Assembly (NCBI RefSeq): GCF_002943105.1
Contig: NZ_PTPZ01000002.1
Span: 149,582-213,581, forward strand
DNA: 64,000 nt
Source of the DNA: Cloacibacterium normanense
GTDB lineage: Bacteria; Bacteroidota; Bacteroidia; Flavobacteriales; Weeksellaceae
Reading direction: 5' to 3'
Shown: in pieces, positions 1-64,000 of the stretch
Layout of the letters: each line of letters starts with the position of its first letter
How positions within the stretch are numbered: the stretch's first letter is position 1
The notes under the pieces: model-generated
What the model was told of the DNA's origin: nothing
Seen by the model: only the letters and a program-made list of their open reading frames with translations
Databases searched by the model: none
Translations under genes and position numbers: made by a program

Positions 1-916
1 CTTGCGCAAGTGCAGCCATATCTCTTCCCGCCATTCCACCGTAAGTGATAAAACCTTCATAAATAATGGTAAAATTAGACGCTTTTCTGAAAATTCCCTC
101 GTCATTTAAAGCGATAAAACCACCAATATTCACCAAACCATCTTTTTTAGAACTCATGGTCATCCCAATTCCGTAAGAAAACATTTCTTTACAGATTTCT
201 TTGATGCTCCAATTTTTGTAATTTTCTTCTCTTTGTTTGATGAAATAAGCATTTTCAGCAAATCTCGCAGCATCAAAAATCACCGGAATTCCGTATTGAT
301 CCGAGAGTTTTTTAACCGCTTTTATATTTTCCAAAGAAACAGGTTGTCCGCCAGAAGTATTGCAAGTAACGGTAATCAAACAAAACGGAATTTGTTCTTT
401 TGGATAAGACTGGTAAACTTTTTCTAATTTTTGAACATCTAAATTTCCTTTGAAAGGATGAAGATTTTCTATATCAAAAGCCTCATCAATCGTACAATCT
501 ACGGCATGAGCTTTTCTGAATTCTATATGTCCTTTAGTCGTGTCAAAATGAGAATTTCCAGGAATCATGTCATTTTCTTTAATCATCGTAGAAAAAAGCA
601 CATTTTCTGCTGCTCTACCTTGATGAACGGGTAAAAGAAACTGAAATCCCGTTAATTTTTCGACTTGTTTTTGGAGTTTTTCGAAAGAGCGAGAACCTGC
701 ATAAGATTCATCTCCTGTCATGAGTTCTCCCCATTGTTTATCACTCATTGCTCCCGTTCCTGAATCGGTAAGCAAATCGATAAAAACCTGAGAGGATTTT
801 AAATTAAATAAGTTATAATGTGCTTCTTGAAGCCAAATTTCTCTTTGTTCGCGTGTAGATTGCGAAATTTCTTCCACCATTTTTATGCGGAAGGGTTCTG
901 CGTAAGGAAGTTTCAT
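1..916 (-). CDS. tnaA: Tryptophanase (partial, C-terminus beyond window)
   Basis: PLP-dependent beta-eliminating lyase that splits tryptophan into indole, pyruvate and ammonia in the cytoplasm. About 305 codons are visible; the gene runs off the left edge. The reading frame starts at the ATG complementary to 914-916 and opens MKLPYAEPFRIKMVEE. The family signatures IDLLTDSGTGAMSD and FDAARFAENAYFIKQRE are present. The PLP lysine is expected at about K258 in MSSKKDGLVNIGG. The family also contains tyrosine phenol-lyase. Asp125 in HFDTTKGH sits where tryptophanases have Asp and tyrosine phenol-lyases have Thr, which favours tryptophanase, although the lysine-loop region looks more like the phenol-lyase. 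The substrate is therefore likely but not proven. Confidence 0.88.
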   Translation of the reverse strand, partial: MKLPYAEPFRIKMVEEISQSTREQREIWLQEAHYNLFNLKSSQVFIDLLTDSGTGAMSDKQWGELMTGDESYAGSRSFEKLQKQVEKLTGFQFLLPVHQGRAAENVLFSTMIKENDMIPGNSHFDTTKGHIEFRKAHAVDCTIDEAFDIENLHPFKGNLDVQKLEKVYQSYPKEQIPFCLITVTCNTSGGQPVSLENIKAVKKLSDQYGIPVIFDAARFAENAYFIKQREENYKNWSIKEICKEMFSYGIGMTMSSKKDGLVNIGGFIALNDEGIFRKASNFTIIYEGFITYGGMAGRDMAALAQ

Positions 917-920
917 TTTA

Positions 921-944
921 GATTAAGATTAAGGTTGAGGTTGA
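921..944. repeat. Four tandem hexamers GATTAA x2, GGTTGA x2
   Basis: Four consecutive 6-base units of the form GRTTRA lie 4 bases upstream of the tnaA start codon, inside what should be its leader or promoter. Short tandem repeats like this can change copy number by slippage. Confidence 0.7.
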
Positions 945-1008
945 GTGAATTACACTACCATTTTTTGACAAAATTTTAAATTTCTAAACCTTTGTCTTTA
1001 CCTAAATC

Positions 1009-1644
1009 TCATTCCGGTGCTTTGAAAACGTTTTTATCACTGTGGAAACCTGCCACTCCACCAGAAACTGCAAATTTCATAGCTTCGGCAGCGTTCATTC
1101 CCACTACAGGTTTTATGTTTTTTTCTTCAGTGACAATTACCCAGCCAGAAATAGCGTAAGAATGAGGCAAATACACCGCCACAAAATTGTGTTTTTCTAC
1201 TTCACCCATTTCTTTTTGAGTCAAAAATCCTATTCTCCAGATTTCTGGATTTTCATTGGTTTTTACCCAAACTGGCGTGTTAAATTTCTTTTTATCTCCT
1301 ACAAATGAAGACATTACATCTTTAGTAGGTGTGTAAATATGTTTTACTCCTGGTGTTTTTTCTAAAAAATGGTCTAAACTCTCGAAAACGACTTTCCCAA
1401 AAACAAATTTGTTAAAGAAATAACCTACTCCAGAAATAAATAGAATCAAAGACAAAAAACCAACTCCAGTTCTATTGAGGAAAGGGAAGAATTTTTCAAA
1501 CGGAATAATGTTATCAATCGTGTCAAAAACCAAAAAAATGAGATACAAAGTCGCGGCGATAGGACCAATGATAATCAGTCCTTTCAAGAAAGATTTCACG
1601 AAAAGATTTAAGTAGTCTTCGGGTTTTGGCTTTTTAATTCTCAC
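1009..1644 (-). CDS. DUF502 family membrane protein
   Basis: A 211-residue protein with a basic N-terminus and two hydrophobic segments at about residues 18-42 and 60-84. A soluble part follows with the typical DUF502 stretch around TPGVKHIYTPTKDVMSSFVG, and then FVAVYLPHSYAISGWVIV. DUF502 proteins are integral membrane proteins with no established biochemical role. The start is the ATG at 1644. It is followed at a distance by tnaA on the same strand, but nothing links the two. The family assignment rests on recognising the motif pattern. Confidence 0.8.
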   Translation of the reverse strand: MRIKKPKPEDYLNLFVKSFLKGLIIIGPIAATLYLIFLVFDTIDNIIPFEKFFPFLNRTGVGFLSLILFISGVGYFFNKFVFGKVVFESLDHFLEKTPGVKHIYTPTKDVMSSFVGDKKKFNTPVWVKTNENPEIWRIGFLTQKEMGEVEKHNFVAVYLPHSYAISGWVIVTEEKNIKPVVGMNAAEAMKFAVSGGVAGFHSDKNVFKAPE

Positions 1645-1773
1645 TTTCTTAAAAATATCGCAGTAAAGATAATAATTTCATAAACTTTCTGATAAAAAAT
1701 GTAAACTAAATTTTAATGTTTCATTCTACTTTTACCACACCAAAATATTAACAACTATTAAATCACAAGACCT

Positions 1774-1980
1774 ATGAAAAATTTACAGAAAATGAGTGCA
1801 AGTTTATTTGCATTATTGGTAAGCTTTTTAGCATTTGCTCAAGAAAAAGCAGTAGAAGTAACCACTTCTACCACTACCACCACAGAAGAATGGTACACTA
1901 ATCCGCTTTATTGGGTTATAGGAGCAGTAGCTCTTATTGCAATTATCGCGATTGTATCAAGAAGTGGCAACAAAGATTAA
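1774..1980 (+). CDS. Small exported single-span membrane peptide
   Basis: A 68-residue protein I cannot assign to a named family. Residues 1-22 look like a signal peptide with an LAFAQ cleavage region. A Thr-rich linker (TTSTTTTTEEW) follows, then one hydrophobic span at about residues 45-62 and a short polar tail SRSGNKD. It is a stand-alone gene with its own terminator just after the stop. The span and signal suggest a periplasm-facing inner-membrane peptide. The function is unknown. Confidence 0.7.
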   Translation: MKNLQKMSASLFALLVSFLAFAQEKAVEVTTSTTTTTEEWYTNPLYWVIGAVALIAIIAIVSRSGNKD

Positions 1981-1995
1981 TCCCTTTAATTTCAC

Positions 1996-2029
1996 CAAAA
2001 AGCTCATCAAAAATTGATGAGCTTTTTTA
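1996..2029 (+). terminator. Intrinsic terminator
   Basis: Stem AAAAGCTCATCAA / TTGATGAGCTTTTTT with a loop of about 3 bases, just after the small membrane peptide. The T-run is on the + strand, and the A-run before the stem would also let it stop the converging miaE transcript. Confidence 0.85.
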
Positions 2030-2032
2030 TTT

Positions 2033-2611
2033 TTAACCATGAATGGTTTCTTTATTTCCGTAAGATTTTATGATTTCGCCTTCATATTCTAACCATTCTT
2101 CCCAGCGTTTGTTTACTTTTTCTGGGTCGCCTAATTGTCTTGCGAAACCGATGAAAGTGGTGTAATGATTGGCTTCAGAAATCATGAGTTCTTTGTAGAA
2201 TTCTTTCAGCTCTTCATCTTTTATGTTTTCTGTCAAAACTTTAAAACGCTCACAACTTCTCGCCTCAATCATCGCTGCGAAAAGCATTTTATCTATAATT
2301 AAATCTTCTCTACTTCCTTGAATAATGAATTTAAAAAGTTGATTTACATAATCGTCTTTTCTGGTTCTTCCTAAAATATAACCTCTCTTTTTGATGATTT
2401 CGTGAACTTGATTGAAATGGTCCATTTCTTCTTGTGCAATTGCCAAAAGTTCGGTCACAATTTCTGTATATTCAGGAATCATGGTGATTAAACCAATCGC
2501 ATTAGTGGCAGCTTTTTGTTCGCACCAAGCGTGATCTGTAAGGATTTCTTCTAAATTTCCTTCTGCTATATTTGCCCAACGTGGATCTGTAGGTAATTTT
2601 AATTTGAACAT
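2033..2611 (-). CDS. miaE: tRNA-(ms2io6A37) hydroxylase MiaE
   Basis: Di-iron monooxygenase family that hydroxylates the isopentenyl group of modified A37 in tRNA. The 192-residue protein opens MFKLKLPTDPRWANIAEGNL. It carries the ferritin-like ligand pattern: HAWCEQKAA, then EEMDHFNQVHEII, then EARSCERF, then SEANHYTTF. I chose the ATG at 2609-2611 because the longer frame needs an upstream TTG and adds seven unlikely residues. Its start lies 28 bases after the acyltransferase stop on the same strand, so the two may be co-transcribed. Confidence 0.88.
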   Translation of the reverse strand: MFKLKLPTDPRWANIAEGNLEEILTDHAWCEQKAATNAIGLITMIPEYTEIVTELLAIAQEEMDHFNQVHEIIKKRGYILGRTRKDDYVNQLFKFIIQGSREDLIIDKMLFAAMIEARSCERFKVLTENIKDEELKEFYKELMISEANHYTTFIGFARQLGDPEKVNKRWEEWLEYEGEIIKSYGNKETIHG

Positions 2612-2639
2612 TTTATTTCTAATTTTTTGCAAATTTACA

Positions 2640-3752
2640 TTAATTCTCGGCAGTTTTCTTTCTTAGAAATTCTAAAACTTTCCAGCCGTAATCGTCTACT
2701 TTTTTCAAAACTTCTGCAAAAAGAATAGCTAAAATCACATTCAAAACATATACAATCACCATCAAAATCCAAATATTTACGCTGTCTTTAAGAGGCGGAA
2801 TTAAAAAATACACTACTGAAGAGCTCATTCCTTGCGCAAAATAATAGAAAATAGCATTTTTCCCGATGTAGTTAATGAAATTGTCTTTGGTGATTTTCAA
2901 TCGGTTATACAATACAAAAATGGTCACCAAAGAAAGTAAACTCCAAACAATGTAAGGAATTTTTGGCGGAAACTTTTGCTTATTGAATTTATAGAAAACT
3001 TCGTTCCCAAAATACCAGAAAACCAAAACCAAACTCAAAGCTACCAATCCATACAAAACAGGAACAAAAACATTTTTAATTTTTTTTCCTTTTAATTGAG
3101 TGGCGATTAAGAAAATGGCAAGATAAAAAGCAACATAACCAACTTGTCCGCTCGGATAATATGGCGCAAAGTTTTTCATCACATCATTATCAATATTGAA
3201 ATAAACAGTGAGCGCTAAACAAACTCCTATTAACCATTTGATATGTTTTGGGAAAAATTTCAAGGCTAAAACTCCAAAAACAGTTACAATGTAATAGACT
3301 TTAAGATACCAAAAACTTCCCATCACCACAGGAAAACTATCACAATTGCTATAACTATGAAGCCACCAATTGCCAAGCATATCCCAATTAAATGCTGAAT
3401 CTAGATTAGGTACACCATATTTAGTTCCGAAAACGGTGTAATAAGATTGCATTCTTTCTGCTCCAAAAATATTAAAAATTCCGAGTTTCATAAATCCATC
3501 CAAGAAAAATAAGAACGTCACGAAAATCATATAGGTGACTTGAAGTTTCAGCAATCTGTACAAAGTTTTCTCTACATTATTCCCAGAAGTTAAGCCACTT
3601 AAAGCAAAAAACACCGGAACGTCTATGAGTAAACTCAGCGTTCTCACTTCCGAAGGAAGATAAAGTTGACCACTCCAAAAAGCGGTATGAATAAAAATAA
3701 TAGAAAGAGTAGCCAAGCCTTTGGCAAAATCAATGTAGAGGTCTCGTTTCAT
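2640..3752 (-). CDS. Acyltransferase 3 family membrane protein
   Basis: A 370-residue polytopic membrane protein with about ten hydrophobic segments. The N-terminus MKRDLYIDFAKGLATLSIIFIH is the typical start of the acyltransferase-3 (OafA-like) family, in which Arg/Asp near the first helix and a His in helix 1 are conserved. Family members transfer acetyl, succinyl or other acyl groups to envelope polysaccharides or sugars. The acyl group and target cannot be read from the sequence. It lies just upstream of miaE on the same strand. Confidence 0.75.
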   Translation of the reverse strand: MKRDLYIDFAKGLATLSIIFIHTAFWSGQLYLPSEVRTLSLLIDVPVFFALSGLTSGNNVEKTLYRLLKLQVTYMIFVTFLFFLDGFMKLGIFNIFGAERMQSYYTVFGTKYGVPNLDSAFNWDMLGNWWLHSYSNCDSFPVVMGSFWYLKVYYIVTVFGVLALKFFPKHIKWLIGVCLALTVYFNIDNDVMKNFAPYYPSGQVGYVAFYLAIFLIATQLKGKKIKNVFVPVLYGLVALSLVLVFWYFGNEVFYKFNKQKFPPKIPYIVWSLLSLVTIFVLYNRLKITKDNFINYIGKNAIFYYFAQGMSSSVVYFLIPPLKDSVNIWILMVIVYVLNVILAILFAEVLKKVDDYGWKVLEFLRKKTAEN

Positions 3753-3814
3753 ATAGTTTATTAAGTAATTTCAAATTTACAATTTATCAGTGTAAATAAA
3801 AAATTTTAGCATTA

Positions 3815-3847
3815 TTGTGGATAACTCAAAAATATTTCTTACTTTTG
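3815..3847 (+). promoter_or_regulatory. Bacteroidota promoter of rplU-rpmA
   Basis: A TTG at 3815-3817 is followed 22 bases later by TACTTTTG (3840-3847), a match to the TAnnTTTG -7 element. The rplU start is 31 bases downstream of the box. The spacing is slightly longer than the usual 19 or so. Confidence 0.7.
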
Positions 3848-3878
3848 CACCCTGAATTAACTAAAAAAATTATAAACA

Positions 3879-4307
3879 ATGTTAGCAATCGTAGAGATAG
3901 CAGGGCTTCAATACAAAGTTGAGCAAAACCAAAAGTTGTTTGTAAACCGTCTAAAAGGAGAAAAAGGAGACAAAGTTTCTTTTGACAAAGTTCTTCTTAC
4001 TATTGACGGAGCAATCACTGTAGGTGCCCCAGCTGTAGAGGGTGTTTCTGTTCAAGCAGAAATCCTAGACCATGTACAAGCAGATAAAGTAATCGTTTTC
4101 AAAAAGAAAAGAAGAAAAGGTTACAAAGTGAAAAATGGTCACAGACAACAATTAACTCAAATTCAAATTGTATCAATTGGTGGTGCAGATGCTCCAAAAG
4201 CTAAAAAAGCTACCAAAAAAGAAACAACTGAAGAAGTAGTAGCAGAAGAAAAACCAGCTAAAAAACCAGCTGCTAAGAAAACTGCAAAAAAAGACACTGA
4301 AGATTAA
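3879..4307 (+). CDS. rplU: 50S ribosomal protein L21
   Basis: L21 of the large ribosomal subunit, which binds 23S rRNA. Residues 1 to about 103 match the family (MLAIVEIAGLQYKVEQNQ and KKKRRKGYKVKNGHRQQLTQIQI). About 40 further residues follow that are rich in Ala, Lys and Glu (EEKPAKKPAAKKTAKK). Tails of this type occur on L21 in flavobacteria. rpmA follows 29 bases later in the standard L21-L27 pair. Confidence 0.97.
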   Translation: MLAIVEIAGLQYKVEQNQKLFVNRLKGEKGDKVSFDKVLLTIDGAITVGAPAVEGVSVQAEILDHVQADKVIVFKKKRRKGYKVKNGHRQQLTQIQIVSIGGADAPKAKKATKKETTEEVVAEEKPAKKPAAKKTAKKDTED

Positions 4308-4336
4308 TTTTAAAAACCAAAAAACCTTAAAATAAA

Positions 4337-4594
4337 ATGGCACACAAGAAAGGAGTTGGTAGTTCCAAAAACGGTAGAGAATCTCACTCTAAAAGATTAG
4401 GTGTGAAGATTTTCGGTGGACAAAACGCTATTGCTGGTAATATTATTGTAAGACAAAGAGGTACTCAACACCACCCAGGTGAAAACGTGGGAATGGGTAA
4501 AGACCACACTTTGCATGCATTAGTAGACGGCAAAGTAGTTTTTACTAAGAAAGCAAACAACAGATCTTTTGTATCTGTAGAACCAAACGCATAA
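4337..4594 (+). CDS. rpmA: 50S ribosomal protein L27
   Basis: L27, 85 residues, the usual length, located near the peptidyl-transferase centre. It opens [20 protein letters not shown] and contains the family core [21 protein letters not shown]. No Firmicutes-type N-terminal extension is present. It is the second gene of the rplU-rpmA operon and is followed by a strong terminator. Confidence 0.98.
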
Positions 4595-4617
4595 TTTAAG
4601 CGTTATAAAAATTTAGA

Positions 4618-4645
4618 AACCTCAGCTTTTCGCTGAGGTTTTTTT
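4618..4645 (+). terminator. Intrinsic terminator after rpmA
   Basis: Stem AACCTCAGC / GCTGAGGTT, five-base loop, then a run of T. Confidence 0.92.
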
Positions 4646-4725
4646 ATGTTATTATTCATCAAAAAATTTCTTTGTCATTGCCTTGAAAATCTGTAACTTC
4701 GCTACCCTTTTTATTTAAACTTTTT

Positions 4726-5904
4726 ATGAAGAAAATATTATCAACTATTGCATGCATTTTATTTTTATCAACCAATGCCCAAATCAAAATTTTATTTGAT
4801 GCTACAAAAGCCGAAATGGCAGGAAACGCAGATTGGGTAATTGATGCAGATTCTAAATCTGGTGGAGAATCTAATCCACAAAGAATTCCCACTCCTGCAC
4901 AAAGCGGAATTACCGCTTCTACCTCAGAAACTTATTGGACTGGCGGAATAAGTGCATGGGCAATTGATTTAGTAAAACAAGGATACTATGTAGAAACACT
5001 CCCAAAAACAGAAGGTGTAATTTCTTATGGAAATCCAAATAACGACCAAGATTTATCTAATTACAAAGTATTTATCGTTACCGAGCCAAATAGCCAATTT
5101 ACGATGGCAGAAAAAGACGCTATTATTAATTTCGTGAAAAACGGAGGCGGACTTTATATGATTGCCGACCATGACAATAGTGATAGAAATGGTGACGGTT
5201 GGGATTCTCCAGCCATTTGGAACGATTTAGTTTCTACCAATTCTGTAGTTGCCAATCCTTTCGGGATTACCTTTGATGTAGTAAGTTTTTCACAAACCAC
5301 TACTAATTTTGCGAATATTCCCTCTAATACTATTTTAAATGGAAGTGCTGGAACTCCTAGAGCTATGCAGTTTTCTGCGGGTGCAAGTATGATGCTTAAT
5401 AAAACCGCTAATCCTTCCGTTCAAGGTTTGGTTTTTAAAACAGGAGCTTCAACCACAGGAACCACCAATGTAATGTTTGCTACTGCAACTTACGGAGCTG
5501 GGAAAGTCTGTGCATTAGGAGACAGTTCTGTTCCTGATGATGGAACTGGTGATACTGGAGACACATTGTATGATGGCTATTTCACAGATGCTTCAGGAAA
5601 TCACAGACCTCTTTTAATTAATTCTGTAATTTGGCTAGCTACATCTTCAGGATTAGCCACAGATGACATTATGAAACCAGAACTTTCGGTAAATATTTAT
5701 CCTAATCCAAGTAGTGATTATGTTTATGTGCAAAGCAAAAATTCAGAAAAATACCACTTAACCTTAATCGATTCTTCTGGAAAAGTTTTGCAAAGTATTC
5801 CTAACACAGACAAGATTAGCATAACCTCTTATCCTAAAGGAATTTACTACTTAGTCATCAAAAATGATAAAGGTTTTAAAAACTTTAAAGTCGAAAAAAA
5901 ATAA
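4726..5904 (+). CDS. Secreted protein with type IX secretion C-terminal domain
   Basis: A 392-residue exported protein. Residues 1-18 form a signal peptide ending around STNAQ. The middle part contains a stretch (NYKVFIVTEPNSQFTMAEKD, then FVKNGGGLYMIADHD) that resembles the class I glutamine-amidotransferase-like or DUF4350-type fold used by some secreted hydrolases. The last 75 or so residues (NIYPNPSSDYVYV, KGIYYLVI, FKVEKK) are a type A sorting domain of the type IX secretion system. The product is therefore probably moved across the outer membrane and anchored or released. No catalytic residues can be assigned with confidence. It is a single-gene unit. Confidence 0.8.
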   Translation: MKKILSTIACILFLSTNAQIKILFDATKAEMAGNADWVIDADSKSGGESNPQRIPTPAQSGITASTSETYWTGGISAWAIDLVKQGYYVETLPKTEGVISYGNPNNDQDLSNYKVFIVTEPNSQFTMAEKDAIINFVKNGGGLYMIADHDNSDRNGDGWDSPAIWNDLVSTNSVVANPFGITFDVVSFSQTTTNFANIPSNTILNGSAGTPRAMQFSAGASMMLNKTANPSVQGLVFKTGASTTGTTNVMFATATYGAGKVCALGDSSVPDDGTGDTGDTLYDGYFTDASGNHRPLLINSVIWLATSSGLATDDIMKPELSVNIYPNPSSDYVYVQSKNSEKYHLTLIDSSGKVLQSIPNTDKISITSYPKGIYYLVIKNDKGFKNFKVEKK

Positions 5905-5913
5905 TTCCACACC

Positions 5914-5940
5914 AACCGAAGAACTTCTTCGGTTTTTTTT
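5914..5940 (+). terminator. Intrinsic terminator
   Basis: Inverted repeat AACCGAAGAA / TTCTTCGGTT followed by eight T, after the type IX secreted protein gene. Confidence 0.9.
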
Positions 5941-5967
5941 ATTTATTTTTGAGAAAATTCTCAACAA

Positions 5968-8082
5968 ATGAAAATCAATACATTCACTATGGCATTAGCG
6001 GGATTATTCCTCGCCTCGTGCTCATCACAAGTTATGAAAAATTCATTGAACTATCCTGAAACCAAAAAAGTAGAACATACGGACGAATATTTTGGGACTA
6101 AAGTAGCAGATCCTTACCGATGGTTAGAAGACGATCGTGCTGAAGATACTAAAGATTGGGTTCAGCGTGAAGTGGCTTTTACACAAAATTATCTTAGTCA
6201 AATTCCGTTTCGTGAAGAAATTCGTGCACAGTTAAAAAACATTTGGAACTACGAGAAAATCTCAGCTCCATTTAAAGAAGGAGATTATACATATTTCTAC
6301 AAAAATGACGGTTTACAAGCACAATCTGTACTCTACAGAACAGATAAAAATGGCAACACCGAAGTTTTCCTTGACCCAAATAAATTTTCAGAAAAAGGAA
6401 CTACTTCTATGTCTGGCTTGTCTTTTAACAAAAAAGGAACACTTGCAGCTTACAATATTTCTGAAGGAGGAAGCGATTGGCAAAAAATTGTCATCATCAA
6501 TGCAATTACCAAAGAAAAAATAGACGAAACCATTACCGATGTTAAATTTTCTGGCGCTTCTTGGTTGGGAGACGAAGGTTTTTTCTACTCTAGTTACGGA
6601 AAAGTACAAGGCTCTGAACTTTCTGTAAAAACAGACATGCACAAAGTCTATTTCCATAAATTAGGGACCAAGCAATCTGAAGACAAACATATCATCGGCG
6701 ATGAAAATTTCAAACGCAGATACATGAACATTGGCGTTTCAGATGACGAAAGATTCTTGATTCTAAGTGCTGCAACTGCAACCAACGGAAATGAATTGTA
6801 CGTCAAAGACCTTAAAAACAATACAGATTGGATTGCTATTCAAAAAGGATATGATTACAATACCGATGTTTTAGACACCAAAGGAGATTTTATCTACATC
6901 ATGACCGATAAAAATGCTCCAAATATGAAATTGCAGAAATTTGACATTAAAAACCCTTCTGTTTGGACAGACGTTATCCCAGAAACCGAAAACGTTCTAA
7001 GCGCTTCAACTGGTGGTGGTTATATCTTCGCTAAATATATGAAAGATGCTGTCTCTTACATGAAACAGTTTGATTATAACGGTAAATTAATTAGAGAAAT
7101 CACTCTTCCTGGAATTGGCACCGCTTCTAATATTGGAGGCAAAGAAACTGCAAAAGAATTGTATTACTCTTTCAGCAATTATATCACGCCGGGAACTACT
7201 TATAAATTTAATGTAGAAAATGGAACTTCTGAAATTTACCAAAAACCAAATGTAAAATTCAATCCAGAAGATTATGTTTCTGAGCAAGTATTTTTCACTT
7301 CAAAAGATGGAACAAAAGTGCCGATGATGATTTCTTACAAAAAAGGAATTAAACTAAACGGTAAAAATCCATCTATTTTATACGGTTACGGCGGTTTCAA
7401 TATTTCTGTAACTCCAAATTTCTCAGTAGTGAATGCAATCTGGATGGAAAATGGCGGAATTTATGCCGTTCCGAATCTTAGAGGAGGAGGCGAATATGGC
7501 AAAAAATGGCACGTTGCAGGAACACAAATGCAAAAGAAAAATGTTTTTGAAGATTTTATAGCTGCGGGTGAATATTTACAGAAAAACGGCTACACTTCGC
7601 CAGAATTCATGGCACTTTCTGGTCGTTCAAACGGTGGTTTATTAGTTGGCGCAACTATGACGATGAGACCTGATTTAGCGAAAGTAGCTTTCCCAGGGGT
7701 TGGTGTTCTTGATATGTTGAGATACAATAAATTTACAGCAGGAGCTGGTTGGTCATTCGATTACGGAACAGCGGAAGATTCAAAAGAAATGTTCGAATAT
7801 TTGAAATCTTATTCACCAGTTCACAATGTGAGAAAAGGCGTTTGTTATCCTTCTACGATGATTATCACGAGCGATCATGATGACAGAGTAGTTCCGGCGC
7901 ACTCTTTTAAATTCGGGGCAGAATTACAAGAAAAACAAAGTTGTAACAACCCTGCTTTAATCAGAATTGAAGTAAATGCAGGACACGGAGCTGGTAGAAG
8001 TACAGACCAAGTCATCGGCGAAAACACAGATTTGATGAGTTTTGCACTCTATGAAATGGGAATTAAAGAATTGAAAAAATAA
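5968..8082 (+). CDS. Prolyl oligopeptidase family lipoprotein (S9A)
   Basis: Serine peptidase that cleaves short peptides after proline. The 704 residues are the usual family length. The N-terminus has a lipobox (GLFLASC, lipidated Cys18), which points to a periplasmic or outer-membrane location. The start of the mature protein (FGTKVADPYRWLEDDRAEDT) is typical of prolyl oligopeptidases. A seven-bladed propeller region fills roughly residues 90-430. The hydrolase domain carries Ser554 in GRSNGG, Asp639 in SDHDDRVVP and His673 in NAGHGAG, so the catalytic triad is complete. It is a single gene between two terminators. Confidence 0.94.
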   Translation: MKINTFTMALAGLFLASCSSQVMKNSLNYPETKKVEHTDEYFGTKVADPYRWLEDDRAEDTKDWVQREVAFTQNYLSQIPFREEIRAQLKNIWNYEKISAPFKEGDYTYFYKNDGLQAQSVLYRTDKNGNTEVFLDPNKFSEKGTTSMSGLSFNKKGTLAAYNISEGGSDWQKIVIINAITKEKIDETITDVKFSGASWLGDEGFFYSSYGKVQGSELSVKTDMHKVYFHKLGTKQSEDKHIIGDENFKRRYMNIGVSDDERFLILSAATATNGNELYVKDLKNNTDWIAIQKGYDYNTDVLDTKGDFIYIMTDKNAPNMKLQKFDIKNPSVWTDVIPETENVLSASTGGGYIFAKYMKDAVSYMKQFDYNGKLIREITLPGIGTASNIGGKETAKELYYSFSNYITPGTTYKFNVENGTSEIYQKPNVKFNPEDYVSEQVFFTSKDGTKVPMMISYKKGIKLNGKNPSILYGYGGFNISVTPNFSVVNAIWMENGGIYAVPNLRGGGEYGKKWHVAGTQMQKKNVFEDFIAAGEYLQKNGYTSPEFMALSGRSNGGLLVGATMTMRPDLAKVAFPGVGVLDMLRYNKFTAGAGWSFDYGTAEDSKEMFEYLKSYSPVHNVRKGVCYPSTMIITSDHDDRVVPAHSFKFGAELQEKQSCNNPALIRIEVNAGHGAGRSTDQVIGENTDLMSFALYEMGIKELKK

Positions 8083-8103
8083 TTACTAATCTACCATAAA
8101 ATC

Positions 8104-8134
8104 AAACCGCAGAAATTTCTGCGGTTTATTTTTT
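8104..8134. terminator. Bidirectional terminator
   Basis: Stem AAACCGCAGAAA / TTTCTGCGGTTT between two converging genes. It overlaps the stop codon of the minus-strand AsmA-like gene. The T-run is better on the + strand. Confidence 0.85.
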
Positions 8135-10243
8135 GAATAAATTTTTTAAAAATCCTTTTTCTTTTTTAGACTTTTCTTTTTGATTTCCAGAATCTTGCAA
8201 ACCTAACTTTTGCTTTACCTGTTTTACCGTTTTCTCGATTTTTTCTACATTTTTACCCACCAAAGTTTTCTTTAAACCTTCTTCTACTCCTTTCCAAAGC
8301 AAATTAAAAAATGACTTCGTAGGATTTCTAGTGGTGTGAACTTCTACATTTTCTGTTTCGGATTTAGAATTGGTTCGGACGATTAAATTTGTAACGGCAC
8401 TCATCAATTTCTTCTCTTTTCTCGTCTTTTCATCTAAAACCGTCACCTTCACATTTTCATGTTTCATCGTGTAATTTCCAGAAATCTCATTTCTGTTTCC
8501 TTTGAAATTAAATCGCACTTCGTGAATATTCCCTTCTACTTTTTTATGAGAATAGGGTGTAACAAAAGCGTTAATACTTTCGGCTGGTAAATCATTAATT
8601 TGCCCTGAAATCGAAAAGTCATCCTGAAGATTTGCCGTATCAAAACTCCAGTTTACTTTCATAGGCGCTACATTCATAAATTGGGTGTGAATTTTAATCG
8701 GAACAACCGTATTTTTGAAACCTTTATTTGAATTCAGATTCTGTGCATTTAAATTAAATTGGCTAAACGTCAATCTTCCAGGTTTATTTCCATTCGGCAA
8801 ATCTTCTTCATAAACAAAATTTGAATTTCTAATGTTCAAATTTTTCACCAAAAGAGGAAATTTTATGGAACGGAGCAATTCACTGTAAAGTTTTTTTCTA
8901 GTTAGATCATCTTTAGGACTTTTACTTCTATAAATTTGAGCTTGTAAATTGATAATCATTACATTATCAACATTTATTTTCGGTTGGCTATCTTTTAATT
9001 TCCAATGAAAATCAGTAATTCTCGTTTGTGCAATTTTTACATTATACCAATCTTTTTCGGTAGAAATTTTAGAAGTAAATTGGGTTTTAGTAAACTTGGG
9101 CTGTAAATGCAATCCTCTTAAATCCATAGAATTTTTTTGAAAATCAGCATTATTAATGAACAACTGATAGAATTTTCCAGCATCTAAAAATATATTTCTT
9201 CCCGAAATTTGGTGATTTTCATATCGAAAAGGCAATTCATTTTTGGGATTTTTTTCATCTAAAACCAATTGTTCAAAATGAGCATTCACATTGTCTACGG
9301 AAAATTTGTTTTGTCCGTTTTTGATAATTTTTGCTTTTCCATTATCAAAGAAAACATTTTGTAATTCAACAGTATAAATAAAAGGTTTATTTTTGTTTTT
9401 ATTCTGATTTTCAGATGTATACATCGTTAAATTCGGTTCAGAAAACCGAACTTCAGACAAACTGATTTTATTCTTCTTCAGCACAATATCTTTGAAATTC
9501 ATTTTTTGAGAAGAAATATCCAAAAGTGATTTTCTAGGGAATTTTCTCGAAGATTCAGAAAAATTCATCAAAGGTTTCATTGAAAAATCTGTAACAGACA
9601 TTTGTCCATTTTCTGTATTAATTTCGGAAGCTGAAATGTGATACACTTCATCTGGATAAAATTGAAATGCTTTACTTTTTATAGAATATTGGTCAAAAAC
9701 AATGGGCAATTTACGCGACACCTCTTTCTCTGTAAGTTTCAGATTTTCAATATTTAAACTTAAATTTTCAATTGACAAAAATTTACTTTTATCAAATTTT
9801 AAAATTTCAATATTGCCGTTTTCAATCATCAAATTTTTAGAAATCAAAGGTTGCTTATTTTTCTTATCACCTTGTTGATTTTCAGGTAGAACAATCTGAA
9901 GATTTGGACGAAAAAGCTTTAAGTATTTAGCATTAATTTTCTTATTTAGAATGGCATCATAAATCCCTAGATTTGAAATAAAAAGAGAATCTACAGTTCC
10001 GTTAAGCTGTAAAACGTTTTGATTATCTGTGATTTTTGGAGTAATTTTAAGTTTACTTGCAGAAATATTTCCGCTTACAAATTCTATGTTTAAATTCTGA
10101 TAATGAATATGATACGGGGATTTATTTTCGATGTACTGCGGCAAATGATGCTGCAACCAATAATGGAAATACAGATTTGCCGAAACCAAAAGCACAGCAA
10201 ACCCAAAAATAACGGAAAATAGAATTCGTAAAGCTCTCTTCAT
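8126..10243 (-). CDS. AsmA-like membrane-anchored protein
   Basis: A 705-residue protein with one N-terminal membrane anchor (about residues 6-26) and a very long beta-rich periplasmic part. It ends in a Lys-rich tail (QKEKSKKEKGFLKNLFKK). The repeating short beta segments and the layout (anchor, NLNIEFVSGNISASKLKI) resemble the AsmA/DUF748 superfamily, whose members act in envelope lipid transport or assembly. The assignment rests on overall architecture, not on a diagnostic motif. It is a single gene. Confidence 0.55.
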   Translation of the reverse strand: MKRALRILFSVIFGFAVLLVSANLYFHYWLQHHLPQYIENKSPYHIHYQNLNIEFVSGNISASKLKITPKITDNQNVLQLNGTVDSLFISNLGIYDAILNKKINAKYLKLFRPNLQIVLPENQQGDKKNKQPLISKNLMIENGNIEILKFDKSKFLSIENLSLNIENLKLTEKEVSRKLPIVFDQYSIKSKAFQFYPDEVYHISASEINTENGQMSVTDFSMKPLMNFSESSRKFPRKSLLDISSQKMNFKDIVLKKNKISLSEVRFSEPNLTMYTSENQNKNKNKPFIYTVELQNVFFDNGKAKIIKNGQNKFSVDNVNAHFEQLVLDEKNPKNELPFRYENHQISGRNIFLDAGKFYQLFINNADFQKNSMDLRGLHLQPKFTKTQFTSKISTEKDWYNVKIAQTRITDFHWKLKDSQPKINVDNVMIINLQAQIYRSKSPKDDLTRKKLYSELLRSIKFPLLVKNLNIRNSNFVYEEDLPNGNKPGRLTFSQFNLNAQNLNSNKGFKNTVVPIKIHTQFMNVAPMKVNWSFDTANLQDDFSISGQINDLPAESINAFVTPYSHKKVEGNIHEVRFNFKGNRNEISGNYTMKHENVKVTVLDEKTRKEKKLMSAVTNLIVRTNSKSETENVEVHTTRNPTKSFFNLLWKGVEEGLKKTLVGKNVEKIEKTVKQVKQKLGLQDSGNQKEKSKKEKGFLKNLFKK

Positions 10244-10330
10244 AGAGCAAAAGTATTTGGTTATTAGCTTTTTGGGTTACAAGATTACAGCATTTTCTTA
10301 TTTTATTTTAAGTTTTATAATTCAGTTATA

Positions 10331-11125
10331 TCATTGAATATCAAGTTCAATCACATAACCTTCGTGGCTTCTCACATTGATAAAATCTCCTTCATTAAAA
10401 TACAAATACTGTCCTTTAATTCCTTTTAACACCCCTTCAAACTCTGGTTTAGAATCTAGGGTGAAAGAATTAATTTTCGCAGGCGGTTCATACGGAAAGT
10501 CTAAACGCACCATTTCTTGACCATCAATCGAAAAATTTTTAAAATCTTTAGGAAAAAGTTCCGCAATCTGGTTGCGAAAATCCAATAAATCTACATCGCT
10601 TTCTCTGTCGTCTTGAAGCATTTTTCTCCAATTGGTTTTATCTGCAATATGTTTTTTGAGCTCTACTTCTATCATTCCCGCTTCGTAGCGGTTTTCAGTT
10701 TTTGCAATCGGCAAGGCAAAAGTCGCACCTTGATCAATCCAACGAGTTGGAACTTGACTTTCGCGCGTTACCCCAACTTTTACATCACCTGTATAAGCCA
10801 AATAAACAATATGCGGCTGCAATTGTATCTCTTTTTCTATTTCTAAATCACGCTCTTCAATCCCAAGATGTGCTGTAGAAAGTTCTGGCTTCAAAATCGT
10901 ATCACTTGCATAAGGACTTTCGAAAAAACATTTTTTACAAAATCCCATTCTATAGATTTTTTCATCTTTACCACATTCTACACACTGATAGCCAACATGT
11001 TTTATTGTAAAATTTTTACCAAATAGCTGATTCATAGAAATTAAATCTCCTGAAAGATTGAGGTAATACTGAATTGGATTCCCGAGAACGGAAGACATTT
11101 TGAGAATTTGTCCTTTAAATTGCAT
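10331..11125 (-). CDS. DUF2797 family zinc-finger protein
   Basis: A 264-residue cytoplasmic protein. A four-Cys zinc site (CVECG at about residues 48-52, then CKKC about 15 residues on) is followed by the DUF2797 core HIVYLAYTGDVKVGVTRES and RWIDQGATFALPI. The YLAYTGDVKVGVT segment looks like the first strands of a GIY-YIG-type fold, but this is only an impression. No function is established for the family. The gene stands alone. Confidence 0.75.
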   Translation of the reverse strand: MQFKGQILKMSSVLGNPIQYYLNLSGDLISMNQLFGKNFTIKHVGYQCVECGKDEKIYRMGFCKKCFFESPYASDTILKPELSTAHLGIEERDLEIEKEIQLQPHIVYLAYTGDVKVGVTRESQVPTRWIDQGATFALPIAKTENRYEAGMIEVELKKHIADKTNWRKMLQDDRESDVDLLDFRNQIAELFPKDFKNFSIDGQEMVRLDFPYEPPAKINSFTLDSKPEFEGVLKGIKGQYLYFNEGDFINVRSHEGYVIELDIQ

Positions 11126-11302
11126 TGCGAAAATTTTGAGTAAAAATAAGGAAAAAGATATTAAATGTTTCGCTGATTTTACTGATTGAGCATAATTATA
11201 AAGAATCAGCCTAATTTGCTCAATCTGCGCAAAAATTTATTTTATATTTGACCATAATCATTTCCAAATTCTTAAATTTGCTATTCTTTGTAAAACGCAC
11301 AA
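11126..11302. other. Non-coding gap with interleaved inverted repeats
   Basis: GCTGATT (11172-11178) can pair with AATCAGC (11204-11210), and GATTGAGCA (11184-11192) with TGCTCAATC (11217-11225). The order a-b-a'-b' is interleaved, as in a pseudoknot. A TATATTTG box (11243-11250) follows and may be the old promoter of the broken epimerase gene downstream. Confidence 0.5.
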
Positions 11303-11514
11303 ATGAATTATTTAGTAACAGGCGGTTCTGGATTTATTGGTTCACATTTGGTAGAACATTTGTTGAAAGATGGACATTTTGTCATTTTTGAATAAAAGCT
11401 TTATATTTCCTTAAATTTTTAAGTCAAAGCGATAACTAATTTCACTATTCACCCAAAACAAAATACCAAAATGGCATAAAAATTTTTGTGGAATGGTTTT
11501 TGAGAAACAGATAA
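11303..11514 (+). pseudogene. Gutted NAD-dependent sugar epimerase/dehydratase
   Basis: Only the two ends of an extended short-chain dehydrogenase gene remain. The 5' part (11303-11395) encodes 30 residues opening [20 protein letters not shown], with the Rossmann GxxGxxG motif, and then hits a stop. The 3' part (11440-11514), in another frame, encodes YSPKTKYQNGIKIFVEWF and a few more residues before a stop. That resembles the usual C-terminal end of UDP-sugar epimerases (a PKT...GI..FV.W pattern). A complete gene would be near 1 kb, so roughly 800 bases are missing. The 5' match is strong; the 3' match is my reading of a short segment. Confidence 0.65.
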
Positions 11515-11588
11515 AACAATTATATTAGAACATTATTAAAAATTAAGTTTAGATTTTATAAATCTGTTGAAAATCAGATAGAAAAATT

Positions 11589-11617
11589 TTGAAATCTCAC
11601 CTAATTTTATACTTTTG
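11589..11617 (+). promoter_or_regulatory. Promoter of the DUF2795 gene
   Basis: TTG at 11589-11591, 18 bases, then TACTTTTG at 11610-11617. The start codon lies 17 bases after the box. Confidence 0.75.
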
Positions 11618-11634
11618 CAAAAAATTTAAATATT

Positions 11635-11856
11635 ATGTATTGGACATTAGAATTAGCTTCATATTTAAGCGACGCACCTTGGCCGATGACTAAAGCAGAG
11701 CTTATCGATTATGCTATTAGAACAGGTGCACCAATGGAAGTAGTAGAAAATCTTCAAGCCATTGAAGACGAAGGAGAAATCTATGAAAGCATAGAAGAAG
11801 TCTGGAGTGATTATCCTACAGACGAAGACTTCCTCTGGAACGAAGACGAATACTAA
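11635..11856 (+). CDS. DUF2795 family small acidic protein
   Basis: A 73-residue, very acidic cytoplasmic protein (MYWTLELASYLSDAPWPMTK, then IEEVWSDYPTDEDFLWNEDEY). The pattern is that of the short Bacteroidota proteins annotated DUF2795, with no known activity. It has a good promoter of its own and lies just upstream of secA. The family name is from memory of the sequence pattern. Confidence 0.8.
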   Translation: MYWTLELASYLSDAPWPMTKAELIDYAIRTGAPMEVVENLQAIEDEGEIYESIEEVWSDYPTDEDFLWNEDEY

Positions 11857-11862
11857 AAAATG

Positions 11863-11890
11863 CAGTCGGCTGTCGGCAATCGGCAATCGG
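11863..11890. repeat. Four tandem heptamers CNNTCGG
   Basis: Units CAGTCGG, CTGTCGG, CAATCGG, CAATCGG followed by C and eight T, directly after the DUF2795 gene. It forms no stable hairpin despite the T-run. Confidence 0.7.
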
Positions 11891-11963
11891 CTTTTTTTTG
11901 AATTTTTATAAATTTAACATTAATATGGCTGAAGCAATTTGCTACTAGCCAAAAGCAATTATT

Positions 11964-14900
11964 ATGAGTTTTTTAAATAAAGTTCTTCAAGGATTCTTAG
12001 GCGACAAAAACGCTAAAGACCTCAAAGAAATCAAAAAAGTTGTAGACAAAATTAAGAAAGTAGAGCCAGCAATTGCCGAGCTTTCGGATGATGAATTGAG
12101 AGCAAAAACTCAAGAATTCAAAGATAAAATTGATGCAGCTACAGAACACATTACCAATCAGGTAGTAGAAGTTCATGAGCAAATTGCAAAATCTTCTGAC
12201 ATAGACGAAAAAGAAAAACTTTTTGGGCAAATTGAAGCGCTGAAAAAGGATTCTTATCAAATTGAAGAAAAAGTTTTGAACGATATTCTTCCAGAAGCTT
12301 TTGCGGTTATCAAAGAAACTGCAAGAAGATTGGCTCAAAATGGTGGACTTACCGTTACAGCAACTGAGCATGACCAAGAATTAGCTGCTGCTAAAGATTT
12401 TGTAGAAATTAAAGGAGACAAAGCTTTCTGGAAAAATAAATGGGATGCTGCTGGTAAAGAAGTAGTTTGGGACATGGTTCACTATGACACTCAATTTATC
12501 GGTGGGGTTGCACTTCACAGTGGTAGAATCGCCGAAATGGCAACTGGTGAAGGTAAAACTTTAGTAGGAACGCTACCTATTTACTTAAATGCACTTCCTG
12601 GTCGTGGTGTTCACGTAGTTACTGTGAATGATTATTTGGCAAAAAGAGACTCGGCTTGGATGGGACCAATTTATCAGTTCCACGGTTTAAGCATCGATTG
12701 TATCGATTTACATCAACCCAATACAGATGCAAGAAGAAAAGCTTATCAAGCAGATATCACTTATGGAACCAATAATGAGTTCGGTTTTGACTATTTAAGA
12801 GACAACATGGTTTCTTCGCCTGAAGAATTAGTTCAAGGTGAATTAAATTTTGCAATTGTAGACGAAGTTGACTCAGTATTAATTGATGATGCGAGAACTC
12901 CATTGATTATTTCTGGGCCGATGCCTCAAGGTGACAGACAGGAATTCGATGTGTTAAAACCATCTGTAGATAGAATTGTTGCCGTTCAGAAACAAATCGT
13001 TTCTAATTTATTAACCGAAGCGAAGAAATTAATTGCAGCAGGTAATAAAACAGACGGTGGGTTTAAACTTTTGCAAGCTTACAGAGGTTTGCCTAAAAAC
13101 AAACACCTCATCAAATTCCTTTCAGAAGAAGGAATAAGAGTGCTTTTACAAAAAACAGAAGGGGAATACATGCAAGACAATAGCAAGAGAATGCGTATTG
13201 TAGACAAAGACCTTTATTTTGTAATCGACGAGAAAAATAATCAAATAGACCTTACAGACAAAGGTGTAGAATATATGTCTCAAGGGAACCAAGATGCCAA
13301 TTTCTTCGTTTTAGAAGACATCGGAACCTTGATTGCTGAACTAGAGGCAAAAAATCTTACTAAAGAAGAAGAATTTGCTCAAAAAGAAGAACTTTTCAGA
13401 AATTATGCTGTAAAATCTGAAAGAATACACACGTTAAGCCAGTTGTTAAAAGCATATACATTATTTGAAAAAGATGACGAATATGTAGTCATCGATGGAG
13501 AAGTAAAAATTGTAGACGAGCAAACTGGACGTATCATGGAAGGAAGACGTTATTCTGACGGACTTCACCAAGCGATTGAAGCTAAAGAAAATGTAAAAAT
13601 CGAAGCAGCTACTCAAACTTTCGCTACCATTACGTTACAGAACTACTTCAGAATGTATAATAAATTAGCTGGGATGACGGGTACTGCAGAAACTGAAGCA
13701 GGCGAATTCTGGCAAATTTATAAATTAGACGTAGTAGTAATTCCTACCAACAGACCTATCATCAGAGATGATAGACAAGATTTAGTTTATAAAACCAACA
13801 GAGAAAAATTTAATGCTGTAATTGACGAAATCGAAAGACTTACAGCGGCAGGAAGACCAGTACTAGTAGGTACAACTTCTGTAGAAATTTCTCAGTTCTT
13901 GTCAAAAGCGCTTCAATTAAGAAAAATTCCGCATAATGTATTGAATGCGAAATTGCACAAAAAAGAAGCAGACATCGTAGCTGAAGCTGGTAGAGCTGGT
14001 GTAGTAACCATTGCTACCAACATGGCTGGTCGTGGTACCGATATTAAATTGCAAGGAGACGTAAAAGCAAACGGAGGTTTAGCAATTATAGGTACAGAAA
14101 GACACGATTCTAGACGTGTAGACAGACAGTTAAGAGGTAGAGCTGGTAGACAAGGAGACCCAGGAAGTTCGCAATTCTATGTTTCTCTGGAAGATAACTT
14201 AATGAGACTTTTCGGTTCTGAAAGAATCGCAAAAATGATGGATAAAATGGGACACAAAGAAGGCGAAGTTATTCAGCACTCTATGATTACCAAATCTATC
14301 GAAAGAGCTCAGAAAAAAGTAGAAGAAAACAACTTCGGTATCAGAAAAAGATTGCTGGAATATGATGATGTAATGAACAAACAACGTGATGTAATCTACA
14401 AACGTAGAAAAAATGCATTGTTTGGCGACCATTTAAAATATGACATCATTAATACCATTTATGATGTAGCAGCATCTATCGTAAGCAATACAAAAGGGGG
14501 CAACCAATTCAAAGAATTTGAATACGAAATCATCAAATTCTTCACAATGGAGGCTCCACTTACTGAAGCTGAATTCAAAGCAAAAACTGAAAGAGAAATC
14601 ACAGATATCGTTTTCAAAAAAGCTGAAGAAGACTACAAAAACAGATTGGTTTTATTGAAAGAAAACTCTTTCCCAATCATAGAAAATGTGTTTAAACAGC
14701 AAGGTCACATGTTCAAAAACGTACAAGTACCTTTCTCTGACGGAACCAAAACACTTACCATCGTTACTGATCTTAAGCAAGCTTATGAAACACAGTGCGA
14801 ATCTATGATTAATGATTTCGAGAAGAATATCTGTTTAACCATTATAGACGAAAACTGGAAACATCACCTTAAAGAAATGGATGATTTACGTAAATCTTCA

Positions 14901-15038
14901 CAAGGTGCAGTTTATGAGCAAAAAGACCCATTGGTAATTTACAAACAAGAGTCTTTCCATTTGTTCAGCGAAATGATGGATAAAGTAAACAAAGAAATTA
15001 TTTCTTTCTTATTCAAAGGAGAAATCCCAACTTCTTAA
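11964..15038 (+). CDS. secA: Preprotein translocase ATPase SecA
   Basis: Motor ATPase that drives proteins through SecYEG. It has 1024 residues, with the insertions that make Bacteroidota SecA longer than the roughly 900-residue E. coli protein. Walker A is MATGEGKT (Lys198) and Walker B is the DEVDS motif in [11 protein letters not shown]. Helicase motifs TNMAGRGTD and [10 protein letters not shown] are present. The protein ends at [15 protein letters not shown], so it lacks the C-terminal CxCxSG zinc-binding tail that binds SecB. It is a single-gene unit ending in a strong terminator. Confidence 0.97.
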
Positions 15039-15060
15039 GACCAAAAATACATATATTGAT

Positions 15061-15092
15061 AAAAAACCGAAGAAATTCTTCGGTTTTTTTTT
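15061..15092 (+). terminator. Intrinsic terminator after secA
   Basis: Stem AAAAAACCGAAGAA / TTCTTCGGTTTTTT with a long T-run. Confidence 0.92.
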
Positions 15093-15160
15093 GAAATTGA
15101 TTACAATCAAGATTTTCTGAGAAAAATTTTAATACTTTAGCAGTAATTAAAAACAATACA

Positions 15161-15688
15161 ATGAAAAAACTGATTACAATTTTTACTCTAGCTGTTAGCA
15201 CGTTTACATTTTCTCAAAATTCTACAACTTTAAAATCAAATGACATTGTGATAAATCCTGTTGCATTAGTTTTAGGAGCTGTAAATGTAGAATACGAAAG
15301 AATTATTTCAGAAAATTCAGGAATTGGAGTAACCACTTCTTTTCTTCTTGATGACTATATAATAGAAGATAATAATGGGTTCAGTATAACACCTTATTAT
15401 AATTATTATTTTGGTAAAAAAAGAGCCAATGGTTTTTATATTGGCGGATATTGCAGCATTAACAGTGGAGATGTAGAAAAATCTTATTATGTTTCTTCTC
15501 AATATGGAGGATACACGATGTATACTACAGAAAAAGAAACCAATTTTGGTGTCGGATTTAAATTTGGAGGAAAATGGGTGGTAAAAAACGACATTGTCTT
15601 AGAAATCGGAACAGGATTAGGACGAAATTTTGGAGGCGAAAATAAAGTAAACACCACAGGAATGTTAGGAATTGGCAAAAGATTTTAA
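15161..15688 (+). CDS. Small outer-membrane beta-barrel-like protein
   Basis: A 175-residue exported protein with a signal peptide (MKKLITIFTLAVSTFTFSQ). The mature part has alternating aromatic/polar strands (FSITPYYNYYFGKK, GFYIGGYCSINSG, NFGVGFKFGGKWV) and ends in IGKRF, with a terminal aromatic residue as in small barrels. It resembles the DUF3575 or OmpW-sized porin-like proteins of Bacteroidota. No ligand can be inferred. It sits 43 bases before msrA on the same strand and may share its transcript, because no terminator separates them. Confidence 0.6.
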   Translation: MKKLITIFTLAVSTFTFSQNSTTLKSNDIVINPVALVLGAVNVEYERIISENSGIGVTTSFLLDDYIIEDNNGFSITPYYNYYFGKKRANGFYIGGYCSINSGDVEKSYYVSSQYGGYTMYTTEKETNFGVGFKFGGKWVVKNDIVLEIGTGLGRNFGGENKVNTTGMLGIGKRF

Positions 15689-15730
15689 CTATTATTAAAA
15701 TAAAAATTAAAACAACAACGTTATTTCTAA

Positions 15731-16369
15731 ATGAAAAAGTTTTTTATATTTTTGATGAGTATTTTACTGATTTCTTGTAACGGACAAGAAAATAAAGTTT
15801 CAAAGAAAAAAAATCTTAAAATGGAAAACAAAAATCTAGAATATGCTACTTTTGGTGGCGGTTGTTTTTGGTGTGTAGAAGCATGTTTTGATATGCTGAA
15901 GGGTGTAGAATCTGTAACTTCTGGCTATTCTGGTGGTCATAAAGAAAATCCTACTTACGAAGAAGTTTGCACAGGAGAAACAGGTCATGCAGAAGTGGTA
16001 CAAATCGCCTTTGATCCTTCTGTAATTTCTTTTTCACAATTGTTAGAATCTTTTTGGTTCCTGCACGATCCTACACAATTAAACAGACAGGGTGAAGACA
16101 TCGGCACACAATACCGTTCCGTAATTTTCTATCATTCTGAAAAACAAAAAGAAGAAGCACAAGTTTCTATGGAAAATTCAGAAAAATCTGGAAAATGGAA
16201 CGGAAAATATGTTACTCAAATCGTTCCTTTTGAAAAATTCTGGGGCGCAGAAAAATATCACCAAAATTATTTTGAAATCAATCCTAATCAGCCATATTGC
16301 AGCGCTGTAGTAGGTCCAAAAGTAGCCAAATTCAAAAAACATTTCGGCGAACTTGGGTTATTGAAATAA
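15731..16369 (+). CDS. msrA: Peptide methionine-S-sulfoxide reductase MsrA, lipoprotein form
   Basis: Reduces methionine-S-sulfoxide in proteins. The catalytic motif FGGGCFWC places the nucleophile at Cys45, with Cys48 close by. GYSGGHKENPTYEEVCTGETGHAE and FWFLHDPTQLNRQGEDIGTQYRS are classic MsrA segments. The first 16 residues form a lipoprotein signal (MSILLISC, Cys16), so the enzyme is exported and lipid-anchored, unlike cytoplasmic MsrA. It is 212 residues long and followed by a terminator. A role in envelope oxidative repair is inferred. Confidence 0.95.
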   Translation: MKKFFIFLMSILLISCNGQENKVSKKKNLKMENKNLEYATFGGGCFWCVEACFDMLKGVESVTSGYSGGHKENPTYEEVCTGETGHAEVVQIAFDPSVISFSQLLESFWFLHDPTQLNRQGEDIGTQYRSVIFYHSEKQKEEAQVSMENSEKSGKWNGKYVTQIVPFEKFWGAEKYHQNYFEINPNQPYCSAVVGPKVAKFKKHFGELGLLK

Positions 16370-16391
16370 AGAATTGAAAAATTTAACTTTT

Positions 16392-16420
16392 GAGCAGACT
16401 AAAAAGTCTGCTCTTTTTTT
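16392..16420 (+). terminator. Intrinsic terminator after msrA
   Basis: Stem GAGCAGACT / AGTCTGCTC, four-base loop, seven T. Confidence 0.92.
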
Positions 16421-16445
16421 GTAATTTAGAGTAAAAATTTTCCCG

Positions 16446-18089
16446 TTGAAAAAACTAATTCCACTTTTATTTTTAACCATTATATTTTCCTGCATTAAAA
16501 ACACTGTAGAATCTGATTCTGCAAAAAATAAAACGTATTTAAAAGCCACAGACTTGAGAGATGCTGGCGAAAAAGACTCTGCTTATATTTATTATGCATT
16601 AGCAAAGGATGATTTTTTGAAAAAAAATGATTCCATCTTTGTAGCTAAATGTCTTGTCAATATGGCCATTATTCAAACAGAAAAAGGTGATAATTTTGGA
16701 GGAATTGAAACTTCATTAGAAGCGGAAAAATATCTCAAAAAGAATGACGAGATTACAAGAGAGATTAAGTCATCTAATTATAATAATCTTGCACTGGCAC
16801 ATGTTGAATTAAAGGATTACAAAAAATCAGAAAAATATTATTTCTTAGCTCTTAATCAATCTAATAATTCTTTATCTAAGCTCATATTTTATAATAATAT
16901 TGCAAATAATTTTTTAGATCAAAAAAATTACCAAAGTGCAAAAACATATTATAAAAAAGCATTGAAAACCCAAGATAGCTTAAGTTACGCAAGAGCTTTA
17001 AACAATTGGGGAAGATGCTTGTACCTAGAAAACAAAAACACCAAAGTTTTGCCTTATTTTCAAAAAGCTTTACTCATTAGAACGATTTTAAAAGATTATT
17101 GGGGACTTAATTCCAGCTATGGAACTTTAGCAGACTATTATAAAGAAATAAATCCTCTAAAATCTATTTTTTATGCTAAAAAAATGTACGAAGTTGCATT
17201 AAAAATAGAAAATCCTGATGATAGATTAGAAGCACTAGAAAAATTAATCGCTTTAGAAAAATCAGAAAACTCAAAAAAATATTTTTTCGAATATCAAAAA
17301 CTGAATGACAGTTTGCAAACAGCTAGAGCAAAAGCCAGAAATCAATTTGCACTGATTCGCTATGAAACCGAAAAAGCCAAAACAGAAAATATAGAAAAAG
17401 AAAATCACATTTTTAGACAAAAAGTGGCGATTGCATTTCTCGTCACAGGTTTATTGGTTGGTTTATTTTGGTATTTAAGAAGAAAAAAAAGACTGGAACA
17501 AGAAAAAGAAATTGAGGTAAAAAACACTCAAATTAAATATTCTAAAAAAATACATGATGTAGTAGCCAATGGTTTATACCAAACTATGGTAGAAGTAGAA
17601 AATCAAGAAGAGCTAGACAAAGAAAAACTCCTTGATAAACTAGAAAAAATGTACGAAGAATCAAGAGACATTGCTCATGTAGACATTAATAAACAAATAA
17701 AAAAAGAATTTTCGGTTAAGCTTTTTGAAATGATTTCTTCTTATTCTTCACTTCAGCAAAAAGTTTTAGTCATAGGAAACGAGCAGAATATTTGGCAAAA
17801 CGTTTCTCAGAATATACAATCAGAAATTTTCTATGCACTTAGAGAACTCATGATTAACATGAAAAAACACAGTCAAGCGACATTAGTTTCGGTAAAATTT
17901 GAAAAAATTGAAAATATTTTAAAAATAAAATACACCGATAATGGCCTTGGAATGGGCAATGCAGAAAATAAAAAACTTTCTGGAATCAAAAATACGGAAA
18001 ACCGTATTGAGAACATTGGCGGAGATATTAATTTTGAAAAAAATCTACAAAAAGGATTACAAGTAAATATATCTATTCCAATTCATTAA
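16446..18089 (+). CDS. TPR-containing sensor histidine kinase
   Basis: Kinase of a two-component system, 547 residues, starting at a TTG (no ATG fits the signal peptide). It has a possible lipobox (LTIIFSC, Cys16), then several tetratricopeptide repeats over about residues 30-290 that would lie in the periplasm. A coiled segment follows, one membrane span is at about 326-346, and the kinase core comes next. The likely phospho-acceptor is His370 in SKKIHDVVANGLYQ. The ATPase part has the N box ELMINMKKHS, the G1 box DNGLGMG and a C-terminal GLQVNISIP. The response regulator starts 2 bases after its stop. The TPR part suggests a protein or peptide signal; none is evident. Confidence 0.9.
   Translation: MKKLIPLLFLTIIFSCIKNTVESDSAKNKTYLKATDLRDAGEKDSAYIYYALAKDDFLKKNDSIFVAKCLVNMAIIQTEKGDNFGGIETSLEAEKYLKKNDEITREIKSSNYNNLALAHVELKDYKKSEKYYFLALNQSNNSLSKLIFYNNIANNFLDQKNYQSAKTYYKKALKTQDSLSYARALNNWGRCLYLENKNTKVLPYFQKALLIRTILKDYWGLNSSYGTLADYYKEINPLKSIFYAKKMYEVALKIENPDDRLEALEKLIALEKSENSKKYFFEYQKLNDSLQTARAKARNQFALIRYETEKAKTENIEKENHIFRQKVAIAFLVTGLLVGLFWYLRRKKRLEQEKEIEVKNTQIKYSKKIHDVVANGLYQTMVEVENQEELDKEKLLDKLEKMYEESRDIAHVDINKQIKKEFSVKLFEMISSYSSLQQKVLVIGNEQNIWQNVSQNIQSEIFYALRELMINMKKHSQATLVSVKFEKIENILKIKYTDNGLGMGNAENKKLSGIKNTENRIENIGGDINFEKNLQKGLQVNISIPIH
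17991..18036 (+). promoter_or_regulatory. Palindrome plus -7 box, putative internal promoter of the response regulator
   Basis: Palindrome TACGG-AAAA-CCGTA (17993-18006, with one extra base pair each side extending it to AATACGG...CCGTATT), then exactly 22 bases, then TAATTTTG (18029-18036). It lies inside the end of the kinase gene, about 55 bases upstream of the response regulator start. The same palindrome and spacing recur at 18841-18884. A role as an activator site for the adjacent regulator is inferred. Confidence 0.5.
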
Positions 18090-18091
18090 AA

Positions 18092-18757
18092 ATGATGTTT
18101 AATAAAGTACTAATAGCCGAAGACCACGAAATCAGAAATCTAGGAGTCATCAAAACTCTAGAAGAATTGCAAATTACAGATTATGAGTTTGTAAGTTATT
18201 GTGATGATGCCGTTTCTAAACTAAAAACTGCTATTTCAGAAGAAAAACCTTATGATTTACTCATTACGGATTTATCTTTTGACACCGATTTCAGAGAGCA
18301 AAAATTGACTTCTGGACAAGAACTCATCGCTGAAGTGAGACAATTGCAACCCAATATTAAAATCATCGCTTTTTCTATCGAGAAAAAACCTTCTATTATT
18401 GATGAACTTTTTAAAAAACATCACATCAATGGTTTTGTAAGCAAAGGCAGAAATGATGGTAAAGAACTGAAAAGTGCCATCAAAAAAGTTTTTGAAAACA
18501 AAATTGTGATTCCTCAAGAAATCATTAATTCCATCAGAAATAACTCATTTGAATTTACCAATTATGATGTGTATTTGGTAGAACTTTTGGCTAAAGGTTG
18601 GCGTCAACAAGAAATAGAAGACCATTTTAAAAACACCAATATAAAACCAGACAGCAGAAGTTCTATAGAAAAAAGATTAAGTGAACTCCGCGAAAGTTTA
18701 AGCGCCAAAAATAACACGGAAATGGTGGTACTTTGTAAGGATTTGGGGATTATTTAA
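18092..18757 (+). CDS. Response regulator with C-terminal DNA-binding domain
   Basis: Partner of the TPR kinase, 221 residues. The receiver domain opens MMFNKVLIAEDHEIRNLGV, with acidic residues Glu10/Asp11, the phospho-acceptor Asp60 in DLLITDLSFD, and the conserved Lys in GFVSKGRND. The output domain (about residues 145-221) contains YLVELLAKGWRQQEIEDHF, a helix-turn-helix related to the LuxR/NarL class but diverged. The usual LuxR TxxExxVLxL...NKxIA consensus is weak. Start: two adjacent ATG codons at 18092 and 18095. A promoter-like palindrome lies upstream, inside the kinase gene. Confidence 0.87.
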   Translation: MMFNKVLIAEDHEIRNLGVIKTLEELQITDYEFVSYCDDAVSKLKTAISEEKPYDLLITDLSFDTDFREQKLTSGQELIAEVRQLQPNIKIIAFSIEKKPSIIDELFKKHHINGFVSKGRNDGKELKSAIKKVFENKIVIPQEIINSIRNNSFEFTNYDVYLVELLAKGWRQQEIEDHFKNTNIKPDSRSSIEKRLSELRESLSAKNNTEMVVLCKDLGII

Positions 18758-18838
18758 ATAATCCTTTTTTTACGAAATTATTTTACAAAACTCCTCATTA
18801 GTAAATTTAGGCAATATAAAAACAAAAAATAAAACCCA

Positions 18839-18884
18839 ATTACGGAAAACCGTAATGAAACAAATTTTTATCAGTCTACATTTG
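18839..18884 (+). promoter_or_regulatory. Palindrome plus -7 box, putative promoter of an orphan transcript
   Basis: Second copy of TACGG-AAAA-CCGTA (18841-18854; extended ATTACGG...CCGTAAT), again exactly 22 bases ahead of a TAnnTTTG box (TACATTTG, 18877-18884). No TTG is present at -33, so activation by a bound regulator is plausible. The palindrome centre would lie near -42. Confidence 0.55.
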
Positions 18885-18889
18885 CAGAA

Positions 18890-19030
18890 GTAATCTTCTA
18901 CATACTCTTTTTAATAAATGCAAAATTTTATTTTTAAACTAATAACTTTTTATATAACAACACACTTGCATTGAGAGTAGAGTAAGTTTTAAACGGGGAA
19001 ATGGTGGGAGAAATCTCACCATTTATTTTT
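18890..19030 (+). ncRNA. Candidate small RNA or short-peptide transcript
   Basis: A stretch of about 140 bases between a promoter-like element (box ending 18884) and a strong terminator, with no recognisable gene. It contains one short frame, 18918-18974, encoding MQNFIFKLITFYITTHLH, a hydrophobic 18-residue peptide. The product may be a small RNA, a membrane peptide, or both. The 5' end is estimated from the box position. Confidence 0.4.
18999..19030 (+). terminator. Orphan intrinsic terminator
   Basis: Stem AAATGGTGGGAG / CTCACCATTT (with one G-U pair) followed by a T-rich run. The nearest upstream gene ends more than 240 bases earlier, so it probably ends a separate short transcript. Confidence 0.85.
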
Positions 19031-19102
19031 TTCAGTACTTTCAAAATTATGGATTTTTAAAATCAAAGAAGAAAACACAAGCGAAAACATGAATGGCGAG
19101 AA

Positions 19103-19561
19103 TTATTTTCTCGCCATTTCTGTATGTGGAATATCATCTTCCAGATATTTTTTCCCAGTGTCTTGAAACCCAAAATCACTATAAAATTTAATGAGATAAT
19201 CTTGTGCAGAAATTCTACATTCAGTGTTGTTAAATCTAGTTTTTATAGCTTCTAAAGCAAATTTGATAAGAGTTTTTCCTAATTTTAAATTTCTAAAATC
19301 AGGATGGGTAAGAACTCTTCCGATGGAAGTTTCTGGATATTTTACACCTTCAGGAAAAATCCTACAATACGCAACCACTTTTCCTTCTTTTTCTGCAAAA
19401 AGATGAAGCGCTTTCTGGTCATAACCATCTGCATCTAAGTAATAACAAGTTTGCTCTACCACGAAAACCTCTTGTCTCACTTTCAATATCTCATACAATT
19501 CATGAATAGATAACTCTTCGAATGATTTTATTTTCCATGTTATATTAAAAACATCACTCAT
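19103..19561 (-). CDS. ElaA-type GNAT acetyltransferase
   Basis: A 152-residue acetyltransferase of the ElaA family, recognised by ELYEILKVRQEVFVVEQTC near the N-terminus, VAYCRIFPEG, IGRVLTHPDFRNLKLGKTL (acetyl-CoA loop) and a C-terminal FYSDFGFQDTGKKYLEDDIPH. The substrate is unknown. It overlaps the upstream membrane-protein gene by 8 bases, which implies co-translation. A hairpin (19092-19118, GGCGAGAA/TTCTCGCC) covers the 3' end but lacks a good T-run. Confidence 0.88.
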   Translation of the reverse strand: MSDVFNITWKIKSFEELSIHELYEILKVRQEVFVVEQTCYYLDADGYDQKALHLFAEKEGKVVAYCRIFPEGVKYPETSIGRVLTHPDFRNLKLGKTLIKFALEAIKTRFNNTECRISAQDYLIKFYSDFGFQDTGKKYLEDDIPHTEMARK

Positions 19562-20069
19562 ATCTCTTTACAACTGTTTTGAAAAAAATAGTTCCTTTAT
19601 ATTTTTTATTTGCACCAATATATTGTGGCTCGATTTCAACTTTTAATTTTCCAAATATCGAATCTCCAATTTTTAAATAAGGCTTACTAATTGTTAATTC
19701 TTCCAGGTCAACTTTATAATATTTTTTATTGTTTGGAAAATAATATTTTATTTTAGAAAATTTATGCTTCAAGGTGAACAGTGAAAATCCATTAAAGGGT
19801 TTATCTTCTTTTCCTATAATAAAATAATATGAGTGGTCATTATTCTTTAAAACTTTACAAAAATCAAAAAAAACAACATCATAATTTACTTTTTCCTCAT
19901 CTTCAAAAATTATTTCCGTGCTTCTTTGGTTTAAAAATTTATGATCTGCTAAACTTGAATCATATTTAATTTTTTCCGAATTAATGATGAAATAATATGA
20001 TATAGAAACAATTAATAGAAAAATAAACAAAAAACTATAAACAAAAATTTTATAAAACTTTGTTGACAT
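19554..20069 (-). CDS. Membrane-anchored protein of unknown function
   Basis: A 171-residue protein I do not recognise. It has a single N-terminal hydrophobic segment (about residues 8-30, VYSFLFIFLLIVSISYYFI). The remainder is polar, Lys- and Tyr-rich and predicted mostly beta, and would lie outside the cytoplasm. Its start lies 2 bases after the engB stop and its end overlaps elaA by 8 bases, so it belongs to an engB-this-elaA transcript. It is strongly AT-rich. Confidence 0.65.
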   Translation of the reverse strand: MSTKFYKIFVYSFLFIFLLIVSISYYFIINSEKIKYDSSLADHKFLNQRSTEIIFEDEEKVNYDVVFFDFCKVLKNNDHSYYFIIGKEDKPFNGFSLFTLKHKFSKIKYYFPNNKKYYKVDLEELTISKPYLKIGDSIFGKLKVEIEPQYIGANKKYKGTIFFKTVVKRYE

Positions 20070-20071
20070 AA

Positions 20072-20692
20072 CTACACGAACTTCACTTTATTTTTAACCA
20101 AATAAGCATTGGTTTTTTCAATAAATTTCAGAATTTCATCACCACCCATTTTCTTTTCAGCAGAAGTAATATAAATATCTGGTAAATCTTCCCAAGTTTC
20201 TAGAAGTTTGGTTTTATATACTTCTACATTTCTGTCTGCAGCTCCAGGTTTTAGTTTATCCTGCTTGGTAAAAACGATAGAAAACGGCACTCCATTTTCT
20301 CCGCACCATTCCATAAATTCTAAATCTATTTTTTGAGGAGTATGTCTTATATCAACTAAAACAAAAAGGTTTACCAAATTTTTTCTATTCAGAATATAAT
20401 TGGTGATGAGTTTTTCAAAATCTTTTCTCAAACTTTTAGAAACCTTAGCATAACCATAGCCAGGTAAATCAGTAAGATACCAATTTTCATTCACCAAAAA
20501 ATGATTAATCAATTGTGTTTTACCAGGAGTTTGAGAGGTTTTTGCCAAATCTTTATGATTCATAATGGCATTGATTAACGAAGATTTCCCCACGTTACTT
20601 CTCCCAATAAAAGCATATTCAGGAATCGTAGGTTCTGGGCATTCTTGCCATTTCCCACTAGATTTTACAAAGTTTACAGTCTTTACTATCAT
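20072..20692 (-). CDS. engB: Ribosome biogenesis GTPase EngB (YihA/YsxC)
   Basis: Essential GTPase for assembly of the 50S subunit. The 206-residue protein has P-loop [11 protein letters not shown]3 DLPGYGYA, G4 TKQDK and G5 TSAEK. I place the start at the ATG complementary to 20690-20692 ([19 protein letters not shown]). The longer frame begins at a TTG inside the upstream hairpin and is unlikely. It is followed by two genes with almost no gap. Confidence 0.95.
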
Positions 20693-20695
20693 ATT

Positions 20696-20724
20696 CAAAA
20701 AATGGAAGCTTTTCAACTTCCATC
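20696..20724 (-). terminator. Hairpin between hydrolase gene and engB
   Basis: Inverted repeat ATGGAAG / CTTCCAT (20702-20723) followed on the minus strand by five T. It ends only about 4 bases before the engB start codon, so it may act as a terminator, an attenuator, or both. Confidence 0.6.
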
Positions 20725-20744
20725 ATTATTTTTTCTTCTTAATT

Positions 20745-21506
20745 CTAAATTTTATCTTTTAACCAGTTATAAAGAATTTCATTAAATTCTTCTGGTTTTT
20801 CCATCATCGCAGCGTGACCGCATTCATCTAACCAGAACAAGTCTGAATTAGGAATTTGCCTATCCATTTCTTCTGCTACATCTGGTGGAGTTACTCCGTC
20901 TTGTTTTCCCCAAATAATACAAGTTGGTTGTTTTATTTTTGGCAAATCATGGAGCATGTTATGCTTGATGGCACTTTTCGCTAAAAGCACTGTTTTAATG
21001 CCTTTCATTCTATCATTTACCACCGAGAAAACCTCGTCTACTAATTCATCTGTAGCTACTTTCGGGTCAAAGAAAACTTCTTCTGTTTTCTTTTTGATAT
21101 AGTCTCTGTCTCCTCTTCTTGGGAAAGTTTCTCCAAAACTTTTTTCGTACAAACCAGAACTTCCTGTTAAAACTAAAGAATGCACTAACTCTGGATTAGC
21201 TAATGTTAGAATAAGGCCAATATGACCACCCATAGAATTCCCCACTAAAGTTACGGGTTGTCCTATTTTATCTTTTATAAATCTTGCTACATATTTTGCG
21301 ATGCTGGTAAGATTAGTATTCAGCACTGGCAAATCATAAATAGGAAGTTGCGGAACATAAACTTTATAGCCTCTTTCTGAGAAATAAGTAATCATTTTAT
21401 CAAAATTACTTAAGCCTCCCATCAATCCATGTAGAAGTACCATAGGATGACCTTCTCCGCTTTCTATAAATGTATATTTCTTCTCCTTTTTGGTATTAAA
21501 AATCAT
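20745..21506 (-). CDS. Alpha/beta hydrolase
   Basis: A 253-residue cytoplasmic hydrolase. The oxyanion segment is VLLHGLMGG, the nucleophile elbow is VGNSMGGH, the acid is in WGKQDGVTP and the His is in DECGHAAMMEKPEEF. All members of the triad are present. It resembles the family of esterases and C-C hydrolases; the substrate is unknown. It is transcribed away from mraZ, with a TATTTTTG box on the minus strand at 21526-21533. Confidence 0.88.
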   Translation of the reverse strand: MIFNTKKEKKYTFIESGEGHPMVLLHGLMGGLSNFDKMITYFSERGYKVYVPQLPIYDLPVLNTNLTSIAKYVARFIKDKIGQPVTLVGNSMGGHIGLILTLANPELVHSLVLTGSSGLYEKSFGETFPRRGDRDYIKKKTEEVFFDPKVATDELVDEVFSVVNDRMKGIKTVLLAKSAIKHNMLHDLPKIKQPTCIIWGKQDGVTPPDVAEEMDRQIPNSDLFWLDECGHAAMMEKPEEFNEILYNWLKDKI

Positions 21507-21703
21507 ATAACGTATCTGTCAAACGCAAAAATACAAAAAAAATAGAATTTTGACCGGTTTTTGTTATGTTAATTTCATTTAAAGTATGTCAATTGGGCAT
21601 ACATCTACCCTCATATCACACTCATTTATTAACATTTTATTAATCAACAAGTTAGCTACATAAAGCTCTACTGGTAAAAAGTTATCAACATTAAGTTAAA
21701 AAG

Positions 21704-21718
21704 TGGGAAAAAGTGGGA
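21704..21718 (+). promoter_or_regulatory. MraZ box (two TGGGA direct repeats)
   Basis: TGGGA at 21704-21708 and 21714-21718, exactly 10 bases apart, inside a perfect 10-base tandem AAGTGGGAAA. Spaced TGGG repeats are the known operator of MraZ in other bacteria. They lie just upstream of mraZ, where the -33 region would be. Confidence 0.8.
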
Positions 21719-21737
21719 AATTTTAGAAAATAATAAA

Positions 21738-21745
21738 TAAATTTG
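21738..21745 (+). promoter_or_regulatory. -7 box of the dcw cluster
   Basis: TAAATTTG ends 6 bases before the mraZ ATG at 21752. Transcription would start at or next to the start codon, giving a leaderless or nearly leaderless mRNA. Confidence 0.6.
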
Positions 21746-21751
21746 CTCCAA

Positions 21752-22216
21752 ATGATTCATTTCTACGAAACATATGAATGCAAGATTGATGACAAAGGCA
21801 GAATAAAGCTTCCTTCGTCATTAGTAAAACTATTGCAAAGTTCTGAGGATAAGAACTTTGTAATTAAGCGTGCTGTGTTTCAGAATTGCTTAGAAGTTTA
21901 CCCGATGCAGCCTTGGGAAAAACTGATGAAAAAGATAAACGGACTGAACCGTTTCGTGAAAAAGAATGCAGATTTCATCAGAATGTTTACCGCCGGTGTA
22001 AAAAACGTAGAGCTGGATTCTTCTGAGAGGATTCTTATTCCAAAAGATTTGAAACAATTTGCCAATCTTCATAAAGAAATCGTGATTTCAGGAGCGGGTG
22101 AACTGTTTGAAATTTGGGACAAAGAAGCGTATGAAAAAGTAATTGCTACCAACGAAGTTGATTTCGGGAAACTAACCGAAGAGGTGATGGGCGAAATCAA
22201 TTTTGACGAAGAATAA
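21752..22216 (+). CDS. mraZ: Transcriptional regulator MraZ
   Basis: First gene of the division and cell wall cluster. It encodes a 154-residue protein with two SpoVT/AbrB-like repeats, the first in YECKIDDKGRIKLPSSL and the second in KNVELDSSERILIPKDLKQF. MraZ forms a ring that binds repeated TGGG sites and represses its own operon. Such sites lie at 21704-21718. I chose the ATG at 21752; the longer frame starts at a TTG that belongs to the promoter box. rsmH follows after 40 bases. Confidence 0.93.
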   Translation: MIHFYETYECKIDDKGRIKLPSSLVKLLQSSEDKNFVIKRAVFQNCLEVYPMQPWEKLMKKINGLNRFVKKNADFIRMFTAGVKNVELDSSERILIPKDLKQFANLHKEIVISGAGELFEIWDKEAYEKVIATNEVDFGKLTEEVMGEINFDEE

Positions 22217-22256
22217 TCTCTACACCTCAATTTTATAATTTTTTAAATCTAATAGA

Positions 22257-23150
22257 ATGTATCACAATCCTGTATTATTAAAGGAAAGTATAGACGCTCT
22301 CATCACTAATCCTGATGGAGTTTACGTAGATGTAACTTTCGGAGGAGGCGGGCATTCTCGTGAAATATTAAAAAGACTTTCCAGCAAAGGAAAACTATAC
22401 AGTTTTGACCAAGATTTAGACGCGCTTAACAATTCTATTGATGATGAAAGATTTACATTAATCAATCAGAATTTTAGATTTTTAGAAAATTCTCTTTTGA
22501 TGCACGGTGTAACTGAAGTAGACGGAATTTTAGGAGATTTAGGCGTTTCTTCTCATCAGTTTGATGCTGCAGAACGTGGTTTTTCTACCAGAAGTGATGC
22601 TCCTCTAGACATGAGAATGAACGTGATGCAACATCTTGACGCGAGAAAAGTTGTGAATGAATATGAAGAAGAACATTTGGCCGATATTTTCTACTACTAT
22701 GGCGAGATAAGAGAAGCCAGAAAACTAGCGAGAGAAATTGTTCATGCTAGGAAAACTAAGGAAATTGTAACCACCGAAGATTTGAAAAAAGTCTTTAGTT
22801 ATATTCCTCAGTTTAAGCAGAATAAATTTTTTGCACAGTTATTCCAAGCGATTAGAATAGAGGTAAACCAGGAGCTAGAAGTTTTAAAAGAAATGTTGCT
22901 ACAATCTTTTAAAATCTTGAAAAAAGAAGGGAGATTAGTCGTGATTTCTTATCATTCTTTAGAAGACAGATTGGTAAAACGATTCCTAAAAAACGGAATG
23001 TTCGAAGGAGAACCAGAACGAGATATTTATGGAAATTATGCTAAAGCTTTTGAATTGTTAAAAAGCAAAGCCATCATTCCAACAGAAGAAGAAATAGAAG
23101 AAAATTCTAGAGCAAGAAGCGCAAAAATGCGAGTGGGAATAAAAATATAA
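22257..23150 (+). CDS. rsmH: 16S rRNA (cytosine-1402-N4)-methyltransferase RsmH
   Basis: Methylates C1402 of 16S rRNA with SAM. The 297-residue protein opens MYHNPVLLKESIDALITNPDGVYVDVTFGGGGHS (SAM-binding glycine loop). It contains DGILGDLGVSSHQFD and DAPLDMRMN and ends SRARSAKMRVGIKI, all family signatures. It is in its standard second place in the dcw cluster. Confidence 0.97.
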   Translation: MYHNPVLLKESIDALITNPDGVYVDVTFGGGGHSREILKRLSSKGKLYSFDQDLDALNNSIDDERFTLINQNFRFLENSLLMHGVTEVDGILGDLGVSSHQFDAAERGFSTRSDAPLDMRMNVMQHLDARKVVNEYEEEHLADIFYYYGEIREARKLAREIVHARKTKEIVTTEDLKKVFSYIPQFKQNKFFAQLFQAIRIEVNQELEVLKEMLLQSFKILKKEGRLVVISYHSLEDRLVKRFLKNGMFEGEPERDIYGNYAKAFELLKSKAIIPTEEEIEENSRARSAKMRVGIKI

Positions 23151-23169
23151 TTAAAATCAGACAAAGTCT

Positions 23170-23538
23170 GTGGCAAAAAGAGTAACATATAATAAAAAAC
23201 CAAAGAAACTTACTTTCATGGATATCATGAAGGGAAACTTCTTAAACCGTGATGAAGTAAAAGTTCATTACAAATATTTTTTACTCATCTTTTCCTTGTT
23301 GATGATTATGATTTACAGCAATCACTTGGTCAACAAAAAAATAGAAACCGTAAACCTACTCAAAGAACAAGCAGAAGAATATAAATCTAGAAATGCTTAC
23401 GCACAGAGCAGATTGATAAAAGTAAGAATGGAAAGTGAGCTAAGCAAAGAAATGGAAGGAGATTCTCTAATGTCTTTAGAAAATCATCCACATAAACTTT
23501 TAATAAAAGTAGACAGTTTAGAAAATGGCGATAAATAG
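23170..23538 (+). CDS. ftsL: FtsL-like division protein
   Basis: A 122-residue bitopic membrane protein starting at GTG. It has a basic cytoplasmic N-terminus, one membrane span at about residues 37-53 (FLLIFSLLMIMIYSNHL) and a short periplasmic coiled coil (KKIETVNLLKEQAEEYKSRNA). Size, topology and place between rsmH and the PBP gene mark it as the FtsL equivalent of Bacteroidota, which stabilises the divisome. Sequence identity alone would not show this. Its end overlaps the next gene by 14 bases. Confidence 0.8.
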   Translation: MAKRVTYNKKPKKLTFMDIMKGNFLNRDEVKVHYKYFLLIFSLLMIMIYSNHLVNKKIETVNLLKEQAEEYKSRNAYAQSRLIKVRMESELSKEMEGDSLMSLENHPHKLLIKVDSLENGDK

Positions 23539-25540
23539 TAATGAATATGATATCAAACGCGGCAAAGCGTTAAAATGGGGTTACCTTTTTGCAGGGGTAG
23601 CTTTCATCGTATTTATTATGTTTTTGGCGAGAATTCTTTTTCTACAAAATACCAATGTAGAAGAATTTGAAGACAATTATATCAGTAAAAATTACAGAGA
23701 AGCCACTTTAAAAGCAGCTCGTGGAAACCTTTTTGCATCGGATGGTTCTATTTTAGCAACCACCGTAATGAGATACGATGCGTATATCGATTTTAAGACC
23801 ATCAAGGATTCTGTTTACGACAATAATATTGGCGCATTGACTGATTCATTAAGCCAAATGTTTGGTAAACCTAGAGTTCATTACCGAAAAATATTTGACG
23901 AACAAAAAAAGAAGAAAAATCAATATTTTTCATTGGTTAGAGGTTTAGATTTTGACCAGTATGACAGAATTAAAAAATTCCCAATTTTCAGTAAAAAAGA
24001 TAAAAAAACAGGGAAATTTAAGAAAAATAGATGTCTCATTATCGATAGAAAATTCCGAAGAGAACTAGCAACAGCTCAAATTGGTGCAGGAACCATAGGA
24101 ATGGATAACGAGATTGGAAAATCTGGATTAGAAGGTGCTTTTTCTAAATATCTTACTGGTACTGATGGCAAAAGGCTAGAGCAAAGAATCAATTCATCTC
24201 AGTGGAAACCAATTGATTACTGGAAAGTTCAAGACCCAATTGATGGTCAAGATGTTTACACCACAATAGATTTAAGAATTCAAGATATTGCTCATTCTGC
24301 TTTAGAAAAACAACTGCTACATTTCGAAGCAGATCATGGTTCTGTTCTCGTGATGGAAACCGCTACAGGAAAAGTAAGAGCTATGGTAAACCTTAGAAGA
24401 AATGAAGAAGGAAATTATATAGATGCTTACAATTATGCACTGAAAGATGCTACAGAACCGGGTTCTACATTTAAGACGGTTTCGCTTTTGGCTGCAATGG
24501 ACGATGGTTTCATAGATGAAAATACCAAAATAAACATTGGTGGAATTTCTTGGACTTATTACAGTCAAAAAATTACAGATTCTCACGCAGGTGGAACGTA
24601 TGACATCAGTGATATTTTAGCACAATCAAGTAACATTGGTGCAGCTAAAATCATCACACAGCATTACGCAGATAAACCAGATGTTTTCTTAAAGCATCTA
24701 AAAAGATGGAAACTTTTTGAAAAATTAGAAATCGAACTTCCAGGTGTTACCAAACCTTCAATTGTAACGCCAGAAAATAAAAGATGGAATAAAGCTACAT
24801 TGGCTTCTCTAGGATATGGTTATAGTGTGAGCCTCAATTTATTACAGCTCACTACATTCTATAACGGAATTGCCAATAAAGGAAAAATGGTGAAACCACT
24901 TTTCATAGAAAAAATCATGAAAGATGGTAAAACTTCTTACGAAGCGGAACCTCAAGTTTTGGTGGACAAAATGGCTTCAACTGAGGCGATTAATCTAATG
25001 ACGGCGATGCTTACCAAAGCGGTAGAAAAAGGAACCGCAAAAAGTATTTTTACGCCAAATATCAAATTGGCAGGAAAAACTGGAACCGCAAGATTTGAAT
25101 ATTGGAAACCAGGACCAACAAAATATCAAGCAAGTTTTGCAGGATTTTTCCCAGCAGATAATCCTAAATACACTTGTATTGTGATGGTGAACCAGCCGAA
25201 TACTTCAAAAGGATATTATGGTTCAGTAGTTTCGGCGCCAGTTTTTAAAGAAATTGCAGGAAAAGTGTTCCTTAAAACACCACTTAATGTAGAAAAAGAG
25301 CTTTTAGTTGATAAAAAGGTGAACCTTAATAAAATGCTAGAACCCAATGTAAAGGTAAATGTGAAAAACGGAGTTCTGCCTAATCTAAAAGGTTTAATGG
25401 GGAAAAACATTATTCCACAATTAGAAAACCAAGGTTACCGAGTTGATTATAAAGGTGTTGGGAAAATAAAAAATCAGTTCCCAATGGCTGGAACTGTCAT
25501 TAATAAAAACCAAAGAATTTATTTGGAATTACAGAATTAA
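23525..25540 (+). CDS. ftsI: Septal penicillin-binding protein with PASTA domain
   Basis: Peptidoglycan transpeptidase of the divisome, 671 residues. It has one N-terminal membrane anchor (about residues 18-38), a PBP dimer domain and a transpeptidase domain. The active Ser314 is in STFK, the SxN motif is QSSNIG and the KTG motif is AGKTGTARF. A single PASTA domain (PNLKGLMGKNIIPQLENQGY) forms the C-terminus, as in Spo-VD type and flavobacterial FtsI. It overlaps ftsL, and its stop is 1 base before the murE start. Confidence 0.95.
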   Translation: MAINSNEYDIKRGKALKWGYLFAGVAFIVFIMFLARILFLQNTNVEEFEDNYISKNYREATLKAARGNLFASDGSILATTVMRYDAYIDFKTIKDSVYDNNIGALTDSLSQMFGKPRVHYRKIFDEQKKKKNQYFSLVRGLDFDQYDRIKKFPIFSKKDKKTGKFKKNRCLIIDRKFRRELATAQIGAGTIGMDNEIGKSGLEGAFSKYLTGTDGKRLEQRINSSQWKPIDYWKVQDPIDGQDVYTTIDLRIQDIAHSALEKQLLHFEADHGSVLVMETATGKVRAMVNLRRNEEGNYIDAYNYALKDATEPGSTFKTVSLLAAMDDGFIDENTKINIGGISWTYYSQKITDSHAGGTYDISDILAQSSNIGAAKIITQHYADKPDVFLKHLKRWKLFEKLEIELPGVTKPSIVTPENKRWNKATLASLGYGYSVSLNLLQLTTFYNGIANKGKMVKPLFIEKIMKDGKTSYEAEPQVLVDKMASTEAINLMTAMLTKAVEKGTAKSIFTPNIKLAGKTGTARFEYWKPGPTKYQASFAGFFPADNPKYTCIVMVNQPNTSKGYYGSVVSAPVFKEIAGKVFLKTPLNVEKELLVDKKVNLNKMLEPNVKVNVKNGVLPNLKGLMGKNIIPQLENQGYRVDYKGVGKIKNQFPMAGTVINKNQRIYLELQN

Positions 25541-25541
25541 A

Positions 25542-27002
25542 ATGATTTTATCAGAATTATTACATAAAATCCCAGTTTTAGAAACTTTTGGAAATCTCAG
25601 TTCGGAAGTTTCAGAAATTGTATTCGATAGCAGAAAAGTTACCGAAGGTTCGCTCTATATTGCTGTAAAAGGGACAGTTTCAGACGGACATTCTTATATT
25701 TCTTCGGCAATCGAAAAGGGAGCAAAAACCATTGTTTGCGAAGTTTTTCCAGAAAATTTAATTGATGGAATTAATTATATTCAAGTTAAAAATTCATCTA
25801 AAACTTTAGGCAAACTCGCTGCTAACTTTTATGGAAATCCTTCAGAAAATCTGAAATTAATCGGGATTACAGGAACCAACGGAAAAACCACCGCTTCTAC
25901 TCTACTTTTTGATATTTTCAAAAATTTAGGTTATCAAAGTGCGCTGATTTCTACCGTAGAATACAGAATTAGTGATGAAATTATTCCTTCAACTCACACC
26001 ACTCCAGATGTAATCCGATTGAACCAAATGTTGGCAAAAGCTGTAGAAAGCGGTTGCGAATATGCTTTTATGGAAGTTTCTTCTCACGGAATTCACCAAG
26101 ACAGAATTGAAGGTTTACACTTTACTGTGGCTGGTTTTACCAATCTTACGCATGATCATCTTGATTATCATAAAACGTTTGATGAATATCTGAAAACTAA
26201 AAAAAGATTCTTTGACGAATTACCAGAAACTGCAGTAGCGATTACCAATGCTGATGATAAAAATGGCGATGTAATGCTACAAAACACCAAAGCGAAAAAG
26301 AAAGATTACGCTTTGAAAACTTTGGCAGATTATCACGGAAAAATATTAGAAGTAGACTTCAATGGAATGCTTCTTAATTTCAACGGAAAAGAATTCTGGA
26401 CGACTTTAACTGGGAAATTCAATGTTTATAATTTGCTTTTGGCTTTTGCAATTGCGGTAGAATTAGGATTTAATGAAGAAGAAGTTTTACAAGCGATTTC
26501 AACTCTAAAAAGAGTGAACGGAAGATTTGAAACCATAAAATCTGATGGCGGAATTTTCTTCATCGTAGATTATGCTCACACTCCAGATGCTTTGGAAAAT
26601 GTTTTAGATTCCATCAACGAAATCAGAACCAAAAACGAAAGATTAATCACCGTTTTCGGTTGTGGTGGAGATAGAGATCACGCAAAAAGACCAGAAATGG
26701 GGAAAATTGCAACCAGAAAATCTACTTTGGCCATCATTACCACAGACAATCCGAGAACTGAAAATCCTCAAGATATTATCAAAGAAATTGAAGCAGGTGT
26801 AGAACCGCAGAATTTCAGCAAATACACTTCTATTCCAGACAGAAGAGAAGCGATAAAGATGGCAATAAAATTTGCCGAACCTAAAGATATTGTTCTCGTT
26901 GCAGGAAAAGGTCACGAAACATATCAGGAAATCAATGGAGTGAGACATCATTTCGATGACAAAGAGACGATTATAGAACTATATAAATTGATGAGTAAAT
27001 AA
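25542..27002 (+). CDS. murE: UDP-MurNAc-tripeptide ligase MurE (meso-DAP adding)
   Basis: Adds the third stem residue to UDP-MurNAc-Ala-Glu. It has 486 residues with the ATP loop GITGTNGKTT and HTTPDVIRLNQML. The motif DNPRTENP has Arg after DNP, the signature of enzymes that use meso-diaminopimelate, so the peptidoglycan is predicted to be of the DAP type. VDYAHTPDALENVL and VAGKGHETYQ are further family signatures. It overlaps neither neighbour; a 69-base gap with tandem repeats precedes mraY. Confidence 0.97.
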   Translation: MILSELLHKIPVLETFGNLSSEVSEIVFDSRKVTEGSLYIAVKGTVSDGHSYISSAIEKGAKTIVCEVFPENLIDGINYIQVKNSSKTLGKLAANFYGNPSENLKLIGITGTNGKTTASTLLFDIFKNLGYQSALISTVEYRISDEIIPSTHTTPDVIRLNQMLAKAVESGCEYAFMEVSSHGIHQDRIEGLHFTVAGFTNLTHDHLDYHKTFDEYLKTKKRFFDELPETAVAITNADDKNGDVMLQNTKAKKKDYALKTLADYHGKILEVDFNGMLLNFNGKEFWTTLTGKFNVYNLLLAFAIAVELGFNEEEVLQAISTLKRVNGRFETIKSDGGIFFIVDYAHTPDALENVLDSINEIRTKNERLITVFGCGGDRDHAKRPEMGKIATRKSTLAIITTDNPRTENPQDIIKEIEAGVEPQNFSKYTSIPDRREAIKMAIKFAEPKDIVLVAGKGHETYQEINGVRHHFDDKETIIELYKLMSK

Positions 27003-27033
27003 TTTTTGATGAAGATTTTTCTTGTATTAAAAC

Positions 27034-27061
27034 ATCTAAAATCCGAAATCTAAAATCTAAA
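27034..27061. repeat. Four tandem heptamers ATCTAAA
   Basis: Units ATCTAAA, ATCCGAA, ATCTAAA, ATCTAAA fill the murE-mraY gap up to 10 bases before the mraY start. The second unit has two changes. Copy-number change could alter the distance to the start codon. Confidence 0.7.
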
Positions 27062-27071
27062 ATTAGAAAAT

Positions 27072-28310
27072 ATGTTGTACTATCTATACGAATATCTTAC
27101 CAATCACGGAATTCACATTCCTGGATTAAACTTACTGAAATACATCTCTTTCAGAGCGGCTTTTGCTGTGCTTTTGTCACTGTTGATTGCTCTGGTTTAT
27201 GGTAAAAAAATCATCAATTATCTGCGCAACAAACAGATGGGAGAATTGGTAAGAGATCTCGGGTTAGAAGGACAAAAACAAAAAGAAGGTACACCAACTA
27301 TGGGAGGTTTAATCATCATTTTTGCCACCATTATTCCTGTTCTTTTATTTACAAAATTTAATATTTATGTTCTTCTGTTAATAGTTTCTATGCTTTGGAT
27401 GGGCGCCATCGGTTTTATAGACGATTATCTCAAAAAAATAAAGAAAAATAAAGACGGTTTAAGCGGAATATTTAAAATTATAGGACAAGTTGGTTTAGGT
27501 TTAATCGTAGGAGTTACCATGTATTTTCATCCCGACATTACCATCAAAAGAAAATATGCTGATGCTCACGAAATCAATAGAACAAGCGTTTCTCAAAACT
27601 TCGCTCCAGCCGAAAGAGAAACCATTTCTACCGTTCCATTTATGAAAAATAATGAATTTGACTACAGTAAAATTCTTTTCTGGATGGACGAAGCTTCGCA
27701 AGAAGAATGGGCTTGGATTATTTTTATTCCACTGGTAATTTTCATTGTAACAGCTGTTTCTAATGGAGCCAATATTACAGACGGAATTGATGGACTTGCT
27801 GCAGGAACGAGTGTAGTAATTTTAGGAACCCTTGCATTTTTTGCCTACCTCTCAGGAAACATCATTTTCGCTGATTATCTGAACATTATGTTCCTTCCGA
27901 ACATGGGAGAAACCACCATTTTCGCAGTGGCTCTAATTGGAGCAACCATAGGATTTTTCTGGTACAACACTTATCCAGCTCAAGTTTTCATGGGCGACAC
28001 TGGTAGTTTAATGTTAGGAGGTGTAATTGCAGTTTTGGCAATTATCTTAAGAAAAGAATTATTGATTCCAGTTTTATGTGGAATTTTCTTAATAGAAAAT
28101 CTTTCAGTAATGCTGCAAGTAGCGGTTTTTAAATACAGAAAGAAAAAGTACGGATTAGAGTACGCTCAGAACAACAGATTGTTTAAAATGTCTCCACTTC
28201 ATCACCATTATCAGAAAAGTGGTTTCCATGAAAGCAAAATTGTTAACAGAATGATTATCATAGGAGTTATGTTGGCAATCATCTGTTTAATAACACTGAA
28301 AATTAGATAA
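27072..28310 (+). CDS. mraY: Phospho-MurNAc-pentapeptide transferase MraY
   Basis: Integral membrane enzyme that makes lipid I from UDP-MurNAc-pentapeptide and undecaprenyl phosphate. At 412 residues it is longer than the usual 360 because of an extra segment at about residues 160-215 ([19 protein letters not shown] onwards), a feature I associate with Bacteroidota. Family motifs include [31 protein letters not shown] and [11 protein letters not shown], and [11 protein letters not shown] near the end. About ten membrane spans. Confidence 0.97.
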
Positions 28311-28317
28311 AAATTAA

Positions 28318-28363
28318 GTTCCAAAGGAACAAAAGATATGAGAACGTTGGTTTTTAATCCAAC
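28318..28363 (+). other. Two small hairpins in the mraY-murD gap
   Basis: GTTCC-AAA-GGAAC (28318-28330) and GTTGG-8-CCAAC (28346-28363). Neither has a T-run, so they are not terminators. They lie in the leader of murD within a continuous operon. Confidence 0.6.
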
Positions 28364-28393
28364 AAAATAAAAAGGTTTGAAATAAAAATCGAA

Positions 28394-29734
28394 ATGGAAA
28401 AAATGAAAGTCGTAATTCTAGGAGGAGGAGAAAGTGGAGTGGGCGCTGCAATTTTGGCTAAAACTAAAGGTTTGGAAGTTTTTCTTTCAGACAAAGGCGA
28501 AATTAAAGAGAATTACAAAAAAGTTTTGGTAGAAAACGGTATCGAGTTTGAAGAAAAAAACCACGATGAAGAAAGAATTCTTGCTGCTGACTGGGTTATA
28601 AAATCTCCAGGTGTTCCTAAAAAAGCTGAAATGGTTCAAAAAATCAAAGCGAAAGGAATCAGACTTTCTTCGGAGATAGAATTCGGTGCAGAATTTACCA
28701 ATGCCAAAATCATCGCCATCACAGGAAGTAATGGGAAAACCACTACTACATCGCTCATTTATCACATTCTGAAAAATGACAATTTGAATGTAGGTTTGGG
28801 CGGAAACATCGGCAAAAGTTTCGCAATGCAAGTTGCGCAAGAGAATTTTGATTATTATGTATTGGAAGTTAGCAGCTTCCAATTAGATGATATTCAGAAT
28901 TTTAGACCTTACATTTCTTTATTGTTGAATTTGAGTCCAGATCATCTTGACCAATACAATTACAACTACGAAGAATATGCTTTGGCAAAATTTAGAATTG
29001 CCGAAAACCAAGAAAACGACAATTATTTCATCTATAATAAAGACGATGAAATGAGTCAAAAACTGCTTCAAGAATTAGATTTGCGAGTGAAGCAAATTCC
29101 TTTCTCTATGAAGGAAAAATTAGAAGAAGGTGGTTTTACAGAAGAAGAAAAAATTGTGGTAAAACTTCGCGATGAATTTTCTATGAAAATTGAAGATTTA
29201 TCATTGATGGGAACGCATAATGTTGCGAATAGTTTAGCCGCCTCTATCGCTGGTAAATTATTGAATATCAGCAACGAAAGCATTAGAAATTCTTTGATGA
29301 CTTTCCAAGCGGTAGAACACAGATTAGAAGGTGTAGCCGAAATTAATGGTGTAAAATTCATTAACGATTCTAAAGCAACCAATGTAAACGCTACCTACTA
29401 TGCTTTAGAAAGCATGAAAACACCAACGGTTTGGATTGTTGGTGGAACAGACAAAGGAAATGATTATACAGAAATAGAAGATTTAGTAAAAAGAAAAGTA
29501 AAAGCGATTGTTTGTCTTGGATTAGATAATTCTAAAATCATAGAATTTTTCAAAGACAAAAAAGACATTATCGTAGATACTTCTAGCATGGAAGAAGCTG
29601 TGAAAACTGCAAAATCTTTAGCAGAAAAAGGCGATACCGTTTTACTTTCTCCTTGTTGTGCAAGTTTTGATTTATTCAATAACTATGAACACAGAGGACA
29701 ATTATTTAAAGAAGAAGTTTTAAAAAATAATTAA
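28394..29734 (+). CDS. murD: UDP-MurNAc-Ala-D-Glu ligase MurD
   Basis: Adds D-glutamate to UDP-MurNAc-alanine. It has 446 residues: N-terminal Rossmann-type domain VVILGGGESGVGAA, ATP loop AITGSNGKTTTT, SSFQLDDI, LNLSPDHLDQY, and the C-terminal domain with NDSKATN and LLSPCCASFDLF. All are typical MurD signatures. Upstream gap of 83 bases with two hairpins. Confidence 0.97.
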   Translation: MEKMKVVILGGGESGVGAAILAKTKGLEVFLSDKGEIKENYKKVLVENGIEFEEKNHDEERILAADWVIKSPGVPKKAEMVQKIKAKGIRLSSEIEFGAEFTNAKIIAITGSNGKTTTTSLIYHILKNDNLNVGLGGNIGKSFAMQVAQENFDYYVLEVSSFQLDDIQNFRPYISLLLNLSPDHLDQYNYNYEEYALAKFRIAENQENDNYFIYNKDDEMSQKLLQELDLRVKQIPFSMKEKLEEGGFTEEEKIVVKLRDEFSMKIEDLSLMGTHNVANSLAASIAGKLLNISNESIRNSLMTFQAVEHRLEGVAEINGVKFINDSKATNVNATYYALESMKTPTVWIVGGTDKGNDYTEIEDLVKRKVKAIVCLGLDNSKIIEFFKDKKDIIVDTSSMEEAVKTAKSLAEKGDTVLLSPCCASFDLFNNYEHRGQLFKEEVLKNN

Positions 29735-29739
29735 AAAAA

Positions 29740-29783
29740 GCCACGAAGTGGCGATAAGAAATAAAATAGGATTTCAACCCTAT
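29740..29783 (+). other. Two small hairpins in the murD-ftsW gap
   Basis: GCCAC-GAA-GTGGC (29740-29752) and ATAGG-8-CCTAT (29766-29783), in the same arrangement as in the mraY-murD gap, without a T-run. Confidence 0.6.
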
Positions 29784-29793
29784 GAAATAAAGA

Positions 29794-31023
29794 ATGGAAC
29801 AACAAGAAAACAAATTTGAACTTTTAAAAGGCGACAAAGTGCTTTGGATGGTGATTATTTTAATCTCCTTCTTTTCCGTGTTCCCTGTATATTCTGCAAG
29901 TTCTAACCTAGAATACATTGTGCAGAATGGTACAACTACGGGACACGTTATCAAGCATATGTTTTTTGTTTTCTTAGGTTTAGCCATTATGAGAGCTGTA
30001 GGAACTGTAAAATACGAACACATCGGAAAACTGAGCAGTATCCTTCTCGGAATTATGGTGATTTTACTATTTGTAACCATGTTTACAGGACAAAAAATCG
30101 ACGGAGCGTCTGCTTCTCGTTGGTTAAAAATCCCTGGAACTCCTATTTCTTTTCAGCCTTCAAGTTTTGCATACCTCATGTTAATTATCTATTTGTGCAG
30201 ATATTTAACTAAAAAAATTAAAAGAGAAAGACTTCCAATAGAGAACATATTTTACATTTTCGGACCAGTTTTATTGGTTTTCGGATTGGTTGCCAAAGAT
30301 AATGGTTCTACTGCTTTGATGATTCTAATGGTTTCATTAGCAGTAATGTTAGTTGGTCAACTTTCCGCAAAATACATTTTAGGATTTTTAGGAATTTCAG
30401 GACTTTTTGTGGGAATTTTCTTGTTTTTGGCTTTAAAAACAGATTTAATTGGCAGCAATCGTGTTCATACTTGGGTAAGTAGAATAGAAACTTTTGCCAA
30501 TTCTAAGAAAAATGCCAATGTAGAAGACGAAACTGTAAAAGCAAAAAATTACCAAGTCAACCAAGCAAAAGCAGCCATAGTTCATGGCGGAATTACAGGA
30601 ATGGGACCAGGAAAATCTGCATTGAAACAGATGCTTCCACAGTCTGCTTCGGATTTTATTTTCGCCATTATTGTAGAAGAATATGGTTTTTTTGGAGCAT
30701 TCGCACTCATCACTTTATACATGATTATGATGATTAGAATAGTGATGATTGCCAGTAAAATGCGAGCATTTTTCGGGAGTTTATTGGTGCTGAGTTTAGG
30801 AATTATGATTTTCGTGCAACTGGCAGTAAATATTGCAGTTGCGGTGAATTTAATTCCTGTAACAGGACAGCCTTTGCCTTTAATAAGTTACGGTGGAACA
30901 TCAATGCTCGTAACTTATCTTCAATTAGGAATTATTCTGAATGTAAGTTCAAGAATTCTCACCTTCGAAGAAGAAGGAATGGGCAAAAAACAGAATGTAG
31001 AAGAAATTAATGATATAGCGTAG
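29794..31023 (+). CDS. ftsW: Septal glycosyltransferase FtsW
   Basis: SEDS-family lipid II polymerase working with the septal PBP. It has 409 residues and about ten membrane spans. Signatures: DGASASRWLKIPGTPISFQPSSFA, GGITGMGPGKSALKQMLPQSASDFIFAIIVEEYGF, and VTGQPLPLISYGGTSM. It is in its standard place between murD and murG. It ends 36 bases before murG. Confidence 0.95.
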   Translation: MEQQENKFELLKGDKVLWMVIILISFFSVFPVYSASSNLEYIVQNGTTTGHVIKHMFFVFLGLAIMRAVGTVKYEHIGKLSSILLGIMVILLFVTMFTGQKIDGASASRWLKIPGTPISFQPSSFAYLMLIIYLCRYLTKKIKRERLPIENIFYIFGPVLLVFGLVAKDNGSTALMILMVSLAVMLVGQLSAKYILGFLGISGLFVGIFLFLALKTDLIGSNRVHTWVSRIETFANSKKNANVEDETVKAKNYQVNQAKAAIVHGGITGMGPGKSALKQMLPQSASDFIFAIIVEEYGFFGAFALITLYMIMMIRIVMIASKMRAFFGSLLVLSLGIMIFVQLAVNIAVAVNLIPVTGQPLPLISYGGTSMLVTYLQLGIILNVSSRILTFEEEGMGKKQNVEEINDIA

Positions 31024-31043
31024 TGACAAGTCTCGACTTGTCA
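31024..31043 (+). other. Perfect 8-bp hairpin in the ftsW-murG gap
   Basis: TGACAAGT-CTCG-ACTTGTCA begins at the base after the ftsW stop codon. An A-run follows, not a T-run, so it is not a terminator. It may protect or punctuate the mRNA. Confidence 0.7.
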
Positions 31044-31059
31044 AAAAAATGATAAAGAA

Positions 31060-32166
31060 ATGAGCAAAAAATTAAAAGTTTTAATGAGTGGTGGTGGAAC
31101 TGGTGGTCACATCTTTCCTGCTGTTGCCATTGCGCAGGAAATACAAAAACGTTTTCCTGATGCAGAATTTTTGTTCATGGGTGCCAATGGAAAAATGGAG
31201 ATGGAAAAAGTTCCTCAAGCTGGCTTCAAAATTGTAGGATTGAATATTGCTGGCTTTGACAGAGGTAATCTTTTGGCTAATGTTAATTTACCATTTAAAG
31301 TGATTTCTAGTTTATTGAAAGCTAGAAAAATCATCAAAGAATTCCAACCAGATTTTGCGGTAGGAACAGGTGGTTTTGCAAGCGGTCCCGCTTTATTCAT
31401 CGCTGCGAGAATGGGAATCCCTACTTTTATTCAAGAGCAGAATTCTCTTCCTGGGAAAACCAATATTTTCAATGCTAAAAAGGCAAAAACTGTTTTCACC
31501 GCCTATCCAAATATGGAAAAATTCTTCCACGGAACGAAAACATTATTTTTAGGAAATCCTATCAGAAAAAACATTATTACTGATATCATTGACAGCGATT
31601 TAGCCAAAGAAAAATTAGGTTTAGAAAAAGGAAAATTAACGATACTTTCAGTAGGCGGTTCTTTAGGTTCTAGAACTTTGAACAACGGCTGGAAAGAAAA
31701 CCTCAACAATGTTTTAGAAAAAGATTACCAACTCATTTGGCAAACGGGTAAACTAGATTATAAAAATATTTTAGAAGAAACGAAAGACATTCACAGCAGA
31801 AACATACAAATTGTAGAATTTATTAAAAACATGGAAATGGCTTATTCTGCGGCAGATGTTATTGTTTCTAGAGCTGGAGCGATTGCGATTTCTGAATTAG
31901 CCATTGCTAAAAAGCCAGTTTTGCTGGTTCCTTTTCCGTTTGCAGCAGAAGATCATCAAACCAAAAACGCTCAGACTTTGGTAGACAAAAACGCTGCTAA
32001 AATGGTGAAAGACACTGAAATGAAAGAGAAATTCTGGAACACGCTTTCAGAAATTTGTGAAAATGAATCTTTGAGAAAAGAAATGTCTCAAAATTTAGAC
32101 TTTTTTGCAAAACAAAAAGCGACAGAAGAAATTGTAGATGAAATTTTTAAAACTGTACAATTTTAA
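31060..32166 (+). CDS. murG: UDP-GlcNAc transferase MurG
   Basis: Makes lipid II by adding GlcNAc to lipid I at the inner face of the membrane. It has 368 residues. Signatures: MSGGGTGGHIFPAVAIAQEI at the N-terminus, AVGTGGFASGPALFIAARMG, FIQEQNSLPGKTN, and the C-terminal donor site VSRAGAIAISELAIAKKPVLLVPFPFAAEDHQTKNA. Confidence 0.97.
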   Translation: MSKKLKVLMSGGGTGGHIFPAVAIAQEIQKRFPDAEFLFMGANGKMEMEKVPQAGFKIVGLNIAGFDRGNLLANVNLPFKVISSLLKARKIIKEFQPDFAVGTGGFASGPALFIAARMGIPTFIQEQNSLPGKTNIFNAKKAKTVFTAYPNMEKFFHGTKTLFLGNPIRKNIITDIIDSDLAKEKLGLEKGKLTILSVGGSLGSRTLNNGWKENLNNVLEKDYQLIWQTGKLDYKNILEETKDIHSRNIQIVEFIKNMEMAYSAADVIVSRAGAIAISELAIAKKPVLLVPFPFAAEDHQTKNAQTLVDKNAAKMVKDTEMKEKFWNTLSEICENESLRKEMSQNLDFFAKQKATEEIVDEIFKTVQF

Positions 32167-32226
32167 AAAGTAAAATGTAATTTAAAATACATGGTACTTT
32201 GTAAATAGTACATTATACAAGAAATT

Positions 32227-33579
32227 ATGAAAAACTATCAAAACTTTTACTTCGTAGGAATCGGTGGAATCGGGATGTCTGCTTTGGCAAGATATTTCCA
32301 TGCTGCTGGGAAAAATGTTTTGGGTTATGATAAAACCGAAACCAAACTCACTACAGAGCTTCAGAAGGAAGGAATTTCTATCACTTTTGAAGATGTGGTA
32401 GATGAGAAAATTTCGTCTTTGAAGAAAGAAGAAACATTAGTGATTTATACACCTGCGATTAAAGTTTTAGGAATTTTAGATTATTTCAATGAAAATGGTT
32501 TTGAAATTTTAAAACGCGCAAAAGTTCTCGGCATGATTACCGAAGATACCAATTGTATCGCAGTAGCTGGAACGCATGGCAAAACAACTACTTCAAGTTT
32601 GGTAGCACATCTTTGCAAAGTGGCGAATCTTCCATTTTCAGGATTTTTAGGTGGAATTGCAGAAAATTATAAGTCAAATTTCATCTTTAACGGAACAGAA
32701 ATGTCTGTTTTAGAAGCAGATGAGTATGACAGAAGTTTCCTTAATCTTTCACCAGATTGGGCAATTATTACTTCTATTGATGCAGACCATCTTGATATTT
32801 ATGGAGATACAGAAACCATAGAACAAGGATTTAGAGATTTTGCAGATTTAGTGCCAGAAAACGACCAACTTTTCGTGAGAAAAGGTGTAAATATTGGCAG
32901 ACCTTGTAAAACGTATGCAGTGAATGAAGAAGCTGATTATTATTCTGATAACCTTAGAATTATTGATGGTTGGATGATGTTTGATTTTCATGCCGACGAA
33001 CAAACCATAGAATTTGCATGGCAAATTCCGGGAACGCATAATGTAGAAAATGCAACAGCTGCGATTGCTGTTTTGCACAATTTGGGAGCAGATTTTTCGG
33101 CAATTCAAGAAGGGATTTCTAGCTTTAAAGGAATTAAAAGACGTTATACCAAACATACTTTTGAAAACGGAAAGATTTATGTAGATGATTATGCGCACCA
33201 CCCTACAGAACTGAATGCGGTAATTGGTTCCATTAGAACTTTTAACCCAAATAAAAAACTGTTGGTAGCGTTTCAGCCACATTTATTCAGCAGAACCAGA
33301 GATTTTGCAGATGGTTTTGCGGAAAGCTTAGCTGCAGCAGATGAATTGTTATTATTAGACATTTATCCTGCAAGAGAATTGCAGAAAGATTTTGAAGGTG
33401 TAACATCTGATTGGTTGCTAGAAAAAGTACAGTTAGAGAAAAAAGAAGTGTGCAGTTTAAGCGAAGCTTTTGACAAAATCAAAGAAAAAGATTTTGACAT
33501 TTTGCTTACTGTAGGTGCAGGAAACATAGACACTTTGTATGACCCAATTATGAATTGGATTGGTACATTGAAAAATTAA
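32227..33579 (+). CDS. murC: UDP-MurNAc-alanine ligase MurC
   Basis: Adds the first stem residue to UDP-MurNAc. It has 450 residues: FVGIGGIGMSALARYFHAAG at the start, ATP loop AVAGTHGKTTTSSLVAHL, LEADEYDRSFLNL, SIDADHLDIYGD, DDYAHHPTELNAVI and FQPHLFSRTRDF. All family motifs are present. The preceding 60-base gap contains overlapping small inverted repeats (32175-32211). Confidence 0.97.
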   Translation: MKNYQNFYFVGIGGIGMSALARYFHAAGKNVLGYDKTETKLTTELQKEGISITFEDVVDEKISSLKKEETLVIYTPAIKVLGILDYFNENGFEILKRAKVLGMITEDTNCIAVAGTHGKTTTSSLVAHLCKVANLPFSGFLGGIAENYKSNFIFNGTEMSVLEADEYDRSFLNLSPDWAIITSIDADHLDIYGDTETIEQGFRDFADLVPENDQLFVRKGVNIGRPCKTYAVNEEADYYSDNLRIIDGWMMFDFHADEQTIEFAWQIPGTHNVENATAAIAVLHNLGADFSAIQEGISSFKGIKRRYTKHTFENGKIYVDDYAHHPTELNAVIGSIRTFNPNKKLLVAFQPHLFSRTRDFADGFAESLAAADELLLLDIYPARELQKDFEGVTSDWLLEKVQLEKKEVCSLSEAFDKIKEKDFDILLTVGAGNIDTLYDPIMNWIGTLKN

Positions 33580-33605
33580 AATTAGAAAAACTCGGAAGTA
33601 AGTTT

Positions 33606-34427
33606 ATGAAAAACAAGTGGAGAATTCTCAAAATTTTTGTCACAGTAGTCATCTTCGGATTTCTATTGAGCTTCTCTTTAAAGAGATTCAATGACCGAAA
33701 AATTGATGAGCAATCTATCATCGTAAAATTAAATGATAGCTCCTCTCCTGTTTATTTTGTAGACGAAAAAGACATTAGAACGATTGTAGAAAGATATAAT
33801 ACCACAAAAAAAGTGGGTGATGTAGATATCCCGAGTTTAGAAAAAAAATTAAACGAATTGCCTGCTGTAGATAGCGCAAACGTTTATTTGAATTTAAATG
33901 GAAAACTGAATGTAGACATCAAACAAAGAGTTCCCGTTTTTAGATTAAATAATGGCGGAAAAGGATTTTATGTAGACAAAAAAGGAATAGAATTCCCAAT
34001 TTCTAAAACATACTCTCATCCTTGCATGCTCGTTTCTGGCGATGTGAAGAAGAAAGAGTATAAAAAACTCATTGAGTTAATAGAAAAAATAAACAAAGAC
34101 AGTTTCTGCAAAAATTTCTTTGTAGGCATTACAAAAGAAAACGGAAACTTCAATCTTGCAACCAGAGATGGAAATTATAAAGTAGAAATCGGTGATTTAG
34201 ATAGAATAGATTTTAAAGTAAAAGGTTTTAAAACATTTGTAGAAAAATATTTGGTCTATCAAGCTCCAGAAAAATATTCTAAAATTTCTGTGAAATATGA
34301 TAACCAAATCGTAACCACTCTTAATTCTGGTTATAAACCCGAAGAAGACAGTTTACAAACAAATGAACAAACCCCAATAAACACCGTAACAGGAACACAA
34401 AAAACCGAAGAAAAAACAACTAATTAA
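33606..34427 (+). CDS. ftsQ: Cell division protein FtsQ-like
   Basis: Bitopic divisome protein, 273 residues. It has a short basic cytoplasmic tail, one span at about residues 7-24 (ILKIFVTVVIFGFLLSF), then a POTRA-like part (VDEKDIRTIVERY, LNELPAVDSANVYLNLNGKLNVDIKQRVPVFRL) and a C-terminal beta part. The tail is Gln/Thr-rich. I chose the ATG at 33606; the longer frame overlaps murC and adds 17 residues. Identity rests on position between murC and ftsA and on the POTRA pattern. Confidence 0.88.
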   Translation: MKNKWRILKIFVTVVIFGFLLSFSLKRFNDRKIDEQSIIVKLNDSSSPVYFVDEKDIRTIVERYNTTKKVGDVDIPSLEKKLNELPAVDSANVYLNLNGKLNVDIKQRVPVFRLNNGGKGFYVDKKGIEFPISKTYSHPCMLVSGDVKKKEYKKLIELIEKINKDSFCKNFFVGITKENGNFNLATRDGNYKVEIGDLDRIDFKVKGFKTFVEKYLVYQAPEKYSKISVKYDNQIVTTLNSGYKPEEDSLQTNEQTPINTVTGTQKTEEKTTN

Positions 34428-34446
34428 AAAAAGAGAACAGCAATAT

Positions 34447-35802
34447 ATGGAAACACATGATTATTCAGTAGGTTTAGACATTGGTACCACGAAAATTGTT
34501 GCCATTGTAGGCAGAAAAAATGCCCACGGAAAAATTGAAGTTTTAGGCGTAGGTAAAGCTAAAAGTTTGGGCGTTCACAAAGGAATTGTGAATAATATTT
34601 CTCAAACAATAAGCTCTATCAAAGCTGCTATTTCAGAAGCAGAAAAATCTTCAGGAGTTCCTATTCATAGAGTAACCGTAGGTATCGCAGGCAAACACAT
34701 TCGTAGTCTGCAACACTCAGATTACATCATGAGAGAAAACCCAGATAAATATATCACAGATGAAGATATAGAAATCTTAAAAGACCAAGTAAAAAAACTG
34801 GTCATGCTTCCTGGTGAAGAAATCATTCACGTGCTTCCACAAGAGTACAAAGTAGATTCTGAAGGCGAAATCCAAGAACCAATCGGTATGCACGGAAAAC
34901 GTCTGGAAGCAAATTTCCATGTAGTCGTGGGTCAAATGGGAAGCATCAGAAATATCGCACGTTGCGTTCGCGAAGCTGGTTTAGAAATGGAAGCGCTTAC
35001 TCTAGAACCTCTTGCCTCTTCAGAAGCTGTTCTTACTACTGAAGAAAAAGAAGCAGGAGTTGCCATCGTAGACATCGGTGGTGGTACTACAGATATTGCT
35101 ATTTTTAAAGATAACATCATTCGCCACACTTGCGTTATTCCTTATGGTGGCGGAATTATTACAGATGATATTAAAGAAGGCTGTTCTATTATAGAAAAAC
35201 ATGCAGAGCAACTGAAAGTAAAATTCGGGTCTGCCGTTCCAGATTTAGAAAAAGACTCTACGTTTGTTACCATTCCTGGTTTACACGGAAGACCAGACAA
35301 AGAAATTTCTCTAAAATCTTTGGCAAGTATTATCAATGCGAGAGTGGAAGAAATTCTCGAAATGGTAAATACAGAATTAAAAGCGTATGGAGCTTATGAA
35401 CAAAAACGCAAACTCATCGCAGGAATTGTGTTAACAGGTGGCGGTTCTAATCTTAAAAACCTTCGTCAGTTGGCCAACTATGTAACAGGATTTGATGCGA
35501 GAATTGGTTTCGCTAATGAATATATTGCCAATGACAAAAACCAATATCTAAAATCTCCAGAATTTGCTACTTCAATTGGTTTATTGATGGAAAGTTTAAA
35601 AATTCATGATAAAAAACCTGTAGAAAAACCTGTAGAAGAACCAAAAGTAATTGAAGTTCCTCAAACAGAAAATACAGTAGAAGAAGTAAAAACTGAGGAG
35701 CAAGAAATTACACAACACATAGAGGAAGTGAAGAAGAACAAACCTACTTTTGGACAATCCATACTTGAAAAAGTAAAAAAATTCTTCGAAGAAGTAGAAT
35801 AA
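34447..35802 (+). CDS. ftsA: Cell division protein FtsA
   Basis: Actin-like ATPase that ties FtsZ filaments to the membrane. It has 451 residues: phosphate 1 motif VGLDIGTTKIVAIVG, phosphate 2 motif VAIVDIGGGTTDIAIF, and LTGGGSNLKNL. A Glu/Val-rich linker leads to a C-terminal amphipathic helix (SILEKVKKFFEEV), the membrane target. It lies directly before ftsZ. Confidence 0.96.
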   Translation: METHDYSVGLDIGTTKIVAIVGRKNAHGKIEVLGVGKAKSLGVHKGIVNNISQTISSIKAAISEAEKSSGVPIHRVTVGIAGKHIRSLQHSDYIMRENPDKYITDEDIEILKDQVKKLVMLPGEEIIHVLPQEYKVDSEGEIQEPIGMHGKRLEANFHVVVGQMGSIRNIARCVREAGLEMEALTLEPLASSEAVLTTEEKEAGVAIVDIGGGTTDIAIFKDNIIRHTCVIPYGGGIITDDIKEGCSIIEKHAEQLKVKFGSAVPDLEKDSTFVTIPGLHGRPDKEISLKSLASIINARVEEILEMVNTELKAYGAYEQKRKLIAGIVLTGGGSNLKNLRQLANYVTGFDARIGFANEYIANDKNQYLKSPEFATSIGLLMESLKIHDKKPVEKPVEEPKVIEVPQTENTVEEVKTEEQEITQHIEEVKKNKPTFGQSILEKVKKFFEEVE

Positions 35803-35854
35803 TTAAAACGAATAATACTAAAATAAGTAAGTAACTTTTATACATCGAAAATAT

Positions 35855-37774
35855 ATGGAAAATACATTAAATACAGGGTTTTCATTCGATTTACCAAAAG
35901 GAAATTCATCTATCATAAAAGTGATTGGTGTAGGTGGTGGAGGTAACAATGCGTTGAAACACATGTACGAGAAAGGAATTCATGGAGTAGATTTTATCAT
36001 TTGTAACACCGATGCACAAACACTAGATAATAACCCAATTTCTACAAAAGTTCAGTTAGGAGCTGCCATTACAGAAGGTTTAGGAGCTGGAGCAGATCCA
36101 GAAGTTGGAGAAAAATCTGCCTTAGAAAGTATTGATGAAATCAAAGCTGTTCTAGGTCATAATACCAAAATGGTTTTCATTACCGCAGGAATGGGTGGCG
36201 GAACTGGTACTGGTGCTGCTCCTGTTATTGCAAAAATTGCCAAAGAAATGGGAATTTTAACCATTGGTATTGTTACCGTTCCTTTTAGTTTTGAAGGAAA
36301 AAGAAGACTAGAACAAGCCGAAAATGGTTTAGAAAAACTTCGCAATAATGTAGATTCCTTAATTGTTATTAATAACGATAAACTTCGTCAACAGTTTGGT
36401 AACCTTGGTTTCAAATCTGGTTTTGCTAAGGCAGATGAAGTGTTAGCCAATGCTGCTAAAGGTATGGCAGAAGTGATTACTGGTTATTTCGATGTAAATA
36501 TAGACTTCCGTGATGCGCGTTCAGTTTTACAAAATTCAGGAACCGCTCTCATGTCTACAGGAACTGCTTCTGGGGAAAACAAAGCTGAAGAAGCCGTGAA
36601 AAAAGCACTCGATTCTCCATTATTGAATGATAATAAAATCACAGGAGCTAAAAACGTTCTTCTCCTCATCAGAAGTGGAAACGAAGAAGCTACTATGGAT
36701 GAAATCGGCTTAATTAATGACCACATTCAGCGCGAAGCAGGAAACACTGCAGATATTATTTTCGGTGTAGGAACAGATGCAGAATTGGGAGATTCTATCA
36801 GCGTATTGGTTATTGCTACTGGTTTTGCAGCGGATGATCAAAAATATGCAGGTCCAACCGAAAAAATTAGATATACATTAGAAGACACTCCTTCTTCTCC
36901 AAAAGTGAAGAGAGAATCTCCATTTGGCAGAACTTCTTCTGAAAAATCTCAAGAAAATCCAATGCAAAATTCATCAAAAAGCATGTTTTTCTTAGATGAT
37001 TCTCATGACAACAGTACTCCAGACTTCCCTAGTAATTCTGTAAATCAATTTGCAGAAACACAAGCGGCAGTATTGGAAGAAAGAATAGAAGAACTTAGAT
37101 TTTTTGAAGACGAAAGTTTAAGCATCGAAAGCAGTCATCAAACTTTTGAAGTAGAAGAACAAGAAAATAATGTTTTAGAATTATTTTCATTTGATGATGA
37201 AGACGTTTTAGAATCTCAATCTTTCACTTTTGAAACAGAAGAAAAGAAAACAACTATTATTGAAGAAACTCAGTTTGATGCTGGACAAAAAGTAGAAAAT
37301 GTGAAACTTTCTTTGGAAGAAACCAAAGAAGAAATTTCTTTCATTGTAGAGGAAAAAACTGTGGAAACGTATAGACCAAAAGCAGAAACGAAAACTTTAG
37401 TTGAAGAAAAACCAATTGAGTTTACCTTCAAGATTGCAGAAGAAATAGAAGAAGTAAAAACCGTTTTTGAAAATCACACAGAAGAAAAAATCACTTTTAC
37501 AGAAACTAAAATTGAAGAGGAATTTAAATTTATCGAAAAAAATACTGCTACAGAAAAAGTTCAGGCAAGAAGAGATAAATTAAAAGAGTTCAACTCTCGT
37601 TATCAGACGATAGAAAACGAAAATGAATTCGAAAACATTCCTGCTTTCAGAAGAAAAAACATCAATATAGGTCACGAAAATGCTTCTCAACAGCAAATTT
37701 CTAGTTTCCTTTCTGAAAACAACGGAAGAGTACAACTTAGAGAAAACAAGTTTTTAAACAAAGACGTAGATTAA
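35855..37774 (+). CDS. ftsZ: Cell division protein FtsZ with long acidic tail
   Basis: Tubulin-like GTPase that forms the division ring. The core (about residues 1-330) has [13 protein letters not shown], the tubulin signature [15 protein letters not shown] and [10 protein letters not shown]. It is followed by an unusually long tail of about 300 residues, very rich in Glu, Thr and Lys. The tail ends in the conserved-looking peptide [14 protein letters not shown]. Total 639 residues against about 380 in E. coli; long tails are known in flavobacteria. The tail probably acts as an intrinsically disordered linker. Confidence 0.97.
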
Positions 37775-37796
37775 AATTTTTAAAATTTAGAAAAAA

Positions 37797-38243
37797 ATGA
37801 GTTTAGAACTTACCATAAACGAAGCGATTAAAACCGCAATGAGAGAAAAAGACAAAGTTGCTCTTGACTCTCTAAGAGCCGTAAAATCTCAAATTCTCTT
37901 GCTCAAAACTGAAGCAAAAGGAGCTGATGTTTCTGCAGAACAGGAAATTGCCATTCTCCAAAGAATGATTAAGCAAAGAAAAGATTCTTACGAACAGTTT
38001 GTTGCTCAAAATAGAAATGATTTAGCAGAGGTAGAATTGGCACAAATGAAAGTGATTGAACAATTTTTACCTGCTCAACTTTCTGCGGAAGAATTAGAAG
38101 CAGAAATTAAAAAAATCATTACCGAAGTAGGCGCAGAATCTCTAAAAGACTTAGGAAAAGTTATGGGAACTGCTTCTAAAACTTTAGCAGGAAAATCAGA
38201 TGGAAAATCCATCTCTGAAATGGTGAAAAAACTATTATCATAA
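37797..38243 (+). CDS. GatB/YqeY domain protein
   Basis: A 148-residue cytoplasmic protein of the YqeY family, related to the tail domain of amidotransferase subunit GatB. Family features: SLELTINEAIKTAMREKDKVALDSLRAVKSQIL, then QRMIKQRKDSYEQFV and the C-terminal GKVMGTASKTLAGKSDGKSISEMV. A possible tRNA-binding role is only inferred from the GatB similarity. It is the last gene of the dcw transcript, 22 bases after ftsZ, and is followed by a terminator. Confidence 0.92.
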   Translation: MSLELTINEAIKTAMREKDKVALDSLRAVKSQILLLKTEAKGADVSAEQEIAILQRMIKQRKDSYEQFVAQNRNDLAEVELAQMKVIEQFLPAQLSAEELEAEIKKIITEVGAESLKDLGKVMGTASKTLAGKSDGKSISEMVKKLLS

Positions 38244-38268
38244 TTAAATTTTCATATTAACGATAAAG

Positions 38269-38296
38269 AGCCGATGAATTTTTCATCGGCTTTTTG
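38269..38296 (+). terminator. Intrinsic terminator ending the dcw cluster
   Basis: Stem AGCCGATGAA / TTCATCGGCT, short loop, then TTTTT. Confidence 0.9.
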
Positions 38297-38381
38297 AATT
38301 AAAAAGGAGTCATTTTGTCTTAATAGATTTTTGGCATATTTTTGATAATAGAATTAAATAGAATTTTCCAAATTTTAATTA

Positions 38382-38389
38382 TAAATTTG
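38382..38389 (+). promoter_or_regulatory. -7 box of the bacilliredoxin gene
   Basis: TAAATTTG, 46 bases upstream of the start codon; no clear TTG at -33. Confidence 0.45.
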
Positions 38390-38435
38390 CACTACAAAAT
38401 CTTGAATTTTCTAATCATTAAATAAAATATATATT

Positions 38436-38846
38436 ATGTATCCAGCAGATTTAGTAATGCCAATGAAGGCAGAACTCACAGATAAAGGTTTCCAAGACCT
38501 TACCTCAGCAGAACAAGTAAATGACGCACTTAAACAACCGGGAACTACCCTAGTTATGGTAAATTCTGTTTGTGGTTGCGCAGCAGGAGCAGCAAGACCA
38601 GGCGTTATTTATTCTTTAACTGGCGATAAAAAACCAGACCATTTGACTACTGTTTTTGCAGGTTTTGACACAGAAGCGGTAGCAGAGGCTAGAAAACATT
38701 TTGCGCCATTCCCACCAAGTTCACCTTGTGTTGCGCTTTTCAAAGATGGCGAATTGGTTCACATGTTAGAAAGACACCACATCGAAGGAAATCCTGCAGG
38801 TGCTATTGCGGCGAATTTACAAGCAGCTTACGAAGAATTTTGCTAA
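38436..38846 (+). CDS. BrxA/BrxB family bacilliredoxin
   Basis: A 136-residue thioredoxin-fold protein of the YphP/YqiW (bacilliredoxin) family. The active motif is CGC (Cys46 and Cys48 in NSVCGCAAGAARPG). The N-terminus MYPADLVMPMKAELTDKGF and HFAPFPPSSPCVALFKDGELVHMLERHHIEG are characteristic. In Firmicutes these proteins remove bacillithiol from oxidised proteins; many Bacteroidota also make bacillithiol. The reductant here is not shown by the sequence. Single gene. Confidence 0.93.
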   Translation: MYPADLVMPMKAELTDKGFQDLTSAEQVNDALKQPGTTLVMVNSVCGCAAGAARPGVIYSLTGDKKPDHLTTVFAGFDTEAVAEARKHFAPFPPSSPCVALFKDGELVHMLERHHIEGNPAGAIAANLQAAYEEFC

Positions 38847-38868
38847 AATTTTCTCTAAAATAATCCTC

Positions 38869-38899
38869 AATCCGTTCTAAATTTTTAGAGCGGATTTTT
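38869..38899 (+). terminator. Intrinsic terminator after the bacilliredoxin gene
   Basis: Stem AATCCGTTCTAAA / TTTAGAGCGGATT (one G-U pair), then TTTTT. Confidence 0.88.
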
Positions 38900-38947
38900 G
38901 TTGCATTCAAATTACAAAATTCTCAAAAAATTTATTAAATTTGAGCA

Positions 38948-40462
38948 ATGGCAACAAAAGCTCTCTTCAATATGGCTGTAAACTGGTTTATTCGACAAAG
39001 AATAGACCAAATTCAGAATTTTATGAAACATCCTATTGAAACTCAAAACGGAGTTTTATTTTCTCAACTTTTTCATGCAGAAGAAACAGAATACGGCAAA
39101 AAATTCGGGTTCAAAGACATTTCTTCTTACCGAGATTTTCAGCAACAAGTTCCTATCGTAAACTATGAAGAGTTCGAGCCTTACATTGAAAAAGCAAGAC
39201 AAGGTCAAAAAGATATTTCTTGGCCAGGAGTTATTCGTCAGTTTGCGAAATCTTCTGGAACGACCAATGCCAAAAGCAAATTCATTCCTATTTCAGACGA
39301 AAGTTTAGAAGAGTGCCATTACAAAGCAGGAAAGGATTTAATTTCCATTTATGCAAACAATCATCCTGATAATCAATTATTTCTCAATAAAAATTTAAGA
39401 TTAGGCGGAAGTGCAGAATTGTACGAAAGTTTCAATACTAAGTTCGGTGATTTATCTGCTATTTTGATAGAAAATCTTCCTTTTTGGGTAGAAATTACCA
39501 CGGTTCCCAGCAAAAAAACTTCCCTCATGTCAGAGTGGGAAACCAAACTGAAAGCCATCGTTTCGGAAGTTAAAAATCAAGATGTAGGAAGTTTAACCGG
39601 TGTTCCAAGTTGGATGATGGTTTTGCTTCAAAGAATTTTAACCGAAACAGGAAAAGGCAATATTTCTGACATTTTCCCAAATTTAGAAGTGTTTTTCCAC
39701 GGTGGAATAAGTTTTAAACCGTACAGAGAACAATATAAAAAAATCATCGGCAAAGACATTAATTACTACGAAATTTACAACGCTTCTGAAGGTTTCTTCG
39801 GGATTCAAGACAGAAGTGGTAGTGACGAAATGCTTCTGATGCTAGATTACGGAATTTTCTACGAATTTATTCCGATGGATAAATTTGACCGCAATAATCT
39901 TCAAGCGATTCCTTTGGAAGAAGTAGAACTCGGCAAAAATTATGCAGTGGTTATTTCTACCAATGGTGGACTTTGGCGTTACTTAATCGGTGATACCGTA
40001 AAATTTACATCTCTTTCTCCGCATCGAATTCAGATTTCTGGCAGAACCAAACATTACATCAATGCTTTTGGCGAAGAATTAATGATAGACAATGTAGAAA
40101 CTGCGCTTAAAAAAGCCTGTGATGCTACAGAAGCTCACGTTTTAGATTATACAGGAGCGCCTGTTTTTATGAGCGAAGGAAAATCTGGAGCGCATGAATG
40201 GTTGATTGAATTTGCCAAACATCCGAATAATTTTGAGGCATTTTCTAAAATTTTTGATGATACTTTGAAATCTATCAATTCAGATTACGAAGCGAAGCGT
40301 TACCTCAACATGACGCTGAATCCGCCAATTATTCACACGGCAAAAGAAAAACTTTTCTATCAATGGATGGAATCTAGAGGAAAACTGGGCGGACAAAACA
40401 AAGTGCCACGATTGAGCAACGACAGAGAATACATAGATCCACTTTTAGAGCTGAATAAATAA
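38948..40462 (+). CDS. GH3 family acyl-adenylating enzyme
   Basis: A 504-residue member of the GH3 superfamily, named after plant auxin-amide synthetases. The ATP motif is QFAKSSGTTNAKSKFIPIS. Further segments are EIYNASEGFFGIQD and GGLWRYLIGDTVKFTS, then HRIQISGRTKHYINAFGEELM. The family adenylates carboxylic acids and may conjugate them to amino acids. Bacterial members are poorly characterised, so substrates are unknown. Single-gene unit with its own terminator. Confidence 0.92.
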   Translation: MATKALFNMAVNWFIRQRIDQIQNFMKHPIETQNGVLFSQLFHAEETEYGKKFGFKDISSYRDFQQQVPIVNYEEFEPYIEKARQGQKDISWPGVIRQFAKSSGTTNAKSKFIPISDESLEECHYKAGKDLISIYANNHPDNQLFLNKNLRLGGSAELYESFNTKFGDLSAILIENLPFWVEITTVPSKKTSLMSEWETKLKAIVSEVKNQDVGSLTGVPSWMMVLLQRILTETGKGNISDIFPNLEVFFHGGISFKPYREQYKKIIGKDINYYEIYNASEGFFGIQDRSGSDEMLLMLDYGIFYEFIPMDKFDRNNLQAIPLEEVELGKNYAVVISTNGGLWRYLIGDTVKFTSLSPHRIQISGRTKHYINAFGEELMIDNVETALKKACDATEAHVLDYTGAPVFMSEGKSGAHEWLIEFAKHPNNFEAFSKIFDDTLKSINSDYEAKRYLNMTLNPPIIHTAKEKLFYQWMESRGKLGGQNKVPRLSNDREYIDPLLELNK

Positions 40463-40494
40463 AACCGTTCAAAAAATAGAACGGTTTATTTTTT
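40461..40494 (+). terminator. Intrinsic terminator after the GH3 gene
   Basis: Stem AAACCGTTC / GAACGGTTT, then TATTTTTT. Confidence 0.88.
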
Positions 40495-40542
40495 CTATGC
40501 TTTTCTTAACATAAATCAATGACAAAACCGCTCATCATAACT

Positions 40543-40550
40543 TATCTTTG
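40543..40550 (+). promoter_or_regulatory. -7 box of the nitroreductase gene
   Basis: TATCTTTG, 17 bases upstream of the start codon; no clear -33 TTG. Confidence 0.55.
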
Positions 40551-40567
40551 TAAAAATTTTTTATAAA

Positions 40568-41200
40568 ATGGAATTATTAGATAAATTAAAGTGGAGATAC
40601 GCTGCAAAAGCGATGAACGGAGAAAAAGTAAGTGATGAAAAATTAGAAAGAATTTTAGAAGCAGCACGTCTTGCTCCTACTTCTAGTGGTTTACAGCCTT
40701 TCGAAATTTTCGTGGTGTCTAATCAAGAGGTTAAAAATCAATTGAGAGAAGCCGCAAGTAATCAACCGCAAGTTGCAGATGCTTCTCATGTTTTGGTTTT
40801 CGCAGCTTGGGATACTTACACTGCAGAAAGAATCAACTATATGTTTGATTTAACGAACGAAGTAAGAGGGTTCACCAATGATGGTTGGGAAAACTACAGA
40901 CAATTTTTATTGAACGCTTACGTTCCTAAATCTGCAGAAGAAAACTTCGTACACACTGCAAAACAAGCGTACATTGCATTTGGCGCTGCGATTATTGCTG
41001 CCGCTTTCGAAGGCGTAGATGCTACTCCAATGGAAGGTTTCAGCCCAGAAAAAGTAGACGAAATTCTTGGTTTAAGAGAAAAAGGATTAAGAAGTGTTTT
41101 ACTTTTACCTCTTGGTTACAGAGACACTGAAAAAGACTGGTTAGAAAAACTTGAAAAAGTAAGAAAACCAAAAGATAAATTTATCACAGAAGTGAAATAA
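40568..41200 (+). CDS. NAD(P)H-dependent nitroreductase family flavoprotein
   Basis: A 210-residue FMN enzyme of the nitroreductase family. The N-terminal KLKWRYAAKAMNGEKVS and ILEAARLAPTSSGLQPFEIFVV give the FMN-binding Arg/Ser pattern. AAIIAAAFEGVDATPMEGFSPEKVDEILGL and VLLLPLGYRDTEKDWL are typical of NfsB-like oxidoreductases. The physiological substrate is unknown; quinone or nitroaromatic reduction is usual. Single gene. Confidence 0.92.
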   Translation: MELLDKLKWRYAAKAMNGEKVSDEKLERILEAARLAPTSSGLQPFEIFVVSNQEVKNQLREAASNQPQVADASHVLVFAAWDTYTAERINYMFDLTNEVRGFTNDGWENYRQFLLNAYVPKSAEENFVHTAKQAYIAFGAAIIAAAFEGVDATPMEGFSPEKVDEILGLREKGLRSVLLLPLGYRDTEKDWLEKLEKVRKPKDKFITEVK

Positions 41201-41203
41201 TAC

Positions 41204-41233
41204 AAAAATCCTCAGAAAATTCTGAGGATTTTT
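41204..41233. terminator. Bidirectional terminator between nitroreductase and hemE
   Basis: Stem AAAAATCCTCAGAA / TTCTGAGGATTTTT with A- and T-runs on both sides, between converging genes. Confidence 0.9.
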
Positions 41234-41253
41234 AGTTGATATAAAGAAGGATT

Positions 41254-42279
41254 TTAAACTTTCCATTCTACTACCGCTCTAATAAAAGCTTCGGCGTTTT
41301 CTAAAGGAACATTAGGTAAAATTCCGTGACCTAGATTAGTAATGTATTTATCTTTGCCAAATCTATCAATCATTTCATGAACCATTTTTCTAATCACTTC
41401 TGGCGAAGAATGTAATCTTGCAGGATCAAAATTCCCTTGAAGGGTTATAGAATTATTGGTAAATTTTCTTGCCAATTCTGGTGTAATCGACCAATCTACA
41501 CCAAGAGCAGAAACTTTGGATTTCGTCATTTCTTCTAAAGCATACCAACAACCTTTCGCAAAAACTACAACGTGAGCTTCTGGAGCTAAAGCTTCTACAA
41601 TTTGGTTAATGTATTTCCAAGAAAACTCTTGATAATCTTCAGGAGAAAGCATTCCACCCCAAGAATCAAAAATCTGTACCGCAGAAACTCCGCTTTGTAC
41701 TTTTCTCTTTAAATAAGCGATGGTTACATCTGTAATTTTTTGTAAAAGCAAATGTGCAGCTTCTGGTTGAGTAAAGCAAAATGATTTTGCAATATCAAAA
41801 GATTTAGAACCTTTTCCTTCAACACAGTAGCAAAGCAAAGTCCAAGGTGAACCAGCAAAACCAATCAAAGGAATTTCGTTTTCTAATTTCTGTAAAGTGA
41901 TGTCAATCGCATCATAAACATATTTCAGATTTTCTTCTGCTCCTTCTACTTGCAGATTTTGTACTTGTTCTAAAGTTCTTATTGGTGTGTCTAACCATGG
42001 TCCAACTGATTCTTTCATTTTGAAATCAATTCCCATCGCTTGCGGAACTACCAAAATATCAGAAAATAAAATCGCTGCATCTAGCGGAAATCTTCTAATC
42101 GGTTGAACAGTAATTTCTGCTGCCAATTCTGGAGTTTGACAACGCGTGAAGAAATCATATTGGTCACGAAGTGCGATGAATTCTGGCAAATATCTTCCTG
42201 CTTGTCTCATCATCCAAACTGGTGGCCTTTCTACAGTTTCGCCTCGTAATGCTCTTAAATATAGGTCGTTTTTTATCAT
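41254..42279 (-). CDS. hemE: Uroporphyrinogen decarboxylase
   Basis: Converts uroporphyrinogen III to coproporphyrinogen III by four decarboxylations. It has 341 residues: [16 protein letters not shown] (substrate-binding Arg), [24 protein letters not shown], and [18 protein letters not shown] chose the ATG at 42277-42279; the longer frame starts at a TTG. It is the last gene of the haem operon, 22 bases after hemD. Confidence 0.96.
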
Positions 42280-42301
42280 TTTTCTTGTTTGCAATCGGCT
42301 T

Positions 42302-42979
42302 TTAAGAATGAGCGTTTTGCTTTATAATGGTTAACAAATCTTCTAAATTGCTTTCTTTACTGGTAAAAATTTTATTTTGTGTAAATTTTCTCAGCTCCTT
42401 TTCTGTGGTGTGTCCGATAGAAAAGAGTTTTAAATTTTCTAAAGAATTAAACTTTGCAAAACTACGAACTCCACTTGGACTAAAAAAAACTACAGCCTCA
42501 TATTTTTCATGAATTTCTGGGTAGAGAATTTTAGTGTTGTAAAGCACCACTTTTTTGTAAGAAATATTCTGAAGCGGTAATGCTTTATCTAAAATATCAA
42601 GTGCTAAATTTCCACAGAAGTGAATAAAATTTTCTTTTTGGCTATGCTTGAGAATAAATTCAGACAAATCATTAAGATGTTTCTTCACTTTAAAAGTTCC
42701 AAAACCGTTATTTCTCAATTCTTTTTTGGTTTTAAGACCTACTGCGTAGATTTTATTATAATGGGCTTCTTGGAAATTTTCATTCGGTTGAAAACCATTT
42801 TCAAAGAAAGATTTTACAGCGTTTACACTCGTGAAAATAAGTGAAGAATTCTTGAGTGGAAAAGGTTTGGTTTTAATTTTTTCAATCGCGATAAAATCCT
42901 TAAAATCACAAGAAAAACCGGTTTCTAATTTCTCTGAAACCTCATGTTCAATTCCGGTTTTGGTGAAAAGGATTTTCAT
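42302..42979 (-). CDS. hemD: Uroporphyrinogen-III synthase
   Basis: Closes hydroxymethylbilane to uroporphyrinogen III. The 225-residue sequence is diverged, as usual for HemD. Helpful patterns are [28 protein letters not shown], and [16 protein letters not shown] with [13 protein letters not shown]. Identity is supported by the fixed place between hemC and hemE. Gap of 7 bases to hemC. Confidence 0.9.
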
Positions 42980-42986
42980 GATGACT

Positions 42987-43895
42987 CTATTCCTTTATTT
43001 GTTTCTTAATCTCCTCCATCATTTCTTTTCCTCCGTTTTCTAGCACAAATTCTGCAAACTTTTTACCGTAATTTTCAGATTCATCATATTCAAATTCTTC
43101 AACTACATTTATCGTTTTACTTCCGTCCAAAGAATTTAATCTTCCCGAAAATTTGATTTTATTTTCTTCAAAAACTGCTATTGCTCCAATTGGCGCAGTA
43201 CAGCCACCTTCTAAAGTTCTGAGGAAATTACGTTCTATTTCAACGCAAATTTGAGTGGTTTTATGATTGATTTTTTGCAAAATTGCTTTGGTTTCTACAT
43301 CATCTACTCTACTTGAAATCGCCACAACTCCCTGACTAGGCGCAGAAATCATAAAATCTAGCATTTCATATTCCAACTCCATTTCCATTCTTTTAATCCC
43401 CGCTAAGGAAAAAAGCGTAGCATCAAAATCTCCTTCTTCTAATTTCTTTAAACGCGTCTGTACGTTTCCTCTGATATCTGAAAACTGAGTGTTCGGGAAT
43501 TTTTCTGACCAAAAAGCTCTTCTTCTTAAACTGCTGGTTGCAATTTTAAGTTCTGCTAAATCTTTATTTTTAGAAGAAGATTTTCTCACCAAAACATCTT
43601 GTGGAAAATCTCTTTCCAAAACGGCAGAAACTTCTATATTTTGAGGTAAAATAGTAGGAACATCTTTCAGAGAATGCACTGCAATATCTATTTCATTATT
43701 GAGTAATGCAATGTCTAAATCTTTGGTAAAAACGCCCGTAATTCCTAGAGAATAAAGTGGTTGATTGAGGTTTTTATCACCAGAAGAAAGCACAGGAACC
43801 AGTACTGTTTCGTAACCTAAATTTTGTAATTTTTGTTCTACTTCTTTTGCTTGCCACATTGCTAATGGCGAATTTCTGGTGCCTATTCTAATCAT
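42987..43895 (-). CDS. hemC: Hydroxymethylbilane synthase (porphobilinogen deaminase)
   Basis: Joins four porphobilinogens into hydroxymethylbilane. It has 302 residues: IRIGTRNSPLAMWQA, FTKDLDIALLNNEIDIAVHSLKDVP, and TSSLRRRAFW. The cofactor-bearing Cys232 is in LEGGCTAPIGA. All catalytic elements are present. It lies 6 bases after the unknown gene of the operon and 7 before hemD. Confidence 0.97.
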   Translation of the reverse strand: MIRIGTRNSPLAMWQAKEVEQKLQNLGYETVLVPVLSSGDKNLNQPLYSLGITGVFTKDLDIALLNNEIDIAVHSLKDVPTILPQNIEVSAVLERDFPQDVLVRKSSSKNKDLAELKIATSSLRRRAFWSEKFPNTQFSDIRGNVQTRLKKLEEGDFDATLFSLAGIKRMEMELEYEMLDFMISAPSQGVVAISSRVDDVETKAILQKINHKTTQICVEIERNFLRTLEGGCTAPIGAIAVFEENKIKFSGRLNSLDGSKTINVVEEFEYDESENYGKKFAEFVLENGGKEMMEEIKKQIKE

Positions 43896-43901
43896 TATAT
43901 T

Positions 43902-44219
43902 TTAAATATTGATATCAATTATTTGATTTGGAAAAACATAAAACTCATTAAACCCTTCATAAGTTTCAATATCCCAAGGTTTTTCAGTTGTTACTTTTAA
44001 AGCTTTTTTTTCATCAAAAACTAATTCTTCCAAAATTTCGCAACCTAGAAACCCTTTTTTTGGATAAATACTCTCTTCGTCAAGATATTCTGTTGTAATA
44101 ATTGGAACTTTATCTTGAAAAATATGTTTTTTATTATTTATATCTAAAAATTCGCATTCTACCCAACCTGGTTGAGAATTATCTACAAATTTTGTAATTA
44201 AAACTTTGATTGCTTTCAT
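43902..44219 (-). CDS. Unknown protein inside the haem operon
   Basis: A 105-residue soluble protein I do not recognise. It is acidic and likely beta-rich (KAIKVLITKFVDNSQPGWVE, then GFLGCEILEELVFDEKKALKV), with no signal or membrane span. It lies between hemA (68 bases upstream) and hemC (6 bases downstream) on the same strand, so it must be co-transcribed with hemC. It could be a haem-pathway accessory or an unrelated insertion. Two Cys residues are present, but no known metal or cofactor motif. Confidence 0.75.
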   Translation of the reverse strand: MKAIKVLITKFVDNSQPGWVECEFLDINNKKHIFQDKVPIITTEYLDEESIYPKKGFLGCEILEELVFDEKKALKVTTEKPWDIETYEGFNEFYVFPNQIIDINI

Positions 44220-44233
44220 TTAAAAAAATTTAG

Positions 44234-44246
44234 ATTCCTTCGGAAT
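44234..44246. other. Small hairpin in the hemA gap
   Basis: ATTCC-TTC-GGAAT in the 68-base gap after hemA. It is similar in size and shape to the hairpins in the dcw gaps and has no T-run adjacent to the stem. Confidence 0.55.
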
Positions 44247-44287
44247 GACAAAAATGTGTGAAAATTCATAAATCCCAAATCGAAAAT

Positions 44288-45565
44288 CTATTGATGTTTT
44301 TTATTAAATTCTTCTTTCGGTTGTTCTACCAAAATTTCGTTCATCAACTTAGTAACTTCTTCGGCACGAAGCGGATTTTCGATGATATATTTCGCAAATC
44401 TATTGGTAATTTTTTGAATCAATTTTTCAGTGAGTTCCATGTCTTCTATATCCACATATCTGTGTTTTCTGTGGAAATTATGCATTTCATGGTCTTCTAT
44501 ATGTTTCAGCGCAGCTTTGAACTGATGAATATTCGGTGCGAATTTTCTTTTTCTTTCCCAAGCCAAAAATTCTTTGGTCATTTCCTTGATGATTTTCTCC
44601 GCTTTAGGAATTTCTTTCTTGCGCTGTTCTATGGTTTCCTGAATATGCTTAGACAATTCGTCTACGTCTACCAATTGCACCGCTTTATTTTCCGCTACTT
44701 TTTTATCTACATTATTTGGAATAGAAAGGTCTATCACCAATGTTTCTTTTCCATTTGGAAAATGTTTTTGGTGAATAATAGGATGTGAAGCGCCAGTTGC
44801 AACGATAAGAATATCTGTAGATTTCAGTTCTTCTTCGAAATTTTCAAAAGCAATTTGCGGAATACTATACTTTTCTGCAATTTTCTCTGCTTTTTCATAA
44901 GAACGGTTGGCGATTTTTACTTTTGGCTGATAAACATGTTTCACCAAGTTTTCTACAGTATTTTGACCGATTTCGCCAGTTCCCAAAAGAAGAATATTCT
45001 TCTCTGAAATCTGTTTTTGAGTTTTTAAGATATAATGAACCGCTGCATAAGAAACGGAAGCTGCTCCGTTTGAAAGGGCGGTTTCGTTTTTAATTCTTTT
45101 AGAAATTTGAATCGCCGAGTTGATGGCTCTCTCTAAGTAAGGATTGCTAAAACTTTTGTGTTTTTTGAATCGATGATAAGCATTTTTTATCTGACCTATG
45201 ATTTCGAAGTCTCCTAAAATCTGACTTTCTAAACCTGCAGAAACCCTGAATAGATGATAAAGCGCTTCCTCGTTTTTCATCACATTTACAAACTGCATGA
45301 AATCCATCAAACTTACGTCTACACTCTTGCAATACATCTCTGCAATCGCAATATAATTATGAGAAGTAGTATAGATTTCGGTTCTGTTACAAGTAGAAAC
45401 TACAAACGCATCACCTAGTTTCTTTTCATGAATTTCTTTTACGAACTGTTTTACGTGTTCATCAAAAAACGCAAATTTACCTCTGATTTCGGCATTGGCT
45501 TTTTCAAAACTAATGCTTAAAACAGTGAAGTTCTGTGTATTATATGTCTTCGCAAGAGAATTCAT
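44288..45565 (-). CDS. hemA: Glutamyl-tRNA reductase
   Basis: First committed step of C5-pathway tetrapyrrole synthesis; reduces glutamyl-tRNA to glutamate-1-semialdehyde. It has 425 residues with the active Cys59 in AFVVSTCNRTEIY. ESQILGDFEIIGQIKNAY and LGTGEIGQNTVENLVKH (NADPH-binding) follow, then a C-terminal dimerisation domain. hemA starts the minus-strand haem operon. Confidence 0.96.
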   Translation of the reverse strand: MNSLAKTYNTQNFTVLSISFEKANAEIRGKFAFFDEHVKQFVKEIHEKKLGDAFVVSTCNRTEIYTTSHNYIAIAEMYCKSVDVSLMDFMQFVNVMKNEEALYHLFRVSAGLESQILGDFEIIGQIKNAYHRFKKHKSFSNPYLERAINSAIQISKRIKNETALSNGAASVSYAAVHYILKTQKQISEKNILLLGTGEIGQNTVENLVKHVYQPKVKIANRSYEKAEKIAEKYSIPQIAFENFEEELKSTDILIVATGASHPIIHQKHFPNGKETLVIDLSIPNNVDKKVAENKAVQLVDVDELSKHIQETIEQRKKEIPKAEKIIKEMTKEFLAWERKRKFAPNIHQFKAALKHIEDHEMHNFHRKHRYVDIEDMELTEKLIQKITNRFAKYIIENPLRAEEVTKLMNEILVEQPKEEFNKKHQ

Positions 45566-45633
45566 TTCAAGTCTGCAAATTTAATCATTATTATGATATA
45601 AATTTTCTAATTTTCATCATATTTTAATAGATG

Positions 45634-46050
45634 TTATGAATTGAAATATTTGGTCATTACATAATGAAACCCGATGGGTTTTATGTTAAACAATTCACCT
45701 TCAATTTCATACCCTAATTTTTCGTAAAATTCGGCAGCTGTTTCTCTGGCATTCATCCAAATTTTTTGAATTTGTGCTTCTCTCAAAATTTCTTCAACTT
45801 TTTCTACTAATTTTTTTCCTATTCCTTTTCCTTGATAATCTTCTGAAACTGCCATTCCTCTAATTTGAGCAATTTCTCCATTTTGCAAGACCGTGATAAT
45901 TCCCACAATTCTATCTTCCACGAAATAACCTAGATGAAAAGTTTGGTCATCAAAATCACCACTGAACTCATGCGACTCTTGAGGAAGATTTTTTCTAAGG
46001 ATTTCTCGTCTAAGAAGATAGGTTTCTTCTGGGCTAATTCTTTTAATCAT
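45634..46050 (-). CDS. GNAT family acetyltransferase
   Basis: A 138-residue acetyltransferase. The acetyl-CoA loop is in IRGMAVSEDYQGKGIGKKLVEKVEE, and the C-terminal part MNARETAAEFYEKLGYEIEG completes the fold. The substrate is unknown. Single gene transcribed away from mreB. The start is at MIKRISPEETYLLRREIL. Confidence 0.9.
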   Translation of the reverse strand: MIKRISPEETYLLRREILRKNLPQESHEFSGDFDDQTFHLGYFVEDRIVGIITVLQNGEIAQIRGMAVSEDYQGKGIGKKLVEKVEEILREAQIQKIWMNARETAAEFYEKLGYEIEGELFNIKPIGFHYVMTKYFNS

Positions 46051-46219
46051 TTGAAAATCTGAATGTTAAATTATTTTAAGAATTGAAATTCATTAAATTC
46101 TCAACAGAGAAAAATAATTTTTAAAGTTTCGAGTTTAAAGTTACAACAAGCATTTAAAAATTAATAAAATTTTAACGATATTTTTTGTTTTTCATTATTT
46201 TTAAATGCTCTGAAATTTA

Positions 46220-46227
46220 TATCTTTG
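46220..46227 (+). promoter_or_regulatory. -7 box of the mreB cluster
   Basis: TATCTTTG, 24 bases upstream of the mreB start codon; no TTG at the expected distance. Confidence 0.55.
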
Positions 46228-46251
46228 TCACTTAAAAATTTATAGAAGAAA

Positions 46252-47277
46252 ATGGGGTTATTTGATATGTTCACGCAAGAAATTGCGATAGACTTAGGAA
46301 CAGCGAACACACTTATCATACATAATAATAAAATCGTGATTGACCAACCGTCAATCGTGGCTATCGAGCGTTCATCTGGAAAGGCAATTGCTGTAGGAGA
46401 ACAAGCGAAACACATGCAAGGAAAAACGCACGAAGATATTAAAACGATTCGTCCGCTAAAAGATGGTGTAATTGCAGATTTTGCTGCATCAGAACACATG
46501 ATTAAGGAATTTATTAAACAAATTCCTGGTATCAAAGGAAAATTAATTCAACCTTCTCTTAGAATTGTAATTTGTATTCCTTCTGGTATTACAGAAGTAG
46601 AAAAAAGAGCGGTAAGAGATTCTGCTCAAAAAGTTAATGCTAAAGAAGTAAGATTAATTTATGAACCAATGGCTGCAGCAATAGGTGTAGGAATTGATGT
46701 ACAAAAACCTGAAGGTAACATGATTATCGATATAGGTGGTGGTACTACAGAAATTGCAGTAGTGGCTCTTGGTGGTATTGTTTGTGATAAATCTGTAAAA
46801 ATTGCAGGAGATGTTTTCACGAATGATATTGCTTATTACTTAAGAACGCATCACAACTTATACATCGGAGAAAGAACAGCAGAAAGAGTGAAAATAGAAG
46901 TAGGTTCTGCAGTAGAAGATTTAGACGTAGAAGTAGAAGATATTCCAGTACAAGGTAGAGATTTAATTACTGGTAAGCCAAAAGAAATTATGGTAGGTTA
47001 TAAAGAAATCGCAAGAGCTCTAGATAAATCTATCATCAGAATAGAAGATGCAGTAATGGAAACGCTTTCTCTTACTCCGCCAGAATTAGCAGCAGATATT
47101 TACAAAACTGGTATTTATTTAGCTGGTGGTGGTGCTTTATTAAGAGGTTTAGCAGACAGACTTCACAAGAAAACAGGATTACCAGTTTTCGTAGCAGAAG
47201 ACCCATTAAGAGCGGTTGTTCGTGGAACAGGTATTGCTCTTAAAAACATGGATAAATTTAATTTCCTTATAAAATAA
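46252..47277 (+). CDS. mreB: Rod shape-determining protein MreB
   Basis: Bacterial actin that guides side-wall synthesis. It has 341 residues: IAIDLGTANTLI (phosphate 1), IDIGGGTTEIAVVALGG (phosphate 2) and YLAGGGALLRGLADRL. It opens MGLFDMFTQEIAIDLG, with the amphipathic N-terminus. First gene of an mreB-mreC-mreD-mrdA-rodA unit. Confidence 0.97.
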   Translation: MGLFDMFTQEIAIDLGTANTLIIHNNKIVIDQPSIVAIERSSGKAIAVGEQAKHMQGKTHEDIKTIRPLKDGVIADFAASEHMIKEFIKQIPGIKGKLIQPSLRIVICIPSGITEVEKRAVRDSAQKVNAKEVRLIYEPMAAAIGVGIDVQKPEGNMIIDIGGGTTEIAVVALGGIVCDKSVKIAGDVFTNDIAYYLRTHHNLYIGERTAERVKIEVGSAVEDLDVEVEDIPVQGRDLITGKPKEIMVGYKEIARALDKSIIRIEDAVMETLSLTPPELAADIYKTGIYLAGGGALLRGLADRLHKKTGLPVFVAEDPLRAVVRGTGIALKNMDKFNFLIK

Positions 47278-47296
47278 GTAAAAACCTAGTTATAGA

Positions 47297-48148
47297 ATGG
47301 GGTTTTTGATAAGATTATTTAGCAAGAACGGATTATTTCTGTTCTTTCTTTTTTTACAAATAATTGCCGTAACATTGATTTTCAGTAGAAACTCAATGCA
47401 ACAATCTTTTATTGCAGCACAGACTACCGCGTTTAATGCTTGGGTTTCTGGTTACATAGACGAAGGAACCAGCTACTTAAAACTGAAGCAAATTAATGAA
47501 GAATTAGTTGCTCAGAATAAAACGCTTATGCAGGAATTATACGGTAAAGAAAAAATTAAAAATCCTAGTTTTGTAAGAGTTACCGACACGATTGGTGGTG
47601 GACAGATTTACACTTTCGTAGATGGTGAAATTGTAAATAATTCTATCATTAGAAAAGATAATTATTTTACCATTAACAGAGGAAAAAGACATGGTGTTTT
47701 CCCTAAAATGGGTGTAATTGCACCACAAGGAATTGCAGGAATTGTGATCAATACCACTAATAATTATGCATTGGTACAATCTGTACTCAGCATGAACAAA
47801 ATTAGAATTAATGCTTCGCTAAAAGATTCTGGATTTTTCGGAACGCTTACTTGGAGAGGCGAAAATTCTAGAACGATGCATTTATCAGACATTCCTAAAT
47901 ATGTGCCGATAAAAGTTGGCGACACGGTAGTTACAGATGGCAAATCTGCAATTTTCCCACAAGGAATTATGATTGGTAGAGTTGCAGGTTACGAAGTAGA
48001 TTCTAAAACAGGATATTGGGATATTTCTGTAGAATTAAGCCAAAAAATGGGACAACTTAACAAAGTTTATGTTGTAAGAAATTTAAAAAAATTAGAAGTA
48101 AAACAAATTCAAGATACTCTTGATGCCACGATAAACAATGATCAGTAG
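47297..48148 (+). CDS. mreC: Rod shape-determining protein MreC
   Basis: A 283-residue bitopic protein with one N-terminal span (about residues 9-28), a coiled coil (NEELVAQNKTLMQELYG) and the beta-barrel domain with the family pattern GKRHGVFPKMGVIAPQGIAGIV. MreC links MreB to the elongasome PBP. Its end overlaps mreD by 11 bases. Confidence 0.94.
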   Translation: MGFLIRLFSKNGLFLFFLFLQIIAVTLIFSRNSMQQSFIAAQTTAFNAWVSGYIDEGTSYLKLKQINEELVAQNKTLMQELYGKEKIKNPSFVRVTDTIGGGQIYTFVDGEIVNNSIIRKDNYFTINRGKRHGVFPKMGVIAPQGIAGIVINTTNNYALVQSVLSMNKIRINASLKDSGFFGTLTWRGENSRTMHLSDIPKYVPIKVGDTVVTDGKSAIFPQGIMIGRVAGYEVDSKTGYWDISVELSQKMGQLNKVYVVRNLKKLEVKQIQDTLDATINNDQ

Positions 48149-48644
48149 AAATTTATTTACAGATGTTTTATTAATCGCAATGTTAGTCACATTGCAAATA
48201 TTTTTATTTAACAGAATAGATATTGCTGGTAAATATACTCCTGTCATCTACATTATTTTTGTTTTGTTTTATCCTTTTTATAGAAATCTCTATATTTTCC
48301 TATCGGCGAGTTTTATTTTAGGATTATCTATAGATGCATTTTTAGGAACTTGGGGTATCAATGCATTTGCCACTACACTTATCGCCTATTTTAGAACCAT
48401 TATTTTCAAAACTTCCACAGAAGTCTCTTCGGATGTATTTTCTTTCCATAATCTTCAGTGGTCGCAGTTTCTATTTTATATTTTTTCAAGTATTTTTGTG
48501 CATCAACTATTAGTTCAGAGTATAGAATTTTTTAAATTCGACAGGTTTTTTGAAGTAATACTTAATATTTTAGTAACTAGTGTTATTTCTATAATATTTG
48601 TACTCCTCTATTCGTTAGCATTTAAAATCAAAGAAAAAGTTTGA
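48138..48644 (+). CDS. mreD: Rod shape-determining protein MreD
   Basis: A 168-residue membrane protein with about five spans (TDVLLIAMLVTLQIFLFN, PVIYIIFVLFYPFY and others). Sequence conservation is low, as usual for MreD; identity comes from size, topology and position. It overlaps mreC by 11 bases and the mrdA start by 4. Confidence 0.88.
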   Translation: MISRNLFTDVLLIAMLVTLQIFLFNRIDIAGKYTPVIYIIFVLFYPFYRNLYIFLSASFILGLSIDAFLGTWGINAFATTLIAYFRTIIFKTSTEVSSDVFSFHNLQWSQFLFYIFSSIFVHQLLVQSIEFFKFDRFFEVILNILVTSVISIIFVLLYSLAFKIKEKV

Positions 48645-50638
48645 AAACAGCCTATTATAAAATTACCTTATTTCTCTTTCTCATTGCCGCAATTTTTGTG
48701 GCAAGATTGGTCTATTTACAGTTGCTTACAGATAGATATGCACTCAATGCCGCCAATACTTCTATCAAAATAGACTATGTCATTCCTCAACGTGGAATCA
48801 TCTTTGACCGAAACGGAAAAATTTTAGTAGGTAACCAACCTTCTTATGAAATTTCTTTCACCCAAAGTCAAATGACGCCAGATTTTGACACTTTGGGTTT
48901 TTGTAATTTATTAAAAATCAGCAAAAAAGATTTCATCAAAAAAATAGAGTCCATTAAAAAGGAAAAATATTACTCAAAGCTCACTCCTATGACTTTCAAA
49001 AGTGATATGAGCAGAGAGGAAATCGCTAGAATTCAGGAAATTATCTTCAAATATCCGGCTTTTAATATTGTAGAAAGACCTCAACGTAAGTATGAAGTTT
49101 CTACTTCAGGAAATCTACTTGGTTATACCAATCAAGTCAACGAAAATTACATCAAAAAAGATTCTCTTTATTATTTGCCTGGTGATATTGCTGGAATTAC
49201 AGGAATAGAGCGCGCCTACGAAAAACAATTACGTGGTGAAAAAGGAATGCGCTACATTCAGAAAGACATTAAACTGAGAAATGTAGGTCCTTATAAAAAC
49301 GGTGAGTTAGATAAAGAAGTGGTTTCTGGTAAAGATTTAACGCTTACCATAGACTATGATTTGCAAAGAATCGCCGAAGAAATGCTCGTGAATAAGCATG
49401 GCGCAATTGTAGCACTTGACCCAAACAATGGAGAAATATTAGCGCTCGCAACTGGGCCAGACATAGATCCAAATCTTTTTACAGGTCCTAACAAAAAAAG
49501 AAATATTTATAGATTGGCAAATGACACCATCTATGACAACAAACCTACTTATGACCGTTCAGTTCAAGCAGCTTATCCTCCAGGTTCGCCTTTCAAATTG
49601 TTGACCGCATTAGCTGGTTATCAAATGAAAGTCATCAGTGATTCTACAAAATTTACATGTAGACATGGCTATAGAATGGGAAGACATACCATCGGTTGTC
49701 ACTGTGGAACTTTTTGGCCAATCGGAATGGAAAAAGCCATAGAAAAATCTTGCAATAACTATTTTTCTAGTGTTTATTATAAAATCACCGAAAAATACGG
49801 TCCAAAAGGAAGAAATAGAGCCATAGATGAATGGAAAGAAATCATGAATAGCTTCGGTTTAGGAGAATTCATGAATAACGACTTAGCAGTTGGTGCAAAA
49901 GGAAAAATTCCTTCTGGAGAATTTTACACGAAAAGATTAGGGGAAAAATGGCATCCGTATCAATCTGCTATTTTTAATGGAATGGGACAAGGAGACGTTC
50001 TACTTACTCCGCTTCAAATGGCAAATTTTACTGCCGCTATTGTTAATAGAGGTTGGTATTTTACGCCACATATTGTAAAATCCATAGATGGAAAACCTAA
50101 TCCAGACGAAAGATTTAAGAAAAAACATGTGACCAAAGTAGAACCTAGATATTTTGATGTGGTTCTAAAAGGAATGAAAGATGTTTTCATCGGCGGAACT
50201 GCAAGAGGATTACTTTCTAAAGAATTCACACAACTCGGAAAAACAGGAACTGCACAGGTTCCTGGAGGAAGAGATAATTCAATTTTTGTAATGGCAGCAC
50301 CTGCTGATAAACCAAAAATTGTAGTAGTTGCAGTAATAGAACACGCTGGTTTTGGTGCAACTTGGGCAGGTCCAGCTTCTACCATTATCGCTGAAAAATA
50401 TTTGTTAGGAGATATTAAGAGAACTTATCTCTACGATAGAATGATAAAATCTAGTTTCATGGGAGAGTACAAGCGTATGTACATCAATCATCTTACCAAA
50501 AAAGGTTGGTATACCGCGCCTAAACCAGACCCTATTCAATTGAAAAAACTAGAAGACAGCCTAAGATTACTCAATGAAAAAAAGGCAGCACAAAATCCAA
50601 AAAAATTAAAAGACACCACTAAAAATAATAAAACGTAA
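48641..50638 (+). CDS. mrdA: Elongation penicillin-binding protein 2
   Basis: Transpeptidase of the elongasome, 665 residues, starting at TTG and overlapping the mreD stop by 4 bases. It has one N-terminal span (ITLFLFLIAAIFVARLVYL), the dimerisation domain with RGIIFDRNGKIL, and a transpeptidase domain. Active Ser316 is in YPPGSPFKLL, the SxN motif is KSCNN and the KTG motif is LGKTGTAQVPGG. A Lys/Pro-rich tail follows. Confidence 0.95.
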   Translation: MKTAYYKITLFLFLIAAIFVARLVYLQLLTDRYALNAANTSIKIDYVIPQRGIIFDRNGKILVGNQPSYEISFTQSQMTPDFDTLGFCNLLKISKKDFIKKIESIKKEKYYSKLTPMTFKSDMSREEIARIQEIIFKYPAFNIVERPQRKYEVSTSGNLLGYTNQVNENYIKKDSLYYLPGDIAGITGIERAYEKQLRGEKGMRYIQKDIKLRNVGPYKNGELDKEVVSGKDLTLTIDYDLQRIAEEMLVNKHGAIVALDPNNGEILALATGPDIDPNLFTGPNKKRNIYRLANDTIYDNKPTYDRSVQAAYPPGSPFKLLTALAGYQMKVISDSTKFTCRHGYRMGRHTIGCHCGTFWPIGMEKAIEKSCNNYFSSVYYKITEKYGPKGRNRAIDEWKEIMNSFGLGEFMNNDLAVGAKGKIPSGEFYTKRLGEKWHPYQSAIFNGMGQGDVLLTPLQMANFTAAIVNRGWYFTPHIVKSIDGKPNPDERFKKKHVTKVEPRYFDVVLKGMKDVFIGGTARGLLSKEFTQLGKTGTAQVPGGRDNSIFVMAAPADKPKIVVVAVIEHAGFGATWAGPASTIIAEKYLLGDIKRTYLYDRMIKSSFMGEYKRMYINHLTKKGWYTAPKPDPIQLKKLEDSLRLLNEKKAAQNPKKLKDTTKNNKT

Positions 50639-50641
50639 AAG

Positions 50642-51871
50642 ATGAAATGGGCAGAAGGAATTGATAAACTTGGCATTTTTCTATACTTGGCTATTTCACT
50701 TTTTGCAATAGCAAATATTTATAGTGTAGATGAAGGATTAGGAACCAAACAATTTATATTTTTTGGAATTTCCATCGTGGTAGGACTTGTAATTTTCACT
50801 ATGAGAACAAAGTTTTTCGAAAACTTTGCGGGAATTTTTTTCATATTGGGTGTCCTTTCATTAGCAGGTCTACATGTTTTTGGAACTGAAATTTTAGGTC
50901 AAAAAAACTGGTATAAGTTTGGCGGATTTACCATGCAACCCGTTGAATTTGCAAAAATCGGAACAGCACTTATGCTCGCCAATTACGTTTCTGGACCAGA
51001 TTTTAATCTGAAAATGAGAAAATCACAGTTGACAGTTCTGGCGATTATTGGAGTGCCAGCTTTAGTTGTTTTATCCATTCCAGATGTAGGTTCATTATTA
51101 GTATTTACTGCGTTTGCGATTGCTTTATACAGAGAAGGATTAAATGGTTGGTTATTTATAGTAGGATTTGTTTTAGCAGCTGTTTTTCTTTTGTCGATTG
51201 CGTTTAATCCTTTATACATTACTGGAGTTTTAGTAGGTTTAGTCCTCATTTTTATACTCTTTAATTATCAAAAAATTCATTGGAGCGTTCCTACTATAGT
51301 CACCATTGTCGGAAGTTTAGGAATTTTAGCCGGAATCAGCTTTGGAACTCCAAAAATCATGGAGAAATTACCAAATCACCAGAGAGAAAGAATAGAAGTT
51401 CTCTACAAAGGCGAAAAAGCTTTCCGAGATACTTCTGGTTATAACTTATTGTATTCTAAAACTGCTATTGGTTCTGGCGGATTTTGGGGAAAAGGTTACA
51501 TGCAAGGTTCGGTAACTCAAGGGAAATTCGTTCCTGAGCAAGAAACAGATTACATTTTCTGTACTGTGGGAGAAGAATGGGGCTTCTTCGGAAGTTTTCT
51601 TTTGGTGTTATTTTATGCTATTTATATTGGCAGAATATTTTACTTAGCCGAAACTCAAAAAAATACTTTTAATCGAGTTTTCGGTTATTGTTTTGCTGGA
51701 ATATTACTCATGCACTTTTCCATCAATTTAGGAATGGTAATGGGACTATTTCCTACAGTGGGAATTCCACTGCCTTACTTCAGTTATGGAGGGAGTTCTC
51801 TTTTAGCTTTCTCTATTATGACCGCTATTTTCTTTAAATTAAATTACGCAGATAAGAATTCACTCGTATAA
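50642..51871 (+). CDS. rodA: Elongasome glycosyltransferase RodA
   Basis: SEDS-family lipid II polymerase and partner of PBP2. It has 409 residues and about ten membrane spans. Signatures: GQKNWYKFGGFTMQPVEFAKIG, the conserved region IPDVGSLLVF, FVPEQETDYIFCTVGEEWGFFGS and FPTVGIPLPYFSYGGSSLLA. It starts 3 bases after mrdA and ends the rod cluster with a strong terminator. Confidence 0.95.
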   Translation: MKWAEGIDKLGIFLYLAISLFAIANIYSVDEGLGTKQFIFFGISIVVGLVIFTMRTKFFENFAGIFFILGVLSLAGLHVFGTEILGQKNWYKFGGFTMQPVEFAKIGTALMLANYVSGPDFNLKMRKSQLTVLAIIGVPALVVLSIPDVGSLLVFTAFAIALYREGLNGWLFIVGFVLAAVFLLSIAFNPLYITGVLVGLVLIFILFNYQKIHWSVPTIVTIVGSLGILAGISFGTPKIMEKLPNHQRERIEVLYKGEKAFRDTSGYNLLYSKTAIGSGGFWGKGYMQGSVTQGKFVPEQETDYIFCTVGEEWGFFGSFLLVLFYAIYIGRIFYLAETQKNTFNRVFGYCFAGILLMHFSINLGMVMGLFPTVGIPLPYFSYGGSSLLAFSIMTAIFFKLNYADKNSLV

Positions 51872-51873
51872 AT

Positions 51874-51909
51874 AAAAAAACCTCCGCAACTAGTTGCGGA
51901 GGTTTTTTA
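51874..51909. terminator. Bidirectional terminator after rodA
   Basis: Stem AACCTCCGCAAC / GTTGCGGAGGTT flanked by A-run and T-run, between converging rodA and the NlpC/P60 gene. Confidence 0.92.
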
Positions 51910-51935
51910 TCACTATTTAATTTAATTAATCTATA

Positions 51936-52598
51936 TTAATTCGTTGCTTCTGCTGTAGCAATATTTTGATCTTCTTTTAGAATTCTTTTAGCAAATCTAT
52001 ATTTTGGTCCCCAATAAGAATCGTTAAGTGAAGAAACCATAACGCCTTTAGATGTAGCTGCGTGAATAAATTTAATTTCTCCTTCTGGTGTAACTTCTTG
52101 TACTATTCCTACGTGAGAGATTCTTCTGTTGTGCGCAAAGAAAACTAAATCTCCTTTTTGCAATTGCTGTCTCTCTACTCTTTCTCCTAGCTCAGCTTGT
52201 TCTGCAGCAACTCTTGGCAATTCTAAACCTGTAGTTTCTTCATAAACATTTAAAACGAATGCTGAACAATCTATTCCACTTCTGGTAGAACCACCAAATC
52301 TGTAAGGAGTTCCTAAATAAGTATTCGCTTCACTTAGAATATCATCAATCGTTTTAGCATGAGAAATCGCTCCTGTAATCAAAGCAGCCATTTCTGATTT
52401 TTTTGCCATTTCAAAAGTTGCATTATAGCTATCATAAGAACTTTTGCTTGCAGAATTTAGATTTCTAGTATTTATTTTATCTAGTTTGGTACTAGATTTG
52501 TATTTTGTAGGTGTAGAAACAACGTAGTTTGTTACACAAGATTGCAACGAGAAGATGGAAATAATTGCAACCAAACTTAGCAAAACTCTTTTCTTCAT
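51936..52598 (-). CDS. NlpC/P60 family lipoprotein (C40 peptidase)
   Basis: A 220-residue cell-wall endopeptidase. It has a lipobox (FSLQSC, Cys21), then a linker and the NlpC/P60 domain. The catalytic Cys is in GIDCSAFVLNVYE and the His in RRISHVGIVQ, with a third polar residue in FIHAATSKG. It likely cuts stem-peptide bonds in peptidoglycan. I chose the ATG at 52596-52598 so that the lipoprotein signal begins MKKRVLLSL; the longer frame starts elsewhere without signal logic. Confidence 0.92.
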   Translation of the reverse strand: MKKRVLLSLVAIISIFSLQSCVTNYVVSTPTKYKSSTKLDKINTRNLNSASKSSYDSYNATFEMAKKSEMAALITGAISHAKTIDDILSEANTYLGTPYRFGGSTRSGIDCSAFVLNVYEETTGLELPRVAAEQAELGERVERQQLQKGDLVFFAHNRRISHVGIVQEVTPEGEIKFIHAATSKGVMVSSLNDSYWGPKYRFAKRILKEDQNIATAEATN

Positions 52599-52902
52599 AT
52601 TTATTTGATTATCTGTGTAGATTTCTTTTTTAGACAAGACAAAAGTATATCATACAAGTTTTTTAGGACTTGATAATTGTCAGCTAATCAAAAAATTTAA
52701 CATTTTTTAACATTTGTCTTTCATATGTTAAAAAAAAATTTCCGCGAGGCTCCTATTTTGGAAATCCTGCGGAATTTTTTTTTAAGACTTTTTAACAAAA
52801 TATTGTCAAAATCTATAAATTATATAACGCTAGTCTATAATGGTGTAAACTTTAACGAAGGAAATTCTTTATTATTAAATTTATTATGTAAATTTCTTAA
52901 AA
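52599..52902. other. Gap between GNAT and NlpC/P60 genes
   Basis: Holds a minus-strand -7 box TACTTTTG (complement of 52640-52647), about 40 bases before the NlpC/P60 start, and a hairpin at 52730-52783. The rest is AT-rich with no supported gene. Confidence 0.55.
52730..52783 (-). terminator. Terminator hairpin after the GNAT gene
   Basis: TTCCGC (52740-52745) pairs with GCGGAA (52769-52774), with A- and T-runs of about nine bases outside. On the minus strand the stem is followed by eight T. It would end the GNAT transcript about 120 bases after its stop codon. The loop of about 23 bases is longer than usual. Confidence 0.6.
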
Positions 52903-53361
52903 TCAATACACTAACTGTTTTAGAAAACAAATGCTATTTTCTACATTTTCATAAGGTTCATAATTAGGAATACGAGAATAGCCGGACTTTTCATAAAGAT
53001 GAACCGCCGAAACTTGCTGAACTCCAGTTTCTAAAACAGAAAAATTGTAACCTTCTTCTTTTGCCCATTTTTCAAGAAGCAATAGAACCATTTTAGCATA
53101 TCCTTTTCCTCTATAGTGTTCTTTGGTAAACATTCTTTTAACTTCGATGGTTTGGTCATCATATTTTTTATAAGCACCACAAGCAATGGGTTCTTTGTCT
53201 ATATAAATAATAATACAGTTTTTTATAGCATCTAGCTTATTATATTGAGCATAAAAAGAATGGTCTTCTCCATCTATTTCTGCAAGATAAAGATCTAATT
53301 CGTAGACTAATTTTTGGAAATCTTTGTGATGTGATTCGGTTTTTAGGATATCTATTTTCAT
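52903..53361 (-). CDS. GNAT family acetyltransferase
   Basis: A 152-residue acetyltransferase with the acetyl-CoA loop in KRMFTKEHYRGKGYAKMVLLLLEKW and the C-terminal SAVHLYEKSGYSRIPNYEPY. It resembles the PhnO- or YesJ-like small GNATs; the substrate is unknown. It is transcribed after glnA, but a terminator separates the two. Confidence 0.9.
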   Translation of the reverse strand: MKIDILKTESHHKDFQKLVYELDLYLAEIDGEDHSFYAQYNKLDAIKNCIIIYIDKEPIACGAYKKYDDQTIEVKRMFTKEHYRGKGYAKMVLLLLEKWAKEEGYNFSVLETGVQQVSAVHLYEKSGYSRIPNYEPYENVENSICFLKQLVY

Positions 53362-53370
53362 ATTAATTTT

Positions 53371-53401
53371 TAAAAAAAAAACCCTCTCGAAAAGGAGAGG
53401 G
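53371..53401 (-). terminator. Intrinsic terminator after glutamine synthetase
   Basis: Stem CCCTCTC / GAGAGGG (53382-53401), six-base loop, T-run of about ten on the minus strand. Confidence 0.92.
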
Positions 53402-53409
53402 AAGTGTGA

Positions 53410-55605
53410 TTATCTAGTGAATAATAATTCTCTGTATTTTGTGAGTGGCCAAAGCTCATCATCTACCATCATTTCTAATGCGTCTGATGCTTCCCTAATT
53501 TTATCAAACAATGGCTTCACTTCGTTACAATAGGCTTCTGCCTGTTTCTGCGAGTTGGTAGTAGATTTAGCCTTATCTTTCGCTTTTAACAACTCTTCTA
53601 CTCCTAACTTAATAATAGAAACGTTTTCAGAAATCTGAGTAATTAAACTCATTTGTTCTTTTGCCAAAGCCTTGAATTCTTTATCTCCGAAAATTTCTTT
53701 TAATCCTTTTACATTGTCTATCAATCTGTTCTGATAGTTTAATGCTGCTGGAATGATGTGATTTCTAGCAATATCTGCCAAAACTCTAGCTTCAATATCA
53801 ATTACTGTAGAATATTTTTCTAACTTAATTTCGTTTCTAGCTTCTACTTCTACATGAGAGAAAACGCCCATTTCTTCGTAAAGTTTCACGAATTTTTTGT
53901 CCATTTCTCTTTCTAAAGCTTCTGGAGTAGTTTTAAGGTTAGATAAACCTCTTTTCTGCGCTTCTTTTGCCCAGTCATCAGAATATCCATCACCTTCGAA
54001 CATAATGTTTTTCGATTGTTTGATGTATTCTCTTAACACATTGAAAATAGCTTCATCTTTTTTAAGGCCTTTCTCAATTAAAGCATCTACTTCTTTTTTG
54101 AATTCTTTTAATTGTTTTGCAGCGATGGTATTCATTACCGTCATAGATTCTGCACAGTTTGCAGAAGAACCTACTGCTCTAATCTCAAATTTATTTCCTG
54201 TAAATGCGAAAGGCGAAGTTCTGTTTCTATCTGTATTGTCTAATAAAATTTCTGGAATTTTACCTACTACATTTAGTTTTAATTCTGTCTTTTCTTCTGG
54301 AGAAAGTTTACCATTAGTCACTTTTTCTAATTCAGAAAGTACACTATATAATTGAGAACCGATGAAAACAGAAATAATTGCAGGCGGCGCTTCGTTTGCT
54401 CCTAATCTGTGGTCATTACTTGCAGAAGCAATACTTGCTCTTAATAAGTCTGCATATTCATGAACTGCTTTAATCGTATTCACGAAGAAAGTCAAAAACT
54501 GTAAGTTTTTCTTAGGATTTTTCCCTGGGCTTAGTAAATTTTCGCCAGTATCTGTAGAAAGTGACCAGTTATTGTGTTTTCCACTTCCGTTTACTCCAGC
54601 AAATGGTTTTTCATGTAATAAAATATGGAAATGATGTTTGTGAGCTACTCTTGCCATCACATCCATTAATAATGAATTGTGGTCTACTGCTACGTTTGCT
54701 TCTTCAAACATTGGAGCCAACTCAAATTGATTTGGAGCTACTTCATTATGTCTTGTTGTAACAGGAATTCCTAATTTCATACATTCTATTTCTAGCTCCT
54801 TCATAAAATTCATCACTCTAGTAGGAATAGAACCGAAATAATGATCATCTAACTGTTGACCTTTCGCAGGAGAATGTCCTAACAATGTTTTACCAGTTAA
54901 TACTAAGTCTGGTCTTGATTGATATAATGCAGAATCAACTAAAAAGTATTCTTGTTCCCAACCTAAAGTAGGAACCACTTTTGTTACATTTTTGTCAAAA
55001 TATTGCATTACTTCTGTTGCTGCTTCGTCTACAGCGTGTAAAGCTCTTAACAATGGTGCTTTGTAATCTAATGTTTCACCAGTATAAGAAATAAAAATAG
55101 AAGGAATACAAAGTGTAGTTCCCATAATAAAAGCTGGAGAAGTAGGATCCCAAGCTGTATAACCTCTCGCTTCGAAAGTATTTCTAATTCCACCATTTGG
55201 GAAAGAAGAAGCGTCTGGTTCTTGCTGAATAAGCATTCCACCATTAAATCTTTCGATAGCTCTTCCCCCTTCAATTGGAGTAAAAAATGAATCGTGCTTT
55301 TCTGCAGTAGCTCCTGTTAATGGCTGAAACCAGTGAGTATAGTGAGTCACTCCTTTAGACAAAGCCCAATCTTTCATTGCTACAGCAACCTGATCTGCGA
55401 TATGTCTTTGGATTTTTGTTCCTTTTCTTATAGCATCTAAGATAGACTGAAATGCTTCTTTGGTTAAATATTCTCTCATGGTTTCTTCAGAGAAAACATT
55501 TTCGCAATACAATTCTGATAATTTTGCAGGAACTTCTACGTGATTATCTTTTCTAAAGTTTTTAAAAGGAAGCGTTTCTAACGCTTTAAATCTTAATGTT
55601 GACAT
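53410..55605 (-). CDS. glnN: Glutamine synthetase type III
   Basis: ATP-dependent glutamine synthesis from glutamate and ammonia. The 731-residue protein is of the large group III class found in Bacteroidota and cyanobacteria. Signatures: TLGWEQEYFLVD (metal-binding Glu), TRHNEVAPNQFELAPMFEEANVAVDHN, EKPFAGVNGSGKHNNWSLST and NRTSPFAFTGNKFEIRAVGSS. I chose the ATG at 55603-55605 (MSTLRFKALETLPFKNF); the 38 residues of the longer frame cross the promoter box. The minus-strand -7 box is TAAATTTG. Confidence 0.96.
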   Translation of the reverse strand: MSTLRFKALETLPFKNFRKDNHVEVPAKLSELYCENVFSEETMREYLTKEAFQSILDAIRKGTKIQRHIADQVAVAMKDWALSKGVTHYTHWFQPLTGATAEKHDSFFTPIEGGRAIERFNGGMLIQQEPDASSFPNGGIRNTFEARGYTAWDPTSPAFIMGTTLCIPSIFISYTGETLDYKAPLLRALHAVDEAATEVMQYFDKNVTKVVPTLGWEQEYFLVDSALYQSRPDLVLTGKTLLGHSPAKGQQLDDHYFGSIPTRVMNFMKELEIECMKLGIPVTTRHNEVAPNQFELAPMFEEANVAVDHNSLLMDVMARVAHKHHFHILLHEKPFAGVNGSGKHNNWSLSTDTGENLLSPGKNPKKNLQFLTFFVNTIKAVHEYADLLRASIASASNDHRLGANEAPPAIISVFIGSQLYSVLSELEKVTNGKLSPEEKTELKLNVVGKIPEILLDNTDRNRTSPFAFTGNKFEIRAVGSSANCAESMTVMNTIAAKQLKEFKKEVDALIEKGLKKDEAIFNVLREYIKQSKNIMFEGDGYSDDWAKEAQKRGLSNLKTTPEALEREMDKKFVKLYEEMGVFSHVEVEARNEIKLEKYSTVIDIEARVLADIARNHIIPAALNYQNRLIDNVKGLKEIFGDKEFKALAKEQMSLITQISENVSIIKLGVEELLKAKDKAKSTTNSQKQAEAYCNEVKPLFDKIREASDALEMMVDDELWPLTKYRELLFTR

Positions 55606-55913
55606 ATAGGTGTTAAAATTTTCAGCAAATTTAAGTAAAAAATCGAAACTTTTATAAAACACCCCTAAAATTTTAAGGGTATTCGTAAATTTTATATAGA
55701 TTTTAAAGTAGAAAATCAATAAAACCGATAACTTAAATCTATTTTAATGTAAAATTAATTTTAGTTTAGGTTATTTTTCGTACCTTAGAGAAACAAAATC
55801 ATTTTGAACAAAAAGGAACTTAAATTACTCAAAATCAATACAATTAAGCACTCTTATCATAAATTCAAAATAAAAGTTGTATCTTTGTAGACTTTTTTAA
55901 AAACAAAATATAT
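55606..55913. promoter_or_regulatory. Divergent control region of glnN and the DUF6909-like gene
   Basis: Minus side: TAAATTTG (complement of 55626-55633) 20 bases from the glnN start, preceded by an inverted repeat ACCC-C-TAAAATTTTA-A-GGGT (55661-55680). Plus side: TATCTTTG at 55880-55887, 26 bases from the next start. No gene is supported in the rest. Confidence 0.6.
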
Positions 55914-57602
55914 ATGGCAAATTCTAGAGCAAGAGAAACAACAGAAGCAATCGAAAGAATTTATGTCTCTATGAGACATTTGTTTTACAGAGGATTTTTT
56001 AAACCTTCAGGAGTTTCGGGTGATAGCATTAGAAGCCTTCTAAAAATCATCAATCCAGAAATCTACGGAACCATGAATGTTCCTAATAAAGTAGAACTAG
56101 ATGGTTTATTATATGTATTAGACAGATTACCAGAAGGTATAGAAGAATGCGCATTTATTCACCTTACTTCAGACGAAGGTTTTGACAAAGGAAGTTTTGA
56201 ACCTATAGTTCCTAAAAAACGTAGAAGAAATTGCTATAGAATAGATGAACACCAAATGAACATAGAGGTTCTACTCGGTCGTTCAGAAATTTATGATATT
56301 CTTACTCACCTTACCTTTTTATATATAGAAGCAGACAAAATAAGAAACATTGCTTTCTTAATCGATGAAGACGGAGAACCAAAACGCTCTTGGAAAATTA
56401 TAGAACAAGTAGCAAAAGGTGAGAAAAAATTCAGCAGAAAAGAAAAAGAAGTAGCCCTTATTCATCTTTCTTCACTTTTGGGAAGAACTTTCGAAGAAAC
56501 GCTTAATGCTTATAATAATTTCGGCGAAGACAATAATCCTGATAGACTTTTCAAAATTATTTATCACTTAGGAAAAGTAAGTTTTGACGACTTGAAACAA
56601 GTGAGAGAAAGAGAAATTCATTTCAGTGCCATTCTAAAAGAAAGAGTTGGTCACCATTATTTCGGTGAAAAATGGGCAAATCACGTAAAACAAGTTCTAG
56701 GAGATAACAATTTATTAAACAGACCTTTACATATTATTTCTGCGAATATGCACTCGGTGAAAAACATGCTTTTTGCCAATGACGCATTGAAGAAAAAGAA
56801 TACTAAAGATATAGATTATTCACTTTACGAAGAAATTTCTAACAAAAAGGAACTTAGAGACAAAGTTTTGGAATATGCAATTTCTAAAGAAATGATTTAC
56901 ATAGATGATAATTCTGGTAGTAACATAGATGTACAGTTAATTGATTTATCAAAAGTAGACCTCAAAAACTCTCCATTTGCTAATTCTGGATACAAAGGAG
57001 ATGATGTTCTAATGGTTTTCGATTACGCTTTTGGTGAACAAGCTTATGAAGTTATGGATGAGTTGTTAAGACCATTCGAATATGAAGGAAATGTGTACAC
57101 CATGAATGTAAAATCTGTTTCTATCATGGGTAAAGCAGGGATTCTTACCGGTGAAAAAGGAGACATTATGATTCCTACTTCTCACATTTTCGAAGGAACT
57201 GCAGATAATTATCCATTTGAAAACGCTTTGAAATTAGAAGATTTCCAAGATGATGAATTAAGAGCTTTCGAAGGAAGCATGATTACCGTTCTAGGAACTT
57301 CTCTTCAGAATAAAGATATTTTAACCTATTTCATGACTACTTCTTGGAAATCAATCGGTCTAGAAATGGAAGGAGCTCATTACCAAAAAGCGATTCAAGT
57401 AGCTTCTAAAATCAGAAAACACATTTCAGAAGATTTATTTGTAATGTATGCATATTACGCTTCTGATAATCCATTAGAAACAGGTTCTACCCTTTCTTCT
57501 GGCGGATTAGGATTAACGGGTGTAAAACCTACTTATTTAATCACGTTAAGAATTTTAGAAAAGATTTTACAATCTTCTGCTAAAAACAAGACAAAGAAGT
57601 AA
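55914..57602 (+). CDS. DUF6909-like protein with nucleoside-phosphorylase-like C-terminus
   Basis: A 562-residue cytoplasmic protein, conserved in flavobacteria and, as I recall, named DUF6909. The N-terminal half is helical (ETTEAIERIYVSMRHLFYRGFFKPSG). The C-terminal part reads like a purine-nucleoside-phosphorylase or MTA/SAH-nucleosidase fold: VMVFDYAFGEQAYEVMDELL, ILTGEKGDIMIPTSHIFEGT, and EMEGA at 484-488 preceded by GL, close to the EME motif of that superfamily. The catalytic role is inferred only. Own promoter and terminator. Confidence 0.65.
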   Translation: MANSRARETTEAIERIYVSMRHLFYRGFFKPSGVSGDSIRSLLKIINPEIYGTMNVPNKVELDGLLYVLDRLPEGIEECAFIHLTSDEGFDKGSFEPIVPKKRRRNCYRIDEHQMNIEVLLGRSEIYDILTHLTFLYIEADKIRNIAFLIDEDGEPKRSWKIIEQVAKGEKKFSRKEKEVALIHLSSLLGRTFEETLNAYNNFGEDNNPDRLFKIIYHLGKVSFDDLKQVREREIHFSAILKERVGHHYFGEKWANHVKQVLGDNNLLNRPLHIISANMHSVKNMLFANDALKKKNTKDIDYSLYEEISNKKELRDKVLEYAISKEMIYIDDNSGSNIDVQLIDLSKVDLKNSPFANSGYKGDDVLMVFDYAFGEQAYEVMDELLRPFEYEGNVYTMNVKSVSIMGKAGILTGEKGDIMIPTSHIFEGTADNYPFENALKLEDFQDDELRAFEGSMITVLGTSLQNKDILTYFMTTSWKSIGLEMEGAHYQKAIQVASKIRKHISEDLFVMYAYYASDNPLETGSTLSSGGLGLTGVKPTYLITLRILEKILQSSAKNKTKK

Positions 57603-57620
57603 AAATCATAAACTTTTAAT

Positions 57621-57656
57621 AAAATCCTTCCAAACTTTGCTTTTGGAAGGATTTTT
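57621..57656 (+). terminator. Intrinsic terminator
   Basis: Stem AAAATCCTTCCAAA / TTTGGAAGGATTTT with a T-rich tail, after the DUF6909-like gene. Confidence 0.9.
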
Positions 57657-57684
57657 ATTTAATATAGCAGTCTAAAATTTGATT

Positions 57685-57692
57685 TATATTTG
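57685..57692 (+). promoter_or_regulatory. -7 box of the M1 peptidase gene
   Basis: TATATTTG, 14 bases upstream of the start codon. Confidence 0.5.
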
Positions 57693-57706
57693 AAAAAATT
57701 TATGAT

Positions 57707-59548
57707 ATGAAGAATAGACTCGTTGCTATATTTTCTTTAATCGTAGGATTAATTACAGCACAACAACAAGCTTACTACCAACAAGAAGCTTCTTATAAAA
57801 TGGAAATCGATGTAGATGCTGCTAATTACTCTTATCACGGTAACCAAGAAATAAAATATACCAATAATTCTCCTGATGAACTTTCAGTAGTGTACTTTCA
57901 CTTGTATTGGAATGCTTTTAAACCCAATTCTTTGATGGATCAAAGAGTGCAAAACCAAGGAAAAAATGCAGACGGAAGATTAACTGAATTCGGAAATTCT
58001 AAATTAGCTACTATTCCTAAAAACGAAGAAGGCTCACAAACCGTAAACTGGATTAAACAAAACGGAAAACTTCTAAAATTTGAAGTTCAAGAAACCATTA
58101 TGAAGGTTTACCTCAACGAAAAAATAAAACCAAACTCTACCACTACTTTTACGATGGATTGGGATTCTGTAGTTCCTAAACAAATCCGTAGAAGCGGAAG
58201 AAATAACAGAGAAGGTGTAGACATGACTATGACGCAATGGTTCCCAAAACTAGCAGAATATGATTATGATGGTTGGGCAACTTTTGATTACATCGGTAGA
58301 GAATTTCACGCTCCTTTTTCTAATTTTGATGTAACCATAAAGATTGATAAAAATTACGTAATTGGCGCAGGTGGCGTTTTAGAAAATCCTACAGAAGTAA
58401 AAGGCTACACAGAAAATCCTACGATAAAAACAGATAAAAACGACAAGGCAACTTGGCGTTTTACCGCAAAAAATATTTTAGATTTTGCTTGGGCTGCAGA
58501 TAAAGACTATTCCGTAGAAACCTTCATCGTTCCAGATGGACCAAAAGTGAATTTTGTCTACCAAAAATCTGAAAAAACACAATTTTGGAGCGAAGCTCAA
58601 CCCTACATTACCAAATATTTCCAACTGATGAATGCCACTTTTGGCAGATACGTTTATCCTACCTACAGTTTTGTACAAGGTGGAGATGGCGGAATGGAAT
58701 ACGGAATGTGTACTATGATTCTAGGCGAAGCAAGAAGTTTGGAAGGTTTATTAGGATTGATGATTCATGAAGGAGCGCACTCTTGGTATCAGCAAATGCT
58801 TGCCACTAACGAAAGTACAAAACCTTGGTTAGATGAAGGTTTTACCAGTTATGCAGAAGATTTCGTGATGAATGCACTTTTCCCTAAAGATGATATGCCA
58901 AATCCTTTTTACAATGCAATTCAGTCTTATGTAAGATTCGTAAAATCTGGCAAAGAAGAACCAGCAGTTTGGTTAGCAGACCATCACGATAACGGAACGG
59001 CTTATACCGTAGCTTCTTACACCAAAGGCGAATTGTTCTTAGTAGAATTAGGCTACATTGTGGGTGAAGAAAATTTATCTAAAATTTTGAAAAAATATTA
59101 TCAAGACTGGAACCTTAAACATCCTACAGATAGAGATTTTCTCCACATTGCACAGCAAATTTCTGGTATGGATTTGAAATGGTTCCATCATTATTGGATT
59201 AACACGACCAAAACCATAGATTACGCGATAAAAGATGTAAAATACAATGACGATTCTACCACGATTACGCTCGTAAATATCGGTGAAGTTCCTATGCCAA
59301 TTGATTTTAGCATTTTTACAAAAGACAAAAAAACGGTGAACTATCACATTCCGCTGAATATGATGAGAACTCCTAAAACCAAAGATTATTTTGGAGATTT
59401 CCAAACCTTAAATTATTGGAACTGGACTACCAAAGAATACACTTTGACCATTCCTTACAAAAAATCTGATTTACAAATTTTAGGAATAGACTTCTCTCAA
59501 AGATTGGCAGATGTAAACCCCGAAAATAATTTTTTAGAAGTGAAATAA
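57707..59548 (+). CDS. M1 family zinc metallopeptidase, exported
   Basis: A 613-residue aminopeptidase-like enzyme. The signal peptide is MKNRLVAIFSLIVGLITAQ. The zinc site is HEGAHSW with the third ligand 18 residues later in WLDEGFTSYAED, so HExxH-18-E is complete. The exopeptidase motif GxMEN appears as GGMEYGM, with Tyr in place of Asn, a variation common in Bacteroidota M1 proteins. It is likely periplasmic. Single-gene unit with terminator. Confidence 0.93.
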   Translation: MKNRLVAIFSLIVGLITAQQQAYYQQEASYKMEIDVDAANYSYHGNQEIKYTNNSPDELSVVYFHLYWNAFKPNSLMDQRVQNQGKNADGRLTEFGNSKLATIPKNEEGSQTVNWIKQNGKLLKFEVQETIMKVYLNEKIKPNSTTTFTMDWDSVVPKQIRRSGRNNREGVDMTMTQWFPKLAEYDYDGWATFDYIGREFHAPFSNFDVTIKIDKNYVIGAGGVLENPTEVKGYTENPTIKTDKNDKATWRFTAKNILDFAWAADKDYSVETFIVPDGPKVNFVYQKSEKTQFWSEAQPYITKYFQLMNATFGRYVYPTYSFVQGGDGGMEYGMCTMILGEARSLEGLLGLMIHEGAHSWYQQMLATNESTKPWLDEGFTSYAEDFVMNALFPKDDMPNPFYNAIQSYVRFVKSGKEEPAVWLADHHDNGTAYTVASYTKGELFLVELGYIVGEENLSKILKKYYQDWNLKHPTDRDFLHIAQQISGMDLKWFHHYWINTTKTIDYAIKDVKYNDDSTTITLVNIGEVPMPIDFSIFTKDKKTVNYHIPLNMMRTPKTKDYFGDFQTLNYWNWTTKEYTLTIPYKKSDLQILGIDFSQRLADVNPENNFLEVK

Positions 59549-59575
59549 AAGTTGAGAAATTTCTCAACTTTTTTT
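59547..59575 (+). terminator. Intrinsic terminator after the M1 peptidase gene
   Basis: Stem AAAAGTTGAGAAA / TTTCTCAACTTTT and T-run. Confidence 0.9.
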
Positions 59576-59623
59576 ATGCAGAAAATGCTTAACTTTCGGC
59601 TCTAATTTTTCTTTTAAAAATCA

Positions 59624-60382
59624 ATGACGAGCATTGTAATAAACATTGGCAACACCAATATTAGATTTGGCCATTTTATTGATGGCAAATGTGATGTTTC
59701 TTGGATTATTAACACCAAACCTTACGGAACCCGAGACGAACTTTTCGCCCAATTTTCTATGCTGTACCAAACGTACAATGTAGATGTAGAAAAGGTAGAT
59801 AAAATCATTATTGGTTCGGTGGTACCTCAGCTTACACACATTATCAGCAGTGCTTTGTATAAAATTCACGGGATAGAAGCCATAGTGGTAGATAGAAAAA
59901 CGCACTCTCCTATTCATCACAAGTCCAATCAAATGGGAACTGATATTTTTGCCAATTTAGTGGCAGCTCATTTTCTCTATCCCAACAAAAAGAAAATTAT
60001 TTTAGATTTCGGAACTGCGCTTACTGCAAGTTGTGTAGCTGAAGATGGAGAAGTTTTGGGCGTAATCATCGCTCCAGGAATTATCACTTCTCTTAATTCT
60101 TTGGTAAAACAAACCGCACAACTTCCTGAAATAGAACTCACTAAACCAAAATCTGTTCTGGGACATGATACGGTTTCTTGTATGACTTCGGGGATGGTTT
60201 ATGGATTCCTAGGAATGGTAGAAGGTTTTATTGACCGTATAAACGAAGAAGTAAACGATAAATGTTTCGTGATTGCAACAGGTGGTGTTTCTCATGTTTA
60301 TCAACCTTTGACCAATAAAATAGATATCGCGGATAAATTACACACTCTAAAAGGTCTTTATTTCCTAGGGAAAGACAAATAA
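59624..60382 (+). CDS. coaX: Type III pantothenate kinase
   Basis: First step of coenzyme A synthesis. The 252 residues show the ASKHA fold: MTSIVINIGNTNIRFGHF (phosphate loop), NQMGTDIFANLVAAHFLYP, LDFGTALTASCV and PGIITSLNSLVKQTAQLPEI, then ATGGVSHVY. Type III enzymes need a monovalent cation. Single gene, followed by a structured repeat. Confidence 0.95.
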   Translation: MTSIVINIGNTNIRFGHFIDGKCDVSWIINTKPYGTRDELFAQFSMLYQTYNVDVEKVDKIIIGSVVPQLTHIISSALYKIHGIEAIVVDRKTHSPIHHKSNQMGTDIFANLVAAHFLYPNKKKIILDFGTALTASCVAEDGEVLGVIIAPGIITSLNSLVKQTAQLPEIELTKPKSVLGHDTVSCMTSGMVYGFLGMVEGFIDRINEEVNDKCFVIATGGVSHVYQPLTNKIDIADKLHTLKGLYFLGKDK

Positions 60383-60440
60383 TTTCAAAAATCTGTAGAA
60401 TTTTCTTTTGAGGAAAACTGTATTTTTTAAACGAAATCTC

Positions 60441-60525
60441 GCAGCCCGACTTGAGTGAAGCTCTTTTTACGAAACGTAGTGAAGTAAAAAAGCGGGAACG
60501 GAAGGCGGAAAAGCTGCCCAAAAAT
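60441..60525 (+). repeat. Structured intergenic repeat, copy A
   Basis: Opens GCAGCCCGACTTGAGTGAAG and ends GCTGCCCAAAAA. The outer stem pairs GCAGC (60441-60445) with GCTGC (60513-60517). An inner stem pairs CTTTTTAC (60463-60470) with GTAAAAAAG (60484-60492). CGGGAACGGAAGGCGGAA lies between. A second, similar copy lies at 63881-63976. It may be a mobile REP-like element or a structured RNA. Confidence 0.65.
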
Positions 60526-60956
60526 TATCTTTTATTTTTAAAGAAATTTTTCACGATTTCTGAGCATTCATTTTCTAAAATTCCTGAAACAACTTCTGTT
60601 TTAGGATGAAGTTTCACATTTTGATTGATGAAACCTCGTTTTTCATCTCTCGCACCAATGACAACTTTTGAAATCTGTGACCAAGTTAGAGCTCCCGCAC
60701 ACATTACGCAAGGTTCTAGCGTAACATACATCGTACAATCTTTTAAATATTTTCCACCCAAAAAATTAGCCGCAGAAGTAATTGCCTGCATTTCTGCGTG
60801 CGCAGTTACGTCATTTAATTGCTCCGTTAGATTATGACCTCTCGCAATAATTCTATCTTTGAAAACAATGACGCAACCAATAGGAACTTCGTCTTTTTCT
60901 CTGGCAATTTCGGCTTCTTGCAAAGCCTGTTTCATAAAATATTCTGGTGTAAACAT
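60525..60956 (-). CDS. tadA: tRNA adenosine(34) deaminase TadA
   Basis: Makes inosine at position 34 of tRNA-Arg(ACG). The 143-residue zinc enzyme has the motif TAHAEMQA (zinc His and catalytic Glu) and LEPCVMCAGAL (two zinc Cys). DEVPIGCVIV near the start is typical. The start codon overlaps the stop of the upstream TonB-C-like gene by one base, so the two are probably co-transcribed. Confidence 0.92.
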   Translation of the reverse strand: MFTPEYFMKQALQEAEIAREKDEVPIGCVIVFKDRIIARGHNLTEQLNDVTAHAEMQAITSAANFLGGKYLKDCTMYVTLEPCVMCAGALTWSQISKVVIGARDEKRGFINQNVKLHPKTEVVSGILENECSEIVKNFFKNKR

Positions 60957-61558
60957 TATTCTTCTACTACAAATTTTACAGGCAAGACAAATTTAGATTT
61001 TACATTCATTCCTCTTTGAAAAGCACTTTCCCATTTTCCAGAGGTCAGTAAAAAAGCCAGCAAAGCTAAATCGTTAAATTCTTTCTCCGTACCTTCAACT
61101 TTTTCTATGTAAAGTGAATGGTCATTTTGAACAATGAAATGGATTTTAGCAGATTTTGAAAAATAATCATCTAATCTATCTTGATATCGATTTTTGATAA
61201 AATCATGCACTTCTTTATATAGAGCGGGAAAACCTTGAGAATAATTCGCAGTTTTATCTGGAATTTCTTGTTGGGCTCCTTCTGGACTTGGGTCAATCAG
61301 TTTTTGATTTTCTAAAAACGTTTGAACGGCAGAAAAATAATGGTCTAAACGTTCTCTGTTATTTTTGCTTCTGCTGAGGAGATTTTGGAAATAAATTTTA
61401 CTGATTTCAGACTCAGATTTTCCTTTAATTTCTTCCTGATACTTTAGTTTTAGTTGAGTTTCTATGCTGTCATGCTTTGTTTTTAGAGTTTTTAAAGATT
61501 CTACTTGTTGAGCATTTATCCCACAGAAAAAAAGAAGAAAGAAAAAGATTTTTAGCAT
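60956..61558 (-). CDS. Exported protein with TonB-C-like domain (paralogue 1)
   Basis: A 200-residue exported protein with signal peptide MLKIFFFLLFFCGINAQ, a helical middle part (SIETQLKLKYQEEIKGKSESE) and a C-terminal domain (KIHFIVQNDHSLYIEKVEGTEKEFNDLALLA, then VKSKFVLPVKFVVE). That pattern resembles the TonB C-terminal domain found in many Bacteroidota proteins. It lacks a membrane anchor typical of TonB. It lies 5 bases after its paralogue and overlaps the tadA start. Function unknown. Confidence 0.65.
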   Translation of the reverse strand: MLKIFFFLLFFCGINAQQVESLKTLKTKHDSIETQLKLKYQEEIKGKSESEISKIYFQNLLSRSKNNRERLDHYFSAVQTFLENQKLIDPSPEGAQQEIPDKTANYSQGFPALYKEVHDFIKNRYQDRLDDYFSKSAKIHFIVQNDHSLYIEKVEGTEKEFNDLALLAFLLTSGKWESAFQRGMNVKSKFVLPVKFVVEE

Positions 61559-61563
61559 AAAAA

Positions 61564-62184
61564 TTATTCGAATTTAATACTCAAAGGCATTCTGAAAGCA
61601 TATTTTACAGCATTTCCTTTTTGAAGAGCAGGCTTAGTAAATTTTTCTGAAATAAGATACATGGCAATTTCAGCTTGTTTATTAAAACTTATGTTTTCGC
61701 CTTCTGCTTTTATATCTGTAATTGAACCATTTTCATCTACCACAAAACTCACGGTAGTATTGAGTTCATTTTTACAATATTCAATTCCTTTTGAATAAAA
61801 TAAAGAAGCTACTTTTTCTCTCAAAGCATCTATTCCGTTGGGGAATTCTGGCGCTTCGTCTATTTCTGTATGACAAGCCATAGCATTAGAAGAAGATTGA
61901 CTTTTTAAATATTCAAGTTCTTCTACATTTTTCACTCTTATTAATGCACCAAGATACGCAGTATTTCTAATACTGTCTAATTTGAGCATAAATTCTGTAA
62001 AATCTTTTTTGACGGTTTCTTTTTCTTCAGCCGTAAAAGCATTATTATACTTTTTGGCAAACTCAATTTTCAATAGATTTTCTTGACGATCAAAATGTTG
62101 CTTGATAAGTCTAAACTCTTCGTTTTGTTGACCAAAGAGCATATTTCCTGCTAAGAGGAATGCTGTTAAAAGGATAGTTTTCAT
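61564..62184 (-). CDS. Exported protein with TonB-C-like domain (paralogue 2)
   Basis: A 206-residue exported protein (signal MKTILLTAFLLAGNMLFGQ) with a helical part and a C-terminal TonB-C-like domain: CHTEIDEAPEFPNGIDALREKV, SFVVDENGSITDIKAEGEN, and AVKYAFRMPLSIKFE. The order EAPEFPNG..., VVDENGSI matches the domain well. It shares its layout with the next gene downstream and may be an old duplicate. I chose the ATG at 62182-62184, which fits the signal peptide. Confidence 0.72.
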   Translation of the reverse strand: MKTILLTAFLLAGNMLFGQQNEEFRLIKQHFDRQENLLKIEFAKKYNNAFTAEEKETVKKDFTEFMLKLDSIRNTAYLGALIRVKNVEELEYLKSQSSSNAMACHTEIDEAPEFPNGIDALREKVASLFYSKGIEYCKNELNTTVSFVVDENGSITDIKAEGENISFNKQAEIAMYLISEKFTKPALQKGNAVKYAFRMPLSIKFE

Positions 62185-62267
62185 CTGTGTTTTGTTATTA
62201 CAAAAATAACAAATTAAAAACAATTACGAAATTTTTATAGATTTTTAACTTTTGAGAAAAGTTTTAA

Positions 62268-62297
62268 ACAAAAAAATCTCACATTTCTGTGAGATTT
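62268..62297 (-). terminator. Intrinsic terminator of the tRNA-Val unit
   Basis: Stem AAATCTCACA / TGTGAGATTT with six to seven T on the minus strand. Confidence 0.9.
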
Positions 62298-62306
62298 CTA
62301 TTTCTG

Positions 62307-62381
62307 TGGGTCCTGAGGGATTCGAACCCCCGACCCTCTGGGTGTAAACCAGATGCTCTGAACCAACTGAGCTAAGAACCC
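62307..62381 (-). tRNA. tRNA-Val (anticodon TAC), downstream copy
   Basis: 75 bases reading GGGTTCTTAGCTCAG at the 5' end, with the anticodon loop TTTACAC, T-loop GGTTCGAATCC and 3' AGGACCCA. Acceptor, D, anticodon and T stems all pair. CCA is not encoded. Identical to the upstream copy. Confidence 0.97.
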
Positions 62382-62413
62382 GAATTTTTTGAAAAGGTTT
62401 CGTTCCTTTTTTG

Positions 62414-62488
62414 TGGGTCCTGAGGGATTCGAACCCCCGACCCTCTGGGTGTAAACCAGATGCTCTGAACCAACTGAGCTAAGAACCC
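62414..62488 (-). tRNA. tRNA-Val (anticodon TAC), upstream copy
   Basis: 75 bases, identical to the copy at 62307-62381, 32 bases away. It is the first of the two in the transcript. Confidence 0.97.
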
Positions 62489-62517
62489 TCTTTCACGATT
62501 TCTCGTTTTGAGTGGTG

Positions 62518-62547
62518 CAAATATACAACTTATTGCGATTTCTACAA
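62518..62547 (-). promoter_or_regulatory. Promoter of the tRNA-Val pair
   Basis: Minus strand reads TTTG, 19 bases, TATATTTG: a full match to the Bacteroidota consensus. The first tRNA starts 29 bases after the box. The best promoter in the window. Confidence 0.85.
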
Positions 62548-63780
62548 ATTTTTTTCTAAAAATTCTCCCACTACAAAGTTACTTCCGCCCACAAAAATCA
62601 TTTCTTGGGGTTTACATTTTATTTTAGCTGCCTGAAAACCAGCATCTACTGTTTCAAAAATTTGAAAATCTATTTTTGCGGAAATTAGTAAATTTTCATA
62701 CTCTTTTGGACTTCTTCCTCTGCTAATAGACGGCTTTACAAAGTAATATTGAGCATTTTTGGGTAAAATTTTCAATACCTCATCTATTTTTTTATCATTC
62801 ACAAAACCAAGGACAATGTGTTTATACTTTTCAATGGCATTCAATTGGGCAAAAACCATTTCTAAACCAGCTTGATTATGAGCGGTATCACAAATAATCA
62901 ATGGATTTTCTGAAAACTGAAACCATCTTCCAATGAATTTGGTGTTTTGGTGAACTTTCATCAAGCCATTTTCTACGGACTTTTCAGAGATTTTTATGTT
63001 TTGTTTCCTCAACTCATCTACCAAAGCCAGAACCACTCTTATATTTTTCTTTTGATAATTTCCCTTCAAATCAGTTTCTAAATCAGTAGAAATTTCGGTA
63101 GCATCTATAAACTTTGACTTATTTTCGATGGCTTTTTGTTGAATAATATTTTTAACCAAATCTCTTTCGTCGCCAGAAATAATGGGAATATTAGGCTTTA
63201 CAATTCCTGCTTTTTCTGTGGCAATTTCTTCCAGAGTTTCTCCTAAAATATTCTGGTGATCTAAATCTACATTGGTAATAGCAGAAACCAAAGGTTTTAT
63301 AATATTGGTAGAATCTAATCTACCGCCCAAACCTACTTCTATAATGGCAAAATCTACCTTTTTTTGATAGAAATATTCAAATGACATAATCGTGGTAAAT
63401 TCAAAAAAAGAAGGAAGAATTTCTTCTGGAATATTTCTCAATTTTTGAATAAAATCAAAGACAAATTCTTTCTCACAATTGACTCCATTAATTTTAATTC
63501 TCTCCGTAAAATCAATTAAATGAGGGGAATTATACAAACCAACTTTGTACCCTTGTTCTTGTAAAACTGAAGCCAACATATTACTAGTAGAACCTTTTCC
63601 ATTAGTTCCGCCAATATGAATCATCTTCAGTTTTTCCTGAGGATTCCCGAAAAAATTACAAAGTTTTGTAATATTTTCTAAACCTGGTTTATAAGCTTTT
63701 TGACCGTCAATTTGGTAATTAGGCATTTGTACATAAAGCCAATCTAATGCTTCTTGGTAAGCTTCTAGAGTAAAAGACAT
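62542..63780 (-). CDS. folC: Folylpolyglutamate/dihydrofolate synthase
   Basis: ATP-dependent ligase adding glutamate to folates, 412 residues. The P-loop is IGGTNGKGSTSNML. YNSPHLIDFTERIKING (folate region), VGLGGRLDSTNI, VDLDHQNILGETLEEIATEKAGI and DTAHNQAGLEMVF are typical. Start at the ATG complementary to 63778-63780; an upstream GTG would add six residues. A TATCTTTG box lies at 63812-63819. Its 3' end overlaps the tRNA promoter's -33 region. Confidence 0.93.
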   Translation of the reverse strand: MSFTLEAYQEALDWLYVQMPNYQIDGQKAYKPGLENITKLCNFFGNPQEKLKMIHIGGTNGKGSTSNMLASVLQEQGYKVGLYNSPHLIDFTERIKINGVNCEKEFVFDFIQKLRNIPEEILPSFFEFTTIMSFEYFYQKKVDFAIIEVGLGGRLDSTNIIKPLVSAITNVDLDHQNILGETLEEIATEKAGIVKPNIPIISGDERDLVKNIIQQKAIENKSKFIDATEISTDLETDLKGNYQKKNIRVVLALVDELRKQNIKISEKSVENGLMKVHQNTKFIGRWFQFSENPLIICDTAHNQAGLEMVFAQLNAIEKYKHIVLGFVNDKKIDEVLKILPKNAQYYFVKPSISRGRSPKEYENLLISAKIDFQIFETVDAGFQAAKIKCKPQEMIFVGGSNFVVGEFLEKNL

Positions 63781-63811
63781 TGGATTATTTTTTGTCACAA
63801 AAAAATTTTTT

Positions 63812-63819
63812 CAAAGATA
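63812..63819 (-). promoter_or_regulatory. -7 box of folC
   Basis: Minus strand TATCTTTG, 31 bases before the folC start codon. Confidence 0.6.
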
Positions 63820-63880
63820 AATGGAAATCTAGAATTTTAAAAATTTGATTTAAGCAAAACCCGTGTTTCCGTTGCAGAAT

Positions 63881-63976
63881 GGCGCCCCGAGTTGAGCGGA
63901 AATCCTTTTTTGCGCGGCAGCTTCGCTGCCGCGCAAAAAAGATTGGGAGCGGAACGAGGAATTTGGCACCCAAAAA
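63881..63976 (+). repeat. Structured intergenic repeat, copy B
   Basis: Opens GGCGCCCCGAGTTGAGCGGA and ends GGCACCCAAAAAA. An inner perfect 17-bp stem pairs CTTTTTTGCGCGGCAGC (63905-63921) with 63925-63941 across a TTC loop. The outer stem pairs GGCGCC with GGCACC (one mismatch). Shared with copy A: GCCC(C)GA.TTGAG.G.A, GGGA.CGGAA and .CCCAAAAA. Its GC content is far above its surroundings. Confidence 0.7.
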
Positions 63977-64000
63977 ATTCTAAAAAGTAATTTTATATGT

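Follow-up and report, generated by a model that had tools for sequence, protein, structure and literature searches.

A palindromic promoter signature ties a Bacteroidota two-component system to defence-type genes

It is an open question when bacteria express their costly defence systems, and whether many such systems have one control. In the 64,000-nucleotide stretch of Cloacibacterium normanense DNA analysed here (the window), a histidine kinase gene and a response regulator gene are accompanied by two copies of one palindrome, each at the same distance from a promoter-like box. The locus raises the question of which protein the palindrome serves and which other genes carry it. We conclude, with a probability of roughly four in five, that the palindrome is the operator of this response regulator and that the pair is a self-amplifying two-component system activating a defence regulon. 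The analysis adds to an earlier note on this DNA that site 1 lies in the kinase coding sequence and that the same promoter stands elsewhere before defence-type genes. Among the papers listed in the full-text literature, a scope outside which most subscription papers and all bioRxiv preprints fall, the operator is described in no title or abstract start.

The palindrome TACGG-AAAA-CCGTA (TACGGAAAACCGTA) occurs on the + strand at 17993..18006 (operator 1) and 18841..18854 (operator 2). Exactly 22 bases after each copy stands a TAnnTTTG box, TAATTTTG at 18029..18036 and TACATTTG at 18877..18884, as the earlier note had described. A flanking T and A mostly extend the TACGG-N4-CCGTA core, and with these flanks operator 2 covers 18840-18855. 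In the window, 0.26 copies of TACGGN4CCGTA with at most one mismatch were expected by shuffling, against the 2 exact copies found. The whole genome holds 3 exact copies, each with an AAAA centre. This count alone is unremarkable (3 versus 2 for the reversed control), and the 27 matches to TACGGAAAACCGTA at up to two mismatches are fewer than the 39 of the reversed control. What stands out is the coupling of the palindrome to the box at a fixed spacing, not the number of palindromes. When 7-37 bases were allowed, the spacer measured 22 in 119 of the 150 matches listed, 21 in 10, 23 in 8 and another length in 13. Spacing, reversed controls and orthologous loci all agree that the shared arrangement is non-random, as had been claimed, and together they rule out a chance origin. 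A repeat element was also rejected: compared with the genome, the 343 bases that follow the regulator gene gave no second full-length copy and just two short matches (45 and 29 bases), and they contain no tandem repeat. The genome search that had been proposed for further spaced sites returned only these two perfect ones, but the third palindrome copy lies upstream of an operon that includes a DndC-like gene (DndC 1.3e-97). The box at this site is TAATTTAG, and the first gene of the operon has no PADLOC match.

Site 1 had been taken to point into the regulator gene. Its position is kept at orthologs, but it is not intergenic: operator and box both lie within the histidine kinase gene (16446-18089), where the operator forms part of the NTENRI codons. 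The earlier proposal had been staked on the palindrome being present at orthologous regulators, and site 1 with a spacer of 22 was kept in 41 of the 42 named orthologous loci (the exception is L128), its box being exact in 40 of the 42. Kinase homology covers the position in 41 of the 42 loci, not in L124. Among the 41 loci of the codon test, two of which have just 10 (L123) and 21 (L124) codons of open frame ahead of the site, threonine was encoded by ACG in 29 of 29 cases against a usage of 9.8%, and arginine by CGT in 35 of 41 (usage 8.8%) and by CGC in the remaining 6. The binomial p, without kinship correction, is near 1e-30. The middle residues vary (EN, AS, GT, VS, ET, ES, EI) while the palindrome stays. 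Site 1 is preserved through codon choice and not through protein sequence.

The Bacteroidota TAnnTTTG box lies at -12 to -5, according to PMC9723704. Placing both boxes accordingly predicts an intragenic start near 18041 and a second start near 18889, and puts the palindrome centre at -41.5, in agreement with the value near -42 given before. This is the position of a putative class II activator. Among 127 exact sites outside the kinase pattern, none carries TTTG 17-23 bases before the box and 4 carry NTTG; the missing independent -33 TTTG is largely by construction, because the operator excludes TTTG at most spacings. A sigma-70 scan performed no better than shuffles.

The kinase (16446..18089, + strand) has a putative lipoprotein signal with a conserved Cys16, TPR repeats, a transmembrane segment and a HisKA_3/LiaS-like core. 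The repeats match Pfam TPR models, and the kinase is covered by alignment A2; the lipobox and the transmembrane segment were read by eye. Pfam returned no kinase domain at 0.001, and the match to NCBIfam LiaS (3e-13, residues 352-546) scores 49.7 bits, far under the 450-bit cut-off. The response regulator (18092..18757, + strand), whose start in the family as a whole is probably the second ATG, at 18095, has a receiver domain above the Pfam cut-off (Response_reg, PF00072, 1.4e-8) and a divergent RcsB/NarL-like C-terminus. No Pfam HTH was found in that C-terminus at 0.001; the regulator profile (alignment A1) matches RcsB (6.9e-11, residues 4-192) and VraR (3.2e-6), aligning with RcsB 5-191 and VraR 1-182 through the HTH region. 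An AT-rich self-complementary stretch followed by T7 (18747..18771, + strand), absent from the terminator scan list, was picked out by eye as a possible terminator of the kinase-regulator mRNA.

The spread of the motif follows that of the regulator. Without the box, the N4 palindrome was found in 27 of 40 relatives and the reversed control was similar in many; palindrome plus box alone was therefore counted. This combination is present in 216 of 296 family genomes versus 12 of 296 for the reversed control, as tallied from the result table. Both motif and regulator occur in 208 genomes, the regulator only in 14, the motif only in 8 and neither in 66; an exact spaced site is thus missing from 14 of 222 regulator-bearing genomes and present in 8 of 74 regulator-free ones. 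Within genus g41 the corresponding counts are 13, 1, 5 and 17. Regulator orthologs of 41-45% identity also adjoin sites in two other families, at six loci that were fetched because the motif was present. Two Cloacibacterium genomes, G004 and G003, have no regulator at E 1e-10, yet carry degenerate sites at cas9. Ortholog conservation and genome co-occurrence support the proposal that the palindrome serves the adjacent regulator as its operator.

The downstream site is present at up to one mismatch in 37 of the 42 named loci, and in 13 of the 42 a second regulator copy lies behind its own site. In the window, the fold, a five-sequence alignment and a small-frame scan point to a predicted small transcript of about 140 nt (18889..19031, + strand) without a conserved reading frame, opening at a promoter-like site and closing at an intrinsic terminator, a hairpin followed by a T run given by the terminator scan at 18999..19024 (+ strand). 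The fold of 18890-19031 has a z of -2.86 (one sequence). In five Cloacibacterium-type sequences, a change on both sides that keeps the pair was seen in 3 of 11 predicted terminator pairs, and several pairs are broken in two distant sequences as aligned; past the terminator, the only structure predicted, the alignment supports none. Behind site 2, G000 has an 18-aa frame and G002 one of 22 aa, but the near relative G006 has none. The small protein was rejected in favour of an RNA because the 18-aa frame is not kept in G006. Site 2 in Cloacibacterium thus probably drives a small RNA. The region has no Rfam match at the gathering level; two models scored below threshold and were judged to be chance, that of a microRNA precursor over the terminators (30.9 bits against a gathering level of 83) and that of an L20 leader upstream.

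Elsewhere the operator precedes defence-type genes more often than other genes. PADLOC matched 297 families in 92 regulon proteins versus 8 in 92 length-matched proteins, and of the 20 longest proteins in the regulon set, 13 had a match and 7 had none. The regulon set was drawn, under a simple open-frame rule for genes, from 93 exact sites at spacings of 21-23 (76 at 22, 9 at 21, 8 at 23), including the other-family loci L132, L135, L137-L139, L141 and L142; control proteins came from 20 family genomes. The set excludes sites in or near the regulator locus (L133, L134, L136, L140, L217, L220-L225), proteins shorter than 90 aa, those beyond the second gene and those with many 8-mers in common with one already included. 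The regulon set also contains pirins, FMN reductases, an efflux protein and secreted proteins, and TerD, RmuC, DUF1508 and DUF6232 likewise stand behind sites.

Two gene families were followed individually. For cas9, matched in 157 of 296 genomes, the best-scoring 30 loci were covered, some with near-identical promoters. Among the 25 loci in regulator-bearing genomes, 13 carry a site directed toward cas9 at up to two mismatches and 19 at up to three (14 and 20 in either direction), against 0 of 30 loci for the reversed control. None of the 30 has a perfect site directed toward cas9, where the box is mostly TAnnTTTA; 8 perfect sites face a divergent gene, away from cas9. GajA-like genes carry a site in 11 of 26 cases at up to two mismatches and 12 of 26 at up to three, with a control of 0 of 26; these are 26 of the 28 matches listed, with the L352 start taken from a neighbouring frame and just 168 bases upstream in L337. 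Random regions of 478,320 positions gave 0 sites at up to two mismatches and 2 at up to three. These comparisons suggest that the cell may turn on part of its antiviral arsenal through one sensor.

We infer the following course for regulator binding and activation, the feedback, the RNA and the signal. A triggered membrane kinase would phosphorylate the regulator, whose dimer would bind the palindrome at -41.5 and recruit RNA polymerase as a class II activator, at promoters where the -7 box is present and the operator occupies the -33 region. The promoter inside the kinase gene would raise the regulator level, a positive feedback. The second promoter, directly after the regulator gene, would serve a short frameless stretch in Cloacibacterium and Halpernia; in Chryseobacterium it would drive either small proteins, DUF1508 and DUF6232 among them, or a second copy of the regulator. 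Further operator copies across genomes would switch on anti-phage systems, and the kinase-regulator pair would therefore act as a defence regulon switch. The resemblance to LiaS, VraR and RcsB prompts the guess that the kinase signal is envelope disturbance.

Other explanations have to be weighed against this model. Site 1 lies in a conserved kinase segment, NTxxRI ... G ... IxFE, and its spacing could for that reason be fixed by the protein frame, leaving site 2 alone as the real operator. However, the codon choice at the palindrome is extreme and its two middle residues vary with the palindrome intact, which makes a mere by-product of the protein motif very unlikely. That the palindromes are RNA hairpins or terminators is scarcely credible: the terminator scan does report each of them as a terminator-like stem of 7 pairs on the minus strand, but the fixed 22-base distance to TAnnTTTG and the position shortly upstream of start codons would be meaningless for a terminator, and this reading was rejected. 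Another DNA-binding protein might recognise the palindrome, with the regulator merely one of its targets. The exact sites in regulator-free genomes, the near-sites that G004 retains and the lack of a Pfam-recognised HTH in the regulator would fit this idea; the strong co-occurrence of regulator and motif, also within g41, the sites adjoining the kinase-regulator pair in three families and the second regulator copies behind their own sites make it unlikely.

It is also possible, if doubtful, that the operator is the regulator's but the regulon is a general response to envelope or other stress, with defence genes only one part of it, visible because they are mobile and abundant. RcsB, VraR and LiaS, which the regulator profile and the kinase resemble, are envelope-stress systems, and the TerD, RmuC, DUF1508, DUF6232, pirin, FMN reductase and efflux genes behind sites point the same way. 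Against this stand the very large PADLOC excess over the length-matched control and the sites found at up to three mismatches toward cas9 (19 of 25) and at gajA-like genes (12 of 26). We slightly favour a dedicated Bacteroidota immune regulon, in which a membrane sensor kinase and a self-amplifying regulator would switch on an ever-changing genome-wide arsenal (CRISPR-Cas9, Gabija-type, CBASS, restriction-modification, Shango-like, DndC-like and unknown systems) and incoming systems would keep or acquire the same 44-base promoter. The promoter could therefore be used as a tag for new defence systems, including unrecognised genes behind sites without a PADLOC match.

Site, spacing, conservation, co-occurrence and the tie to defence-type genes are read from sequence. 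Through this signature, cas9, Gabija-type ATPases, a CBASS-type cyclase and restriction-modification genes are tied to a two-component system in one Bacteroidota family, and more thinly in two others. A coordinated immune response becomes testable through deletion of one regulator.

The system resembles several known ones in part. It recalls LiaSR/VraSR, as LiaS is the nearest NCBIfam model for the kinase core and the regulator profile matches VraR, but the kinase here has TPR repeats and a lipoprotein-like N-terminus, and the targets differ. The likeness to FimS of Porphyromonas gingivalis is weak (NCBIfam FimS 5.5e-6, residues 63-506, 24.9 bits): the score is far under the cut-off of 600, and the targets of FimR are fimbriae. 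In Serratia, according to PMC8450108, the Rcs envelope stress response controls CRISPR-Cas and surface-based immunity. The present regulator profile matches RcsB as well, over residues 4-192; unlike in Serratia, a single short operator precedes the regulator itself and many defence-type genes that are unrelated to each other, in a Bacteroidota host with a Bacteroidota -7 box. PMC8450108 also describes GacA/UvrY (PigQ), a response regulator that has a palindromic activator site, counts a small RNA among its direct targets and in Serratia affects CRISPR-Cas. Regulator, palindromic site and a small RNA among the targets (here predicted) recur in the present system. In contrast to GacA/UvrY-Csr/Rsm, protein-coding genes here carry the operator directly, and that operator is TACGG-N4-CCGTA and not the TGTAAG-N6-CTTACA that PMC8450108 gives for PigQ.

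The palindrome TACGGAAAACCGTA lies at 17993-18006 on the plus strand, within the 3'-terminal part of the kinase gene (16446-18089, plus strand), and again at 18841-18854 on the same strand, 3' of the regulator gene (18092-18757, plus strand). The regulator gene follows the kinase gene after a 2-base gap and is the target toward which site 1 points. The boxes, TAATTTTG at site 1 and TACATTTG at site 2, both stand 22 bases after the palindrome, so both copies described in the earlier note, with their common spacing to TAnnTTTG, were found. With TAnnTTTG placed at -12 to -5, as in an excerpt of PMC9723704, the palindrome centre is computed at -41.5, in agreement with the proposed position near -42. 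The palindrome covers the place of the -33 box. A centre at -41.5 is the position of a class II activator. Among 127 distinct exact sites with the TAnnTTTG box, outside the kinase-internal pattern, position -1 was T in 83% and position +14 was A in 92%, which extends the operator to TTACGG-N4-CCGTAA. Its centre is mostly A/T (TTTT in 35, AAAA in 24). TTTG was present 17-23 bases 5' of the box in none of the 127, although the operator itself rules TTTG out at most of these spacings.

Such an arrangement had been judged unlikely to arise by chance, and its distribution bears this out: palindrome and box at any spacing from 7 to 37 were found in 216 of 296 family genomes versus 12 of 296 for the reversed control (the same pattern read backwards). 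Among the 150 matches listed, the spacing was 22 in 119, 21 in 10, 23 in 8 and another value in 13. In the class at large (spacing 20-24), 12 of 295 genomes matched versus 3 for the reversed control; three belong to the same family, five to another family of the order (f3) and two each to families f55 and f36, the f36 matches (spacing 20) being probably due to chance. Regulator and site were both present in 208 of the 296 genomes and both absent from 66; the genomes with the regulator only (14) or the site only (8) count against the link. The corresponding numbers in genus g41 alone were 13, 17, 1 and 5. At E 1e-10, a single regulator of this family was found in the window's genome. The co-occurrence supports, short of proof, the regulator as the putative binder of the site.

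The regulator profile search yielded 42 loci in named records, mostly from Chryseobacterium and otherwise from Epilithonimonas, Kaistella, Chishuiella, Cloacibacterium, Halpernia and MAGs. The proposal had been staked on the presence of the palindrome at orthologous regulators, where site 1 is kept in 41 of the 42 loci (all but L128) and the downstream site, at ≤1 mismatch, in 37. The palindrome of site 1 carries 0 (24 loci), 1 (15) or 2 (2) mismatches, the spacer is 22 in all 41, and the box is exact in 40, with one mismatch in L100. Kinase homology extends across the position of site 1 in 41 of 42 loci (exception, L124), and the residues encoded there are N-[TMAV]-x-x-R-[IMK], in which the middle residues vary. 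In codon counts that take no account of kinship, ACG encodes Thr in 29/29 (usage 9.8%), CGT encodes Arg in 35 and CGC in the other 6 (CGT usage 8.8%), and AAT encodes Asn in 41/41 (usage 73%). With codon choice this narrow beside varying middle residues, the DNA, beyond the protein alone, is conserved. Six loci in two other families were chosen for having the motif and thus show range, not frequency; their regulators have 41-45% identity and their sites adjoin the kinase-regulator pair, in three cases immediately 5' of the regulator gene. A minus-strand site with one mismatch was also seen about 2.2 kb 5' of the regulator in 8 of the 42 loci (L091, L093, L095, L097, L112, L116, L123 and L127), with a divergent frame of 159-308 aa behind it; a protein in L289 resembling its product had no Pfam match.

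The regulon set comprised 92 proteins encoded by the first or second gene that follows an exact site (spacing 21-23) outside the regulator locus; the control, matched in length and likewise of 92 proteins, was drawn from arbitrary regions in 20 genomes of the family. PADLOC models, whose matches denote predicted, not tested, functions, gave 297 families in the regulon set, a number inflated by redundant models, versus 8 in the control (≤8 of all 92 proteins matching). Taken singly, the 20 longest regulon proteins divide into 13 with a match and 7 without. The 13 matches were PbeA (two), IetS, DpdB, REase III, MTase III (two), PDC-S02, PDC-S06, DrmC (weak), RmuC, GajA and SngA; other picked proteins matched a CBASS-type cyclase, PDC-S59 (weak), an LmuA/Avs1a-type protein and two type II methyltransferases. 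The chief alternative to a defence regulon is a general stress regulon, which is favored by several non-defence genes that the set also includes. The regulon proteins are less well known, with 72 Pfam families versus 144 in the control.

Matches to cas9 occur in 157 of 296 family genomes, and the best 30 of these were tested, 25 in regulator-bearing and 5 in regulator-lacking genomes. In regulator-bearing genomes, a site in either direction was found at 14/25 loci with ≤2 mismatches and at 20/25 with ≤3; sites pointing at cas9 were found at 13/25 and 19/25. The regulator-lacking loci gave 0/5 and 1/5 by either count, and the reversed upstream regions 0/30. GajA-like genes of Chryseobacterium had a site in 11/26 (≤2) and 12/26 (≤3), always facing the gene, with 0/26 in the reversed control. 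Random regions (478,320 positions) contained 0 and 2 sites, respectively. Eight perfect sites at cas9 loci (L301, L303, L306, L310, L312, L315, L321 and L322) face a divergent gene, away from cas9, and the palindrome of each doubles in a cas9-directed site, mostly with the box TAnnTTTA; one palindrome may serve both directions at these loci. By eye, the divergent frame in L183 and L202 looks like a Tex-type RNA-binding protein. The type II locus of Cloacibacterium G006 (L294, C1:618000-634600) has near-sites at 9681 (plus) and 16533 (minus), each with 2 mismatches and a spacer of 22, one before cas9 and one before a divergent gene taken by eye for cas1, and interference and adaptation genes may thus be under common control. 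G003 and G004, of the window's genus, lack the regulator at E 1e-10 and keep degenerate cas9 sites, which counts against the link but may reflect either remnants or the transfer of promoter-bearing systems. G004 also has a degenerate site before a restriction-methylase-like gene (by eye).

The kinase begins with a hydrophobic segment followed by a conserved Cys16; next come TPRs that would sit outside the inner membrane, a hydrophobic stretch and a core nearest LiaS. The regulator combines a receiver with a C-terminus aligned by profile with RcsB, VraR and DesR; that Pfam found no HTH in it counts against its proposed role. Judging from these sequences, envelope disturbance, possibly from phage, would activate the kinase; the regulator might then boost its own level from the intragenic promoter, leaving the kinase level unraised, and defence genes would be switched on next. 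Among the papers listed by searches of open PMC full text, none described this operator. In PMC10309648, a TAnnTTTG promoter within an IS transposase gene is proposed for a Flavobacterium cas9; the phrase "response regulator" does not occur in that paper. The nearest precedent is the control of CRISPR-Cas by Rcs and Rsm in Serratia, described in an excerpt of PMC8450108.

In the window's own genome (2.84 Mb), a third palindrome is present at C13:80901 on the minus strand, with a spacer of 22 and the box TAATTTAG. It precedes genes for a 220-aa membrane protein, which had no PADLOC match, and a DndC-like protein (DndC, 1.3e-97). The cas9 search of the 296 family genomes gave no match in this genome. 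Locally, then, the regulon appears to be small, comprising the regulator, the predicted small RNA and perhaps the DndC-like operon.

In Cloacibacterium and Halpernia, site 2 is followed by a short stretch that lacks a conserved frame and terminates in a hairpin and T run. The predicted small transcript of the window spans 18889-19031 on the plus strand (fold z -2.86) and is closed by a terminator at 18999-19024 (plus). C. rupense has a second hairpin-closed frameless unit of this type. A small membrane-protein-like frame, absent from the window, separates regulator and small RNA in G006 and G002 (L008:3034 and L010); that of G006 has its own palindrome and the box TAAATTTA. Four similar TCCGACTTCCCGTA-22-TAnnTTTG copies with 2 mismatches in C. 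rupense (G001; C1:80525, 184412, 189784 and 887666) are perhaps a repeated promoter element.

In Chryseobacterium, small proteins follow site 2 (DUF1508, DUF6232, DUF4177 below the cut-off, and others without a Pfam match). A second regulator copy is present behind site 2 in 13 of 42 loci (L109, L112-L122 and L125), about 0.7 kb past the regulator start, with its own operator, mostly with one arm mismatch, which suggests a cascade or divided labour. A further site precedes an HSDR_N protein in Cloacibacterium G005. This protein (about 350 aa) recurs in regulator-locus arrays (L105/L295 of G005, L223 and L225; identified by Pfam for L105 and by eye for the others), and in L223 and L225 it is adjoined by DUF1508-like genes. 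Behind the promoter at L171:1985 (minus), L156:2747 (plus), L173:2003 (minus) and L133:4351 (plus), in Chryseobacterium and one f3 genome, lie short peptides (43-48 aa) that are rich in Pro and Lys and contain KPGPK.
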